Of a DNA stretch of 64,000 nucleotides, positions 1 through 64,000 are shown piece by piece. A model generated the notes under the pieces. It had not been told where the DNA came from, did no database searches, and saw nothing but the letters and a program-made list of their open reading frames with translations. Position numbers and translations under genes: made by a program. Each line of letters begins with the position of its first letter. Positions within the stretch are counted from its first letter, which is position 1. The stretch is from contig NZ_LQZA01000001.1 of NCBI RefSeq assembly GCF_001581925.1, forward strand, positions 186,001 to 250,000. The letters run 5' to 3'. This stretch comes from Ferrovum sp. PN-J185. GTDB lineage: Bacteria > Pseudomonadota > Gammaproteobacteria > Burkholderiales > Ferrovaceae.

Positions 1-2
1 GT

Positions 3-629
3 GGGGCGACGGTTAAAAGTAAAACTGTCATCATCGCAACAGGAGCACGTTGGAAGAATCTCGGTATCCCAGGCGAGGCTGAATTTAAAAATAAAGGGGT
101 TGCCTATTGCCCTCATTGCGATGGTCCGTTATTTAAAGGTAAACATGTCGCAGTGGTTGGAGGAGGTAACAGTGGCGTTGAGGCTGCTATCGACTTAGCA
201 GGTATTGTTGGGCACGTTACTCTTCTTGAATTCATGCCGGACTTAAAAGCGGATGATGTATTACAAAAACGCTTACATAGTTTAGCGAATGTAACTGTTT
301 TAAAAAATGTACAGACCAAAGAAATTACCGGTGATACCAAAGTTAACGGTATGAGTTACATTGAACGCGATACAGGTCTTGAAAAACATATTGCTTTGGA
401 AGGGGTATTTATACAAATTGGTCTTGTTCCCAATACGGATTGGTTAGCAGACAATGTTGAACGTACCCGTTTTGGTGAAATTGTTGTTGATGGACATAAC
501 CAAACTAATGTACCGGGTGTTTTTGCAGCAGGTGATTGTACTAATACTCCTTACAAACAAATTGTTATTAGTATTGGTTCTGGTGCTACTGCAGCGTTAG
601 GAGCTTTTGATTATTTAATTCGTCATTGA
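3..629 (+). CDS. ahpF: Alkyl hydroperoxide reductase subunit F, C-terminal part (5' end outside window)
   Basis: This is the last 208 codons of a flavoprotein disulfide reductase, open to the left edge. Visible parts are the end of the FAD domain (ATGA, then GARW), the redox-active CPHC pair at 108-119, an NAD(P)H-binding GGGNSG loop near 156-173 and the closing FAD motif AAGDCT. AhpF passes electrons from NADH to the peroxiredoxin AhpC, which removes peroxides in the cytoplasm. Plain thioredoxin reductases usually have CATC or [16 protein letters not shown] followed by IDLAG reads like AhpF. The N-terminal thioredoxin-like domain pair that would prove AhpF lies outside the window, so a TrxB-like paralogue is not fully excluded. 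An intrinsic terminator follows 26 bases after the stop. Confidence 0.85.
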
Positions 630-655
630 GTCAATTAACCAAATAACAAGTCACT

Positions 656-687
656 AAAAGCCTATTTAATAAATAGGCTTTTTGATT
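656..687 (+). terminator. Intrinsic terminator after ahpF
   Basis: A perfect 12-base stem (656-667 with 671-682) closes on a 3-base loop and runs into a T-rich stretch. It sits 26 bases after the ahpF stop and about 130 bases before glmS, so it separates the two transcription units. Confidence 0.85.
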
Positions 688-819
688 TTTAAATCTGTTT
701 TTTAACAGTATTGTTTGTTGTTTTCTATATTTCTGCTCTTCATTTAGCGTAAACGATAACCCTTTTTGATAAAATTGATAGATAATACCTTTTTTATCTC
801 TTCATGTAGGGTTCATGTC

Positions 820-2649
820 ATGTGCGGTATTGTAGGGGCCATCAGTCGTCAGAATATTGTTCCAATTTTAGTGGAAGGATTAAAAAAACTAGAATATCGT
901 GGTTATGATTCAGCAGGTCTAGCGGTCATTCATAACAAGCAATTAGGGCGAGTGAGAAGCACGGGTCGCGTTAAACAACTTGAAGAGGAAGTAGTTAAGC
1001 ATCATATTACTGGATCAATTGGTATTGCTCATACCCGCTGGGCAACCCATGGAGTACCCTCAGAACGCAACGCCCATCCACATATAAGTCTAGATGGTTT
1101 GGCAGTAGTTCATAATGGTATTATCGAAAATTACGAAGCATTACGCCATCAATTGCAGGAAATGGGTTATGTGTTTACCTCTGAAACTGACACAGAAGTT
1201 ATCGCTCACCTGATTCATTCCTTTTATCGCCAACATCATCAGTTGAATTTAGCAGTTAGAGAGGCACTCGCTCGTCTTCAAGGCGCTTATGCCATTGCTG
1301 TAATGGTGGAAGATCAACCAGAGCAACTCATTGCCGCACGCCTTGGTAGCCCTCTTTTAATTGGTATTGGTGAGGAGGGTTATTATTTGGCATCTGATGC
1401 ATCGGCGTTAATCAGCGTGACTCAAAAGATGCTCTATCTTGAAGAAGGGGATGTCGTTGAATTAACACTTAATGGTTATCACATAACAGACAGACAGGGC
1501 AGTGAAGTTGAGCGCGTCATGCACATTAGTGAGCTCTCACCTGATAACGTTGAGTTGGGGCCTTATCAGCATTATATGCAAAAGGAGATTGCAGAACAGC
1601 CACGCGCCATTACCGATACCGTAGAAAAAATAGTGGGGGTAGGCTTTACTCCCGATCTTTTTGGAGAGAGGGCCAATGAAGTATTCTCACACATCAAAGG
1701 GGTGATGATACTTGCCTGTGGCACAAGTTATCATGCAGGTCTTGTGGCACGTTATTGGTTTGAACAGATTACTCACTTACCTTGTATTGTTGAGGTAGCC
1801 AGTGAATACCGTTATCGTATTTCTGTTCCGCAGCCTGATTTTTTAGTAATAACTATTTCACAATCTGGTGAAACGGCGGATACCCAAGCTGCTCTTAAAC
1901 ACGCTAAAGCATTAGGTCATCATCATACTTTAACCATTTGTAATGTGCCTGAAAGTGCTTTAGTTAGACAGTCTCAATTCTCTTTCTTAACCCGTGCAGG
2001 AATGGAAATTGGCGTTGCCTCAACCAAAGCCTTTACGACTCAATTAGTGGCATTATTCTCCTTATCTGTGGTGATTGCTAAGTGCCAATCTCGCTTATCT
2101 AGCGACAAGGAAAATGAGTATCTTGATGCACTAAGACGTTTACCCAACAAGATTCAACATGTTTTGAATTTAGAGCCGCAACTAACGCTATGGGCTGATC
2201 GCTTTGCCCAAAAAGACCACGTACTTTTTTTGGGTAGAGGTATTCACTACCCCATTGCCCTGGAAGGATCATTAAAGCTTAAAGAGATTTCTTACATTCA
2301 TGCTGAAGCCTATCCCGCCGGTGAATTAAAACACGGTCCTCTGGCTTTAGTGGATGAGCGCATGCCTGTTATTGCTGTTGCTCCTAACGACAATTTATTG
2401 GAAAAACTTAAATCGAATTTGCAAGAAGTTAAGGCGCGTGGCGGAGTATTGTACGTGATTGCAGACAATGATTCCCATTTCAAAGCAGAAGAGGGGATTC
2501 ATGTGATTCGTATGCCGGATCATGAAGGGATTTTAAGTCCAATCATGCATGTGGTACCCTTACAGTTATTGGCCTATCACGTCGCGTGTCAGCGTGGTAC
2601 AGATGTTGATAAACCACGTAACTTAGCTAAGAGTGTTACCGTCGAGTGA
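820..2649 (+). CDS. glmS: Glutamine--fructose-6-phosphate aminotransferase (isomerizing)
   Basis: GlmS makes glucosamine-6-phosphate from fructose-6-phosphate and glutamine, the first step toward UDP-GlcNAc for peptidoglycan and lipid A. I chose the ATG at 820 because it puts the catalytic cysteine directly after Met (MCGIVGA); the reading frame is open from 766, but starting there would bury the nucleophile. The 609-residue length equals that of the E. coli enzyme. The glutaminase half carries the HTRWATHG and HNGIIEN motifs; two SIS sugar-isomerase domains follow (GTSYHAG near residue 303, GRGIHYP near 474) and the usual C-terminal [13 protein letters not shown]. The gene stands alone: a terminator lies upstream and a short hairpin downstream. 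No glmS ribozyme is evident in the leader. Confidence 0.97.
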
Positions 2650-2660
2650 GTTGGGTGAGG

Positions 2661-2680
2661 CACAACAATCTAGTGTTGTG
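2661..2680 (+). other. Short hairpin downstream of glmS
   Basis: CACAACA at 2661-2667 pairs with TGTTGTG at 2674-2680 around a 6-base loop, 11 bases after the glmS stop. No T-run follows, so it may protect or process the mRNA end rather than act as a factor-independent terminator. Confidence 0.4.
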
Positions 2681-2755
2681 ACAACCGAATAAAACTAAGG
2701 GAATTCAAAGTAGTTAAGGGAAAGCAATAATCCTTAGCTCGAAATAACTGGTTGA

Positions 2756-3157
2756 TCACAGCGCAACAGTTTCTGATAAGAGTTTGTAACGATGAACTTT
2801 CTGCAGCTGTTTACCCAACTCGCGACGCGCGATATGAGTGTCGTAATGCGCTTGCAGTAAAAGCCACCAGCCATCGCTCACACCAAAGTAACGACAAAGA
2901 AGCAAGTCAGTCTCGGCGGTTACCGCTCGCTTGCCGGCCACGATATCGTTAATGTGGATGCTGGGTTGCCCCTGTCGATCGCCTGAGAGCGTTTCTAATC
3001 GATTCCCGGGTGGGACTCGCAAATTCTCAAGTCGACTAGAAATGGCTAGTTGGGTGAGTTTTCTGAGAGCCACGCGTTCTATGTTGACCCAGCGAGCAGC
3101 TCTTGTACCCAGGTAAAGAGTCTCAGTCTCAGGGTCACGAAAAGAAAGAATGGCCAT
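2756..3157 (-). pseudogene. In-frame HigB-HigA fusion remnant (toxin/antitoxin)
   Basis: The 133-residue reading frame joins two parts of a type II toxin-antitoxin pair. Residues 1-71 match the N-terminal two thirds of HigB (RelE/ParE-type killer), including FRDPETE, RVALRKL and LRVPPGNRLE..GDR.GQ. From about residue 69 onward it reads as HigA: INDIVAGKRAVTAETD, CRYFG, W.LLLQA.YD and ARRELG. The toxin's C-terminal end (normally about 20 more residues with active-site residues) and the antitoxin's first ~40 residues with most of the helix-turn-helix are missing. The join lies at Ile-Asn-Asp (2945-2953), a stretch both families share, so a deletion between short similar sequences fits well. The frame is intact, but neither half looks functional. 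It looks somewhat richer in GC than its surroundings, consistent with past acquisition. Confidence 0.75.
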
Positions 3158-3531
3158 GGAAAAATATTACCGAATCACATTAATAACGTTAAGTAGGAAT
3201 AAATTTAAAATCAAAATCCTTGGATTTTTGGGTAAATCGGAATAAACGGATACAGTTGAGCGCTATACCGAGCGTATCTTAGGTGAAATACTATTTGAAA
3301 GCGGATTCAATAAGCTTACTCAAGGTTCCTTGATAACTTGATCAAGTTCAAGTGGAAAAGCAGTCCGTATTGTTTCAATTAAAAGTACGCAAGCAAAGGC
3401 GCCTATGGGCTGACCGGCAGTCAAATGGAGAGTATTCTAGTGTGAACAAAGCCTGAGCTCCATATGTCCGAGCCTTACAAAGCAATTAATAATAGGGTGA
3501 ATGGAAAGATAGTCAGGTTTAACTTACCCCC
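3158..3531. other. Gene-poor stretch, probably degenerate
   Basis: No credible complete gene is visible. Short open stretches occur on both strands but are cut by stops; one minus-strand run of about 36 codons ends near 3307. I could not recognise a family. A perfect 14-base palindrome, AACTTGATCAAGTT, lies at 3335-3348. The location beside a broken toxin-antitoxin gene suggests decayed acquired DNA. Confidence 0.35.
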
Positions 3532-3559
3532 TTGTCAACCTATTCCGTTACGGTATAGT
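3532..3559 (+). promoter_or_regulatory. Sigma-70-type promoter for the 49-residue membrane protein gene
   Basis: TTGTCA (3532-3537) and TATAGT (3554-3559) are separated by 16 bases, about 40 bases ahead of the small gene's start codon at 3603. The fit to -35 and -10 consensus is good on both sides. Confidence 0.55.
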
Positions 3560-3602
3560 AACTATCTTTTATTTTGAAGTTTTAATATTCAAAGGGTGAT
3601 TC

Positions 3603-3752
3603 ATGTGGAGATTATGGGCGAAAGCTCTAGGTGAAAAATCAGGTGGGGACAATCGTGAGGCTGATAAAATCGCCTTAATTAGAAGTACCATTGTATTAGT
3701 TTATGTACTCACTAATATTTTGATTGTGGCGAGTATCATTCATCACTGGTAG
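3603..3752 (+). CDS. Small single-span membrane protein, 49 residues, function unknown
   Basis: I do not recognise a characterised family. The protein starts MWRLWAKALGEK, continues with a charged segment (GGDNREADK) and then a hydrophobic span of about 20 residues (roughly 27-46), ending IIHHW. This suggests an inner-membrane protein with one span. Support for it being real: a well-formed promoter upstream, a purine-rich ribosome site (AAAGGGTG) about 5 bases before the ATG, and a clean stop. It converges with the Cys-rich gene of the feo locus, with 18 bases between them. The ends of the two genes are framed by an inverted repeat (CTGGTAG 3746-3752, CTACCAG 3764-3770). Confidence 0.65.
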   Translation: MWRLWAKALGEKSGGDNREADKIALIRSTIVLVYVLTNILIVASIIHHW

Positions 3753-3770
3753 AGATAAAACCGCTACCAG

Positions 3771-3920
3771 TTATGAGCAATGATGCTCACTCTCGTGGTT
3801 AGTGGATTGACAGTTATTGCAGGTTGATGACTCGTGACAGGAACGGTTACCTGTCCATTGTTTTACTAAATACACTGCCGCCACCACAACAATAGCTATT
3901 GCAATATAGGTATCCCACAT
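3771..3920 (-). CDS. FeoB-associated Cys-rich membrane protein
   Basis: This 49-residue gene starts one base after the feoB stop, with a GGGGGG ribosome site inside the last feoB codons. The protein has an N-terminal span (WDTYIAIAIVVVAAVYLV, residues 2-19), a short basic stretch and a tail with four cysteines (28, 34, 37, 48) and several histidines. That layout and position match the small FeoB-associated Cys-rich proteins found after feoB in many bacteria; their exact role is unsettled, but metal binding near the FeoB pore is a fair inference. It is likely co-translated with feoB as the third gene of the operon. An internal hairpin (TGAGCA at 3774-3779, TGCTCA at 3784-3789) covers the stop region. 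Confidence 0.8.
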   Translation of the reverse strand: MWDTYIAIAIVVVAAVYLVKQWTGNRSCHESSTCNNCQSTNHESEHHCS

Positions 3921-3921
3921 A

Positions 3922-5787
3922 TTACCCCCCGAAATTCAACGTAAGCTGATAAGTTACAAAAGAGGCTAAATAACCCAATAAAAACAGATAAGTTAGCATA
4001 ATTGATGGAATACGCCACGAGTTAGTTTCTCGCTTCACGGCACCTAATGTAGCAACACATTGCGGGGCAAAAATATACCATACGAGTAAAGACAAAGCCG
4101 TGGCTAGTCCCCATGAATGATGCAACAAGGGGGCGAGAGCTGAGGTATTTACCTCGCCACCCTCGCTGGCTAGGGCGTAGACAGTCCCTAAAGCCCCAAC
4201 TGCTACTTCACGAGCTGCAAGTCCAGGAACAAGTGCCAAACAAATTTGCCAATTAAAACCAATTGGCGCAAAGATATGTTCTAGAAATTTCCCTAAACTA
4301 CCAGCAAAGCTATAAGTGATCGCAGGCTCGGTACTGTGAGCTGGAGCGATAGGATAGGAGCTTAAGAACCAGAGAATTACCATCATCGGTAAGATGATTT
4401 TCCCAACTCGAGAGGTGAATATTTCAGCGCGTTCAAGTAACCCCATTAGTAGGTTACGCATATGCGGTAGACGATATGAAGGTAGTTCCATCATCAGCGG
4501 TTGGTAGTGACGGCGTCCGATAGTTTTTTTAAGGACAAAGGCTACAATCATGGCAGAGAGAATGCCGCCCATGTAGAGGGAAAATAACACCAAACCCTGC
4601 AGATTAAATAGTCCCCCAACAGATCGATTAGGAATAAACGCAGCGATTAATAAGCCATACACAGGTAGTCTCGCGGAACAGGTCATTAATGGTGCAATCA
4701 GTATTGTTGTTAGGCGGTCACGTGGGTTTTGAATGGTACGTGTTGCCATAATCCCTGGTATGGCACAGGCAAAACTTGACAGCAGGGGAATAAATGATCG
4801 CCCTGATAGCCCCACACTCCCCATTATGCGATCAAGTAAAAACGCTGCTCGAGGAAGATAACCTGAATCTTCTAACGCTAAAATAAAAGTAAATAATATG
4901 AGAATTTGTGGCAAGAACTGTAAAACGCTTCCAGCTCCAGAAATGATTCCATCAACCAGTAAACTTCTTAATAATCCTTGGGGTAGCCAATGATTAATTA
5001 AATTACTCAGCCAATCTATGGCGCTTTTGATGGCGTCCATCGGTAAATTAGCCCAACTGAAGACAGCCTGAAAAGTGAAAAACAAGACACAAGCTAAGAT
5101 AATCATACCCCATACAGGATGCATGACAATATTATCTAGTTTTTCATTTAGCCCTTCTTTTCTTGCTGACTCATCACAACTTAAACGAATAATTTCTCTT
5201 ACTCGTTGTTGCATCTCCTGGAGTTCATTAGGGGTCGGATCTTTCCAAGGTAATACTGAGCTTTGATTGTCAGCAATGTTGCAATGGTCAAGAAAATCAA
5301 CGAGCTCTTGTGCTCCTTCATTATTGACCGCGACGCAGGAGACGACGGGAATTTCCAGTTCTTGGGAGAGCTTGTCCACGTCAATGATTAACCCTTGGCT
5401 TTTGGCTACATCCATCATGTTTAACACTAACACCATGGGTTTTTTTAATCGCGTGAGCTCTAACACCAAGCGTAAATGTAGTCGCAAGTTGGTGCTATCA
5501 ACGACACAAACCAATAAATCCGGTGCCACTTCATCTTTAAGCTGTCCCATGACCACACGGCGAGTAATGGACTCATCGAGTGAGGTAGGGGTAAGGCTGT
5601 AGGTACCGGGTAGATCAATAACATGTACTTTCTGACCAGAAGGACAATTTAAATCCCCTTCTTTTTTTTCAACGGTTACCCCAGCGTAATTAGCGACTTT
5701 CTGCCGACTCCCTGTTAGGCGATTAAACAGGGCGGTTTTACCGCAGTTTGGGGCGCCGACGAGTGCGGCAATATAGGACGTTTTCAT
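3922..5787 (-). CDS. feoB: Ferrous iron transport protein B
   Basis: FeoB is the inner-membrane Fe(II) permease with a cytosolic G domain. GTP-binding motifs are all visible: G1 GAPNCGKT at 11-18, the G2 Thr near 38, G3 DLPG at 58-61 and G4 NMMD at 123-126. A helical spacer follows, then two gate-type membrane domains from about residue 220 to the end, including the conserved CSARLPVY segment and a second cysteine in APQCVATL. At 621 residues it is shorter than the 773-residue E. coli protein. The start ATG overlaps the feoA stop by 4 bases (ATGA), a sign of translational coupling. Expression is probably iron-repressed through the Fur-like site ahead of feoA. Confidence 0.97.
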   Translation of the reverse strand: MKTSYIAALVGAPNCGKTALFNRLTGSRQKVANYAGVTVEKKEGDLNCPSGQKVHVIDLPGTYSLTPTSLDESITRRVVMGQLKDEVAPDLLVCVVDSTNLRLHLRLVLELTRLKKPMVLVLNMMDVAKSQGLIIDVDKLSQELEIPVVSCVAVNNEGAQELVDFLDHCNIADNQSSVLPWKDPTPNELQEMQQRVREIIRLSCDESARKEGLNEKLDNIVMHPVWGMIILACVLFFTFQAVFSWANLPMDAIKSAIDWLSNLINHWLPQGLLRSLLVDGIISGAGSVLQFLPQILILFTFILALEDSGYLPRAAFLLDRIMGSVGLSGRSFIPLLSSFACAIPGIMATRTIQNPRDRLTTILIAPLMTCSARLPVYGLLIAAFIPNRSVGGLFNLQGLVLFSLYMGGILSAMIVAFVLKKTIGRRHYQPLMMELPSYRLPHMRNLLMGLLERAEIFTSRVGKIILPMMVILWFLSSYPIAPAHSTEPAITYSFAGSLGKFLEHIFAPIGFNWQICLALVPGLAAREVAVGALGTVYALASEGGEVNTSALAPLLHHSWGLATALSLLVWYIFAPQCVATLGAVKRETNSWRIPSIMLTYLFLLGYLASFVTYQLTLNFGG

Positions 5788-6053
5788 GGGGTGGAGCGTC
5801 TTATTTTAATGGTTTGCGCCTCTTTAGCACGTAAAGCAAACGTTGAGGTGCCAATACGAAAGGCAATAGGATCCCCTTGCGGGAAACCCTTGCGTACTAC
5901 TTTTAGTTTTTCTCCAGGGATAAATCCCAACTCTAATAAGCGTCGAATACAATCCTGTCCCAGGCGAGAATCTGTCACATCATCAAGACTGACTTCGCTA
6001 ATGATGGCAGTTTCACCGATTTTAAGTTGATTTGCACGATAAATAGTATCCAT
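5784..6053 (-). CDS. feoA: Ferrous iron transport protein A
   Basis: FeoA is a small cytosolic SH3-like protein needed for efficient FeoB-dependent Fe(II) uptake. The 89-residue sequence shows the usual FeoA pattern: LGQDCIRRLLELGFIPGEKLKVVRK, then FPQGDPIAFRIGTSTFALRAKEA. It is slightly longer at the N-terminus than the ~75-residue E. coli protein. It is the first gene of feoA-feoB-(Cys-rich gene) and is transcribed away from pyrC across a 78-base gap. Confidence 0.95.
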   Translation of the reverse strand: MDTIYRANQLKIGETAIISEVSLDDVTDSRLGQDCIRRLLELGFIPGEKLKVVRKGFPQGDPIAFRIGTSTFALRAKEAQTIKIRRSTP

Positions 6054-6068
6054 GACTCTATCTTAAAC

Positions 6069-6087
6069 GAGAATGTTTCTTATTTGC
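6069..6087 (-). promoter_or_regulatory. Candidate Fur box upstream of feoA
   Basis: Read on the minus strand, this 19-base stretch matches the classical Fur box consensus (GATAATGATAATCATTATC) at 13 of 19 positions by my count. It begins about 15 bases ahead of the feoA start, where a repressor would cover the promoter or start region. A weak -35/-10 pair (TTAACA ending at 6100, TAAGAA near 6082) partly overlaps it. The divergent pyrC promoter must lie in the same gap. Confidence 0.5.
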
Positions 6088-6131
6088 AATAACTCTATAT
6101 GTTAATATTTAGTAAAAGTTAAGGAGTAGGT

Positions 6132-7175
6132 ATGAGTGAGCAAATAACGATAACCAGACCAGATGATTGGCATTTGCATGTGCGTGATGGTGATTTTTTA
6201 CAAGCGGTATTACCTGATACGGCAAAACAGTTTGCCCGGGCAATTATCATGCCTAATTTGAAGCCACCAGTGGTGACAGTGGCTCAGGCTCAGTCCTATC
6301 GTGATCGCATCACTGCAGCTCTACCTAAAGGCTCTTCCTTTAGCCCTTTGATGACGCTTTATTTAACGGAAAATACTCTGCCTGAGGAGATTGTTAAGGC
6401 AAAAGAGAGTGGTTTTGTGCATGCCGTAAAATATTATCCTGCAGGAGCGACTACCAACTCTGACTCTGGAGTGCGTCAATGGTCTAAGGTTGAAGAGGTA
6501 TTAGAAGCGATGGAGCAGTGTGGTTTACCATTATTAGTGCATGGTGAAGTGACTGATCCTGCCATTGACGTATTCGATAGAGAGAGGGTATTTATTGAGG
6601 ATCAACTTATCCCTTTAATTCTCAAATACCCTAAATTAAAGGTAGTGTTAGAGCACATCACCACAGCTTCGGCAGTTAAATTTGTGTTGACTGCCGATAA
6701 AAACATAGCAGCAACTGTTACAGCCCATCATTTATTGCTGAATCGTAATGCCTTATTTCAAGGTGGCATTCGTCCTCATCATTATTGTTTACCAGTCTTG
6801 AAAAGAGAAAAACATCGTCAAGCTCTGCTTGATGCCGTGGCATCAGGAAATAATAAGTTTTTTCTCGGGACAGATAGCGCCCCACATCCGCAATCACTGA
6901 AAGAAAATGCTTGCGGCTGTGCTGGCATCTACACAGCTCACGCAGCCATGGAGTTATACGCTGAAGCGTTTGACAGTATTGGAGCTCTAGATAAGCTAGA
7001 AGGGTTTGCTTCTTTTTATGGTGCGGATTTTTATGGCTTAGCACGTAATACTTCACAAATAACCCTTACTAAACAGCAGGTTAAGGTTCCTTCGCAATTA
7101 CAATATGGTTCTGAAACATTAATACCCATGAGGGCTGGGGAGTTTCTCGTATGGAGCTTTAATCACGAATCTTGA
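6132..7175 (+). CDS. pyrC: Dihydroorotase (class II)
   Basis: PyrC closes N-carbamoyl-aspartate to dihydroorotate, the third step of pyrimidine synthesis. The 347-residue length matches the E. coli-type enzyme (348). Zinc ligands are in place: HLH at 14-16, Lys100 (the carboxylated lysine, in VKYYPAG), the histidine of LVHGEVTD, that of LEHITTA, and the aspartate of GTDSAPH. A strong AAGGAG ribosome site lies 6 bases before the ATG. It is divergent from feoA, and the RNase P RNA gene begins 12 bases after its stop. Confidence 0.97.
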
Positions 7176-7187
7176 TAGAATGTACTT

Positions 7188-7538
7188 GAAGCTGACTAGA
7201 CAGTCGCTGCGTGCTTTGGCACGGAGAGGAAAGTCCGGGCTCCATAGAGCAGAATGCCGGTTAACGACCGGAAGCCGTGAGGCTATGGAAAGTGATACAG
7301 AGACTTAAACCGCCGATGTATTGTTTATACAATGCAGGTAAGGGTGAAAAGGTGCGGTAAGAGCGCACCGCAGGGCTGGTAACAGCACTGGCATGTTAAA
7401 CCCCATTCGGAGCAAGACCAAATAGAGGAACGTTAACGTGGCTCGCGTTGTTCCTGGGTAGGTTGCTTGAACGGTTGGGTAACCAATCGTCTAGAGGAAT
7501 GACTGTCCACGACAGAACCCGGCTTATCGGTCAGCTTC
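7188..7538 (+). ncRNA. rnpB: RNase P RNA (bacterial type A)
   Basis: The ends form a perfect 9-base P1 helix (GAAGCTGAC 7188-7196 with GTCAGCTTC 7530-7538). Hallmark core segments are present: GAGGAAAGTCCGGGCTCC near the 5' side and ACAGAACCCGGCTTA near the 3' end, plus internal GGTAAGGGTGAAAAGGTGCGGTAAGAG-type structure. At about 351 bases the size fits type A. The RNA is the catalytic part of RNase P, which trims tRNA 5' ends. It starts only 12 bases after pyrC, so read-through and processing, or a promoter inside pyrC, is likely. A T-rich stretch (7548-7556) without a separate hairpin follows. Confidence 0.97.
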
Positions 7539-7615
7539 ACCCCACAACTTTTCTTTTCAGAATCCTCGATTTCTCATATTTCCTAAAAAAAACAGTGGTT
7601 TGCCGGTTTTTCTAC

Positions 7616-7644
7616 TTGACCTTGTTGTACTTATGCCATATAGT
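7616..7644 (+). promoter_or_regulatory. Main dcw-cluster promoter (Pmra)
   Basis: TTGACC (7616-7621) and TATAGT (7639-7644) with an ideal 17-base spacer, about 60 bases ahead of the mraZ start. It is the best promoter I see for the division/cell wall operon. Confidence 0.75.
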
Positions 7645-7668
7645 GGAAAAAAGTGGGAATTTATGGGA
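7644..7668 (+). promoter_or_regulatory. MraZ operator: three boxes at 10-base spacing
   Basis: TGGAA (7644-7648), TGGGA (7654-7658) and TGGGA (7664-7668) recur every 10 bases, separated by 5-base AT-rich spacers. E. coli MraZ is known to bind tandem TGGGN repeats with 5-base spacers ahead of its own operon. The first box overlaps the last base of the -10 and the others cover the expected transcription start, so binding should block initiation. Confidence 0.75.
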
Positions 7669-7704
7669 AATTAGGTCTTTTTCTGGCTAAAAAAAGGGGA
7701 GAGT

Positions 7705-8151
7705 GTGTTTCAAGGGCCATCGTTAATTAGTTTGGATGCCAAAGGACGACTGGCAGTGCCAACTCGTTATCGGGATGCTTTGCGTTTGCAAAGTGATGGT
7801 CACCTCGTTATTACTGCTCACCCACATCGTTGTCTTCTGCTTTATCCCCGTTCTGCTTGGGAGCCGATTCGTGATGCCATCATGAAGCGCTCTGGATTTG
7901 ATAAAAATTCCACCTTACTGCAGGGTTTATTAGTTGGTCATGCTGATGATGTTGAAATGGATAGTGCAGGACGAGTATTGGTTGCTCCTGCTCTAAGACG
8001 TTTTGCTTCAATTGATCGCGAGGTTATGATGTTTGGGCAGGGTAGTCATTTTAAGTTATGGAATCCCCCTGCTTGGGACGAGCAATTCAAAGAAATCGAA
8101 CGGCTGGGCGCCGATCTTGTCCCCGCTGGCATGGAAGATTTCTCACTGTGA
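7705..8151 (+). CDS. mraZ: Transcriptional regulator MraZ
   Basis: MraZ is an AbrB/SpoVT-type DNA-binding protein that in E. coli represses its own dcw operon. The 148 residues contain two copies of the family's swapped-hairpin domain: ISLDAKGRLAVPTRYRDAL near the start and EMDSAGRVLVAPALRRFA in the second half. The start is a GTG, placed by the conserved FQGPSLISLDAKGR opening and an AGGGGAGAG ribosome site 4-10 bases upstream. Its likely operator lies just ahead of the gene. Its stop overlaps the rsmH start by 4 bases. Confidence 0.96.
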   Translation: MFQGPSLISLDAKGRLAVPTRYRDALRLQSDGHLVITAHPHRCLLLYPRSAWEPIRDAIMKRSGFDKNSTLLQGLLVGHADDVEMDSAGRVLVAPALRRFASIDREVMMFGQGSHFKLWNPPAWDEQFKEIERLGADLVPAGMEDFSL

Positions 8152-9098
8152 TAACGAGCCAACCCTCTCCATCTCAATCAACACATATTAGTGTGCTTCT
8201 AGCTGAAGCCATAGATGCTTTAGCCATTGTTCCTGACGGCGTATATGTGGATGGTACTTTTGGACGGGGAGGACACGCTCGCGCAATTTTAAATCAATTA
8301 GGACCGCACGGAAAACTGATTGCTTTTGATCGTGATCCTGAGGCTTATTTAATCGGTCAACAATGGCAAGATAGCCGTCTTCACTTTGTTCACGCCCGTT
8401 TTTCTGAAATGCAACACAAACTGTCAGAGCTTGGTATTAGCAAAGTAAACGGTATTTTACTGGATCTAGGAGTGTCTTCTCCGCAATTAGATGAACCGCA
8501 ACGTGGTTTTAGTTTTCGCTTTGATGGGCCTCTTGATATGAGAATGAACCCTGCAGTGGGGTTGTCAGCCAAAGACTGGTTAGAGCAAGTTGATGAAAAA
8601 GAGTTGATTCGAGTTATCCGAGATTATGGTGAGGAGCGTTTTGCAAGACAAATTGCCTCAGCCGTTATTAATCAAAGAAATATTAAGCCTCTTGAAACCA
8701 CTCAACAGTTAGCTGAGTTAATCGCTCAGGTAGTGAAAAAAAGAGAGCCAGGACTTAATCCTGCCACGCGTACTTTTCAGGCTATTCGTATATTTATTAA
8801 TAAAGAATTAGAAGAAATAGAAGAGGTATTACCACAAACTCTTTCTCTTTTAAAAGAGGAGGGAAGGGTGGTGGTGATTAGTTTTCACTCTTTAGAAGAC
8901 CGCTTGGTTAAACAGTTTTTTAAACGCCATTCGTCACCACCAGAAATTCCTCGAGGTCTTGCTATTCCTGAGTCGCAAAGACCGCAACCATTACTTCGTT
9001 TGGTTGGTAAAAGTATCAGAGCATCTGAAAATGAGCAGCAGTCAAACCCTCGCAGTCGCAGTGCCATAATGCGTATCGCTGAGAGGTGTGCGGCATGA
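8148..9098 (+). CDS. rsmH: 16S rRNA (cytosine(1402)-N(4))-methyltransferase
   Basis: RsmH methylates C1402 of 16S rRNA in the ribosome decoding centre, using S-adenosylmethionine. I placed the start at GTG 8148, which overlaps the mraZ stop (GTGA) and gives 316 residues, close to the 313 of E. coli; the frame is open further upstream, but that part lies inside mraZ. Visible features are HISVLLAEAID, the SAM loop VDGTFGRGGHARAIL, the LLDLGVSSPQLD motif, and the C-terminal VVISFHSLEDRLVK and NPRSRSA segments. It is the second gene of the dcw cluster and overlaps ftsL by 4 bases. Confidence 0.96.
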   Translation: MITSQPSPSQSTHISVLLAEAIDALAIVPDGVYVDGTFGRGGHARAILNQLGPHGKLIAFDRDPEAYLIGQQWQDSRLHFVHARFSEMQHKLSELGISKVNGILLDLGVSSPQLDEPQRGFSFRFDGPLDMRMNPAVGLSAKDWLEQVDEKELIRVIRDYGEERFARQIASAVINQRNIKPLETTQQLAELIAQVVKKREPGLNPATRTFQAIRIFINKELEEIEEVLPQTLSLLKEEGRVVVISFHSLEDRLVKQFFKRHSSPPEIPRGLAIPESQRPQPLLRLVGKSIRASENEQQSNPRSRSAIMRIAERCAA

Positions 9099-9373
9099 AT
9101 CGTCTTAACTTAATACTATTTTTATTAGTCGCATTGATGTCTCTTGCAGTAGTCAATGCGCAGCATCGCTCGCGTGTTCTTTTTATGGATTTACAAAAAG
9201 AACATGATTACGCACTACAGTTACACAATGATTGGAATGAATTACAAATTCAGCAAGGATCGTTAACTTCAAGTAAGCGCATTGAAGAGGGCGCGATACG
9301 TGAGTTACAAATGCACTCTCCATTACCAAGTAAGGTGAAGTTAATTATTTCATCAGCGCAAGGTGCATCATGA
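9095..9373 (+). CDS. ftsL: Cell division protein FtsL
   Basis: FtsL is a small bitopic inner-membrane protein that joins FtsB and FtsQ and helps activate the FtsWI septal synthase. The 92-residue protein has a membrane span directly after a very short cytosolic tail (residues 5-25), then a periplasmic helix with coiled-coil character (MDLQKEHDYALQLHNDWNELQ). FtsL sequences diverge fast, so position is the strongest evidence: it sits between rsmH and ftsI with 4-base ATGA overlaps at both ends. I took ATG 9095 rather than the GTG at 9086. Confidence 0.88.
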   Translation: MNRLNLILFLLVALMSLAVVNAQHRSRVLFMDLQKEHDYALQLHNDWNELQIQQGSLTSSKRIEEGAIRELQMHSPLPSKVKLIISSAQGAS

Positions 9374-11103
9374 AGTTTGATCCTAAACCTCAATCTCGAT
9401 TTAATTTTAAGTTAGAAGGATGGCGATCCCGCGTATTGCTGTTGTTTTTAATGGGATGGTTTGTGGTACTTGTTGGTCGAGATATGTATTTACAAGGCTT
9501 TAACGCAAGCTTTTTGCAGCATAAAGGGCAAGAGCGTTATAGCCGAGTGATAGATATTCCTGCGAACAGAGGCATTATTCGTGATCGTAACGGTGTACCG
9601 CTTGCCATTAGTGTGCCATCTGAATCTATTCTCGCAAGCCGTGAGAATGTTGATATCGATGAACATCAAGAAAGAAAGCTTGCTAGTTTGCTGGGTATTG
9701 ATGTTGATGAGCTAAAACAAAAACTCGATGAGGGTAAACATAATATTGTTTACTTAAAACGACAAGTTAGTCCCGCAGTGGCTGATCAAATTATGCGTCT
9801 TGATATTACGGGATTGTTTCCTCAGCGTGGTTATCATCGGGCTTATCCAAAAGGTGAGGAGGTGGCTCACGTAATCGGTTTTACGAATGCAGATGATATT
9901 GGCCAAGAGGGGATCGAATATGCTTATCAGCATTCCTTGGGTGGACGTGATGGTGCAAAAAGAGTCATTAAAGATCGTGCAGGACACATCATTGAAGATG
10001 AACAAAATATTCGTGTTTCACGACCCGGTCAAGATGTAACACTCAGTATTGATTATCGAATCCAACATTTGGCTTATCGTGAACTAAGTAAAGCAGTTGA
10101 GCAACACCACGCGCAAGCTGGATCGGTCATTGTTGTAGATAGTCTTACTGGTGAAATATTGGCTTTGGCTAATTGCCCTAATTACGATCCTAATGATCGC
10201 CATCATTTGTCAGGAGCTCAACTGAGAAATCGTGCTTTAACAGACTCTTATGAGCCAGGCTCAACGCTCAAACCTTTTACAATTGCGACCGCGCTTGAAT
10301 TAGGAAAAGTCACACCAAACACGATTATTCCCACCACGGGTGGTGTCATGACCATTGGTCCAGCCAGAATTCATGATACCCATCATTCAGAGGAATTAAC
10401 TGTTTCTCAAGTTATTCAGCGATCAAGTAACGTCGGGGCTGCGAGAATTGCGTTGTCTCTAAATCCTAAAGACATGTGGAATACATTTACCGATGCAGGG
10501 TTTGGTCTGCCACCTAAATTGGGTTTTCCGGGTGAAACAGGAGGAAAAGTTCGACCATACAGAACCTGGCGCCCTATTGAGCAAGCAACTATGGCTTATG
10601 GTAATGGTATTTCAGTTAGTCTAGCTCAACTCGCTCAAGCGTACACGATTTTTGCTAACCATGGCATGTTAAAACCATTGTCAATTGTTAAAGTTAATGG
10701 GCCTGTTACCGGTCGACAGGTGTTTTCTGCGAAAACTGCTGACGAAGTAAAAGCAATGCTAGAAATGGTAGTTCAACCGGGCGGCACAGCAATTGAGGCT
10801 CAGGTAAAAGGATATCGTGTCGCAGGAAAAACCGGGACTGCGCACAAGGTAAGTGGACGTCATTATGGTAATCATTATGTTGCTTCTTTTGTAGGGTTTG
10901 CTCCTGCATCTAGCCCACGTTATGTGATTGCAGTAATGGTTGATGATCCCCAAGGTGCGGTGTACTACGGTGGGGAGGTTGCTGCTCCTGTGTTTTCTGT
11001 ACTGATGGGTAGCGTACTTCAAATGAATGGAGTGCCCCCAGATGATCCTGGCTCGGGTGATTATCACATCACAACGAAAAGTGATGCAGCAGAGGATACC
11101 TGA
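9370..11103 (+). CDS. ftsI: Peptidoglycan D,D-transpeptidase FtsI (PBP3)
   Basis: FtsI crosslinks septal peptidoglycan. It has an N-terminal membrane anchor (about residues 22-38), a non-catalytic dimerisation domain beginning near IPANRGIIRDRNG, and a penicillin-binding transpeptidase domain. Active-site motifs are intact: SxxK at 298-301 (Ser298), SxN at 352-354 and KTG at 487-489. The 577-residue length is normal. It overlaps ftsL by 4 bases and murE by 1 base (TGATG). It works with FtsW, encoded 5.4 kb downstream. Confidence 0.97.
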   Translation: MKFDPKPQSRFNFKLEGWRSRVLLLFLMGWFVVLVGRDMYLQGFNASFLQHKGQERYSRVIDIPANRGIIRDRNGVPLAISVPSESILASRENVDIDEHQERKLASLLGIDVDELKQKLDEGKHNIVYLKRQVSPAVADQIMRLDITGLFPQRGYHRAYPKGEEVAHVIGFTNADDIGQEGIEYAYQHSLGGRDGAKRVIKDRAGHIIEDEQNIRVSRPGQDVTLSIDYRIQHLAYRELSKAVEQHHAQAGSVIVVDSLTGEILALANCPNYDPNDRHHLSGAQLRNRALTDSYEPGSTLKPFTIATALELGKVTPNTIIPTTGGVMTIGPARIHDTHHSEELTVSQVIQRSSNVGAARIALSLNPKDMWNTFTDAGFGLPPKLGFPGETGGKVRPYRTWRPIEQATMAYGNGISVSLAQLAQAYTIFANHGMLKPLSIVKVNGPVTGRQVFSAKTADEVKAMLEMVVQPGGTAIEAQVKGYRVAGKTGTAHKVSGRHYGNHYVASFVGFAPASSPRYVIAVMVDDPQGAVYYGGEVAAPVFSVLMGSVLQMNGVPPDDPGSGDYHITTKSDAAEDT

Positions 11104-12605
11104 TGATTAATTCTGTTAAGTACCCTCTTCCTCCTGGCCGCGGTGAGTTTAAACAAACCGCGGCCCAATTGCATTCGGAACTACGAATTCAAGAGTTAAC
11201 CGCGGACAGTAGAAGCGTTAAACAAGGCGATACCTTTGTTGCTTATAAAGGTGATCGAGTCGATGGACGAGATTATATTGCTGATGCCATTGAGCGTGGG
11301 GCGCAGTCGATAATTTGGGATCCAGAGGGCTTTGATTGGCCGATGAAATGGCAAACGCTTAACCATCGCTCGGTGGTTAATTTGAAAGGCAACATTAGTG
11401 CTATTGCGGCTGAAGTATATGGTAATCCAAGTCAGCGACTAAGAGTGACTGGTGTAACAGGCACCAATGGTAAGAGTAGCTGTAGTCTGTGGTTGACTCA
11501 ATTGTTATCGCGTATAAAAGGTAAGTGCGCTGTTATGGGTACTTTAGGTAATGGTATCTGGCCGCAGTTAAGTGAATCTCACAATACCACTGCTGATGCA
11601 ATTGAGTGCCAGAAGTGGCTTAAACGCTTTGTTGATCAGCATTGTAAAGACTGTGTTATGGAAGTATCGTCCCATGGGCTAGTTCAGGGACGTGTTGGTG
11701 CAGTTACATTTACCGGTGCCATATTTACTAATTTAACCCGTGATCATTTAGATTATCACGGAACTATGGAAGCGTATTCTGAAGCAAAAGCATTGCTTTT
11801 CCAGGCGCAAGGTTTACAGTGGGCTGTTATTAATTATGATGATGAATTCGGTAAGCAGTTACTACATCGTTACCGTACTACTATTCCTCAAGTCATCGGT
11901 TATTCACTAACAGTAACTAATCGTCCCGGTATTTTATCTGCTACCAATATTAAATTGACTGCCCAAGGAGCAGAGTTTGATCTTACTTTTGAAGGAGAGA
12001 CTTACCATATATTCAGTCCATTATTAGGACGTTTTAATATCGCCAATTTAATGGCAGTTCTCGCTGCATTACTATGCCTTGATATTGATCTTAAACAAAC
12101 GGTAAGGCTTATTGCATCGCTTACTCCTCCCTCTGGAAGATTAGAGAAAATTGTTGCTAAAAATGGTTTTGTAGCAGTCATCGATTATGCTCACACTCCC
12201 GACGCTTTAGAGCAAGTGTTAGTAACGCTTAGAGAAATTACTCCTGATCATAATAAACTCATTTGTGTATTCGGTTGTGGCGGTAATCGTGATAAAGGAA
12301 AACGCCCCCTCATGGGAAAAGTGGTCGATCAGTTTGCTGATCAAATTATTATCACAAATGATAATCCACGTGATGAGGAACCAGACGAAATAATTCGTGC
12401 AATTCAATCCGGTATGACTGGAGTCAGTGACATTATTCTTGATCGTCGTTTGGCTATTGAGTATGCCCTGGATTGTGCCTGTCCAGGTGATATTGTTCTT
12501 GTGGCTGGTAAAGGGCATGAAGACTATCAAGAAATAAAAGGGATCAAACATTACTTTAGCGATCAGCAGATTGTAAAAGACTATCTACAAAGGAGTGAGG
12601 CATGA
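11103..12605 (+). CDS. murE: UDP-MurNAc-L-Ala-D-Glu--meso-diaminopimelate ligase
   Basis: MurE adds the third amino acid to the peptidoglycan stem peptide. The 500-residue protein shows the Mur-ligase order: an N-terminal UDP-binding domain (TADSRSVKQGDTFVA), the central ATP site TGTNGKSS, the HNTTAD segment, and a C-terminal domain carrying DNPR (in TNDNPRDEEP), the motif that marks meso-diaminopimelate rather than lysine specificity. This agrees with the dapC/dapD/dapE genes at 47-51 kb. The start overlaps the ftsI stop by one base, and the end overlaps murF by four. Some proteobacteria fuse murE and murF; here they are separate. Confidence 0.97.
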   Translation: MINSVKYPLPPGRGEFKQTAAQLHSELRIQELTADSRSVKQGDTFVAYKGDRVDGRDYIADAIERGAQSIIWDPEGFDWPMKWQTLNHRSVVNLKGNISAIAAEVYGNPSQRLRVTGVTGTNGKSSCSLWLTQLLSRIKGKCAVMGTLGNGIWPQLSESHNTTADAIECQKWLKRFVDQHCKDCVMEVSSHGLVQGRVGAVTFTGAIFTNLTRDHLDYHGTMEAYSEAKALLFQAQGLQWAVINYDDEFGKQLLHRYRTTIPQVIGYSLTVTNRPGILSATNIKLTAQGAEFDLTFEGETYHIFSPLLGRFNIANLMAVLAALLCLDIDLKQTVRLIASLTPPSGRLEKIVAKNGFVAVIDYAHTPDALEQVLVTLREITPDHNKLICVFGCGGNRDKGKRPLMGKVVDQFADQIIITNDNPRDEEPDEIIRAIQSGMTGVSDIILDRRLAIEYALDCACPGDIVLVAGKGHEDYQEIKGIKHYFSDQQIVKDYLQRSEA

Positions 12606-13987
12606 GTCAGATAAATACTCCTATGATGACTCTTGGGCAGTTAGCTCATTATTTATCTCTACCGCTTAAAGTAGATCAACAAGATGACCCAGTCAGTCGC
12701 ATTAGTATAGACAGCCGATCAATTGGTCAAGGTGATGTGTTTTTTGCGTTACATGGGGATCAGTTCGATGGCCACGATTATGTTGTTCAAGCATTAGCAA
12801 AAGGGGCATTATGCGCAGTAGTCAGAGAGGATTGGGTGGTACCCTCAACGATATCTGAGCAGCGATTATTAAAAGTAAAGGATACTTTGCTCAGTTTGGG
12901 GCAATTGGCTCAAGCTTGGCGCAAACATATTAATCCTTTTGTCATTGCTCTAACTGGTAGTAATGGTAAAACAACAGTTAAAGAAATGACTGCAGCTATT
13001 TTACGCGAGCATAGTCTCACCCTAGGTTATGACATTAATTCCGTGTTGGCGACGGAAGGTAACTTAAATAATGCAATAGGCGTTCCTTTGACTTTATTGA
13101 GGTTACGTCCCGAACATCGATTTGCTGTGATTGAGATGGGCATGAATCATGAAGGAGAAATTGCTTATCTATCTAACATGGCGAAACCTGATGTGGCATT
13201 AATTAATACTGTTCAAAGAGCGCATATCGGCTTACTTGGTTCAATTGAGGCGATTGCTCGTGCTAAAAGTGAGATTTTTGAAGGATTAGATGCAGATGGG
13301 GTGGCTGTTTATCCCACCGATCTTTCAACGAGTGCCATTCTTAGCCAACGAGCTCAACCTCATCGTCAATTGTCTTTTGCAATTAGCGCACAAGCACATA
13401 TTACTGGAGCCATTGATGGCCGGGTACTTACGGTTTCAGGATTTGGAGAAACCATCAAAGTACGTTTACAAATTCCTGGTCGGCATAACCAAGAAAATGC
13501 TTTGGCTGTGATAGCAGCCTGTCTTGCAACAGGTGTTGGAGCCACACAAATTATTAAGGGATTAGAACAGTTCACTGGTGTACCAGGTCGACTGCAAATG
13601 CAGTTTTCTGCTCTGGGTGCGTTAGTTATTGATGACACCTATAACGCAAACCCTGATTCTGTTTTTGCTGCCATTGGCGTCTTAAGTGAGCGTGAAGGTA
13701 GAAAAATATTTGTATTGGGTGATCTAGGGGAGCTTGGGGAATTTGCAGATGAGCTCCATGCAGAAGTGGGATTAAAGGCAAAACGAGCAGGTATTGATGA
13801 TCTTTTTACTTTAGGTGAATTAACTCAGCGCAGTGCACTAAGTTTTGGTGAAGGGGCGCATCACTGCGAGTCGGTGGATCAGATTGTCAGTACATTAAAG
13901 CCACAATTGAATCGCGACACAACTGTGCTGGTGAAAGGATCTCGTTTTATGAAAATGGAACGAGTAGTAGAAGGATTACTGCAATGA
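12602..13987 (+). CDS. murF: UDP-MurNAc-tripeptide--D-alanyl-D-alanine ligase
   Basis: MurF attaches the D-Ala-D-Ala dipeptide, completing the UDP-MurNAc pentapeptide in the cytoplasm. The 461-residue protein has the N-terminal [17 protein letters not shown] segment, the ATP loop TGSNGKTT, the [13 protein letters not shown] stretch and [12 protein letters not shown] in the C-terminal half. It overlaps murE by 4 bases and ends 19 bases before mraY. Its dipeptide substrate comes from Ddl, which is not encoded in this cluster. Confidence 0.97.
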
Positions 13988-14006
13988 TAAAAAAGAGATA
14001 TTTAAC

Positions 14007-15098
14007 ATGTTGCTAGCACTGACACATTGGTTAGGACAAACCATGGGAATACATGGTTTTCATGTATTTGATTACATTACACTACGGGCAGTACTGGCTA
14101 CCTTAACAGCATTAACTATGTCTTTCATGATTGGACCTGCAATGATCCGACAATTAACGGCTTATAAGATTGGTCAAGCTGTAAGAACAGATGGACCGCA
14201 AAGTCATTTGATTAAGAGTGGAACGCCCACCATGGGGGGAGCTTTAATTCTGGTTGCCATTATTGTGACCACTCTACTTTGGGCTGATCTCTCTAATCGC
14301 TATATTTGGTTGTGTTTAATCGTTTTGGTTGGCTTTGGTGTAATTGGCTGGGTAGATGACTACCGTAAAGTGGTTTACCGTAATCCCAAAGGGTTGTCAG
14401 CTAAAGCGAAGTTTTTCTGGCAGTCGGTTATTGCCTTATGTGTAGCTACTTATTTGGCTTACATGGCAACAAGTCCTGCTGAAACAGAATTAATTGTTCC
14501 TTTTTTCAAAAGCATAAAGCTGCCATTGGGAAGTCTTGGATTTATTATTCTTACCTATTTTGTCATTGTCGGTAGTAGTAACGCAGTGAATTTAACTGAT
14601 GGCTTAGATGGATTGGCTATTATGCCAACAGCCATGATTTCCGCTGCACTTTCTATATTCGCGTATGTTGCTGGCAATAAAATTTTTGCAGCCTATCTTG
14701 CTTTTCCAAGTATTCCCGGTGCCGGTGAATTGGTGGTTTTTTGTGCTGCAATGACTGGTGCGGGTCTTGCTTTTCTTTGGTTTAACGCTTATCCAGCAGA
14801 AGTCTTCATGGGTGACGTTGGGGCCTTAGCTCTTGGCGCAGCACTGGGGCTCGTAGCAGTAATTGTGCGTCAAGAGATTGTTTTATTTGTTATGGGCGGA
14901 GTATTTGTTCTCGAAACATTATCAGTGGTACTTCAGGTTGCATCATTTAAATTAACAGGAAATCGTATTTTTAGAATGGCTCCTGTACATCATCACTTTG
15001 AGTTGAAAGGATGGAAAGAAAACCAGGTGGTAGTTCGTTTTTGGATAATTACCATTATTTTAATTTTAGCTGGGTTATCTACACTAAAAATCAGGTAA
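14007..15098 (+). CDS. mraY: Phospho-N-acetylmuramoyl-pentapeptide transferase
   Basis: MraY moves phospho-MurNAc-pentapeptide onto undecaprenyl phosphate, making lipid I at the inner membrane. The 363-residue polytopic protein (about ten spans) has the family's [30 protein letters not shown] (catalytic Asp region), [19 protein letters not shown] and the cytosolic [13 protein letters not shown] segment. Lengths and motifs are typical of Gram-negatives. Gaps are 19 bases to murF and 6 to murD. Confidence 0.98.
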
Positions 15099-15104
15099 GG
15101 AATT

Positions 15105-16481
15105 ATGCAAGGCTTATTTAACTCACAACAAACAATACTTGTACTCGGTCTAGGTGAGACGGGTGCCTCGGTATTGCGTTGGCTAGAGCATTTTCCTGAA
15201 TTGACAGTGATTGCTGCTGACACCAGAGATCACCCCCCCCAACTGGCTCTTTTAAATAATAGCTTTCCAAGAGTGCGTTTTTTTTGTGGAACAGATACCG
15301 AAATTGCCTGCCAACAGGCTGATGTCATTATCGTGAGCCCAGGAGTTCCTTTATCTTATACTCCACTTAGCGTTGCGCAGCAACGAGGTGCTCTTGTGTT
15401 AGGTGATGTAGAAGTATTCGCAAGAGTAATCAATCAGTTGTCACACAAACCAATTGTTATTGGTATTACAGGTTCTAATGGTAAAAGTACCGTGACAACA
15501 ATGGTGGGGGAAATCCTAAAACATGCCGGGTATCACACCGCTGTAGTTGGCAATATCGGAACGCCAGTATTAGATGTGATGGCAGAGAGTCATTCTATAC
15601 AAGCCTACGTGTTAGAACTATCTAGTTTTCAATTAGAAACCACTCACAACCTCTATTTAGATGCTGCAACAGTACTCAATGTAAGCGAGGATCATTTAGA
15701 TCGCTATCAAGATATGGATAGTTATGCTGCTGCTAAGGAGCGTATTTTTAGGTACTGTAAACAACGCATTGTAAATCGCCAGGATACTTATTCTTGGGCA
15801 ATGTCTGAGCCTACCAGTTGGTCTTTTGGTTTGGATCAATCCGTAAATACAAATGATTGGGGTATTGAGCACAAAGATAATGAAGTGTGGATATCTCATG
15901 GCCAGAGCACATGTTTGAAATTGAGTTCTTTTCCGCTTGCTGGATTACATAATGCTGCCAATGCCATGGCCGCCTTAGCCTTAACCTATGCGGTAGGAGT
16001 TAATCCGAGCGTGGCCGTTGAGGCGTTAATGAAATTCAAAGGGTTGCCTCATCGAGTGGAGCCTGTTGCAACTCATAATCAGATTACTTTCTACGATGAT
16101 TCCAAAGGGACCAACGTGGGGGCGACAGTTGCTGCATTAGAAGGGTTGCCTCAAAAGGTGGTATTGATAGCTGGTGGAGATGGAAAAGGTCAAGATTTTT
16201 CACCCTTGTCTCCCGCATTAAATAAACATGGTCGTGCGTTAGTGTTGATTGGAAGAGACGCGCCATTGATTGAACAAGCCACTCTTCATTGTGGAATTCC
16301 AATTGATCATGCTCGTGATATGAAAGAAGCAGTGGTGAAAGCCATGCATTTTGCACAAACAGGTGATGCTGTTTTGTTGTCCCCAGCTTGTGCTAGTTTT
16401 GATATGTTCGATAATTATTTGCATAGAGCACAAGTATTTATTCAATCTGTTAAAGATGTGATTGAGGAGAGAGCGTCATGA
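15105..16481 (+). CDS. murD: UDP-MurNAc-L-alanine--D-glutamate ligase
   Basis: MurD adds D-glutamate to UDP-MurNAc-L-Ala. The 458-residue protein begins with a Rossmann-like UDP domain (LVLGLGETGAS), has the ATP loop GITGSNGKST, the NVSEDHLDRY stretch and the DDSKGTN segment typical of MurD, ending with LLSPACASFDMFDNY. An AAGGA ribosome site lies just before the ATG. The gene overlaps ftsW by 4 bases. Confidence 0.97.
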   Translation: MQGLFNSQQTILVLGLGETGASVLRWLEHFPELTVIAADTRDHPPQLALLNNSFPRVRFFCGTDTEIACQQADVIIVSPGVPLSYTPLSVAQQRGALVLGDVEVFARVINQLSHKPIVIGITGSNGKSTVTTMVGEILKHAGYHTAVVGNIGTPVLDVMAESHSIQAYVLELSSFQLETTHNLYLDAATVLNVSEDHLDRYQDMDSYAAAKERIFRYCKQRIVNRQDTYSWAMSEPTSWSFGLDQSVNTNDWGIEHKDNEVWISHGQSTCLKLSSFPLAGLHNAANAMAALALTYAVGVNPSVAVEALMKFKGLPHRVEPVATHNQITFYDDSKGTNVGATVAALEGLPQKVVLIAGGDGKGQDFSPLSPALNKHGRALVLIGRDAPLIEQATLHCGIPIDHARDMKEAVVKAMHFAQTGDAVLLSPACASFDMFDNYLHRAQVFIQSVKDVIEERAS

Positions 16482-17638
16482 AAGTTTTGTCTACTCCCAA
16501 ATTACTTAGATCTGAATATGATATCGCTCTGTTTTGGGCGGTTCTTGGATTGTTAGCAATTGGAGTGGTGATGGTGTATTCAGCCTCTATTGCTAGCGCA
16601 GAAGCGGACCGACATACAGGGTTTCATTCTACCTACTACTTTATTCGACAGTTGATCTATGTGAGTGCTGCCATGATGGCCGGGATAATGGCCTTTCAGA
16701 TCAAAGTGGAAACATGGCAAAAACTTGCTCCTTATCTCTTTTTTGCTGTTGGCATTCCTATGTTGATATTGGTATTGGTACCTGGTATTGGCAAAGAGGT
16801 AAACGGGAGTAGACGTTGGTTGTCATTGCTTGTTTTTAACTTACAACCCTCCGAGTTCATGAAGTTTTTTGTGGTGTTATACGCCGCTGATTACACAGTG
16901 AGAAAGGCGGCTTTCATGCATAGTCTGACCAAGGGCTTTTTCCCAATGGGGCTTGTCATGATTCTGGTTGGTTACTTTTTGTTAAAAGAGCCGGATTTTG
17001 GGGCTTTGGTGGTGATGACCGCTATTACTGCCTCGATTTTGTTTTTGGGGGGATTAAATTGGCGTTTATTTGTAATTTTAATGGCGCTATTATCAGTAGC
17101 CTTTGTGTTTTTAGTGATTATGTCTCCCTATCGCTTTAATCGCTTAATTTGGTTTTGGCATCCATGGGCTGATCCGTTCGGTAAAGGCTACCAATTAACT
17201 CACGCTCTTATTGCTTTTGGCCATGGTGGTTGGTTTGGGGTGGGACTAGGCGCTAGTGTTGAAAAACAATTATATCTACCAGAAGCACACACAGACTTCT
17301 TAATGGCAGTGATAGCTGAGGAATTAGGGTTTGTTGGGGTACTTTTCACTTTGAGTTTGTTTGTGTTTGTAGTATGGCGCTCCTTTGCTATAGGGCGACG
17401 AGCAGCGGCTTTAGGTAATCATTTTGGTGCCTTAGTAGCGCAAGGTGTAGGGGTGTGGATAGCAGTACAAACCATTGTGAATGTTGGTGTAAATATGGGC
17501 ATGCTGCCCACTAAAGGACTCACCTTGCCACTATTAAGTTATGGTGGGTCAGGTATTGTCTCTAACTTATTGGCGCTAGCCATACTCATGCGTATTGATT
17601 ACGAGTTACGTGTTTCTCCTCGAGTGAGGATGTCATGA
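16478..17638 (+). CDS. ftsW: Septal peptidoglycan glycosyltransferase FtsW (SEDS family)
   Basis: FtsW polymerises lipid II at the septum together with FtsI. The 386-residue protein is polytopic (about ten spans). SEDS landmarks are present: VMVYSAS in the first span, NGSRRWL followed by LQPSEFMKFF, KEPDFGA, the extracellular PEAHTDFLMAVIAEELGF loop, and the final GLTLPLLSYGGSG. It starts within the murD stop (4-base overlap) and overlaps murG by 4. FtsW rather than RodA is chosen because of the dcw position between murD and murG. Confidence 0.97.
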   Translation: MKVLSTPKLLRSEYDIALFWAVLGLLAIGVVMVYSASIASAEADRHTGFHSTYYFIRQLIYVSAAMMAGIMAFQIKVETWQKLAPYLFFAVGIPMLILVLVPGIGKEVNGSRRWLSLLVFNLQPSEFMKFFVVLYAADYTVRKAAFMHSLTKGFFPMGLVMILVGYFLLKEPDFGALVVMTAITASILFLGGLNWRLFVILMALLSVAFVFLVIMSPYRFNRLIWFWHPWADPFGKGYQLTHALIAFGHGGWFGVGLGASVEKQLYLPEAHTDFLMAVIAEELGFVGVLFTLSLFVFVVWRSFAIGRRAAALGNHFGALVAQGVGVWIAVQTIVNVGVNMGMLPTKGLTLPLLSYGGSGIVSNLLALAILMRIDYELRVSPRVRMS

Positions 17639-18750
17639 GTAACCCTACTGTATTCATCATGGCGGGCGGTACTGGGGGGCATGTGTTCCCCGCTTTGGCT
17701 CTGGCAGATCAATTACGTGCTCAACAATGGCGAGTAATTTGGCTTGGCTCTGAGCAAGGAATGGAGGCGAAACTTGTACCAGAAAAAGGATATTGTTTAG
17801 AGACGATTGCTATCAAAGGTATGCGCGGTAATGGTGTAATGCGATATATTCGTGCGCCTTGGATGATTTATCAAGCCACCCGACGTGCTTGTAAATTATA
17901 TCGATATTATCGTCCTTCTCTTGCTGTGGGGTTTGGGGGTTTTGCCTCTTTTCCAGGTGGGATGGCAGCAAAAATTGTTGGATGTTCATTAGTTCTTCAT
18001 GAACAAAATGCAATAGCAGGTTTAACCAATCGCATTCTTGGATTATGGGCAAAGCAGGTGTATACAGGTTTTCCTGATGCCTTTAAACGGACCTCTAAAA
18101 ATGTATTAGCTAATCTACTTCCCCAACCCAAATCCATAAAATGGATTGGTAACCCTGTGAGAGAGACGATTACATCTTTGTTGCCTCCGCTACAACGTTA
18201 CCAGTCTCGACAAGGAAAATTACGTTTACTTGTTATTGGTGGCAGTCAGGGTGCACGTGCATTAAATAGAATTATTCCCGAAGCTTTGTCTCAAATGTCA
18301 TCAGAAGATCGGCCTCTTGTGACTCATCAAGGCGGCGAAAAATTATTTGAAGAACTCGAGCAATGTTACCGTTCTCATCAAGTTGAAGCACAACTCATTT
18401 CGTTTATTGATGATATGGCGACAGTATATCAACAAGCAGATTTAGTAATCTGTCGTGCTGGTGCTTTAACTGTTAGTGAATTAGCGTGCGCTGGAGTAGC
18501 AAGTCTTTTAGTTCCTTTTCCTGCGGCAGTGGATGATCACCAAACTCTGAACGCACAGTTTTTAGAAGAACAGGGTGCAGCCTACCTTGTTCAACAAAAG
18601 GATTTAACTATTGAAGGTCTTGTTAAGTTTTTGACTCATCTTAATCGACAGGATTTATCGTTAATGGCTGAGCGTGCATACCACTTAGCAAAACGACAGG
18701 CGACAGATGAATTGTATCTTGCCTGTAAGGAGTGGGGTCATGCGTCATAA
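17635..18750 (+). CDS. murG: Lipid II synthase MurG (GlcNAc transferase)
   Basis: MurG transfers GlcNAc from UDP-GlcNAc to lipid I on the cytosolic face of the inner membrane. The 371-residue GT-B protein has the glycine-rich [15 protein letters not shown] loop, [12 protein letters not shown], the second glycine loop [10 protein letters not shown] and the UDP-binding [14 protein letters not shown] stretch. Start and stop overlap ftsW (4 bases) and murC (11 bases). Confidence 0.97.
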
Positions 18751-20158
18751 AGTTCGTCATATTCATTTTGTTGGAATTGGTGGTGCCGGTATGAGCGGTA
18801 TCGCAGAAGTACTATTAAATTTAGGTTACGAGGTAACTGGTTCTGATATTAACATCAATACTGCCACAGAGAGATTGTCCGGATTAGGTGCATTAATTCG
18901 CCACGGACATCAGGCTGAACATGTAGAAGGAGCAGATGTAGTCGTTATTTCCACAGCTGTCTTGCACAATAACCCAGAGGTTGTCCGTGCCCGGGAACAG
19001 AGAATCCCAGTGATTCCTAGAGCCATGATGTTGGCTGAACTCATGCGTCTTAAAAAAGGTATTGCTGTGGCAGGTACTCATGGCAAAACAACCACTACCA
19101 GTTTAATTGCTAGTATTTTAGCCGAAGCGGATCTTGATCCAACCTTTGTTATAGGCGGTAAACTGAATAGCGCAGGGACTCACGCAGCGTTAGGTAAAGG
19201 TGAGTTTATTGTGGCAGAAGCAGATGAGTCCGATGCTTCTTTTCTGTTTTTACAACCAGTTATTTCAGTAGTAACCAATATCGATCAAGATCATATGGAA
19301 ACCTATGATCATGATTTTGAAAAACTGAAAGATGCCTTTGTTAAGTTTCTTGATCATCTTCCCTTTTATGGTGTTGCTGTGCTGTGCCTAGAAGATCAAG
19401 TGGTTAAGGAATTACTTCCGCGTATAGAAAAACCCGTTGTGACTTATGGTTTCTCAGAGGATGCCATGATTCAAGCGGTTGATGTGACAGCAGAAGCTGG
19501 CAGAATGGTATTTGGGGTGCTATTAAAACCCAATCGTTCCAGACGAGAAACACGTCGTTTATCAGTAGTATTGAATTTACCAGGTCGTCATAACGTATTG
19601 AATGCCCTAGCAGCCATTGCTGTTGCTCTTGAAGTGGGCGCTTCAACTCCTGCTGTGATTAAAGCCTTGGAAAAATTTAAGGGTGTGGGACGTCGCTTCC
19701 AGCGTTATGGCCAACGAGTTATTCCGCACAACAAAGGTAACTTTGATTTAGTAGACGACTATGGTCATCACCCGGTAGAGATGAAAGCAACTTTAGAGGC
19801 TGCGCGCGGTGCCTTTCCAAATAGACGAATTGTTTTAGTATTTCAGCCTCATCGATACAGCAGAACAAAAGATTGCTTCGATGGTTTTGTTGATGTGTTG
19901 TCACATGCTGATGGTGTGATTCTGTGTGATATTTATCCTGCTGGAGAGGCGCCAATTCAAGGAATAGATAGCGACCAATTAGCTCGAGCTTTGGATAAGA
20001 AAAATGCACGATTACTTATTCGTCACAGTGATTTAACAACTCTCCCGCACAGGGTACTAAACCAATTACAAGCTAATGATGTATTAATCACGATGGGTGC
20101 AGGAAGTATTGGTTTACTCCCACAGCAACTAATTCACTTGACTGAGGAGGCTAGGTAA
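18740..20158 (+). CDS. murC: UDP-N-acetylmuramate--L-alanine ligase
   Basis: MurC adds the first stem-peptide residue, L-alanine, to UDP-MurNAc. I start it at ATG 18740, behind an AAGGAGTGG ribosome site, giving 472 residues and the classic opening [19 protein letters not shown]; the frame is open from 18707, but that would add residues not seen in the family. Further motifs are the ATP loop [29 protein letters not shown] and DDYGHHP. It overlaps murG by 11 bases and is followed 2 bases later by murB. Confidence 0.97.
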
Positions 20159-20160
20159 TT

Positions 20161-21096
20161 GTGAGTTATCTTGCCCCTGGTCAGTTAAAACATAATGAGC
20201 CAATGAGCCAACATGTCAGCTGGCGTGCGGGTGGTATCGCTCAACGTTTCTACGTTCCTTTAAATCGTGATGATTTGTCTCGGTTTGTAAGTCAAGAAAC
20301 GCAGTCAGATTTTCATGTGATTGGATTAGGTAGCAACCTCTTGGTTCGTGATGGAGGGCTAACGGAAACCATTATTCAAATGCATGGTGCGTTAAAAGAA
20401 ATCCAGGTGGTGGAACAACGGCCTAATGAATTGATACTGGAGGTTGAAGCGGGGGTTCCAGCTCCCAAGATTGCGCGCTGGGTAGCTAAACTTGGTTATC
20501 AAGGTGGTGAATTTTTAGCAGGTATTCCAGGTACTTTAGGTGGAGCATTAGCGATGAATGCAGGGTGCTATGGTAAAGAGACATGGCAGTGTGTTGAGTC
20601 AGTCATTACGATGGATGATCAAGGCAGTTTCTTTGAACGTAATAATAGTGAGTACGAAATTGGCTATAGGCATGTGGCTCTCAAACCTCCTGTTGGTCAG
20701 CGTACTGTGTCACGGCTACATCCCACCCAAGAATGGTTTATTGCTGCCAGACTAAAGTTTATTAATGATCCATTAAAGAAAGGTCAGCAATTAATTAAAG
20801 AGTTATTGGCGCGTCGTGTAGCAACCCAACCTTTAGGGCAGCCTAACGCAGGGTCTGTATTTCGTAACCCACCAGGTGGTTTTGCGGCACAGTTAATTGA
20901 AAAGAGTGGTCTTAAAGGTGTTAGAGAAGGTGGTGCAGAAGTATCTTACAAGCATGCTAATTTTATTGTTAATGTTGGCGGTGCTACAGCAGCAGATATT
21001 GAAAATTTGATATATCGAGTACAACAACGGGTCTGGGAAGTATGCGGTATTTCGCTTACTCCAGAAGTAAGAATAATCGGTAATAGATTAGGTTAG
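20161..21096 (+). CDS. murB: UDP-N-acetylenolpyruvoylglucosamine reductase
   Basis: MurB reduces UDP-GlcNAc-enolpyruvate to UDP-MurNAc using FAD and NADPH. The start is a GTG with GAGGAGG upstream. FAD-domain motifs are visible: LGLGSNLLVRDGG-like (here VIGLGSNLLVRDGG), FLAGIPGTLGGALAMNAGCYG, and the catalytic serine in AGSVFRNP with a C-terminal acid in LTPEVRIIG. At 311 residues it is shorter than the ~345-residue type I enzymes of E. coli or Neisseria, so it looks like a type II MurB. In many betaproteobacteria ddl follows; here ftsQ begins after 11 bases. Confidence 0.95.
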   Translation: MSYLAPGQLKHNEPMSQHVSWRAGGIAQRFYVPLNRDDLSRFVSQETQSDFHVIGLGSNLLVRDGGLTETIIQMHGALKEIQVVEQRPNELILEVEAGVPAPKIARWVAKLGYQGGEFLAGIPGTLGGALAMNAGCYGKETWQCVESVITMDDQGSFFERNNSEYEIGYRHVALKPPVGQRTVSRLHPTQEWFIAARLKFINDPLKKGQQLIKELLARRVATQPLGQPNAGSVFRNPPGGFAAQLIEKSGLKGVREGGAEVSYKHANFIVNVGGATAADIENLIYRVQQRVWEVCGISLTPEVRIIGNRLG

Positions 21097-21107
21097 GAGG
21101 AGCTAAA

Positions 21108-21968
21108 ATGGCTGTTATATCATTACCTGGATGGTTACAATTAGGACGAAATAATCGTCCTAAAGTGGATGACTATGATCTAACGCAAAAAAGAAGACGG
21201 CGTCAATCCTCTATGGGTACACGAGTAAAACCAGGTGCTCAAAAAGAGATTTCAGCAAAAGTAAACTGGTTAAGTCTTGTTGCCATGCTCGGTAAACTTA
21301 GCCTTGTTGTATTGCTGACACTGGTTTTATATCTATTTGTGAGTTGGGGAATTAAACGCCCTATGTTTAATATTCAGCGCATCCAAGTTACTGGAGATAT
21401 GCAGCAAGTTGATAAAGAATTAATTAGTAAACGCCTCCAATCCATGCCAGGTAATTTTTTTACTTTTAATTTGTTTTCTGCGGCGAAAGAATTGAATGCT
21501 ATGCCTTGGGTGAGTCATGTTCAATTACGTCGTCTATGGCCAGACGGTATTCAGGTAAATGTCATTGAACACCGTCCATTAGTTCGTTGGGGTGAACAAA
21601 AGTTACTGGATACTGAAGGACAACTGTTTGAAGCGGATTATACTCCTCATCTTCCGCAATTTACGGGTCCAGATGGGGCGCAACTTGAAGTCATGAGAGA
21701 AGCAAAAGAATTTAATCGCCAGTTAACACGTATTCATCACTCGATTGATCAGTTGGTCTTGTCAGAGCGACGTGCTTGGACAATTAAATTAGATAATGGG
21801 CTTACGATTAACCTTGGTAGGGCTAATATGCATGAACGTTTAGGTAAATTTGTCGATGCTTATCCGATTATTTTTGGTGATCAGTCAGTACAGGGTAAGT
21901 TAGTTGATTTAAGGTATGAAAATGGCTTTGCTTTACGCTTAGCCTCAGCAGAACCAGGAGCTAGGTAA
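21108..21968 (+). CDS. ftsQ: Cell division protein FtsQ
   Basis: FtsQ is a bitopic divisome scaffold that recruits FtsB-FtsL. The 286-residue protein has a basic cytosolic region (KRRRRQ), a membrane span about residues 55-78, then a POTRA domain starting FNIQRIQVTGDMQQVDKELI and a beta domain with LPQFTGPDG and ERRAWTIKLDNGLTINLG. An AGGAGGAG ribosome site lies ahead of the ATG. It sits directly between murB and ftsA, overlapping ftsA by one base. Confidence 0.95.
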   Translation: MAVISLPGWLQLGRNNRPKVDDYDLTQKRRRRQSSMGTRVKPGAQKEISAKVNWLSLVAMLGKLSLVVLLTLVLYLFVSWGIKRPMFNIQRIQVTGDMQQVDKELISKRLQSMPGNFFTFNLFSAAKELNAMPWVSHVQLRRLWPDGIQVNVIEHRPLVRWGEQKLLDTEGQLFEADYTPHLPQFTGPDGAQLEVMREAKEFNRQLTRIHHSIDQLVLSERRAWTIKLDNGLTINLGRANMHERLGKFVDAYPIIFGDQSVQGKLVDLRYENGFALRLASAEPGAR

Positions 21969-23209
21969 TGATGCAAAAAAACCGCGACCAGCGCAGCCTG
22001 TTAGTAGGGCTTGATATTGGTACGTCTAAGATAGTGGTCATTGTGGCAGAGGTTTTGCCCGAAGGTGGCTTTGATGTAATTGGTATTGGGCAGCATCCCT
22101 CAAAAGGACTTAAGAAGGGGGTGGTGGTAAATATTGAAGCCACCGTTAACTCTATTCATCGTGCAATAGAAGAGGCTGAGTTAATGGCAAATGTCAAAAT
22201 TAGCGAAGTCATTACAGGTATTGCAGGAAGTCATATAAAGAGTTTTAACTCCCATGGGATGGTCGCGATAAAAGACAAAGAAGTAGCTGATGGCGACATA
22301 GAGAGAGTCTTAGAAACTGCCAGAGCAGTGAGTATCCCCACAGACCAACAAATTTTACATATATTGACACAAGAGTTTGTGATTGATGGTCAAGAGGATG
22401 TGAAAGAGCCGATTGGCATGAGTGGGGTACGGTTAGAAGTAAAAGTACATATTGTCACTGGAGCGGTATCGGCTGCACAAAATATAATGAAGTGTGTAAG
22501 ACGCTGTGGTTTAGAAGTACGTGATTTGATATTGCAGCCCCTTGCTTCAGCTGTAGCAGTACTCACTGAAGATGAGAAAGATTTAGGGGTATGTTTAGTA
22601 GATATTGGTGGTGGAACTACTGATATTGCTGTGTTTGTCGGTGGTGCTATTCGACATACGGCAATTATTCCTATCGCAGGTGATCAAATTACCAATGATA
22701 TTGCCATGGCGCTGCGTACCCCGACAAAGGATGCGGAGGAGATAAAAATTGCGCATGGTTGTGCTTTAAGACATATGGCTGATGCAGACCAGCTTCTTGA
22801 AGTTCCCGGAGTAGGAGATCGCGGTTCAAGACAAATGTCGAAACATACCCTAGCAGAAGTGGTGGAACCTCGAGTTGAGGAGTTGTTTTCTTTGATTCAA
22901 GCAGAATTAAGACGCAGTGGCTTTGAAGAGCTTTTATCATCAGGGATTGTACTAACAGGAGGTTCAAGCTTGATGGCTGGAATGCTTGAATTGGGTGAAG
23001 AAATATTCCATATGCCGGTTCGTATCGGTACCCCTAATTATCAAGGAAGTCTTGCGGAAGTGGTCAGAAGTCCTCGGTTTGCAACGGGTATGGGGCTCAT
23101 TTATTCGGGATTAGAGCAGCATCAAAAAGAGCAAGTGTCTCGTGCAAACATCACTTCTTTTGCACAAATTTACGAACGAATGAAAAATTGGTTCAAGAGT
23201 GCGTTTTAA
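21968..23209 (+). CDS. ftsA: Cell division protein FtsA
   Basis: FtsA is an actin-like ATPase that ties FtsZ filaments to the inner membrane. The 413-residue protein shows the phosphate-1 loop GLDIGTSKI, VDIGGGTTD (phosphate-2) and LTGGSSLMAGM (adenosine motif). The C-terminal YERMKNWFKSAF is the expected amphipathic membrane-targeting helix. Two ATG codons stand in tandem at 21968 and 21971; either could be used. It is preceded by ftsQ (1-base overlap) and followed by ftsZ after 35 bases. Confidence 0.97.
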   Translation: MMQKNRDQRSLLVGLDIGTSKIVVIVAEVLPEGGFDVIGIGQHPSKGLKKGVVVNIEATVNSIHRAIEEAELMANVKISEVITGIAGSHIKSFNSHGMVAIKDKEVADGDIERVLETARAVSIPTDQQILHILTQEFVIDGQEDVKEPIGMSGVRLEVKVHIVTGAVSAAQNIMKCVRRCGLEVRDLILQPLASAVAVLTEDEKDLGVCLVDIGGGTTDIAVFVGGAIRHTAIIPIAGDQITNDIAMALRTPTKDAEEIKIAHGCALRHMADADQLLEVPGVGDRGSRQMSKHTLAEVVEPRVEELFSLIQAELRRSGFEELLSSGIVLTGGSSLMAGMLELGEEIFHMPVRIGTPNYQGSLAEVVRSPRFATGMGLIYSGLEQHQKEQVSRANITSFAQIYERMKNWFKSAF

Positions 23210-23244
23210 TTAGGTAAAATTAGCAAAACCATAAGGAGAAAAAC

Positions 23245-24390
23245 ATGCCATCATTTGAAATTTTAGAAAACCATGCACTTGAAGCCGTTATAAAAGTTGT
23301 AGGAGTAGGGGGATGCGGTGGAAACGCAGTGGAACATATGGTTTCACGCGGAGTGTCAGGGGTTGAGTTTATTGCTATGAATACCGATAGTCAGGCGTTA
23401 AAACGCAGTAAGGCTACTCATCTCCTTCAATTAGGACAATCTATTACCAAGGGTTTGGGTGCAGGTGCTAATCCTGAAGTGGGTAAACAAGCGGCTCTGG
23501 CTGACCGTGAACGGATCGCAGAAATGATTCAAGGTGCTGATATGTTATTTATCACTGCTGGCATGGGCGGTGGTACAGGAACAGGTGCGGCACCAGTGGT
23601 GGCTGAAATCGCACGCGAATTAGGTATTCTTACAGTGGCGGTTGTAACCAAGCCTTTTGACTTTGAAGGTAAGCGTATGAAAGCTGCCTTGGATGGAATT
23701 ACTCAGCTATCACAAAATGTGGATTCGCTGATTATTATCCCTAATGCCAAATTAATGGATGTATTGGGTGAAGATATCACTATGTTGGATGCCTATGAGG
23801 CAGCTAACGATGTGTTGAAAGGTGCCGTAGCCGGTATTGCTGAGGTAATCAATTGCCCAGGATTGGTAAACGTTGACTTTGCTGACGTAAAAACAGTTAT
23901 GTCCGAGATGGGGGTAGCAATGATGGGTTCTGCAATGGCCGCAGGTATTGATCGTGCTCATATTGCCGCCCAACAGGCCATAGCTAGCCCATTATTGGAA
24001 GATGTGAATCTAGCCGGAGCAAGAGGCGTATTGGTGAATATTACTGCTGGCACCAATATGAAGTTGAAAGAAGTTCATGATGTAATGAACACCATTCGCT
24101 CTTTCACCGCTGATGACGCCACTGTGATATTTGGTAGTGTGGTGGATGAATCAATTGGTGACTCATTGAGAGTGACTATTGTGGCTACCGGTCTAGGTGA
24201 ACCTGTTAAACGTGCACAAACACCACCAATGCGTATTGTGATGACAGGGACAGATAACGAGCCTCTTGACGTAGACTATGATGAGCCCGCTGTTATTCGT
24301 CGTGGCCGCAGTCCTATAGTGGATGCATTGAAAGAAACAGGCATGGATGTCTTTGATATTCCAGCTTTTTTAAGAAAACAAGCGGACTAG
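23245..24390 (+). CDS. ftsZ: Cell division protein FtsZ
   Basis: FtsZ is the tubulin-like GTPase that forms the division ring. In the 381-residue protein the tubulin signature [10 protein letters not shown], the NTDSQAL loop and the synergy-loop area ([12 protein letters not shown]) are visible. A short linker (about residues 325-362) leads to the conserved C-terminal peptide DIPAFLRKQ, the docking site for ZipA and FtsA; zipA is encoded at 55 kb. AAGGAG lies 7 bases ahead of the ATG. lpxC begins 22 bases after the stop. Confidence 0.98.
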
Positions 24391-24412
24391 GCGAAGACAA
24401 CTGGATGATGGG

Positions 24413-25342
24413 ATGTTGAAGCAACGTACACTAAAAACAACGGTGCATACCGTTGGCATTGGACTTCACACAGGAGTGAAGGTCAGCTTGACTTTACGTC
24501 CCGCGCCAGTTGACACCGGAATTATCTTTGTTAGGACAGACCTTCCTGGTGCGCCAACAATTCAAGCCTTGGCGCATCATGTTACTGACACGAGGTTATC
24601 TTCACTGATCGAGCAAAATAATGCCAAAGTGAGTACCGTGGAGCACTTGATGTCTGCCCTAGCAGGATTAGGGGTTGATAATCTTTATATCGACATTACT
24701 GGACCTGAAGTACCTATTATGGATGGTAGTTCCGGTCCTTTTGTCTTTCTTATTCAATCTGTGGGGTTAATTGAACAAACCGCCCCAAAGAAATACATCA
24801 AGATTAAACAAACCCTAGCAGTTCAAGATGGTGATAAAGTCGCTCGCTTTGAGCCTTACTCTGGCTTTAAGGTAACCTACGAAGGGCAATTTAATCATCC
24901 GGCATTCAAAGAAATGGGGTCATCTGTGACAGTTGATTTTGCGGATACGTCCTACATTCAAGAAGTAGCTCGTGCGAGAACCTTTGGTTTTACTCAAGAT
25001 GTTGAAAAACTCCGTTCTATGGGGCTTGCTTTAGGGGGTAGTCTTGATAATGCTATTGTGATGGATGAGTTTCGTATACTCAATGCTGATGGATTGCGTT
25101 TTGCAGATGAGTTCCTAAGACATAAAATCTTGGATGCAATTGGTGATCTATACTTAATTGGTCACCCACTAATTGGCTCATTCATTGGCCATAAATCAGG
25201 CCATGCACTAAATAATGTCGCTGCACGTGCTCTGTTAGAGAACCCCAATGCTTGGGAGTTTGTTTCCTTTGACAACAATCAACAGGTTCCCACCTCCTTT
25301 GTTGAACCCCTGGCTAACTTAACTAGCCAACCTAGCTTTTAA
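24413..25342 (+). CDS. lpxC: UDP-3-O-acyl-N-acetylglucosamine deacetylase
   Basis: LpxC is the zinc deacetylase that commits UDP-GlcNAc to lipid A synthesis. The 309-residue protein has [10 protein letters not shown] near the start, the first zinc histidine His78 in VEHLMSAL, the HKILDAIGD motif with the other zinc ligands, and the general-acid region [10 protein letters not shown]. This is the last gene of the dcw cluster, as in many proteobacteria. Its last 11 bases overlap the 3' end of dciA on the opposite strand, and no hairpin terminator is seen between them. Confidence 0.97.
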
Positions 25343-25778
25343 TATTGTTTTTTTTATGATGGCGTAACAAGCGCTGAAGTGCCTCCGCCACAGGTCCTGT
25401 TTTTATTTTGCTATGTGTCTCTTCAAAATAAGCCAACGTATTAATACTTAACGTTTGATTGGGTGGTGGTAGTCTGATTTTCTCAGATTGAGTAACTACC
25501 ATTTTAAATTTAAGTGACGTAATATCAGGGAAGCGGTCTTTTATTTGGATCAGTAACGAGGGACCCAGTTGTTTGATTTTGGCTAAAACGGAATTGTGAG
25601 TGACTGCAACCGTTAATTCACCGTTTTCAAGGCCAGCGATGTAATTATGGTCGCGCCAAGCTGGTATGAGTAATGTATACCAAAAGCATTCAATATCCTT
25701 CAGTAATTTAGCCTTATTTTGCCAAATCTGTAGGCTATTTTCTTGGTTAAGAAGAGCTTTAAGCGATCTAGAGTTCAT
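25332..25778 (-). CDS. dciA: DUF721 / DciA family replicative helicase loader
   Basis: The DUF721 family includes DciA, which helps load the replicative helicase DnaB in bacteria lacking DnaC/DnaI. I start it at the ATG at 25778 ([12 protein letters not shown]), giving 148 residues; the longer frame to 25868 would run through the secA start. The middle shows the KH-like pattern of the family: [32 protein letters not shown]. The C-terminal ~50 residues are basic and low in conservation. A DUF721 gene between lpxC and secA is common in betaproteobacteria. The DciA function is inferred from family and phylum. Confidence 0.78.
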
Positions 25779-25831
25779 GTTGTTATTGTATCTGGTAAAA
25801 TCATAATTTTGTTTAACAGGCACCAACGCCC

Positions 25832-28570
25832 ATGATCGCACAATTTTTAAAAAAGATTTTTGGTACACGTAACGATCGATTACTAAAACAGTATTACAAG
25901 GTCGTTACCAAGATTAATGCTTTGGAGCCTTCCCTACAAGCTTTGTCAGATGAGGCCTTGTCACAAAAGACCCAAGAGTTTCGTGATCGATTAAATCAGG
26001 GTGAAACCCTTGACCAAATTTTGCCTGAAGCGTTTGCGGTGATGCGTGAAGCCAGTAAACGAGTATTGGGCATGCGTCACTTTGATGTTCAGTTAATTGG
26101 CGGCATGGTACTGCATGAAGGAAAAATCTCTGAAATGCGAACCGGTGAAGGAAAAACGCTTGTTAGTACTCTTCCTGCTTATTTAAACGCCTTATCAGGT
26201 AAAGGAGTACATGTTGTTACTGTTAACGATTATTTGGCAAAACGTGATGCGGAATGGATGGGACGTGTACATCGATTTCTCGGGTTAAGCGTGGGTATTA
26301 ATTTATCGCAAATGTCGCACCAAGAAAAACAACAGGCTTATGGTTCAGATATTACTTACGGAACCAATAATGAGTTTGGTTTTGATTATCTGCGTGACAA
26401 CATGGTAGGGGACGTGAGTGAACGGGTACAGTGCGGATTAAACTTTGCTATTGTGGATGAGGTCGACTCAATTTTAATTGATGAAGCGCGTACACCACTG
26501 ATTATTTCAGGCCAGGCAGAGGACAGCACCGATCTCTACATCAAAATTAATACTTTAATCCCCCACTTAAAAGCTCAAAATGAGGAAGAGTCGGAAGGTG
26601 ACTTCTTTGTGGATTTGAAAGCTCATCAGGTTACGCTCTCTGAAGCTGGCCATGAGAAAGCGGAGCGTTTATTAATTGAAATGGGTTTGTTAAGTGAAGG
26701 CAGTAGCTTATATGACCCTAGCAATATCATTTTGATGCACCACGTCTACGCAGCATTACGTGCTCAAGTGCTCTACCATCGCGACCAACATTATGTGGTA
26801 CAAAATAATGAAATTGTTATTGTGGACGAATTTACTGGCCGTATGATGCCTGGTAGAAGATGGTCTGAGGGGATTCATCAAGCATTAGAAGCTAAAGAAG
26901 GGGTATCGATTCAGAATGAATCGCAAACTTTGGCATCTATTACATTCCAAAATTATTTTAGGCTTTACGGCAAGCTTTCAGGTATGACGGGAACGGCGGA
27001 CACAGAAGCCTTTGAATTCCAGCATATTTATGGTTTGGAAACCGTTATTATCCCAACTCATCGTCCTATGGTCCGTCAGGATAGAATGGACCAAATTTTT
27101 AGAAGTGCACGTGAAAAATATCAGGCTATTATTAAAGATATTGAAGATTGCCATCAACGTGGACAGCCTGTATTAGTAGGAACCACTTCGATTGAAAGCT
27201 CTGAATTACTTTCTCAAGTACTGCAGCAAAAGAAATTATCACATCAAGTGTTAAATGCTAAGCAACATGCACGTGAAGCAGATATTGTTGCTCAAGCCGG
27301 CCGTCCTGGGATGATCACTATTGCCACGAATATGGCAGGTCGGGGAACTGATATTGTATTAGGCGGCAATATTGAACAAGATGTTGCTGAGATAGAAAAC
27401 AATGAATCACTGAGTGAACAGCAAAAAAACGAACAAATAAACCAGCTAAAAAGTCGCTGGCAAGAAGTACATGATGCAGTACTCACGGCGGGTGGATTAC
27501 ATATTATTGGTTCAGAACGCCATGAGTCTCGTCGTATCGATAATCAATTGCGTGGTCGAGCAGGTCGTCAGGGGGATAAGGGGTCAACTCGTTTTTATTT
27601 GTCTCTTGAGGATCCGTTACTAAAGATTTTTGCTGCTGATCGAGTTGCTTCTATTATGGATCGTCTTAAAATGCCAGAGGGAGAGGCTATTGAGCATCCT
27701 TGGGTCACGCGCGCTATTGAAAATGCCCAACGCAAAGTTGAAGCCAGAAACTTTGATATTCGTAAACAATTACTTGAGTACGATGATGTTGCTAATGATC
27801 AACGAAAAGTAATTTATTTACAACGCAATGAAATCCTCGAAACAACCGATGTGTCTGAGACTATTACAGCTATGCGTGAGTCAGTATTAACCGAGGAATT
27901 TAGGCGTTTTGTTCCTGAGGATATGGCAGAAGATCAATGGGATTTAGATAGTTTAGTTCGTACCCTAGAGCAGGATTATGCATTGGCCTGTCCTATTTCT
28001 GACTGGTTAAAAGCTGAACCTGATTTGAGTGAAGATGAGTTACTCAAACGTGTGACTAAAGACGCCAACCAACGCTATCAAGCAAAATTTGAATTGGTTT
28101 CTCCAGATGCATTACATGCTTATGAACGATCAATCTTATTGCATACCATTGATAAATATTGGCGTGAACATTTGGCTGCGTTAGATCATTTACGTCAAGG
28201 TATTCATCTGCGTGGCTATGCGCAAAAGAATCCCAAACAAGAATATAAGCGTGAGGCTTTTGAATTGTTTTCGTTAATGCTTGATGGTATTAAACGTGAG
28301 GTTACTCAAATTTTGTGTCGCGTTGAAGTGAGCATGCAAAGTGAAGTTGAAAAAGCCGTTGAGGAAGAAGCGCAAGCATCACAGTTAAGTAATATTCAAT
28401 ATCATCATGCTGATTTTGATGAGGCGCTTGCAGGCAACGATGATGAAATACAGGCTACTTCAGATGATGGGCAAACCTATCGTCGCGATTTGCCTAAAGT
28501 AGGACGTAATGATCCGTGTCCTTGTGGATCAGGAAAAAAATACAAGCAATGTCATGGACGTTTAGCGTAA
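25832..28570 (+). CDS. secA: Protein translocase ATPase SecA
   Basis: SecA drives preproteins through SecYEG. The 912-residue protein is full length. Visible motifs: MRTGEGKTL (Walker A), [16 protein letters not shown], the [12 protein letters not shown] and [14 protein letters not shown] stretches, [11 protein letters not shown], and RGRAGRQGD in the second helicase fold. The C-terminal zinc-binding tail [15 protein letters not shown], which binds SecB and lipids, is intact. A 53-base gap separates it from the divergent dciA; TAAAAT at 25796-25801 is a possible -10 there. No SecM-like leader gene is visible. Confidence 0.98.
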
Positions 28571-28616
28571 ATAGAAGGTTAACTTATAGTAGGTCTTTGT
28601 AAAGGAATGATGTTTT

Positions 28617-29843
28617 ATGGCTGTTAACTTAAATACTCCGGATCCTCAAAACTTATACCCGATTCCTGGGATTCAGTTAGGGGTCTGTGAGGCAGGAATT
28701 AAAAAAGCCAATCGAAAAGACTTGTTACTTATGACGCTAGCGGAAGGAACTGTGGTAGGAGCAGTATTTACTCAAAACCGTTTTTGTGCAGCTCCCGTGA
28801 CAATTTGCCGTGAACACTTAGCAGCAGCACAACCACGAGCATTGATTATTAATACTGGTTGCGCCAATGCTGGAACTGGAGAAGCGGGTTACCAAGATGC
28901 GTTGCTTGTGTGTCAGACAGTGGCAGACCAACTCAAATTACCACGTCATACCATTCTCCCTTTTTCTACTGGAGTGATTTTAGAGCGTCTACCCATGAGC
29001 CCTATATTACAAGGGATTGAGAAAGCCCGTGCTGTATTGAATAACGATAATTGGTTTAATGCGGCGCAAGCAATCATGACAACGGACACGGTTGCTAAGG
29101 CTTACTCAAAGCAAGTGAGCATTGACGGGGTTCCTATCACTATTACTGGAATAGCAAAAGGGGCTGGAATGATTCATCCCAACATGGCGACCATGCTGGG
29201 GTTTATTGCAACTGATATAAAAATAGAACCATTACTGTTACAACAGTTAGTCAAAGAGGTAGCAGACGTATCTTTTAACCGTATAACCGTAGATGGTGAC
29301 ACCTCTACTAACGATTCATTTATAGTGGCTGCTAGCGGACAATCCGCGCTCCCTTTAATTAATGATTCTCATATGGAGCAATATCATATTTTTAAAGAAG
29401 CATTAATTGAAGTGGCCAGTTTCTTAGCGCAAGCTATTGTTCGTGATGGTGAGGGTGCAACGAAATTTATGTCTGTAGTAGTAGAAGGGGGCGCAACGCA
29501 AGAAGAATGCCTGCAAGTGGCTTTTGCTATTTCTCATTCACCACTTGTTAAAACAGCATTTTTTGCTCAAGACCCTAATCTAGGAAGAATTCTTGCGGCC
29601 ATTGGCTATGCTGGTATACATGATCTTGATGTGACTAATCTACAGCTCTACTTAGATGATGTTCTGGTTTCAGAACAGGGAGGGCGTGCTGCGAGCTATC
29701 TTGAAGAATTAGGGCAAGCTGTTATGAAGAAACCAGAAATTACTATTCGTGTTGTATTAAATCGTGGCCAAGCAAAACAAACTGTTTGGACGTGTGATTT
29801 TTCCTATGATTATGTAAAAATTAATGCGGATTATCGAAGTTAA
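28617..29843 (+). CDS. argJ: Bifunctional ornithine acetyltransferase / N-acetylglutamate synthase
   Basis: ArgJ recycles the acetyl group from N-acetylornithine to glutamate in arginine synthesis. The 408-residue precursor has the self-cleavage site ATML at about residues 191-194, where Thr192 becomes the nucleophile of the beta chain. Other family segments are [19 protein letters not shown] and [19 protein letters not shown]. It starts 46 bases after secA behind AAAGGAATG and its stop abuts the next start with no gap. Confidence 0.97.
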
Positions 29844-30722
29844 ATGACTAACCTCAACAATCAACTGATACCTCTAATAGAACGGTTAGATCAACTACTT
29901 GAATTAGTAGCGCGTTTAGTAGTCGTAGATAAAATCAAAGAGATTGATTGGTACAATACCTTCGCTGCTCGCTGGTGTGTTAAGAAAAGTAATCAAGGTT
30001 ATTTTGAACCTGTAATTCGTTTACCAAAAATACAGTTAACAGATTTACAGGAAATTGATGAGCAAAAAGAACGACTCTATAACAACACACAACAGTTCGT
30101 GAGTGGTAAGAGTGCTAATAATGTTTTATTAACCGGAGCACGTGGCACAGGTAAATCGTCACTAATTAAAGCCTTGGTGAATGAATTCGGTCACAGCGGT
30201 TTGCGTTTGGTTGAAGTAGATAAAGATCATTTATTAGATCTACCAGAAATCGTTGATGCGCTATCAGCCTATCCTCAACGCTTTATTATTTTTTGTGATG
30301 ATTTGTCTTTTGAAGCCAATGAGTCGCAATATAAAATGCTAAAAACAGTATTAGACGGTTCGATTCATGAAACACCGCAAAATGTGTTGATTTATGCCAC
30401 CAGTAATCGCCGCCATTTGATGCCAGAGTTCCTGTCAGAAAATCAAGCAGTGAATCACCGTGATGGTGAAATTCATCCTGGTGAAGCCATTGAAGAAAAA
30501 ACCTCTTTATCCGATCGTTTTGGTTTGTGGATTTCTTTTTATCCTGTGGACCAGGAAGCCTACCTTACCATTGCAAAGCACTGGGCTTTGTCCTTAGGTG
30601 CGTCTGATATTAGTTCTGATGAGTTTAGAATGGAAGCCCTTAATTGGGCTCTCACAAGAGGTTCGCGCAGTGGGCGCAGTGCCTGGCAGTTTGCACGTGA
30701 CTGGGCTGGACGAGAAAAGTAA
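29844..30722 (+). CDS. DUF815 family AAA-type ATPase
   Basis: This 292-residue P-loop protein belongs to the DUF815 family, whose function is not established. An N-terminal helical part of about 85 residues precedes the ATPase core: Walker A GARGTGKSS at 98-106, Walker B FIIFCDDLSFE near 147-153, a sensor segment YATSNRRHL, and SLSDRFGLWI followed by a small helical lid. The start codon follows the argJ stop directly, so translation is probably coupled. The neighbour downstream is the Nudix/ThiE-like gene, an order I believe recurs in betaproteobacteria, but no functional link is known to me. Confidence 0.88.
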   Translation: MTNLNNQLIPLIERLDQLLELVARLVVVDKIKEIDWYNTFAARWCVKKSNQGYFEPVIRLPKIQLTDLQEIDEQKERLYNNTQQFVSGKSANNVLLTGARGTGKSSLIKALVNEFGHSGLRLVEVDKDHLLDLPEIVDALSAYPQRFIIFCDDLSFEANESQYKMLKTVLDGSIHETPQNVLIYATSNRRHLMPEFLSENQAVNHRDGEIHPGEAIEEKTSLSDRFGLWISFYPVDQEAYLTIAKHWALSLGASDISSDEFRMEALNWALTRGSRSGRSAWQFARDWAGREK

Positions 30723-30728
30723 AATCCT

Positions 30729-31712
30729 ATGACAACACCGTTAACAAAGTTCACAGAAGTGGTGGTGGGGGTTATTGTTGATGAGAAAGGGCGCTATTTA
30801 ATGGCTCAGCGCCCACAAGGTAAAGTCTATGCTGGATACTGGGAGTTTCCCGGGGGAAAGGTTGAGTTAGGCGAATCGCATGAACAAGCTCTTGTGCGTG
30901 AATTACGAGAAGAGTTAGGCATTGAGATAAGTAAAAGTTATCCCTGGTTTAGCCAAACCTTTGATTATCCTCACGCCCATGTACGGCTACATTTATTTAG
31001 AATCATTAAATGGCAAGGTACGCCAATCCCTCTAGAGAACCAACAGTTAGCTTGGCAAGGTTGGGGAGAGGATCCAGTTAGTCCTATGTTACCAGCTAAT
31101 CAACGTATTTTAGATGCGCTGAGGTTACCTGTACATTATGGTATTACTTATGGTCGTCACATGACTGAACCCATGTTTCTTGAAGCATTAGAAAGAGCCT
31201 GTTTTAGAGGGTTACGTTTAATTCAATTACGTGAAAAAGAGTTAGAACGTGATTTGTTAATTAAACTTGCAGAAAAGGTCATGGCCGTAGCAAATCACTA
31301 TTCAGCAAAGGTATTAATTAATTCTTCAATTGAGGTGGCTCAGGCTGTTGGAGCACATGGAGTTCATTTAACTGCGGCACAAATAATGAGCCTTAAAGAA
31401 CGCCCGCCTCTGTCATTGGTGGCTGGTTCTTGTCATAACGTAACAGAATTACAATACGCCCAACAGTTAGGTTGTGATTTTGTTGTTGTGGGGCCCGTAC
31501 AAAATACATTGAGTCATCCTGACATGAGCCCGCTTGGATGGCAACAATTTGAAGAAATGACTCGCCACAGCACAATTCCAGTCTTTGCTATAGGTGGGAT
31601 GGATTCCTCAAGTTTTGACAGGGCATACGAACACGGCGCTCATGGAATCGCCTCTATGCGTCAAGTTTGGTTGGGAAACCAGACAATTTCAAATCGATTT
31701 AAATCAGTCTAA
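30729..31712 (+). CDS. Nudix hydrolase fused to a ThiE-like domain
   Basis: The 327-residue protein has two domains. Residues 1-130 form a MutT-type Nudix hydrolase with a complete Nudix box at 42-64 (GGKVELGES, then REELGIE), suited to cleaning oxidised nucleotides such as 8-oxo-dGTP. Residues about 136-320 fold as a thiamine-phosphate-synthase-like barrel: QLREK at 166-170, GVHL at 211-214 and AIGGM at 287-291. The barrel has INSS at 197-200 where ThiE has an Asn-Asp pair binding magnesium, and lacks the T-x-T-K loop, so thiamine synthesis is doubtful. It is known as a MutT/ThiE-like fusion in several proteobacteria. The 3' end overlaps the opposite-strand acyltransferase gene by 9 bases. 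Confidence 0.88.
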   Translation: MTTPLTKFTEVVVGVIVDEKGRYLMAQRPQGKVYAGYWEFPGGKVELGESHEQALVRELREELGIEISKSYPWFSQTFDYPHAHVRLHLFRIIKWQGTPIPLENQQLAWQGWGEDPVSPMLPANQRILDALRLPVHYGITYGRHMTEPMFLEALERACFRGLRLIQLREKELERDLLIKLAEKVMAVANHYSAKVLINSSIEVAQAVGAHGVHLTAAQIMSLKERPPLSLVAGSCHNVTELQYAQQLGCDFVVVGPVQNTLSHPDMSPLGWQQFEEMTRHSTIPVFAIGGMDSSSFDRAYEHGAHGIASMRQVWLGNQTISNRFKSV

Positions 31713-32612
31713 AGGCTGAGGCCAACGATAAAAATAGGGTTCGTTAGCATGAGGACGGGTTCTAAAACGTTTATGTCCCCAAAAATACTGTTCAGGAAAG
31801 CGGCGAATTTGCTCTTCAATAAATTGATTCATTCGTGCTACATCTGCTTCTAGAGAGTCAGTAGGGTAATTTTGCCATGGTTCAAAAAATTCTACTTGAT
31901 ATCCGGTATGCCCAGGAAGTTCATAACAAATACTTGGTATAACCAGGGCATTGGTCAGTTTTGCCAAACGCGGCAACGTTGTCACAGTTGCAGCAGGAAT
32001 ATTAAAGAAAGGAACGAATATGGAGTCATTATTCTCTCCAAAATCCATATCAGGTAGGATATAAAGGCGTCGCCCATCTTTTAGTCCGCGAATGAGCGCT
32101 CTTAATCCTTGTTTACGTTCCACCATAATGATATCGCCTAAGCGATCCCGTGCTTCACGAATAAGACGGTCGATGTCAGGATTTTTATGTGCCGAGAACA
32201 TGGAGACGCCACGAAAAGCCATCCCCATACGCGCCCCTTGCATTTCTAAACCAACAAAATGGGGGGTTAAGAAAATAATTGGACGAGTGTGATTTTCAGT
32301 AAAATGTAGATTTTTGAAAGTGACTAATTGTTCAATTCTGGATTTTGGAGACCACCAGATTACACCAAGCTCAAGTAGACTAGTACATAATGCTCCTAAC
32401 TGTTTTTTAACTAACTGCTGTTGTTCTTCAGTTGATAGTTGTGGAAAACAAGCATGGATATTGATACGGGTTGTACGACTCATTTTTGTGTAAAAAGCGA
32501 GTAGTCCAATAGCTTTACCTAGGCGAGCAAGAACTGGTAAGGGTAAAAAATGCAATAACCATAAACAAGCAATGCCAAATAATGTGGGCAACCTTGAAAA
32601 AAAACGTATCAT
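31704..32612 (-). CDS. Lipid A biosynthesis acyltransferase (LpxL/HtrB family)
   Basis: Members add a secondary acyl chain to Kdo2-lipid IVA at the inner membrane. The 302-residue protein starts with a membrane anchor (about residues 8-30) and carries the catalytic HX4E dyad, His118 and Glu123 in PHFVGLE. Later family segments are SAHKNPDIDRLIREAR, ILPDMDFGENNDSIFVPFF and the C-terminal QYFWGHKRFRTRP. Whether it works like LpxL or LpxM cannot be read from the sequence. Its start overlaps the ygfZ stop by 4 bases. Confidence 0.92.
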   Translation of the reverse strand: MIRFFSRLPTLFGIACLWLLHFLPLPVLARLGKAIGLLAFYTKMSRTTRINIHACFPQLSTEEQQQLVKKQLGALCTSLLELGVIWWSPKSRIEQLVTFKNLHFTENHTRPIIFLTPHFVGLEMQGARMGMAFRGVSMFSAHKNPDIDRLIREARDRLGDIIMVERKQGLRALIRGLKDGRRLYILPDMDFGENNDSIFVPFFNIPAATVTTLPRLAKLTNALVIPSICYELPGHTGYQVEFFEPWQNYPTDSLEADVARMNQFIEEQIRRFPEQYFWGHKRFRTRPHANEPYFYRWPQPLD

Positions 32613-33523
32613 GGGGTTACCACAGGATAAGGAAGGTTAATGAGAACAACATGTGAGTGGGTACGTGCTACACATAGATTAAGTTGTTTACGTATCGCCT
32701 CTGTTTGTACTACTGCCAAAAACAATGATCGATGTTCAGAATCATGTGCAACATTTACCACATGTCCTATGGTCGTCTCATGATCTTGTTCATCAACCAA
32801 ATGATCTCCTTCTTCAACCATATCATTACATTGAAAGAGACAAGTTCGTCGTTTTACCTGCCCAAGATAATGAGTGCGCGCAACAATTTCTTGTCCGGTA
32901 TAGCAGCCTTTTTTAAAACCTATGCCATGAATCAAATCCAAATTTAACATTTGTGGAATCCATTGGTCTTGTGCTGATGCAGTGATTTCAGGATAACCAT
33001 CTTGTATTTGTGCAAGAGACCATAGAGTTAAATCGGTATTAATATTGTCATTGCTTAAATGGGGTTCAATTGATTGAGGTTGTCCAATTATTAATGCGCG
33101 ATTACTTGCAATACGCAATACCTGTAAGTCGTTCTCTAGGGTTTTGCTTTCTTTAAGAGGAGGGCAGGGTAACTGGTATTGCTCTAAATCTTGGTTTAAG
33201 GTGTCTGATAAGAGTCCGATTTGTTGATAATTAGAAGACAGGTCATCAATAGTGACTTTATCACGAAGAATATACATTTTTAGGCGTTTCGCTAATGATT
33301 CCACCAATTCACGTCGTATTTGCCATAAAAAAGAGTCTTTGTTGCGCCATATCAAACCATTTGCCAGCAGTCGTCCTTTAGGTGTGCAATAACCTGTCCA
33401 ATAAAAACGATCGGCTGTCACCAAGGAAATATCCTGGGTCAGTTGTCCTTGTAAAAACTTTTCAGCATCGATACCGCTGATGCGTAATAGACCATAGTGG
33501 TTGAGTCTCACTTGTTTCAGCAT
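32609..33523 (-). CDS. ygfZ: YgfZ/GcvT-type folate-binding protein
   Basis: YgfZ helps repair or maintain iron-sulfur enzymes such as MiaB and uses tetrahydrofolate. The 304-residue protein has the hallmark KKGCYTGQE at 204-212 with Cys207, and the N-terminal LQGQLTQDI stretch shared with GcvT. It lacks the residues and length of the glycine-cleavage enzyme. It leads a two-gene unit with the LpxL-type gene, divergent from purL over 138 bases. Confidence 0.92.
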   Translation of the reverse strand: MLKQVRLNHYGLLRISGIDAEKFLQGQLTQDISLVTADRFYWTGYCTPKGRLLANGLIWRNKDSFLWQIRRELVESLAKRLKMYILRDKVTIDDLSSNYQQIGLLSDTLNQDLEQYQLPCPPLKESKTLENDLQVLRIASNRALIIGQPQSIEPHLSNDNINTDLTLWSLAQIQDGYPEITASAQDQWIPQMLNLDLIHGIGFKKGCYTGQEIVARTHYLGQVKRRTCLFQCNDMVEEGDHLVDEQDHETTIGHVVNVAHDSEHRSLFLAVVQTEAIRKQLNLCVARTHSHVVLINLPYPVVTP

Positions 33524-33561
33524 AGTTAACAGTCATTGTTATACATAATAAGTTATTTTAA

Positions 33562-33581
33562 ACCAGAGTGATCACTTCGGT
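33562..33581. promoter_or_regulatory. Imperfect palindrome in the ygfZ-purL divergent region
   Basis: A perfect 10-base palindrome AGTGATCACT (33567-33576) is flanked by ACC and GGT, giving 16 of 20 paired positions. It lies 40-60 bases ahead of ygfZ and about 80 ahead of purL, so it could be an operator serving either. It does not resemble the E. coli PurR site. Confidence 0.3.
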
Positions 33582-33622
33582 GTTATTTGCTTTTTCCAAT
33601 ACAGCGATAAGGGCGGATCCGT

Positions 33623-33628
33623 TATAAT
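33623..33628 (+). promoter_or_regulatory. Possible -10 element for purL
   Basis: A perfect TATAAT lies 33 bases before the purL start. No convincing -35 hexamer stands at the right distance, so this is a partial call. Confidence 0.4.
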
Positions 33629-33661
33629 AACTGTATTTTACTTTGTGGAATAACGATTAAC

Positions 33662-36600
33662 ATGAATGCAGTCCACTATATGCAAGGCCCTCAAGCGCTC
33701 TCTTCTTTTCGTTTACAGCGTTTACGTAATGAGTTAGCGCAATCAGGCTTACCTGTGGTTGAAATCACGGCATGGTATGAACATTGTTTTTCTATTCACG
33801 CACGTATTGATGAAGCGGGCGGTAATCGTTTGCAACAAATTCTTGATTATGGAGAGCGTGCTGAAATTGTGCATGATTCGGAAGTCACTCTTATTGTGAC
33901 CCCAAGAATTGGGACTATTTCTCCTTGGTCTAGTAAAGCGACGGATATTGTGCATCATTGTGGATTAACACAAATTGATCGTATTGAAAGAGTACTGGCT
34001 TATCACGTTAAATTGTCTGCACCAATGACTGAAGTGATATGGCAACAATTGGCTGAGCGCTTACATGATCGAATGACAGAGACTGTTATTCGTCATCGCG
34101 CAGAGTATTCGCGATTATTTGAACCACATGAACCTCAACCCTTAAATACGATTAATGTACTTGATCAAGGTCGCCAAGCTCTAGTGCTTGCCAACCAAAC
34201 ATATGGGTTGGCTCTAGCAGAGGATGAAATTGATTATTTGTTGAAAGTGTTCGTTGACGCACAAAGAAATCCAACAGATGCTGAGTTACTCATGTTTGCT
34301 CAAGCCAACTCTGAGCACTGTCGTCATAAGATTTTTAATGCAGATTGGATCATTGACGGACAAAAACAAACATCATCATTGTTTGGTATGGTACGCACCA
34401 CACATAAGAACAATCCTCAAGGAACCATTGTAGCTTATTCTGATAATGCGGCTATTTTAGAAGGAAAAATGGCGCAGCGATTTTTCCCTAATGGTTCTGG
34501 AGAGTATGCATATCATTCATTAACGACACATTTTTTAGCAAAGGTTGAAACCCATAACCATCCAACAGCAATTGCTCCTCATCCTGGTGCTGCAACGGGT
34601 AGTGGTGGAGAAATTAGAGATGAAGGCGCCACTGGTATTGGAGCAAAACCAAAAGCAGGCTTGACTGGTTTTAGTGTGTCAAATTTGTTAATACCTGGAT
34701 TTGTTCAACCATGGGAAGCTGGGACAGGACAACGTCCAGAACGAATTGTGTCAGCATTAACTATTATGGTTGATGGGCCACTGGGTGCAGCAGCATTCAA
34801 TAATGAATTTGGTCGTCCTAATCTTGCTGGTTACTTCAGAACCTACGAACAACAAGTTGCAGGAGAAATGCGTGGATACCATAAGCCTATTATGTTGGCC
34901 GGTGGGATAGGTGCTATTGATGCGCGACATACTCACAAGAAACCGCTACAACCAGGTAATTTGTTTATCCAGCTTGGCGGTCCGGGCATGAGAATTGGTT
35001 TGGGAGGAGGCGCTGCGTCATCCATGACAAGTGGTGATAACCAAGAACAATTGGATTTTGATTCCGTACAGCGCTCTAACCCAGAAATTCAACGACGTGC
35101 GCAGGAAGTAATTGATCGCTGCTGGCAGTTAGGTGAACATAATCCTATTTTAGCGATTCATGATGTGGGTGCTGGGGGCTTATCAAATGCTTTTCCTGAA
35201 TTAGCTCATGATGGGGGAGTGGGAGGGCATTTTGATATACGTAAAGTCCCTTCAGAAGAGCCGGGAATGTCTCCCAAAGAGATTTGGAGTAACGAGTCAC
35301 AAGAGCGTTATGTTTTGGCTATACATCCAGATCAACTTGATCTATTCACCTCATTATGTGAACGCGAACGCTGTCCCTTTGCTGTAGTAGGGGTAGCCAC
35401 CGCTGAGCCTCGTTTGTTGGTTGAAGATAGTTTGCTCAATGAAACTGTTGTTGATATGTCTCTTGAGTCGTTGTTAGGAAAACCACCTAAAATGACCCGT
35501 GATGTGACTCATGTTCAGAATAACTTGAAAGCGCTTCAATTTGATCAGTCGGTCACTGCCAGAGAAGCGTTATATCGGGTATTGCGACTTCCTGCTGTTG
35601 CGGATAAAAGCTTCTTAATCACGATAGGTGACCGAACTGTAGGTGGATTGTCACATCGCGATCCGATGGTAGGTCGTTGGCAGGTTCCGGTTGCTGATGT
35701 GGCTGTGACGCTAGCAGATTTCAAACATTATCATGGTGAAGCCTTTGCAATGGGTGAGAGAACGCCATTGGCTGTAATTAATGGCCCTGCCTCTGGAAGA
35801 ATGGCTGTTGGCGAAGCCATTACTAATCTTGCTGCGGCGCGCATTGCGAAACTGAGTGATATTAAATTTTCAGCCAACTGGATGGCAGCAGCAGGGTCTC
35901 CTGGTGAAGATGCTGTACTGTTTGATACAGTCAAGGCAGTGACACAAGATGTATGTATTGACCTTGGCTTAAGTATTCCAGTGGGTAAAGACTCTATGTC
36001 CATGAAAACAGTATGGCAAGATGAGTCAGGTCAACATTCAGTAACGGCCCCCTTGTCTTTAATTATTTCCGGTTTTGCTCCTTGCTTAGATGTGCGCCAA
36101 ACGCTTACTCCTGAATTAACGGCCAATGAGTCTACCTTATTATTGTTAATTGATCTTGGACGAGGAAAAAATCGTTTGGGAGCCAGTGCGTTGGCGCAGG
36201 TATACAATCAAGTAGGTAATGAGACTCCTGACCTAGATAAGCCGCAAGATGTAAGAGCTTTCTTTACTATTATGCAAAGCCTAAATAGAGAGGGAAAAAT
36301 TCTTGCCTATCACGATCGCTCAGACGGTGGTGTTATTACTACTGTATGCGAAATGTTATTTTGCTCACGATTAGGAGCCACCATTAATCTCGCCTCTCTT
36401 GTTGATTCTTCTAATGCACTAGCTTGCTTATTCAATGAAGAATTAGGTGCTGTTATTCAGATTAAAGAATCAGATATAGACTATGTCACTGACGCATTAG
36501 ATGCTGTAGGGTTAGGAGAATGCCATCATGTTTTAGGACGGATAAATGAAACAGATCGTCTTATTGTTCAACATCATAATGAAACTTTAATTGATGAGGC

Positions 36601-37552
36601 AGTTGGACAACTTCATCTTGCTTGGTCAGAAACCAGCCATCGTATTCAAATGCTACGTGACAACCCGCATGTGGTCACTCAGGAATATGAGCGTATTAGT
36701 CATCGTTCTGATCCGGGGTTAACTTGGAATCTTACTTTTGATATAAATGAAGATATAACAGCGCCCTATATTCATACCGGAATTCGTCCAGAAATAGCAG
36801 TTCTACGTGAGCAGGGGGTGAATGGACATGTTGAAATGGCTGCCGCCTTTGATCGAGCAGGGTTTAGTGCGGTTGACGTTCATATGAGTGATATATTAAG
36901 TGGCCGTGTTACTCTGGCTCGTTTTAAAGGATTGGTTGCTTGCGGTGGTTTCTCTTATGGGGATGTGTTAGGTGCAGGGGAGGGCTGGGCTAAATCTATT
37001 TTATATAATGCCCGTGCTTACGATCAATTTGCTCAGTTTTTTAATCGTTCAGATGTCTTTGCCTTAGGCGTATGTAATGGTTGCCAAATGATGAGTAATT
37101 TATCGTCACTTATTCCCGGTGCTGATCACTGGCCACGTTTTAAACGTAATCGTTCTGAACAATTTGAAGCTCGCGTTGTATTGCTGGAAATCACCCCTAG
37201 TCAGTCAGTTCTAATGAATGGAATGGTTGGCAGTCGTATTCCAGTACCTGTTGCTCATGGTGAAGGATATGCGACGTTTAAGGATGAGGAGTCGCTTAAA
37301 CGTGCTCAAGCTTATGTGTCCATGCGCTATGTAGATGGATTTGGTAAGGTAGCAACGACTTATCCTTTAAACCCTAATGGATCACCTACCGGAATTGCGG
37401 GAGTTACTTCACGTGATGGACGCTTTACTATTATGATGCCTCATCCCGAACGAGCCTTTAGAGCAGTACAAAACTCATGGTATCCAGACTCGTGGTTGGA
37501 AGATGGAGCATGGTTAAGAATGTTTAGGAATGCAAGAAGGTTTATTAATTAA
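33662..37552 (+). CDS. purL: Phosphoribosylformylglycinamidine synthase
   Basis: PurL converts FGAR to FGAM with ATP and glutamine in purine synthesis. This is the large single-chain form (1296 residues; E. coli 1295). The synthetase core shows [42 protein letters not shown] and [21 protein letters not shown]. The C-terminal glutaminase has [18 protein letters not shown], the nucleophile in [13 protein letters not shown] and the His/Glu pair in [11 protein letters not shown]. The last 8 bases overlap the 3' end of glnE on the opposite strand. Confidence 0.98.
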
Positions 37553-40277
37553 GATTAAATAATTGTTGCCAACTGGTATTAACTTGTTGGATAAGATTTT
37601 TTGCTTTTAAAGGGGGGATACGTGCGTGTATTGCTCCCTTTAGTTTTTCTAAGTGTTGCCATTCACGATATTGCATATAACATTGTGCTAATGCTTCCCC
37701 TTCTTCGTTTCTTAATAATCCAAGGCTCGAAGAACGTCGAAGTAATGCCACGTTCCCTAGGTTTTCGGTTAGATTGGGATAACGATGTGCATAGGCTAAA
37801 ATGAGAAATTGAACGATAAACTCAATATCAATCATCCCTCCTTGATCATGTTTGATATCAAACAAGTCAGATTGATTAGGATGCCCCTCATACATTCTTT
37901 GACGCATGGAAATAATTTCTTGTTTGAGAGCGTTGAGTTCTCTTTGTTTGGTAATGACATCAAAGCGTATTTGATCAAAGGCGTGACCTACCTCAGGATC
38001 ACCGCAACAAAAACGTGCGCGTGTCAGCGCTTGATGCTCCCAAACCCAAGCTGAATTATCTCTGTCTTGATGATGATAATGATAAAAAGCCTCTATTGGG
38101 CTAACTAATAAACCAGCACTTCCATTCGGTCTTAATTGCATATCAATATCATAGAGAGTTCCCGTACCAAGTGGTGTAACCATCCATTGAGAAAACTTTC
38201 TGACAACATATGAATAGTGTAATTGTGCATCAGGATGGTCGTCGTTATGTAGAAAGACCAAATCCAAATCAGAGGAGTAACCCATTTCCTTACTACCCCA
38301 TTTACCATAAGCAATAATGGCAAGCTTAGGTTGTTCTATATGTTTTTTTGCATATTGTTGCCATACTTGATTAAGTACAATAGCCGCTAGCGTATCAGCC
38401 ATAGCACTTAGATGATCTGCTACTTCAGTGACTGTTAACTTTTTTTGAAGATCCTGTAACAGAATTTGAAAAGTATATTGGTGTTTTGCCCGTCTCAAGA
38501 TATGCATTTGCTCTTCGATATCCTGTGGGATTTCATTTAGACGACTAATCAAGTTGTCTTTAAAGTTTTGCCAATAGTCTTTTAAATCATGATGAAAGGG
38601 ATTACTTTTTAAGAATTCATCTAACAACTGTGGTCGCTGAGTAATATATTGACTTGCCCATTCTGAGGTATAAAGCAAATCAATTAATCGTTTTAATACA
38701 ATAGGATAGTCAACGAGTAGCATTACATAGGAGGCCTTACGACTAATGGCTTCCATAAAGCGCAGAAAACGATTAATAATGATTTCATGAGAATCAGCAG
38801 AATACTGCTCAAGAATAAGGGTTAATCCCTTACCCATAGCCATATCAAATTGTTCTCTTGTTCGCTGTGTTTGTGCTCGATAAGAGAAAGTGGTTTTAAG
38901 AGAAGACAGTTTTTGAATCAAATGTACTTCAGGTAAGTTTTGATAGTTCTCGTCTAATAATACCTCGGAACGTTGCCATAATTCGTCACCCACACTTAAA
39001 GTTTGTTCTGTTTCATTTGGAAAAATCTTATTAAATAGTTGACTCACCTGATTGCGATGATGATTTAATGCATCCATAAAATTTGCGATATCAGCAAAGC
39101 CCATACTCAAAGCAAGTTCACTCAGCTCATTATCATTCACAGGCAGATAATGAATTTGTTGATCTTCACGGTATTGAATTCTATGCTCTAATTTTCTTAG
39201 AAAAAAATAGGCCTCCTGTAGAAGTGTCGAGTCAGATGGAGTAAGAAAGCCTCGATCCACAAGTGTCTTTAGGACGCTAAGAGTAGGGATAGTACGTAAT
39301 TTAATATCTTGACCACCATGAATCAATTGAAAAACTTGAGTAATAAATTCAATTTCTCGGATTCCGCCAGGTCCAAGCTTAATATCGGACCCTCGATAGG
39401 TATGTTTCAGTTCAGCATTTCTCGCTTCTTCACGGATTAAACGATGAATGGTTCGTAGCGCACTCATCGCAGAGAAATCAAGATGTTTACGGTAAACAAA
39501 TGGGGTTACTTTTTCTATTAACGCCTGTGTTCCGCGTATAACATGATGATTCATCGGGTCAGAAATAACTCGCGCTTTTATCCAAGCGTAACGCTCCCAA
39601 TCGCGTCCCTGAATAGTAAAGTAATCCTCAAGCATGGCGAGGTTAATGACCAATGGCCCTGCCGTCCCATTAGGGCGTAATCTGAGATCAACTCTAAATA
39701 CAAAACCTTCATCAGTCACATCTGACAGTAATTTATTAAGCTGTTGACCTAGTCGATGAAAAAAATCTTGGTTTGAGATTGAGCGTTGAGCTGTTGATGT
39801 TATTTGAGTTTCACCCTCTTCTTCATAGGCGAAAATAAGATCTATATCAGATGAAACGTTAAGTTCTCGTCCACCTAATTTACCCATGGCAATAACCAGT
39901 AACTCTTGCTGTTGATGAGTATCTTTTCCCGTTGGCGTGCCATGTAGTTTAACTAACTCATTAGTTAGCACCAAAGTGCCCTGTTGTACGGCAAATTCAG
40001 CAAAATCACTCATTTGCTGCGTGACTTCATTGACATCAGCTAACCCCAACAAGTCTTTCATAATAATGTGACTATAGACACGTTGTCTTAAGCGTCGTAA
40101 ACCAATATTTAGTTTAAGAACCGGGTTATCTTCTTGTGGGGAGAGCTGATAGAGTGCTTCATTAAAAGAAAAACGCGTCCAAGTTGTTGGCAAGGACGCG
40201 TTAATAGTTTCTTTAGAGACTTTACCTGATTGGATAAGTCTCGTTAAATAATGTGAATACTGCCAGGAATCAAACAA
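37545..40277 (-). CDS. glnE: Glutamine synthetase adenylyltransferase / adenylyl-removing enzyme
   Basis: GlnE attaches AMP to glutamine synthetase or removes it according to nitrogen status signalled by PII. The 910-residue protein has two nucleotidyltransferase domains: the first with [21 protein letters not shown] near residues 130-155, the second with [23 protein letters not shown] near 660. It is somewhat shorter than the E. coli protein (946), mainly at the N-terminus. It begins 2 bases after the parvulin gene stops, so it is the last gene of yciB-bolA-ppi-glnE. GlnD, its uridylyltransferase partner, starts off the right edge of this window. Confidence 0.97.
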
Positions 40278-40279
40278 TT

Positions 40280-41110
40280 TTAGTAGTTTTCGATTTTAGC
40301 CTTAGCGCGAAGATCTTGAACGTACTTAATGAAGGCTTCCTGTTCTTTGTTTTGACGTAATCTCTCTTTGACTTCATCAAAGGCAGGTGCTTTCAACGGA
40401 CGTACATCCAACAAGCGGATAACGTGATAACCAAATTGGGTTTGGACCGGTGTTTCGGTATACTGCCCTTTTTTCAAATTAACTAATGCGTCAGCAAAAC
40501 CTTTCACGTAAGTTGATGGAATCGCCCAACCTAATTTTCCACCGTTTGCTCCAGATCCAGTATCTAAGCTTTTTTCCTTAGCCAGTTTTTCGAAGTTGGC
40601 ACCTTTTTTAAGGTCAGCGATGATTTGTTTGGCTTCGGCTTCTGTTTTAACAAGAATATGTTCGGCAGAATATTCTTTGCTACCTGCTTGGGTTTTCATT
40701 TTATCGTATTCAGCTTTAAGTACGCTGTCTGCGATGGGGTGTTCTTTAACAAAACGGTTTTGGAACGTATTGGCCAAGATCTCTTGTTTATTTAAGTCAA
40801 TTTGTGCAAGAACCTGTGGATCTTTGTCTAAGCCTTCTTTTTCCGCTTCTTGTGAAATTAACAATAAAGCAATGAGGTTATCTTTTACAGCTCTTTCAAG
40901 CTGTGCGCCAGCAGGGCGACCTTGCGCTTCTTGGGAGCGCATAATAACGTCAACTTTTTCATTGGAGATGGCTGTTCCATTAACAATGACTTCTTTGCCG
41001 CTATTGTTAGTAGAGCTGGTGGCTTGTTTTGATTGGTCAGCATAGACAATAGTTAATGCCAATAGCCCACCAACCAACGACAAGGAAATAAGCGTATGTT
41101 TCAGTTTCAT
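40280..41110 (-). CDS. Periplasmic parvulin-type peptidyl-prolyl cis-trans isomerase
   Basis: The 276-residue protein begins with a secretion signal (MKLKHTLISLSLVGGLLALTIVYA, cut probably after YA) and has a SurA/PpiC-type chaperone N-domain (residues 40-140). A parvulin domain follows, with EYSAEHILVKTEAEAKQI, GSGANGGKLGWA and QTQFGYHVIRLL. It likely helps outer-membrane or periplasmic proteins fold. Many betaproteobacteria carry such a gene beside bolA and yciB. It could be named ppiC or prsA-like; no symbol is firm. Confidence 0.92.
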   Translation of the reverse strand: MKLKHTLISLSLVGGLLALTIVYADQSKQATSSTNNSGKEVIVNGTAISNEKVDVIMRSQEAQGRPAGAQLERAVKDNLIALLLISQEAEKEGLDKDPQVLAQIDLNKQEILANTFQNRFVKEHPIADSVLKAEYDKMKTQAGSKEYSAEHILVKTEAEAKQIIADLKKGANFEKLAKEKSLDTGSGANGGKLGWAIPSTYVKGFADALVNLKKGQYTETPVQTQFGYHVIRLLDVRPLKAPAFDEVKERLRQNKEQEAFIKYVQDLRAKAKIENY

Positions 41111-41144
41111 GAGTAGTTAGTCCTTGGTTTAGTAAAATTAAAAC

Positions 41145-41408
41145 TTATCGGTTAAGAATATTTATTCTTAACGCGTGAATGCTGTTGGGAAACAGATCCC
41201 CTAATGCATTATAAATCAGTCTATGACATGTTAGGGTATCTTTACCTTTGAACTGGTCGCAGTCAATAGTTAGCTTAAAATGTCCGGCTCCTTTGCTCTC
41301 ATGGTGCCCTTCATGATGTTTTGTGTCATCACGAATTGTCAGTGAGCGGGGTTGCAACAGGGCTAATCGTGTTTCCATTTGATGGATTAAATCGTTATTG
41401 TTGATCAT
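41145..41408 (-). CDS. bolA: BolA family protein
   Basis: BolA-type proteins bind monothiol glutaredoxins through an iron-sulfur cluster and affect cell shape and stress responses. The 87-residue sequence has the class pattern: an N-terminal helix, a histidine-rich loop (DDTKHHEGHHESKGAGHFKL), then TCHRLIYNAL and IHALRINI at the end. The start overlaps the yciB stop region by 14 bases, so the two are co-translated. Confidence 0.9.
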   Translation of the reverse strand: MINNNDLIHQMETRLALLQPRSLTIRDDTKHHEGHHESKGAGHFKLTIDCDQFKGKDTLTCHRLIYNALGDLFPNSIHALRINILNR

Positions 41409-41961
41409 TGTTTTGATTGATATGTTTTGCTAAAAGAATACCCTGGATCACAATAAATATAATCATTAAAGCCATTAAACCAAATAATTTAAATTTAACC
41501 CACACAGCCTCCGGATAGTGAAAAGCAACATAAAGGTTAATGGCGCCTAAAAAACTAAAGAACAGTGCCCAGGCTAAATTAATTTTCCCCCAAAGCGTGT
41601 CAGGTAAGTGTAGTTCCTTACCTAACAGAGCACGCATTGGGTTTTTCCCTAATACGAGTGGTCCGAAGAATAGTATTGCCGCAAATATCCAGTATAAAAC
41701 AGTGGGTTTCCAGCGAATAAATACGGTAGGATTAATGCCACCTATTGGATGAGTTTTAGTCCATAAAGTTAAGCCGCCGAATATAACAATGACCACAAGT
41801 CCAATCCATGCTGCAGGCTCCACCCGTTTTTTTAACGATAAAAGAACAATGATTTGGAGAATACTGGCACAAATGGCTACGGCTGTAGCCCAATAAATAC
41901 CGCCCCACTGGTAGGCAGCAAAAAACAAAACAACTGGAAATAAATCAAAAAATATCTTCAT
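41395..41961 (-). CDS. yciB: Inner membrane septation protein YciB
   Basis: YciB is an inner-membrane protein linked to septation and envelope upkeep (also called IspA/IspZ). The 188-residue protein has five likely spans and the family's MKIFFDLFPVVLFFAAY opening, PTVLYWIFAAILFFGPL and the NLAWALFFSFLGAINLYVA segment. It heads a minus-strand unit with bolA, the parvulin and glnE, and is divergent from rnm across 113 bases. Confidence 0.95.
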   Translation of the reverse strand: MKIFFDLFPVVLFFAAYQWGGIYWATAVAICASILQIIVLLSLKKRVEPAAWIGLVVIVIFGGLTLWTKTHPIGGINPTVFIRWKPTVLYWIFAAILFFGPLVLGKNPMRALLGKELHLPDTLWGKINLAWALFFSFLGAINLYVAFHYPEAVWVKFKLFGLMALMIIFIVIQGILLAKHINQNNDQQ

Positions 41962-42074
41962 AGCCTACTATTTTCCTCGAAAAGCCTAATCTTTGTCCAT
42001 GCCAAATAGTAAGCAGGTGTATCGGGGTAGCTTAAGATTTGCTATCATATGACAATTGATTTGAAAAAAAATTC

Positions 42075-42923
42075 ATGGAAAACATTGACTTACATAATCA
42101 TTCTCGAGTTTCGGACGGCCTTTTAAGCCCCACTGAATTAGTTCGTTTGGCAGCTTTTAATGGAGTAACAACGCTCTCTCTCACTGATCATGATGATATT
42201 CAAGGACTGGCCGAGGCTAAAGAAGCTGCTAATGAGGCTGGAGTTCACTTTATTAATGGTGTTGAAGTATCGGTAACTTGGGGTAACCATACTATTCACG
42301 TGGTAGGTCTTAATATTGATCCTCAGCAAAGTGATTTGGTTGCAGGCTTACGTCAGATACGAGAAGGTAGACTTGCGCGAGCTAAAATAATTGGTGAGGA
42401 GCTTGCTAAGGTAGGCATCCATGGTGCTTTTGAGGGAGCCTTAAGATTTGCTGAAAACCCCAACATCATTGCCCGTCCCCATTTTGCTCGATTTATTGTC
42501 GAGCAGGGCTATGCTAAAAACGTTTCTCAAGTGTTTAAACGTTATTTGATTAAAGGGAAGCCTGGCTTTGTAAAGCATCGGTGGGCAGATCTCGCTGACG
42601 CATTAAGCTGGATTCGAGCCGCAAACGGGATTCCTGTCCTCGCTCATCCAGGGCGCTATGAAATGGGAAAAGCGCAAATGGATGTATTAATTGATGAGTT
42701 TGTAGGCCATGGTGGTCTTGCTGTTGAGGTAGTGACCTCAAACCATACCAAAGAACAAGTTGAAATATTTGCGAATCATGTTAGAAAAAGAAATCTTATG
42801 GCGTCCAGAGGATCAGATTTTCATGGACCTGGAGAAAGCTTTTGTGAACCCGGAAAACTACCTGAATTGCCTTATGGTTGTAAACCAGTTTGGCAAATGT
42901 GGTCTTCTCAATCAACCCATTAA
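42075..42923 (+). CDS. rnm: PHP-domain phosphoesterase (RNase AM/YciV type)
   Basis: This 282-residue PHP protein matches YciV/TrpH, shown in E. coli to be a 5'-3' exonuclease that matures rRNA 5' ends and digests 3',5'-bisphosphonucleotides. Metal-binding motifs are in place: DLHNHSRVSDG (His7, His9), LTDHDD, NGVEVSV, ARPHFAR, LAHPGRY and the final GSDFHGP. It begins a plus-strand unit, 13 bases before trpS, as in many proteobacteria where it lies near tryptophan or scp genes. Confidence 0.9.
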   Translation: MENIDLHNHSRVSDGLLSPTELVRLAAFNGVTTLSLTDHDDIQGLAEAKEAANEAGVHFINGVEVSVTWGNHTIHVVGLNIDPQQSDLVAGLRQIREGRLARAKIIGEELAKVGIHGAFEGALRFAENPNIIARPHFARFIVEQGYAKNVSQVFKRYLIKGKPGFVKHRWADLADALSWIRAANGIPVLAHPGRYEMGKAQMDVLIDEFVGHGGLAVEVVTSNHTKEQVEIFANHVRKRNLMASRGSDFHGPGESFCEPGKLPELPYGCKPVWQMWSSQSTH

Positions 42924-42936
42924 ATAGGAGTCAACA

Positions 42937-44139
42937 ATGTACCCTGATCGTGTGCTCTCTGGCATGCGCCCAACAGGCTCAATGCACCTTGGTCATTACC
43001 ATGGGGTATTAAAAAACTGGATCAAGTTACAGCATGAACACGAATGCTTGTTTATGGTAGCTGATTGGCACGCCCTCACCACTCATTACGATGATCCAAG
43101 TCATATGGAAACGCATGTGTGGGATATGGTCATTGATTGGTTGGCTGCAGGAGTTGACCCAAAACAAGCGACGCTTTTTATACAGTCACGCGTTCCTGAG
43201 CATGCGGAATTACACTTAATTTTATCGATGATGACGCCTCTTGGTTGGTTAGAGAGAGTGCCCACTTATAAAGAACAGCAAGAAAAGCTAACCGATAAGG
43301 ACTTATCAACCTATGGTTTTCTTGGGTATCCCTTGTTACAAGCCGCAGATATTTTAATTTATCGAGCCAACCAGGTACCTGTTGGGGAAGATCAAATTCC
43401 TCATATTGAGTTTACTCGCGAAGTAGCACGTCGTTTTAATCACTTATATGGACGTGAACCCGGCTTCAATGAAAAAGCCTTGGCGGCGGTAAAAAAACTG
43501 GGAAGTAAAAAAGCCAAACTCTATTTAGAGTTAAGAAACCGCTATCAAGAGCAGGGAGAGGAGGAGGCCTTAGAGCAAGCCCATGAAATCATCTCTGAAA
43601 CTCAGAATTTAACCGTTGCTGATCGTGAAAGAGTGTTTGGTTACCTTGAGGGTAGCGGTAAGATGATCCTTGTAGAGCCCCAATCTATTTTGACTGAAGA
43701 GTCTCGTTTGCTTGGTTTGGATGGTCAAAAGATGTCTAAATCCTATAATAATGCTATTTCTTTACGTGACGATGAAGAGACGGTGACTAAGAAAATTCGA
43801 ACCATGCCAACTGATCCTGCTCGAGTTAGGCGGACAGATCCAGGTGACCCTAATCGTTGTCCCGTGTTTTCTTTTCATCGAACATACAGTGATGAAAAAA
43901 CATGTGATTGGGTTGTCGAGGGGTGTAAATCTGCTGCGATTGGTTGTTTAGAATGTAAACAGCCTGTTATCGATAAAGTCAATGCTGAATTAAAACCAAT
44001 GCAAGAAAAGGCTCAGATTTACACCAGTGATCCTACTTTGGTTAAGAATATTATTGCAGATGGCTGTGAGCGTGCTCAGAAAATTGCTAACGATACGCTG
44101 CGTGACGTGAGAGAAGCCACAGGGTTATCCTATTCATGA
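42937..44139 (+). CDS. trpS: Tryptophan--tRNA ligase
   Basis: A class I synthetase. The ATP-binding HIGH-type motif is HLGH at 17-20 and the KMSKS motif is at 265-269. The protein is 400 residues, longer than the 334 of E. coli because of a C-terminal/insert region, a length typical of betaproteobacterial TrpS. AGGAG lies ahead of the ATG and the stop overlaps scpA by 4 bases. Confidence 0.97.
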   Translation: MYPDRVLSGMRPTGSMHLGHYHGVLKNWIKLQHEHECLFMVADWHALTTHYDDPSHMETHVWDMVIDWLAAGVDPKQATLFIQSRVPEHAELHLILSMMTPLGWLERVPTYKEQQEKLTDKDLSTYGFLGYPLLQAADILIYRANQVPVGEDQIPHIEFTREVARRFNHLYGREPGFNEKALAAVKKLGSKKAKLYLELRNRYQEQGEEEALEQAHEIISETQNLTVADRERVFGYLEGSGKMILVEPQSILTEESRLLGLDGQKMSKSYNNAISLRDDEETVTKKIRTMPTDPARVRRTDPGDPNRCPVFSFHRTYSDEKTCDWVVEGCKSAAIGCLECKQPVIDKVNAELKPMQEKAQIYTSDPTLVKNIIADGCERAQKIANDTLRDVREATGLSYS

Positions 44140-44960
44140 GTGATGCTGAAATCCTTGAAGTTCCTGTGACTCAACCCATTGCCAAGGTAAAGGGTGAGCC
44201 GATTTCATCTTTACCGACAGATTTGTATATTCCACCAGAGGCGCTGGAGGTTTTTTTAGAAAGTTTTGAAGGTCCGCTCGACTTATTACTCTATTTAATC
44301 AGAAAAAATTCATTAGACATTCTTGATATTCCAATGGCTGAGTTAACTCGCCAATACATGACTTATGTTGAAGCTATGCGGCATGGTCGGTTAGAGTTGG
44401 CCGCAGAGTATTTGGTTATGGCGGCGGTATTGATTGAGATTAAATCAAGAATGCTGTTACCGGCCCCTCCAGCAGCCAACGAGGAAGAAGAAATTGATCC
44501 ACGTGCTGCGTTAATGAGAAGATTACTTGAGTATGAAAGAATTAAAATGGCAGCTCATGAACTGGAAGAAATGCCACGTGAAGGTAGAGAGTTTAAACGT
44601 GCGCATGCGTGGGTTGATGAGACATTGGTGGAACGATTGCCTGATGTCACATTACGTGATCTACAGGATGCTTGGGTGCTGGTTTTGTCACGAATAAAGA
44701 TGAATAAACATCATCGGATTAGCCGTGAGCAATTATCAGTACGAGAATATATGGCTAAAATTCTTAAGCGTTTGAACGAGCATAAATATGTTGCTTTTAT
44801 GGATTTGTTTGACGAGGGGATGAGCGTCCCTATTGCAGTAGTGAATTTCATTGCTATCTTAGAATTGGTTAAAGAACGAATGGTGAATGTCTCGCAGAGC
44901 GAAGCCTATGCACCATTATATGTGAGCCTAGGAGGGGAACCTGTGGAGTTAGCGTCATGA
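44136..44960 (+). CDS. scpA: Segregation and condensation protein A
   Basis: ScpA is the kleisin that bridges the heads of an SMC dimer. The 274-residue protein has a disordered N-terminus, then the family core LESFEGPLDLLLYLIRKNSLDILDIPMAELTRQYM (near residues 50-80) and AAEYLVMAAVLIEIKSRMLLP. The C-terminal winged-helix part contains VREYMAKIL and FMDLFDEGMS. It overlaps trpS and scpB by 4 bases each. Its SMC partner is encoded at 51.8 kb. Confidence 0.95.
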   Translation: MSDAEILEVPVTQPIAKVKGEPISSLPTDLYIPPEALEVFLESFEGPLDLLLYLIRKNSLDILDIPMAELTRQYMTYVEAMRHGRLELAAEYLVMAAVLIEIKSRMLLPAPPAANEEEEIDPRAALMRRLLEYERIKMAAHELEEMPREGREFKRAHAWVDETLVERLPDVTLRDLQDAWVLVLSRIKMNKHHRISREQLSVREYMAKILKRLNEHKYVAFMDLFDEGMSVPIAVVNFIAILELVKERMVNVSQSEAYAPLYVSLGGEPVELAS

Positions 44961-45607
44961 ATGTTGATGAAGAAGTAAGTCGCGAGGCAAAAAAATTAAT
45001 TGAAGCAACTATCTTAGTTGCTGACGAACCAATTAATATGGCTTATTTAAAAAAGTTATTTGCCGGACAATTTGAACAAAAACAGATTCAAGATTGGTTA
45101 TTCGAACTACAAGCAAGTTGGCAGGAGAGAGGTGTTGAGTTGGTTGAAGTAGCCTCTGGTTGGCGCTTTCAAACCAAGGCGGATGTGCAAGATAAAATCA
45201 ATGCTGTAAACCCTGAGAAGCCACCTAAGTATTCGCGAGCTGTGATGGAGACCTTGGCGATTATTGCTTACCGTCAACCAGTAACACGTGGTGATATAGA
45301 AGAAATACGTGGTGTTGCTGTGGCCTCAAATGTCATTCGTACACTTGAGGCGCGCGGTTGGGTAGAGGTGCTGGGCTATCGTGAGGTGCCAGGTAAACCT
45401 GCCTTATATGGTACTACTAAACAGTTTTTAGACGATTTAAATATTAATGGCCTCTCAGAGCTACCCCCATTAATGGATTTACAAGATAACCCTAATGAAG
45501 TGGCTCTGACCTTGCCTTTGGAAGAGAATAAAGACATACCTCTAGATATTATTAATACAGTAGATATAACGATAAATGACACAACCTCAAGCTCAGAAGC
45601 TACATAA
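44957..45607 (+). CDS. scpB: Segregation and condensation protein B
   Basis: ScpB is the winged-helix dimer that binds the ScpA kleisin in the SMC-ScpAB condensin. The 216-residue protein shows the family segments KKLIEATILVADEPI, GVELVEVASGWRFQTK, SRAVMETLAIIAYRQPVTRGDIEEIRGVAV and PGKPALYGTT. A divergent tail of about 35 residues follows. Its last 32 bases are also the start of rluB in another frame. Confidence 0.95.
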   Translation: MNVDEEVSREAKKLIEATILVADEPINMAYLKKLFAGQFEQKQIQDWLFELQASWQERGVELVEVASGWRFQTKADVQDKINAVNPEKPPKYSRAVMETLAIIAYRQPVTRGDIEEIRGVAVASNVIRTLEARGWVEVLGYREVPGKPALYGTTKQFLDDLNINGLSELPPLMDLQDNPNEVALTLPLEENKDIPLDIINTVDITINDTTSSSEAT

Positions 45608-46454
45608 AATTCTTGCCCAGTCAGGGCTGGGATCACGCCGTGACATGGAAACTCTCATAGAAGATGGGCAGGTTTTCGTGAATGGTGAAGTTGCAACCGT
45701 TGGTACAAGAATTGTTCCTACTGATGTGGTGAAGGTTGGTAGGCGGATCATACAACTCAATTTCTCTGAAGAGATTCCTCGTGTACTACTCTATTACAAA
45801 CCAGAAGGGGAGATAGTTAGTCGCGATGATCCGCAGGGAAGACCGTCTGTCTTTAGTGCGCTACCTCGAATCCGAGGGAGTAAGTGGATTAATATAGGCC
45901 GGCTTGATTTTAATACCAGTGGTTTGTTGATTTTTACCAATAACGGTGATCTTGCTAATCGTTTAATGCATCCTAGTTTTGATATTGAGCGTGAGTATGC
46001 GGTACGACTTGTTGGGGAAATGTCCGAAGAAAATTTAAAACAATCATGTAAAGAAATTTTGTTAGAAGATGGTCCAGCACAATTCGAATGGGTACGTGAT
46101 ATGGGAGGAGAAGGAACTAACCACTGGTATCAGGTAGCTATTAAGGAAGGACGAAACCGTGAAGTAAGACGCATGTTCGAATCCATGAATTTAATGGTTA
46201 GCCGTTTACTTAGAACACGCTTTGGTATCATTCAGTTACCACCACGTTTGAAACGTGGGCAGTTTTTAGAATTAAAACCCGAACAAGTAAAGCAGATAAT
46301 TGAATGGGTTGGTATTAGTAAACCTATGCGTGTCAAACAGCAAACGAAAATGGAACGAGATAAAAGCTACACCCCAGGTCGTATTCGCAGTAAACGCTCA
46401 CCCAAAGAAACGACTTCTCAAACTAGGTCTTCACGACGCAGAACAAAAACATAA
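45576..46454 (+). CDS. rluB: 23S rRNA pseudouridine(2605) synthase
   Basis: RluB makes a pseudouridine in 23S rRNA. The 292-residue protein has an S4 RNA-binding domain (KLHKILAQSGLGSRRDMETLI, 8-28) and a pseudouridine synthase domain with the catalytic Asp111 in GRLDFNTSGLL, then the REYAVR and GRNREVRRMFE motifs. A basic, Ser/Thr/Lys-rich tail follows. The start lies 32 bases inside scpB without a clear ribosome site. Its 3' end overlaps the 3' end of prmB on the other strand by 37 bases. Confidence 0.93.
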   Translation: MTQPQAQKLHKILAQSGLGSRRDMETLIEDGQVFVNGEVATVGTRIVPTDVVKVGRRIIQLNFSEEIPRVLLYYKPEGEIVSRDDPQGRPSVFSALPRIRGSKWINIGRLDFNTSGLLIFTNNGDLANRLMHPSFDIEREYAVRLVGEMSEENLKQSCKEILLEDGPAQFEWVRDMGGEGTNHWYQVAIKEGRNREVRRMFESMNLMVSRLLRTRFGIIQLPPRLKRGQFLELKPEQVKQIIEWVGISKPMRVKQQTKMERDKSYTPGRIRSKRSPKETTSQTRSSRRRTKT

Positions 46455-47320
46455 TCATCTCCTCCAGGTAAGGATAAGAAGAGAAAGGGTAGGTGAGGGA
46501 ATGCGTTTTCAAGAGCGCTACGATTGTGTCCAATTTCCACCACTAGCAGTCCATTTTTAGTGAGATACTGTGGTGCTTCTTTTAATAAACGTCTCACATG
46601 ATCTAACCCATCCTCTCCACTCGCTAGAGCCAAATTGGGTTCTGCTTGGTATTCGGCTGGCAGAGACGACATTGCATGCGCATCCACGTAGGGTGGATTG
46701 GAAATGATTAATGAATAATGTCGGTTTTTAGGGAGGCCTTCAAATAGATTACCAAGATGAAGATGTACTTGTTTTTCTAATCTATATTGAGCGACATTAA
46801 TTTTTGCAACATCAAGGGCATCATTGGAAATATCAACAGCATCAACTGTTGCTTGAGGGAATAACAATGCTAATAATATAGCTAATGATCCTCCCCCGGT
46901 ACATAGGTCTGCTACATGTTTAACCGATTCTGGTTCATCAAACCAATTATCAAAGTCATTAAATAATGCGTCAGCAATAAACGAGCGTGGAACAATGGTG
47001 CGTTCATCCACGTAAAAACGGTAATCTCCTAGCCATGCTTCATGAGTCAAATAGGCAACAGGAACTTTTTCAGTGACTCGTCTTTTGATTAAAGTAAATA
47101 ATTTGTCTTTTTCTTGTTCAGTTAAACTTGCATCAAGCCAAAGATCTTTTTGATCAAAGGGTAGGTGAAGAGTACTAAGAATCAAATAACTCGCTTCTTC
47201 ATGGGCATTCGGAAAGCCATGGCCAAAGTATAAACCAGCCTCATTGTATGTTGTGACAGTGTAACGTAATAAATCTCTAATCGTTACAATCTCATCGGGT
47301 AAGAATTCAGCTATTGTCAT
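46418..47320 (-). CDS. prmB: 50S ribosomal protein L3 glutamine methyltransferase
   Basis: PrmB methylates a glutamine of ribosomal protein L3. The 300-residue protein has a SAM-binding loop LCTGGGSLA at 139-147, the NPPY catalytic motif at 208-211 and the EIGHNR segment near the end. PrmB is chosen over PrmC by the N-terminal domain (SYLILSTLHLP, VPVAYLTHEAWLG), the C-terminal end and its place beside dapE, as in other betaproteobacteria. Confidence 0.93.
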   Translation of the reverse strand: MTIAEFLPDEIVTIRDLLRYTVTTYNEAGLYFGHGFPNAHEEASYLILSTLHLPFDQKDLWLDASLTEQEKDKLFTLIKRRVTEKVPVAYLTHEAWLGDYRFYVDERTIVPRSFIADALFNDFDNWFDEPESVKHVADLCTGGGSLAILLALLFPQATVDAVDISNDALDVAKINVAQYRLEKQVHLHLGNLFEGLPKNRHYSLIISNPPYVDAHAMSSLPAEYQAEPNLALASGEDGLDHVRRLLKEAPQYLTKNGLLVVEIGHNRSALENAFPHLPFLFLSLPGGDDYVFVLRREDLV

Positions 47321-47327
47321 GGTGTCT

Positions 47328-48464
<1,137 letters not shown>

Positions 48465-49277
48465 TTAATTTACCTCTAAATGAGTCACAATACGACAAGT
48501 TTCACCTTCAAACAGGCCATTAATACCATATTGTTTTTCATAGAACAAAAAGTCGCCAGTTTGGTTTGCAATAACAACGGTTGTCGCACGGGTACCATAA
48601 TCATCTGATTTAATGAAGGCAGCAGATAAACGTCGTTCAATTTCAAGCGGCATACCTGTTTCAGGTAATTGTGCGTCCGGATATATGGTCTCATCAGATA
48701 AAATGTTACTGAGTTCGTTTACATGCTGTTGTTCAATCTGTAAATCATTAAGAGTATGAATCTCAAGTGCCCAGTTGGTCAGTAAGTTTTTTAATTTCTC
48801 TTTGCTGGTTGTAACTTTAGGCCAAGGGGTGTCTAAAAAATGATTACTTAGTCCATAGATACCAGGTGATAATGCGTGACTACGTTTTGTTTTGCTCTCA
48901 AAGCAAACTAACTGCCGTTGATCACACAGTATCAAGTTGAAATCATTATATTGATCAGCTTTCATTTTCAGATGATCTATATAGTCATCAAGTGACTGAC
49001 TATTACGTAAAAATTGAGCAGTCAGTTGTCCTCTTGATTCAACATCAGTTTTCAGTCGTGATGGATCCCGGTAATTGGTTACTGCAGCAAACTGTTTAAA
49101 ACGATTTACCCCAAGCCAGGTGCCTTCAGCCTGTAGATCTCTACCTGCATAGATTGTTGCTTGATCAACCCAAAAATGAGGTATTTGGGTTGGTCTTTGA
49201 TAGAACTCATCACGATTTGAAATCACTATTAAAGGAAAACGCGGGTGATAGTTCCAAGCAACAAGTATTAAGCACAT
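48465..49277 (-). CDS. TANGO2/NRDE family protein
   Basis: The 270-residue protein starts MCLILVAW with Cys2 and has the family's eponymous NRDE at 21-24, followed by GRDLQAEGTWLGVNRFKQFAAVTNYRDP. This resembles N-terminal nucleophile hydrolases once Met is removed. Human TANGO2 and bacterial relatives have been linked to haem or lipid handling, but the chemistry here is unknown. It lies within the dap cluster, 5 bases after dapD and 6 before dapE, which suggests shared transcription more than shared chemistry. Confidence 0.88.
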   Translation of the reverse strand: MCLILVAWNYHPRFPLIVISNRDEFYQRPTQIPHFWVDQATIYAGRDLQAEGTWLGVNRFKQFAAVTNYRDPSRLKTDVESRGQLTAQFLRNSQSLDDYIDHLKMKADQYNDFNLILCDQRQLVCFESKTKRSHALSPGIYGLSNHFLDTPWPKVTTSKEKLKNLLTNWALEIHTLNDLQIEQQHVNELSNILSDETIYPDAQLPETGMPLEIERRLSAAFIKSDDYGTRATTVVIANQTGDFLFYEKQYGINGLFEGETCRIVTHLEVN

Positions 49278-49282
49278 AAACT

Positions 49283-50101
49283 TTATTCGCCACGCAGTAG
49301 TTCGTTAATACTGGTTTTGGCTCTGGTTTTTGCGTCCACTTTTTTAACAATGACAGCGCAGTAAAGACTGTACTTTCCGTTACTAGATGGAAGGTTGCCT
49401 GAGACAACGACTGATCCAGGCGGTACTTTCCCATAGCTGACAGTATCGGTTTCTCGATCATAAATTTTGGTACTTTGCCCAATATAGACTCCCATGGAAA
49501 TCACTGATCCTTCACCAACGATGACTCCTTCTACAATTTCGGAGCGTGCACCAATAAAGCAGTTGTCTTCAATAATCGTTGGATTTGCTTGAACGGGCTC
49601 TAATACTCCACCTATACCGACACCACCTGAAAGATGTACATTTTTACCAATTTGAGCGCAGGATCCCACTGTAGCCCAAGTATCGACCATGGTACCTTCA
49701 TCGACATAGGCGCCAATATTGACATAGGAGGGCATAAGTACAACATTTTTCGCAATAAAACTACCTCGTCTTGCACTTGCAGGAGGGACCACTCTAAAGC
49801 CACCTTTTTCAAAGTCTTCTGATTGGTAACGGCTAAATTTACTGTCTACCTTATCCCAATAGCGGGTAAACGATCCTTCGCTTAATGTGTTATCGCGTAG
49901 TCTAAATGACAGTAATACCGCTTTTTTAATCCATTGATGAGTAATCCAATCGTTATTCATTTTTTCAGCAACACGTAGTTGACCGTTATCTAATGAGTGG
50001 ATTACTTCTTCTACGGCTTGCTTAATATCTGCTGGCGCATTATTGGGTGAGAACTCAGTACGTTTTTCAAATGCATCTTCAATGAGTTGTTGCAAATTCA
50101 T
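49283..50101 (-). CDS. dapD: 2,3,4,5-tetrahydropyridine-2,6-dicarboxylate N-succinyltransferase
   Basis: DapD adds succinyl from succinyl-CoA to tetrahydrodipicolinate, opening the succinylase branch of lysine/DAP synthesis. The 272-residue protein has a helical N-domain and a left-handed beta helix built of hexapeptide repeats ([23 protein letters not shown], then [14 protein letters not shown]). The length matches the family (about 274). dapC lies 11 bases upstream. Confidence 0.97.
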
Positions 50102-50112
50102 AATAACTATTC

Positions 50113-51303
50113 CTAGAGTTGTGAAACAAATGTTTTTATGCGGTTAGCAGCGTCGATAGTTTCTTCTATACTACCCACCAGAGCAATACGTATACGATTT
50201 TTTCCTGGGTTAGTACCGTTGTTGTCACGCGCTAAAACACTTCCTGGTAATACTTGAATATGGTGTTGTGCGAATAATTGTTGAGTAAAAAGAACATCAT
50301 CTATCGGTGTTTTTACCCAATAATAAAAGCTTGCCTCAGGTTTTTCTAGAGGAAGTACATTATTTACAATATCATAAAATGAAGTGAATTTTTCACGGTA
50401 AAGACGACGATTTTCAATCACGTGTGATTCATCTTGCCATGCTAACTCACTCACTTTTTGTATGGTAGGGTTCATCGCACTGCCATGATAAGTGCGATAG
50501 AGAAGAAAGCTTTTTAATAAACTTGCATCTCCCGCAGCAAAAGCAGAGCGCATACCTGGTACATTAGATCTTTTTGATAGACTGCTCATCACTACTAAAC
50601 GATCAAACTGTTTGCGACCAAGTTTTAGGCTGGCAGTGAGAGCCCCTAGCGGAGGGGAAGTTTCGTCGGGATAAATTTCCGAATAGCATTCATCGCTCAC
50701 AATAGTAAAACCATAAGTATCTGATAGCTCAAAAAGAACTTTCCATTCATCTAATGTCATGATTTTCCCAGTAGGGTTACCAGGAGAGCAAACGAATACC
50801 ACAGCAGTTTGTTTAAGTACTGATGGGTCAATATTTGAATAGTCTATTTGATGATTAACGGGATCAGCATTAACGAAGTATGGTGTAGCTCCCGCTAATA
50901 GAGCCGCTCCTTCATAAATCTGATAAAAGGGATTGGGGCAAATTACATATTTTTTAGCTGAATGCTCGTCAATTAACACTTGGATAATTGAAAACAATGC
51001 TTCCCGGCTTCCAAGTGTGGGTATGATTTGAGTATTGTGGTCGATTTTATTAACTAAGAAACGCCGCTTTATCCACTCACCAATAGCCAAGCGTAAGTTC
51101 TCTGAGCCAAGAGTAGTGGGGTAATTAGCCAGACCATCTACATGCTTTGACCATGCCTCCTTAACGAATTGAGGAGTAGGGTGGCGCGGTTCACCAACTG
51201 ATAAAGCAATAAACCTTAATGCTTCGTTACCTTTAACTCCCTTCATTAACCCACGTAATTTTTCAAAAGGATAAGGTTGTAATAAATCAAGACGTGAGTT
51301 CAT
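50113..51303 (-). CDS. dapC: Succinyldiaminopimelate transaminase
   Basis: A fold-type I PLP aminotransferase of 396 residues. The PLP lysine lies in [24 protein letters not shown] and SDECYSEIY are further cofactor-binding segments. In betaproteobacteria this branch, next to dapD, is annotated as DapC, converting N-succinyl-2-amino-6-oxopimelate with glutamate. The dapC-dapD adjacency (11 bases) supports that. An ArgD-type enzyme could do the same job elsewhere. queF lies 2 bases upstream. Confidence 0.93.
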
Positions 51304-51305
51304 GC

Positions 51306-51734
51306 TTAACCAAACGTATGAGTTAGCGGGGTTTCTTTACTAAACACCAATTCTGGTAGGGTGATTTGTGGTTGCCAACCTGGTTTGGTGTGTTCTGCGA
51401 CAACGTGAGTATAAATACCTCCTCTTACATACCAGCGTGCTAATAGGCGCATAAAACGTGGTTGGCAAGTCGCTACAAAATCAGAAAGAATCTTATTTGT
51501 CACTGCTTCATGAAAGGCGCCTTCATTTCTGTAAGACCACATGTATAATTTAAGACTCTTTAGCTCAATATTCGTTTGGTCAGGAATGTAATCCAAGGTA
51601 AACCATGCGAAATCGGGTTGTCCTGTCTTAGGACACAAACAGGTAAATTCTGGGATTTCCATGTGAATTAGATAATCTCTTTCAGGGGAAGGGTTGACAA
51701 AAGTCTCTAATTGCTTACTTGGTAGTGTTGACAT
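51306..51734 (-). CDS. queF: NADPH-dependent 7-cyano-7-deazaguanine reductase
   Basis: QueF reduces preQ0 to preQ1 on the way to queuosine in tRNA. At 142 residues it is the short, single-domain type (like B. subtilis), not the long two-domain E. coli form. The nucleophile is Cys34 in [13 protein letters not shown], the conserved Asp is Asp41, and the substrate-binding motif is EGAFHE at 71-76. The family stretch [13 protein letters not shown] is present. It heads the dapC-dapD-NRDE-dapE-prmB run; no riboswitch matching preQ1 types is evident in the 57-base leader. Confidence 0.95.
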
Positions 51735-51757
51735 AGCTGTTGTCCTATACGTGGTAT

Positions 51758-51790
51758 GAGGTAAAATTGGTATATTTTAAACCTCTTTTT
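51758..51790. other. Terminator-like hairpin in the queF-smc divergent gap
   Basis: GAGGT (51758-51762) pairs with ACCTC (51781-51785); after a 2-base bulge, AAAAT (51763-51767) pairs with ATTTT (51774-51778) around a 6-base loop. Five T residues follow on the plus strand just before smc. No plus-strand gene lies upstream that would need a terminator, so an attenuator-like role for smc, or a chance structure, is possible. Confidence 0.4.
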
Positions 51791-51791
51791 A

Positions 51792-54700
51792 GTGGCTGGC
51801 GTTAAATTGCATTTAAAACATATAAAATTAGCAGGATTTAAGTCCTTCGCAGAACCAACGCAAATACCGGTTCCAGGTCAATTGGTTGGGATTGTTGGCC
51901 CCAATGGGTGCGGAAAATCCAATGTGATTGATGCTGTTCGCTGGGTTTTGGGAGAATCCCAGGCAAAGCAATTGCGTGGTGAAACGCTGCAAGATGTGAT
52001 TTTTGGTGGTACGACAAACCGCAAACCTCAGGGTCGAGCCAGTGTGGAGTTGGTATTTGACAATACTGACGGACGTGCGCCAGGGCAATGGTCTCAATAT
52101 GCTGAAATCTCTGTGCGTCGTGTTTTAGCTCGCGATGGGGTGTCAAACTATTACATTAACAATACCCATGTAAGAAGAAAAGACGTACAAGACGTATTTA
52201 TGGGAACAGGCCTTGGGCCCAGAGCTTACGCCATTATTGAGCAGGGTATGATCTCTCGAATAGTAGAATCAAAACCTGAAGAGATTCGAGTGTTTCTTGA
52301 AGAGGCTGCTGGAATTTCCCGATATAAAGAGCGACGTCGTGAAACAGAATTACGCCTAAATGACGCGAGAAGCCACTTGTCGAGAACGGAAGATATTTCT
52401 CGCGAATTAGAAAGTCAAATTGGCAAGTTAGAAGGGCAGGCAGTTGTCGCAGAGAAGTACCGTGAATTACAGAGTGAATTGTCTAATCTACAAAACCTTT
52501 TACTTTACTCAAGAAAAAGAGATGCTGAAAATTCACGTCAGCGGGCACAGAGAGAGTTAGAAAAAATTCAAAATGAGCTTGATGAGCAAATTGCTAATTT
52601 AAGAGAAACAGAAAAACGTCTAGAACAAATCAGACAAGAGCATTATGAAAAATCTGATGCTGTAAATGTAGCACAAGGTCAAGTATTTCAGTCAAATAGC
52701 GATGTAGCGCGTATTGAGAATGAACTTAATGGTGTTCGAAATGAAAAGAAACGTTTGGAAGGTGAAATTGACCGTTTGCATCAAGAAATAAATGATGCAA
52801 AACATCGTATTACTTTGGATGAGCAAGCACTACAGCAACACCAAGAAGAGTTTGTAAAAGCGCAGGAATTGACAGTAATTGCAAAAAGTCGTGTTGCTGA
52901 ATCCAGAGCTCAGTTGCCTCACGCACAGGAACAAGCAAAACTCGCTTCTCAGGCGTTAAACGTAGCACGTGAAGAGAGAACAAAATTAGATAACCAGCTA
53001 ACTAAAGCACGCTCAGACTATAACGCAGGTACACGTTTGCTTCAGCAATTTGAGGAACGTCAACAACGTTTAAGTCAAGAGCTAAACTCGCTTATTCCTC
53101 CTAATCTCACCGAGCTCAATCGTTTGCGTTCTGAAGTACGTGAGCGAGAAGTAAAGACCGCCATTTTAACTGCAGCAGTGAGTTCTCTTGATCAAAGAGT
53201 TAAGCGTTGCGAAAAAATGGTGCGAACAGCAAATGAGTTATACCAGCAACATCAAAAAAGAATTTCTAATGTTGAGGCACAGTTAAAGGCTTTACTTGGC
53301 TTGCAGGAAAAAATTGCTGTTTCTCTCAATGCCAATGATTTGGTTAAAGAGTACGGACTAGATAAACTTCCTCTGTTATGGCAGCTGCTTGATGTTGAGG
53401 TGGGGTTTGAAACAGCCCTCGAAGCTGTATTGAAACAGCGTTTACGTGCTGTTGAAGTTAATGATTTTAATCAAATTCACAATTGGGAACAACACCGACT
53501 TCCGCTTGGGTTTAGTTTATTTAAGACTCCTACTGGAACACATACTAATCAACATGAGATTAATTCTCAATGGGGTAGATTACTATTATCTCAAGTGAGA
53601 GTTAAGTCACAGGTTAATCAAATATTAATTAACCAATGGCTTGATCAGGTTTATGTGGTGTCTTCTTTATCGCAAGCCATTAACCTGATGGATCAATTGC
53701 CTGTTGGTGTTGTTCTGGTGACAACGGACGGCCATTGTGTAACTAACGCTACCGTGGAGTTTTTTGCTCCGCAAGTTGAGGTCCATGGTGCGATTGGACG
53801 TGCTCGAGAAATTGAAGAGTTACTAGTGGAAAAAGAGCAGCTACAGTTAAAAAATATAGATTATGAGAATAATAGGTTATTAGCTGAAGAAACATTAATC
53901 GATGTGAGAAACCAGTTAACTCAACATAGTGAAGGTTTGCGTCAAGAGAGCAGCAAAATTCGTAGCCTTGAGATCGATAGTACGCGTCTTCAATCCGAAC
54001 AACAACGTTTTGAACAGCGCAGTCAACAAATTCAATCTGAAATTAGTGAAATCATTGCGAAACGAGCAGATGAACAAGTATTACTTGACCGTTTGATGTC
54101 AGAGACGACTCACTATGAAAGTCAATTGGTAGTGTTAAGACAACAGTTTGAGGTAAAGGATAGCTCATGGAAAGAGGCAGAACAGCATCTTGAAATGTGC
54201 CGTAAAGCATTACAAACTGCTGAAGGGGCAGATCAAGAGTCTAATTATTTATTAAAAACAGCTCAATCTAAAATTGAGTTAATCAATAATAATCACAAGG
54301 CTATTGTTGAAGACTTGCGGCATAAAGAACCCCGCTTAAGTGAGATTCAGCAGCAATTAAGTATGATTTCTATTGAGCAAGTAGAAAATAATTTGCAGCA
54401 AGCTTTACAAACCAGAGAGCAAATTGAAACAGCATTAAAGCAAGCGCGTATTGATTTGGACAATTGTAGTGCTCAATTGCGTGAAACTGAGGAAAGTCGT
54501 TTGCGTGTTGAGCAGCAACTCGATCCCTTAAGAGAAAAGTTAAGTGATCTTCGACTAAAAGAGCAAGAAGCTCGCTTGGGTGTTGAGCAAGCATCTTTGA
54601 CATTGGTAGAGAACAATGCGGATGAGGAAATGCTTGCCAATCAAATGGAAAGAGGAGTAAGAACGTCAACCCTACAAACTGATATTACTCGTGTACAAAA

Positions 54701-55337
54701 AGATATTGAAGCATTAGGCCCTGTTAATCTCGCGGCCCTGGTTGAGCTAGAAGCATCAAGAGAAAGAAAAACTTATTTGGACTCACAGCAAGCGGACTTA
54801 CAAGAAGCTGTTGAAACACTTGAAAACGCGATGAAGAAAATTGATCGCGAAACAAGAGATCAACTGAACGCCACCTTTAATCAAGTTAATGAAAGCTTTA
54901 GCACACTTTTCCCCTCGCTTTTTGCAGGCGGATATGCCCGTATAGAGATGACTGGTGAAGAAATTCTAGACGCCGGTATTCAAATCATTGCTCAACCACC
55001 TGGTAAGAAAACCACTTCAATTCATTTGCTGTCAGGTGGTGAAAAAGCCTTAACCGCTTTGGCTTTAGTGTTTTCATTGTTTCAACTCAACCCCGCGCCT
55101 TTTTGTATTTTAGATGAGGTGGATGCACCACTTGACGATACCAATACGGAGCGATTTGTAAAGTTGGTGACGAAAATGTCTGAGTACACGCAATTTTTAT
55201 TTATTACACATAATAAAATTGCAATGGAAATGGCACAGCAACTGGTTGGTATAACAATGGCTGAATCAGGTGTGTCAAGAATGGTAGCCGTTGATGTGGA
55301 TGAAGCTGTACGTTTAACTGAATCATTACCTGTTTAA
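51792..55337 (+). CDS. smc: Chromosome segregation protein SMC
   Basis: SMC is the ATPase arm of the bacterial condensin, working with ScpA and ScpB. The 1181-residue protein has the N-terminal head with Walker A GPNGCGKS at 36-43, a long coiled coil (about 170-500), a hinge (about 515-680, around LLWQLLDVEVGFETALEAVLKQ), a second coiled coil, and the C-terminal head with the signature LLSGGEKALTALALVFSLF and Walker B CILDEVDAPLDDTN. The frame opens with GTG at 51792; the TTG at 51807 would give MHLKHIKLAGFKSF, which fits the family's usual start better. Neither has a strong ribosome site. Confidence 0.96.
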   Translation: MAGVKLHLKHIKLAGFKSFAEPTQIPVPGQLVGIVGPNGCGKSNVIDAVRWVLGESQAKQLRGETLQDVIFGGTTNRKPQGRASVELVFDNTDGRAPGQWSQYAEISVRRVLARDGVSNYYINNTHVRRKDVQDVFMGTGLGPRAYAIIEQGMISRIVESKPEEIRVFLEEAAGISRYKERRRETELRLNDARSHLSRTEDISRELESQIGKLEGQAVVAEKYRELQSELSNLQNLLLYSRKRDAENSRQRAQRELEKIQNELDEQIANLRETEKRLEQIRQEHYEKSDAVNVAQGQVFQSNSDVARIENELNGVRNEKKRLEGEIDRLHQEINDAKHRITLDEQALQQHQEEFVKAQELTVIAKSRVAESRAQLPHAQEQAKLASQALNVAREERTKLDNQLTKARSDYNAGTRLLQQFEERQQRLSQELNSLIPPNLTELNRLRSEVREREVKTAILTAAVSSLDQRVKRCEKMVRTANELYQQHQKRISNVEAQLKALLGLQEKIAVSLNANDLVKEYGLDKLPLLWQLLDVEVGFETALEAVLKQRLRAVEVNDFNQIHNWEQHRLPLGFSLFKTPTGTHTNQHEINSQWGRLLLSQVRVKSQVNQILINQWLDQVYVVSSLSQAINLMDQLPVGVVLVTTDGHCVTNATVEFFAPQVEVHGAIGRAREIEELLVEKEQLQLKNIDYENNRLLAEETLIDVRNQLTQHSEGLRQESSKIRSLEIDSTRLQSEQQRFEQRSQQIQSEISEIIAKRADEQVLLDRLMSETTHYESQLVVLRQQFEVKDSSWKEAEQHLEMCRKALQTAEGADQESNYLLKTAQSKIELINNNHKAIVEDLRHKEPRLSEIQQQLSMISIEQVENNLQQALQTREQIETALKQARIDLDNCSAQLRETEESRLRVEQQLDPLREKLSDLRLKEQEARLGVEQASLTLVENNADEEMLANQMERGVRTSTLQTDITRVQKDIEALGPVNLAALVELEASRERKTYLDSQQADLQEAVETLENAMKKIDRETRDQLNATFNQVNESFSTLFPSLFAGGYARIEMTGEEILDAGIQIIAQPPGKKTTSIHLLSGGEKALTALALVFSLFQLNPAPFCILDEVDAPLDDTNTERFVKLVTKMSEYTQFLFITHNKIAMEMAQQLVGITMAESGVSRMVAVDVDEAVRLTESLPV

Positions 55338-55352
55338 AAATAAGGATAAATC

Positions 55353-59310
<3,958 letters not shown>

Positions 59311-59321
<11 letters not shown>

Positions 59322-59838
59322 ACCTGTTTTAAGAATGGGGCATCCACTGTTGCGACAGGTGGCTAAATCTGTAGACCAATTTAATACCCCAGCACTCATG
59401 TCTTTATTAGAGGATATGTTTGATACGATGGCCTATTTGGATGGAGCAGGGCTTGCAGCACCTCAAATAGGAGTCAGTTTACGTGTGGTTATTTTCGGGG
59501 TAAAACACAACGCGCGTTATCCAGATGCAGAGGAAGTGCCGCTAACTGTGTTAATTAATCCAATTATCACACCTTTAACAGAAGAATTAGAGGAAGATTG
59601 GGAAGGATGCTTATCTGTTCCTGGATTAAGAGGTCGTGTACCTCGCTATACAGTGATACGTTACCAAGGGAGCGATGAGCACGGAAACATCATAGACCGT
59701 ACCGTATCAGGATTTCATGCGCGTGTTGTTCAGCATGAGTGCGACCATCTTGATGGCGTGCTCTATCCTTCGAGAATACGTGACTTTAACTCCTTCGGCT
59801 TCTCTCAAGAGCTCGGTATAAATACTCCAGACGATTGA
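59311..59838 (+). CDS. def: Peptide deformylase
   Basis: Peptide deformylase removes the formyl group from new proteins. All three motifs are intact: [10 protein letters not shown] at 45-54, EGCLSVPG with metal ligand Cys100, and QHECDHLDG with metal ligands His142 and His146. The 175-residue length is normal. It is not next to fmt as in E. coli; here it closes the smc-zipA-ligA-galU-def run, so it may be the main enzyme or a second copy. Confidence 0.96.
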
Positions 59839-59839
59839 T

Positions 59840-59868
59840 TTTAATGGTTTTTTTAAAAAACCATTAAA
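59840..59868 (+). terminator. Probable intrinsic terminator after def
   Basis: A 13-base perfect but AT-rich stem (59840-59852 with 59856-59868, 3-base loop) begins 2 bases after the def stop. Few T residues follow, so strength is uncertain, but it separates def from the next promoter. Confidence 0.55.
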
Positions 59869-59874
59869 TATTTC

Positions 59875-59910
59875 TTGCACTCTTTTAAAAAATGGGTAAA
59901 ATTCCCATTT
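59875..59910 (+). promoter_or_regulatory. Promoter with inverted repeat ahead of the DUF5666 gene
   Basis: TTGCAC (59875-59880) and TAAAAT (59897-59902) with a 16-base spacer make a fair sigma-70 promoter. An inverted repeat, AAATGGG (59890-59896) and CCCATTT (59904-59910), encloses the -10, so a bound repressor would block RNA polymerase. Confidence 0.45.
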
Positions 59911-59938
59911 ATGGCATACTACCTAAGGGAGAGCAATC

Positions 59939-61765
59939 ATGGGGTTTTTAACGCAAAAGAGATGGACGGGAATTATTGTATTTTTGTCTTTAATAGGATT
60001 GGTTTCCTGCGGTGGCGGAGGAGGGGGAGGAACCTCAAGTTCTGCTACACCAACCTCATTACAATCAACTGCGACAGTCTCAAATGGAACAGTTACAGCG
60101 CTGGGCAGTGTGTTTGTTAACGGACATGAGTTTGATACTTCGTCAGCGAATATAGTGGATGCGGATACCGGTATTGTTAACAGCTCACTCAATTCCGCGC
60201 TATTGAGTAGCGGACTACTTTCACCTGTGGTCGGAATGACTGTGGCAGTGAATTCAGCCACGAACAGTACTGTGGCGGTGCCCGTTGCAAAAGAAGTAAG
60301 AATTACGCCTTTGGTACGCGGCTATGTTGATGCCAGTGACATGACAGCAGGAACAATTACAGTAATGGGGCAAACTATTCAGATTACTTCAAGTACGTCT
60401 TTTACAGATAAACGAGCTTGTACAACAGGTATCACATCATGTGTTCCTGTTACAGGACAAAGCAACTTACAGAGTACAAGTGGTAACGTTGTTGGAACCT
60501 ATGTGATTGTTTATGGTTATTCTTATGCACAGTCAGGATCCTCCATGGCACAAATTGTGGCTACGATGGTGAGTGCTTGGGATGAAACTAATACTGTATT
60601 TACACAACCTTTCACTACAGATAATGGTGTGAGCACAGAACTTTATCCATTTAAAGTGTCAGGGGCAGTGAGCTTAGCAAATGGTATTTATACTGTTGGC
60701 AATGAAACCATTAATTTGGCTAGCGCAACTTGTACGATTAATAGCGTGACATCAGTGTGCTCTACCATTCCCAATGGTGCTATGATCTCAGCGCGCGGAA
60801 TTACCCAGCCTGTAATAGGAACAAATACATTCGTACCGAATGTAGTGAGCGCATTTACTGGAACGAGTGCAATTAATCCAGGTGGTTCAACACTACAAGT
60901 TGGTCAAACCGTGGAAATTGAGGGCACTGTTTCACTGGTATCTGGTACAAATTTTGTTGTACGTGGTATTACTATTGATGGAAGTCAGTTAACAACAAAC
61001 TTTCCTACAGTGGGAGCGAAAGTAGAGTTTACGGGTACAGTTAACGCAAATGGATCAATTGTTGCTTCTGCAGTTCAGTCTGAACTCTCCTCAACACTAT
61101 CCAGAACAATTTTTACTGCACCAATTACCGTAGCAGCTATTACCAGTGGTGCTACAGCAGCCACTAATTGTGCAGCGTCTTTACCCGCTTACACAGTAAC
61201 AATTTTAGGGCAACCAGTAGTAGTTGACTGTAATACTGAAATTGCTGATCGTACAGCGACGACTTTTGCTGCATTTAATATTACTAATTTCTCATCTTAT
61301 TTGGCCTCTTTGGCTACAGCCACATCTAGTCCTACTGTATACACTGTGATTTCAACTTATTTAGATGCATCATCAATCCGTCGCGCCACAGGTATCAGTG
61401 TTATCAAAGCACCTACAACAGGATTTGTGAGTGTTTCAGGTTTGGCTACAACAGGAACTAGTGCAGTAGGTCTTACTCCTATTGTGGTCCAAGGAGTAAC
61501 TGTTGATTTTGGTTCAGCCACAACTACTATTTTAGTAAATAACTCACCAACTACCTCTAGTTCGTTAAGTATTAATGCCGGCGATTATGTTACTGCTGTT
61601 GGTGCAGTTAATACTACTAATGCCAGTGAGGTGAATACTAATATTGCAACAGGTGTATTAGCAGTGGTTCAACAGGGAACTATGCAAAATAACGCCAACA
61701 CTCACCTTGGAGAAAGCGGTGATCATGGCGGTGGCAATATAGGTTTCCGAGGTTTTGATAATTAA
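59939..61765 (+). CDS. DUF5666 repeat lipoprotein
   Basis: The 608-residue protein is probably a surface or periplasmic lipoprotein. Residues 1-24 form a signal with a lipobox ending at Cys (LVSC), directly followed by seven glycines and a Ser/Thr-rich linker. The remainder is made of beta-rich units with a recurring pattern resembling DUF5666: GTVTALGSVFVNGHEFDTS (about 50-68), a second unit near VRGYVDASDMTAGTITVMG, a third near VEIEGTVSLVSGTNFVVRGITIDG and a last one near FVSVSGLATTGTS. Six cysteines in the body could form disulfides. Composition is rich in Thr, Ser, Val and Asn. Function is unknown. It stands as a single-gene unit with its own promoter and terminator, and AAGGGAGAG is the ribosome site. 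Confidence 0.85.
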   Translation: MGFLTQKRWTGIIVFLSLIGLVSCGGGGGGGTSSSATPTSLQSTATVSNGTVTALGSVFVNGHEFDTSSANIVDADTGIVNSSLNSALLSSGLLSPVVGMTVAVNSATNSTVAVPVAKEVRITPLVRGYVDASDMTAGTITVMGQTIQITSSTSFTDKRACTTGITSCVPVTGQSNLQSTSGNVVGTYVIVYGYSYAQSGSSMAQIVATMVSAWDETNTVFTQPFTTDNGVSTELYPFKVSGAVSLANGIYTVGNETINLASATCTINSVTSVCSTIPNGAMISARGITQPVIGTNTFVPNVVSAFTGTSAINPGGSTLQVGQTVEIEGTVSLVSGTNFVVRGITIDGSQLTTNFPTVGAKVEFTGTVNANGSIVASAVQSELSSTLSRTIFTAPITVAAITSGATAATNCAASLPAYTVTILGQPVVVDCNTEIADRTATTFAAFNITNFSSYLASLATATSSPTVYTVISTYLDASSIRRATGISVIKAPTTGFVSVSGLATTGTSAVGLTPIVVQGVTVDFGSATTTILVNNSPTTSSSLSINAGDYVTAVGAVNTTNASEVNTNIATGVLAVVQQGTMQNNANTHLGESGDHGGGNIGFRGFDN

Positions 61766-61791
61766 TAATTATTAGTAAAATATCAGTATAT

Positions 61792-61825
61792 AGAGCCTAG
61801 AAGTTGTATTTTCTAGGCTCTTTTT
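61792..61825 (+). terminator. Intrinsic terminator, probably bidirectional
   Basis: An 11-base stem (AGAGCCTAGAA 61792-61802 with its complement at 61811-61821) with an 8-base loop is followed by TTTT. It ends the DUF5666 unit. The glnD stop lies at 61824-61826 on the other strand, so the same hairpin can end glnD, although the T-run on that side is weak. Confidence 0.85.
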
Positions 61826-64000
61826 ATGATAAGGCCTGTATTAGTTCATTGCGGATATTTTCACGTTGTCCCGTTTGTTCAAGACCAGTGTCGTCCAAAA
61901 TAAATACGTCCTCAACACGTTCTCCTAATGTATTGATACGTGCACTCTTTAAATTGATACGATGACCAACTAATACACGCGCAATTCTATACAATAGTCC
62001 AGGACGATCTCCAGCAACGATAGTGAGTGAGCGATCATGGTGTCTTTCTCTATCACCAAAATGAACCATCACTTCTATGGGGAAATGTTGCAAATGTCTT
62101 GATATTCTAGAGTTCAGCGGTTCTTCTAGAGAGGATTGTTGGATTAACCTAGTTTGCAATTCTTCTTCAATACGTTTAATTACATGACGGTAATGATCAT
62201 TCTCTTCACTTTTATGAACTATTTGAAATGTATCTAAAGCATAACCATTAAGCGAAGTATGAATTTTTGCCTCTTGAATGGTGTAAGAGATTTTTTCAAA
62301 ATAACCACAAATTCTTGCAAATAAAGCTGTTTGATCAGGGGAGTAAATGAGAACCTGAATACCCTCTCCAAGAGGGGAAAGTCTTGCTTTGACAATGGGT
62401 TTAGTAGAGTCAATAACTCCTTGTAGCGATCTTGCGTGCCAAGTGATCTCTTTTTCATCATAGCGTTGGAAATAAAACGGATCCACTATCCGCCATAATT
62501 TAATTTGTGATGAATCTAATAACCCGTAATGCTTTAAGGTATTTAGAACACGTTGCTTTTTCTCTTCAATCTCGGTATCAATATCAGTTTGATGGCCATC
62601 AAAGTAACGTTCAGTGAGTCGATATAAGTCTTCTAGTAATTTGGCTTTCCATGCATTCCATACTTTAGGGCTGGTTCCCCTAACATCTGCTACTGTAAGT
62701 AGATACAAGGCAGTTAAATGTCGTTTGTCTTTTACGCTTAAAGCAAATTTCTCAATGACTTCAGGATCAGATAAATCTTGTTTTTGCGCTACGGAAGACA
62801 TACGTAAATGGCTCTCAACCAACCAAGATACAAAGTTTGTATCGTATTTTGATAAACCATGCGTAGTACAAAATTCTTGTGCATCCTCACAGCCTAGAAG
62901 AGAATGGTCTCCACCTCTGCCTTTGGCAATATCATGAAATAGAGCAGCAATATAGAGTAGATCAACACGATCAAATTGACGCATTAAAATTGAACAAAAT
63001 GGAAACTCATGATCATACTGAGGTACTGCGAATCGTCTTAAGTTAGTTAATACCCGCAGAATGTGTTCATCAACTGTGTAAACATGAAATAAGTCATGTT
63101 GCATTTGCCCTTCGATTTTACCGAAGGAGGGGATATAGCGCCCTAAAATCCCGAAATAATTCATTCTTTTTAATACTTCAGCAGTCCTTAGTGGTTGCCT
63201 AAGTATGTCCATAAACACCTCTTGATTGTGAGGGTTTATACGAAATTGGTGATCAATTAACTTTTGCGCACGCCACAAATCACGAATAGCTGTTGGAGTA
63301 AACCCTCTTAATTTGGGATACTTTTGTAGCATTAAAAAACCGTCAAAAATCAAATCAGGCTGAGTACTGAATAAGTTTTCTGGTGTGGTTCCGAGTAAGT
63401 CATCTTGGCGAATAAAATGATCAGAAAGTCGTTGTTGTTTTTCTGTTTCTTGCGTTTTGGAAAATTGCGCTTTGACTTGTTCAATAATAATAGTGTTAAT
63501 TAATAAGACCGACTTAGCTGTTTGATAGTATTGCTGCATCATCATTTCGCTTGCGCGATGATTTTCTTTGTCTTTAAATCCTAATTCATTTGCTAATTGG
63601 TTTTGATAATCAAACAGCAATCTGTCTTCACGTCTTTTAGCAAGATAATGTAAACGTATTCGTAAGTTTGCAAGATATTTAATTAAAGATTTTATTTTGG
63701 TTATTTCTTGTTCAAATAAAATACCTGCTGTGACTAAGTCTTGCCACGTATTGCCATACCCTGCACCCCAAGACAACCAAATAATGGTGTGCAGATCTCT
63801 AATCCCTCCTGGACTTTCTTTTATATGAGGCTCTAAATTAAAAGCGGTATCATTGTGTTTGTGATGACGATCTTTTTGCTCTTTAATTTTACCTAGGATA
63901 AATTGATTTAAATCCAAAGTATGGAACAAACCTTTTCTCAGTCCTTCCAAGTGGTTTGGTTGACCAATAACCAAACGCGAATCAATAAGGGTTGTTGCAA
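61824..64000 (-). CDS. glnD: PII uridylyltransferase/uridylyl-removing enzyme, C-terminal part (start outside window)
   Basis: GlnD senses glutamine and adds or removes UMP on PII proteins, which then direct GlnE. The reading frame is open to the right edge, with TLIDSRLVIG upstream of any start, so about 725 codons of the 3' part are present and the N-terminal nucleotidyltransferase signature lies outside. Visible are KESPGGIRDLHTIIW, a metal-binding HD domain (ALFHDIAKGRGGDHS) and two C-terminal ACT domains (VLIYSPDQTALFARICGYFE and IVAGDRPGLLYRIARVL). GlnE is encoded 24 kb to the left. Confidence 0.97.
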   Translation of the reverse strand, partial: ATTLIDSRLVIGQPNHLEGLRKGLFHTLDLNQFILGKIKEQKDRHHKHNDTAFNLEPHIKESPGGIRDLHTIIWLSWGAGYGNTWQDLVTAGILFEQEITKIKSLIKYLANLRIRLHYLAKRREDRLLFDYQNQLANELGFKDKENHRASEMMMQQYYQTAKSVLLINTIIIEQVKAQFSKTQETEKQQRLSDHFIRQDDLLGTTPENLFSTQPDLIFDGFLMLQKYPKLRGFTPTAIRDLWRAQKLIDHQFRINPHNQEVFMDILRQPLRTAEVLKRMNYFGILGRYIPSFGKIEGQMQHDLFHVYTVDEHILRVLTNLRRFAVPQYDHEFPFCSILMRQFDRVDLLYIAALFHDIAKGRGGDHSLLGCEDAQEFCTTHGLSKYDTNFVSWLVESHLRMSSVAQKQDLSDPEVIEKFALSVKDKRHLTALYLLTVADVRGTSPKVWNAWKAKLLEDLYRLTERYFDGHQTDIDTEIEEKKQRVLNTLKHYGLLDSSQIKLWRIVDPFYFQRYDEKEITWHARSLQGVIDSTKPIVKARLSPLGEGIQVLIYSPDQTALFARICGYFEKISYTIQEAKIHTSLNGYALDTFQIVHKSEENDHYRHVIKRIEEELQTRLIQQSSLEEPLNSRISRHLQHFPIEVMVHFGDRERHHDRSLTIVAGDRPGLLYRIARVLVGHRINLKSARINTLGERVEDVFILDDTGLEQTGQRENIRNELIQALS

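Follow-up and report, generated by a model that had tools for sequence, protein, structure and literature searches.

A DUF5666 lipoprotein gene and its promoter

The window analysed here, a stretch of 64,000 nucleotides of the Ferrovum sp. PN-J185 genome, contains a lipoprotein gene with the following features (positions are those of the window):

59875..59880, + strand: −35-like hexamer TTGCAC, by reading, 3/6 to consensus; its TTGC is kept in 4/4 genus genomes
59890..59910, no strand assigned: candidate operator palindrome AAATGGGTAAAATTCCCATTT, core TGGG-W7-CCCA at 59893-59907; core invariant in 4/4 genus genomes
59897..59902, + strand: −10-like hexamer TAAAAT at the centre of the palindrome, 16 nt past the −35-like hexamer; invariant in the genus
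59925..59933, + strand: Shine-Dalgarno-like AAGGGAGAG, by reading
59939..61765, + strand: DUF5666 lipoprotein gene (ORF of 608 aa, ATG start, Pfam)
59999..60010, + strand: lipobox LVSC with Cys24, by reading of the translation
60011..60031, + strand: poly-glycine tether of 7 Gly, then Ser/Thr-rich sequence, by reading
60092..61624, + strand: about six DUF5666 units (own profile, Pfam, OB-like folds in the structure model)
61792..61821, + strand: terminator-like hairpin between the lipoprotein gene and the convergent glnD

The 608-aa product reaches the gathering score of Pfam DUF5666 (PF18914), with 42.5 bits against a cut-off of 27 and three matching stretches. NCBIfam gave no match for this protein (P0001), for P0002 or for the second lipoprotein described below (P0003), and a PDB sequence search with the lipoprotein alignment returned 0 matches. 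By reading, the protein has a bacterial-lipoprotein signal peptide with lipobox and cysteine, and the glycine stretch that the original prediction placed after that cysteine is indeed there, as seven Gly directly following Cys24. The protein would be lipidated and exposed at the surface, and judging from these features anchoring in the outer membrane is plausible. A DUF5666 profile built for this analysis gave eight matches, some of them half units (residues 52-111, 127-204, 244-289 + 307-331, 328-379, 417-440 + 489-507 and 514-562), which we interpret as some six units spanning residues 52 to 562. An AlphaFold2 model made from an input of 15 sequences (mean pLDDT 66) is predominantly beta and has a few short helices, and Foldseek found short matches to the OB folds of Ten1, RPA14, CcmE and PilY2 (probability 0.97-1.00, E 0.006-0.09, at this pLDDT of 66); the lone match at E 0.001 or better was a cold-shock-domain chain. 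The model would make OB-like barrels of the several beta units proposed earlier.

Upstream on the same strand lie an NTP transferase gene, which we take to be galU, and then def (deformylase), an order kept in 4/4 genus genomes. A homologue of the lipoprotein was found in 8/41 genomes searched, among them 4/4 of the own genus; one of the seven named-genome loci found with the lipoprotein belongs to an uncultured Ferrovum sp.

The −10 had been described as lying inside an inverted repeat, and TAAAAT does fall within an exact palindrome (59890-59910), with the arms AAATGGG-N7-CCCATTT surrounding it. The −35-like hexamer starts at 59875, which accounts for the start coordinate given in the original prediction. 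Judged against consensus the promoter is weak, and simple consensus promoter scans reported nothing at it. The block of −35-like hexamer, −10 and palindrome is nevertheless retained as a whole in 4/4 genus genomes.

The palindrome recurs at a DUF6502 operon

The strict pattern TGGG-W7-CCCA occurs at exactly 3 sites in the 1.89-Mb genome and at 0 in the reversed control; so matched, the palindrome is beyond chance. All 3 sites fall at two loci, each encoding a poly-Gly lipoprotein. Looser matching blurs this picture. With up to two mismatches, at least one such site appeared in 26/100 shuffles of the window, and the whole genome gave 10 places versus 14 in the reversed control, so that this loose genome scan is uninformative. 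The one-mismatch scan gave 21 sites including the 3 exact ones (control 11). Fourteen of the 18 inexact sites were inspected (those at C2:190016, C3:170988, C3:198203 and C5:106274 were left out): 12 are inside genes, one is at the 3' end of a small gene, presumably rpsO, and the site at L245:2354 alone is at a promoter.

Besides the copy in the window, the strict palindrome recurs twice, at the locus of the following gene, which lies ~199 kb from the lipoprotein gene on the same contig:

G000:C1:445217-446176: DUF6502 gene (Pfam PF20112, 82.2 bits against a cut-off of 27, gathering score reached)

The two sites, at C1:445151 and C1:445190, are 39 bp apart upstream of the DUF6502 operon, between the DUF6502 gene and a divergent 146-aa ORF for an apparently exported protein. 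A second lipoprotein gene starts 18 nt past the DUF6502 stop; its 578-aa product carries LSSC-GGG and misses the PF18914 gathering score (10.5 bits, or 14.9 in another search, against 27; Pfam E 0.81), so by sequence it is at most weakly DUF5666-like. The observation behind the original prediction is confirmed, and its guess of a repressible promoter and a regulon is supported: the palindrome stands also at an unlinked locus, whose genes encode another poly-Gly lipoprotein and a protein predicted to bind DNA. The refutation it had named, a repeat found nowhere else and unconserved in relatives, fails, since the repeat recurs in the genome and is kept in relatives. Its description of the gene as stand-alone remains apt for gene position and gives way for regulation.

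Predicted fold of DUF6502

The DUF6502 structure model (mean pLDDT 82) predicts a DNA-binding fold. Helices 63-70 and 74-89 form a helix-turn-helix (HTH) spanning the conserved TDS...L.G..RKDV, and Lys43, Arg74, Trp112 and Gly262 are invariant columns across 50 DUF6502 sequences. VIA matched residues 34-99 to a TetR-type HTH (Z 7.5 at best, with 58 aligned at rmsd 2.1) and residues ~100-171 to winged helices; VIA itself rates Z values up to 7.5 as middling, and none of 8 was reached for this model. The best Foldseek match was a HetR-DNA complex at E 0.012, with nothing at E 0.001 or better, and no TetR ligand domain was noted among the fold matches. A PDB sequence search with the DUF6502 alignment gave five rows, four of them designed or without a natural name and one ParA; the ParA row (E 0.34) was the sole PDB match with a stretch that passed.

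Sites in the promoters of DUF6502 genes

DUF6502 was detected in 28/32 genomes of the family and in 31/200 sampled genomes of the order, and we examined 58 loci (27 from the family and 31 from the order, a G046 fragment being left out). Exact TGGG-N7-CCCA lies upstream of DUF6502 at 8/27 family loci, with a density of 1.434 per kb versus 0.025 elsewhere in the loci (57x), and at 9/31 order loci, with 1.041 versus 0.027 per kb (39x). These are 12 and 10 upstream sites, where shuffling gave averages of 0.08 and 0.23. With the relaxed TG[GT]G-N7-C[CA]CA and a wider search interval, 30/58 loci have a site; the 28 without one even under this pattern include eight of genus g2 in which the DUF6502-DUF5666 arrangement is kept.

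At 13/58 loci the site exactly fills the gap between −35- and −10-like hexamers, an example of an operator placed in the gene's own promoter being L036:9191-9205, flanked by TTTACT and TAAAAT. Because 5-9 nt separate the −10 from the ATG at 12 of these 13 loci (e.g. L036:9191-9220 and relatives), a leaderless DUF6502 mRNA is predicted, and family DUF6502 genes seem to be translated in this manner. The L036 locus also holds a conjugation/type IV secretion-like gene cluster (L036:492-5281), whose genes we take to encode an ATPase, a coupling protein and a signal peptidase and to adjoin serC-like and serA-like genes.

By our own profile, 43/58 DUF6502 loci have a DUF5666 gene downstream and on the same strand; the 15 loci without one include the own operon, whose lipoprotein has diverged too far for the profile. 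Sites with at most one mismatch to TGGGA-N5-TCCCA accompany 24/42 RKD-type recognition helices, 4/13 others and 0/3 proteins in which no helix was found, with L112 and L113 scored as misses, their site being just beyond the interval used. This link between recognition helix and site is no more than suggestive.

Conservation of the sites in genus and family

Each of the four genus genomes searched (G000-G003) carries a single site at the stand-alone gene and a pair at DUF6502, and the site cores are invariant across the genus while the surrounding sequence varies. The 32 family genomes gave 28 strict sites in 14 genomes (control 6). Promoters of DUF6502 or stand-alone DUF5666 genes account for 17 of the 28; a further two are at redoxin-DUF3570-ApbE runs, two at DUF6627 genes, one at a Gly-rich lipoprotein and two at Thr-rich proteins, and the last four are either artefacts or unclear. 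In genus g6, which includes a Ferrovum bin, homologues of the stand-alone gene have similar sites in 3/5 upstream stretches read, namely CGGGATAATATCCCA (L182), TGGGAAACTATCCCT (L184) and TGGGAATCTATCCCA (L181); none was seen by eye in the upstream stretches of L183 and L186, and L185 is cut by a contig end.

Several sites were rejected as regulon members. One strict site of G001 (L095) is within tRNA-Ser(GGA), the G005:C16 site is inside a coding frame (presumably that of ribosomal protein L17), and those at G018:C61 and G047:C69 were kept out as being without a clear target. At the order level, L216, L217, L223, L226 and L228 are inside reading frames and L232 is in another tRNA-Ser. The tRNA-Ser(GGA) genes at L095:4037-4127 and L232:2820-2910 hold TGGGATAATATCCCA or its reverse complement and so are a false positive of operator scans. 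Thr/Gly-rich proteins without a Pfam match (L090:680-1438 and L093:4335-5048) adjoin a strict site in two genera.

Candidate regulon members beyond the lipoproteins

In the own genome one more site, TGGGAAAAATTCACA (C5:62353), lies upstream of a gene pair (L245:281-2344, that is, G000:C5:60280-62343). The first gene encodes a small membrane-type protein with poly-Gly, the second a 574-aa protein that combines Sel1 repeats with a caspase (C14) domain. This site is conserved in G002 and G003, and G001 lacks a close homologue.

Exact TGKGA-N5-TCMCA occurs near the start of 8/20 family DUF6627 genes versus 0/178 background windows (20 loci, one dropped as it had no ORF), the other 12 having no site, and by sequence the regulon seems to include DUF6627 genes. 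The form of the site in genus g3 is TGTGA-N5-TCACA both at DUF6502 (L121, L124) and at DUF6627 (L273, L274, L278). In genus g2 both promoters are without such a site. That the site has changed in step at the two genes is our strongest evidence for a single protein reading both promoters. G005 has a g3-type DUF6627 site, yet DUF6502 was not found in this 83%-complete genome.

The flavinylated redox clusters in which, according to PMC8238504, ApbE flavinylates DUF3570 are a further point of contact: G007 and G009 each have a redoxin-DUF3570-ApbE run with a strict site in front of it (assigned by Pfam for the G007 run and for the G009 redoxin and DUF3570). The difference is that DUF3570 was found in 3/32 family genomes, the own genome not being one of them. 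In the third DUF3570 genome TGGGAAATTTTCACA is present within the stretch examined.

Discussion

We think it probable that DUF6502 is a DNA-binding repressor of its own operon and, in trans, of the 608-aa lipoprotein gene. In the mechanism that we infer, Cys24 would be lipidated once the signal peptide is cleaved from the exported lipoprotein, and the poly-Gly/Ser tether would hold some six OB-like DUF5666 units off the membrane. A DUF6502 dimer would bind TGGG-N7-CCCA over the −10 of the lipoprotein gene, and it would likewise repress its own operon of DUF6502 and the second poly-Gly lipoprotein, where one site fills the −35/−10 spacer; covering these elements, the dimer would exclude RNA polymerase. 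An envelope signal would release DUF6502, and with both promoters under its control the two lipoproteins would rise together. Since a flavin-linked extracytosolic redox operon appears to be co-controlled in two relatives, our guess, made with little confidence, is that the signal is envelope redox or metal.

DUF6502 might instead bind the site and activate, or do either depending on the promoter. Operators at the −10 or in the spacer usually block polymerase, and MerR-type activators work from the spacer. The positions of the sites, over the −10 at the lipoprotein gene and filling the spacer at DUF6502, make activation unlikely, although the own operon's second site, 39 bp further upstream, would fit activation or control of the divergent gene.

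A possible objection of much the same, low probability is that the palindrome belongs to another regulator, which binds it and governs the two lipoprotein loci, with DUF6502 as a target rather than the binder. TGGGA-W5-TCCCA does occur in 20/169 order genomes without detected DUF6502, versus 12/31 with it (two surveys combined, their order sample taken as identical from the genome handles), and the sites number 37 overall versus 5 in the control. Five of the sites in genomes where no DUF6502 was found are TTGGGAA-N5-TTCCCAA-like palindromes (L219, L220, L221, L224, L225) beside genes that we take to be TonB-receptor-like or histidine-kinase-like; a similar palindrome is thus probably in use by another protein, and at these five places a different regulator probably acts. 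Against extending this to the lipoprotein loci, we note first that many genera have the site in the promoter of the DUF6502 gene itself. Second, an HTH is predicted in the DUF6502 model. Third, the site changes in parallel at DUF6502 and DUF6627 promoters. Fourth, the half-sites at those five palindromes are TTGGGAA, not ATGGGAA or GTGGGAA.

That the palindrome arose by chance in an A+T-rich promoter is very improbable: the loose counts would suit it (10 versus 14 in the control at two mismatches; 18 one-mismatch sites besides the 3 exact, control 11, with 12 of 14 inspected inside genes), and the strict count, the location, the genus-wide conservation and the enrichment upstream of DUF6502 all speak against it.

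Among known families these proteins stand as follows. The lipoprotein resembles other DUF5666 (PF18914) proteins in passing the Pfam cut-off and in its poly-Gly after the lipobox, which is common in the relatives read; it differs in that its gene is apart from any DUF6502 gene, whereas 43/58 DUF6502 genes have a downstream DUF5666 gene. The regulator gene (G000:C1:445217-446176) is a member of PF20112, an entry that gives no function. With its own-promoter operator and the TetR-like HTH of its model, DUF6502 would resemble TetR-type autoregulated palindrome-binding repressors, but it has a second, winged-helix-like part and its Z values are middling. No mention of DUF6502 or PF20112 was found in the literature searched; in the portions of it consulted, mentions of DUF5666 are confined to two gene tables, a feature table and one sentence, and no function is given for PA2779.

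A broader reading, which we consider about evenly balanced, is that DUF6502 is an undescribed, order-wide repressor family with the operator TGGGA-N5-TCCCA and genus variants such as TGTGA-N5-TCACA, its mRNA often leaderless. Its envelope regulon would comprise OB-string DUF5666 lipoproteins, PA2779-type DUF6627 proteins, a poly-Gly membrane protein with a caspase-like/Sel1 partner and sometimes a flavinylated redox operon. What is new is a predicted regulator-operator pair that links two families of so far unassigned function. DUF6502 gains a predicted role, that of an operator-specific repressor, with an exact DNA target; DUF5666 is placed in a regulatory setting and given an OB-like fold by prediction; and the operator can help to list more envelope genes that share DUF6502 control.
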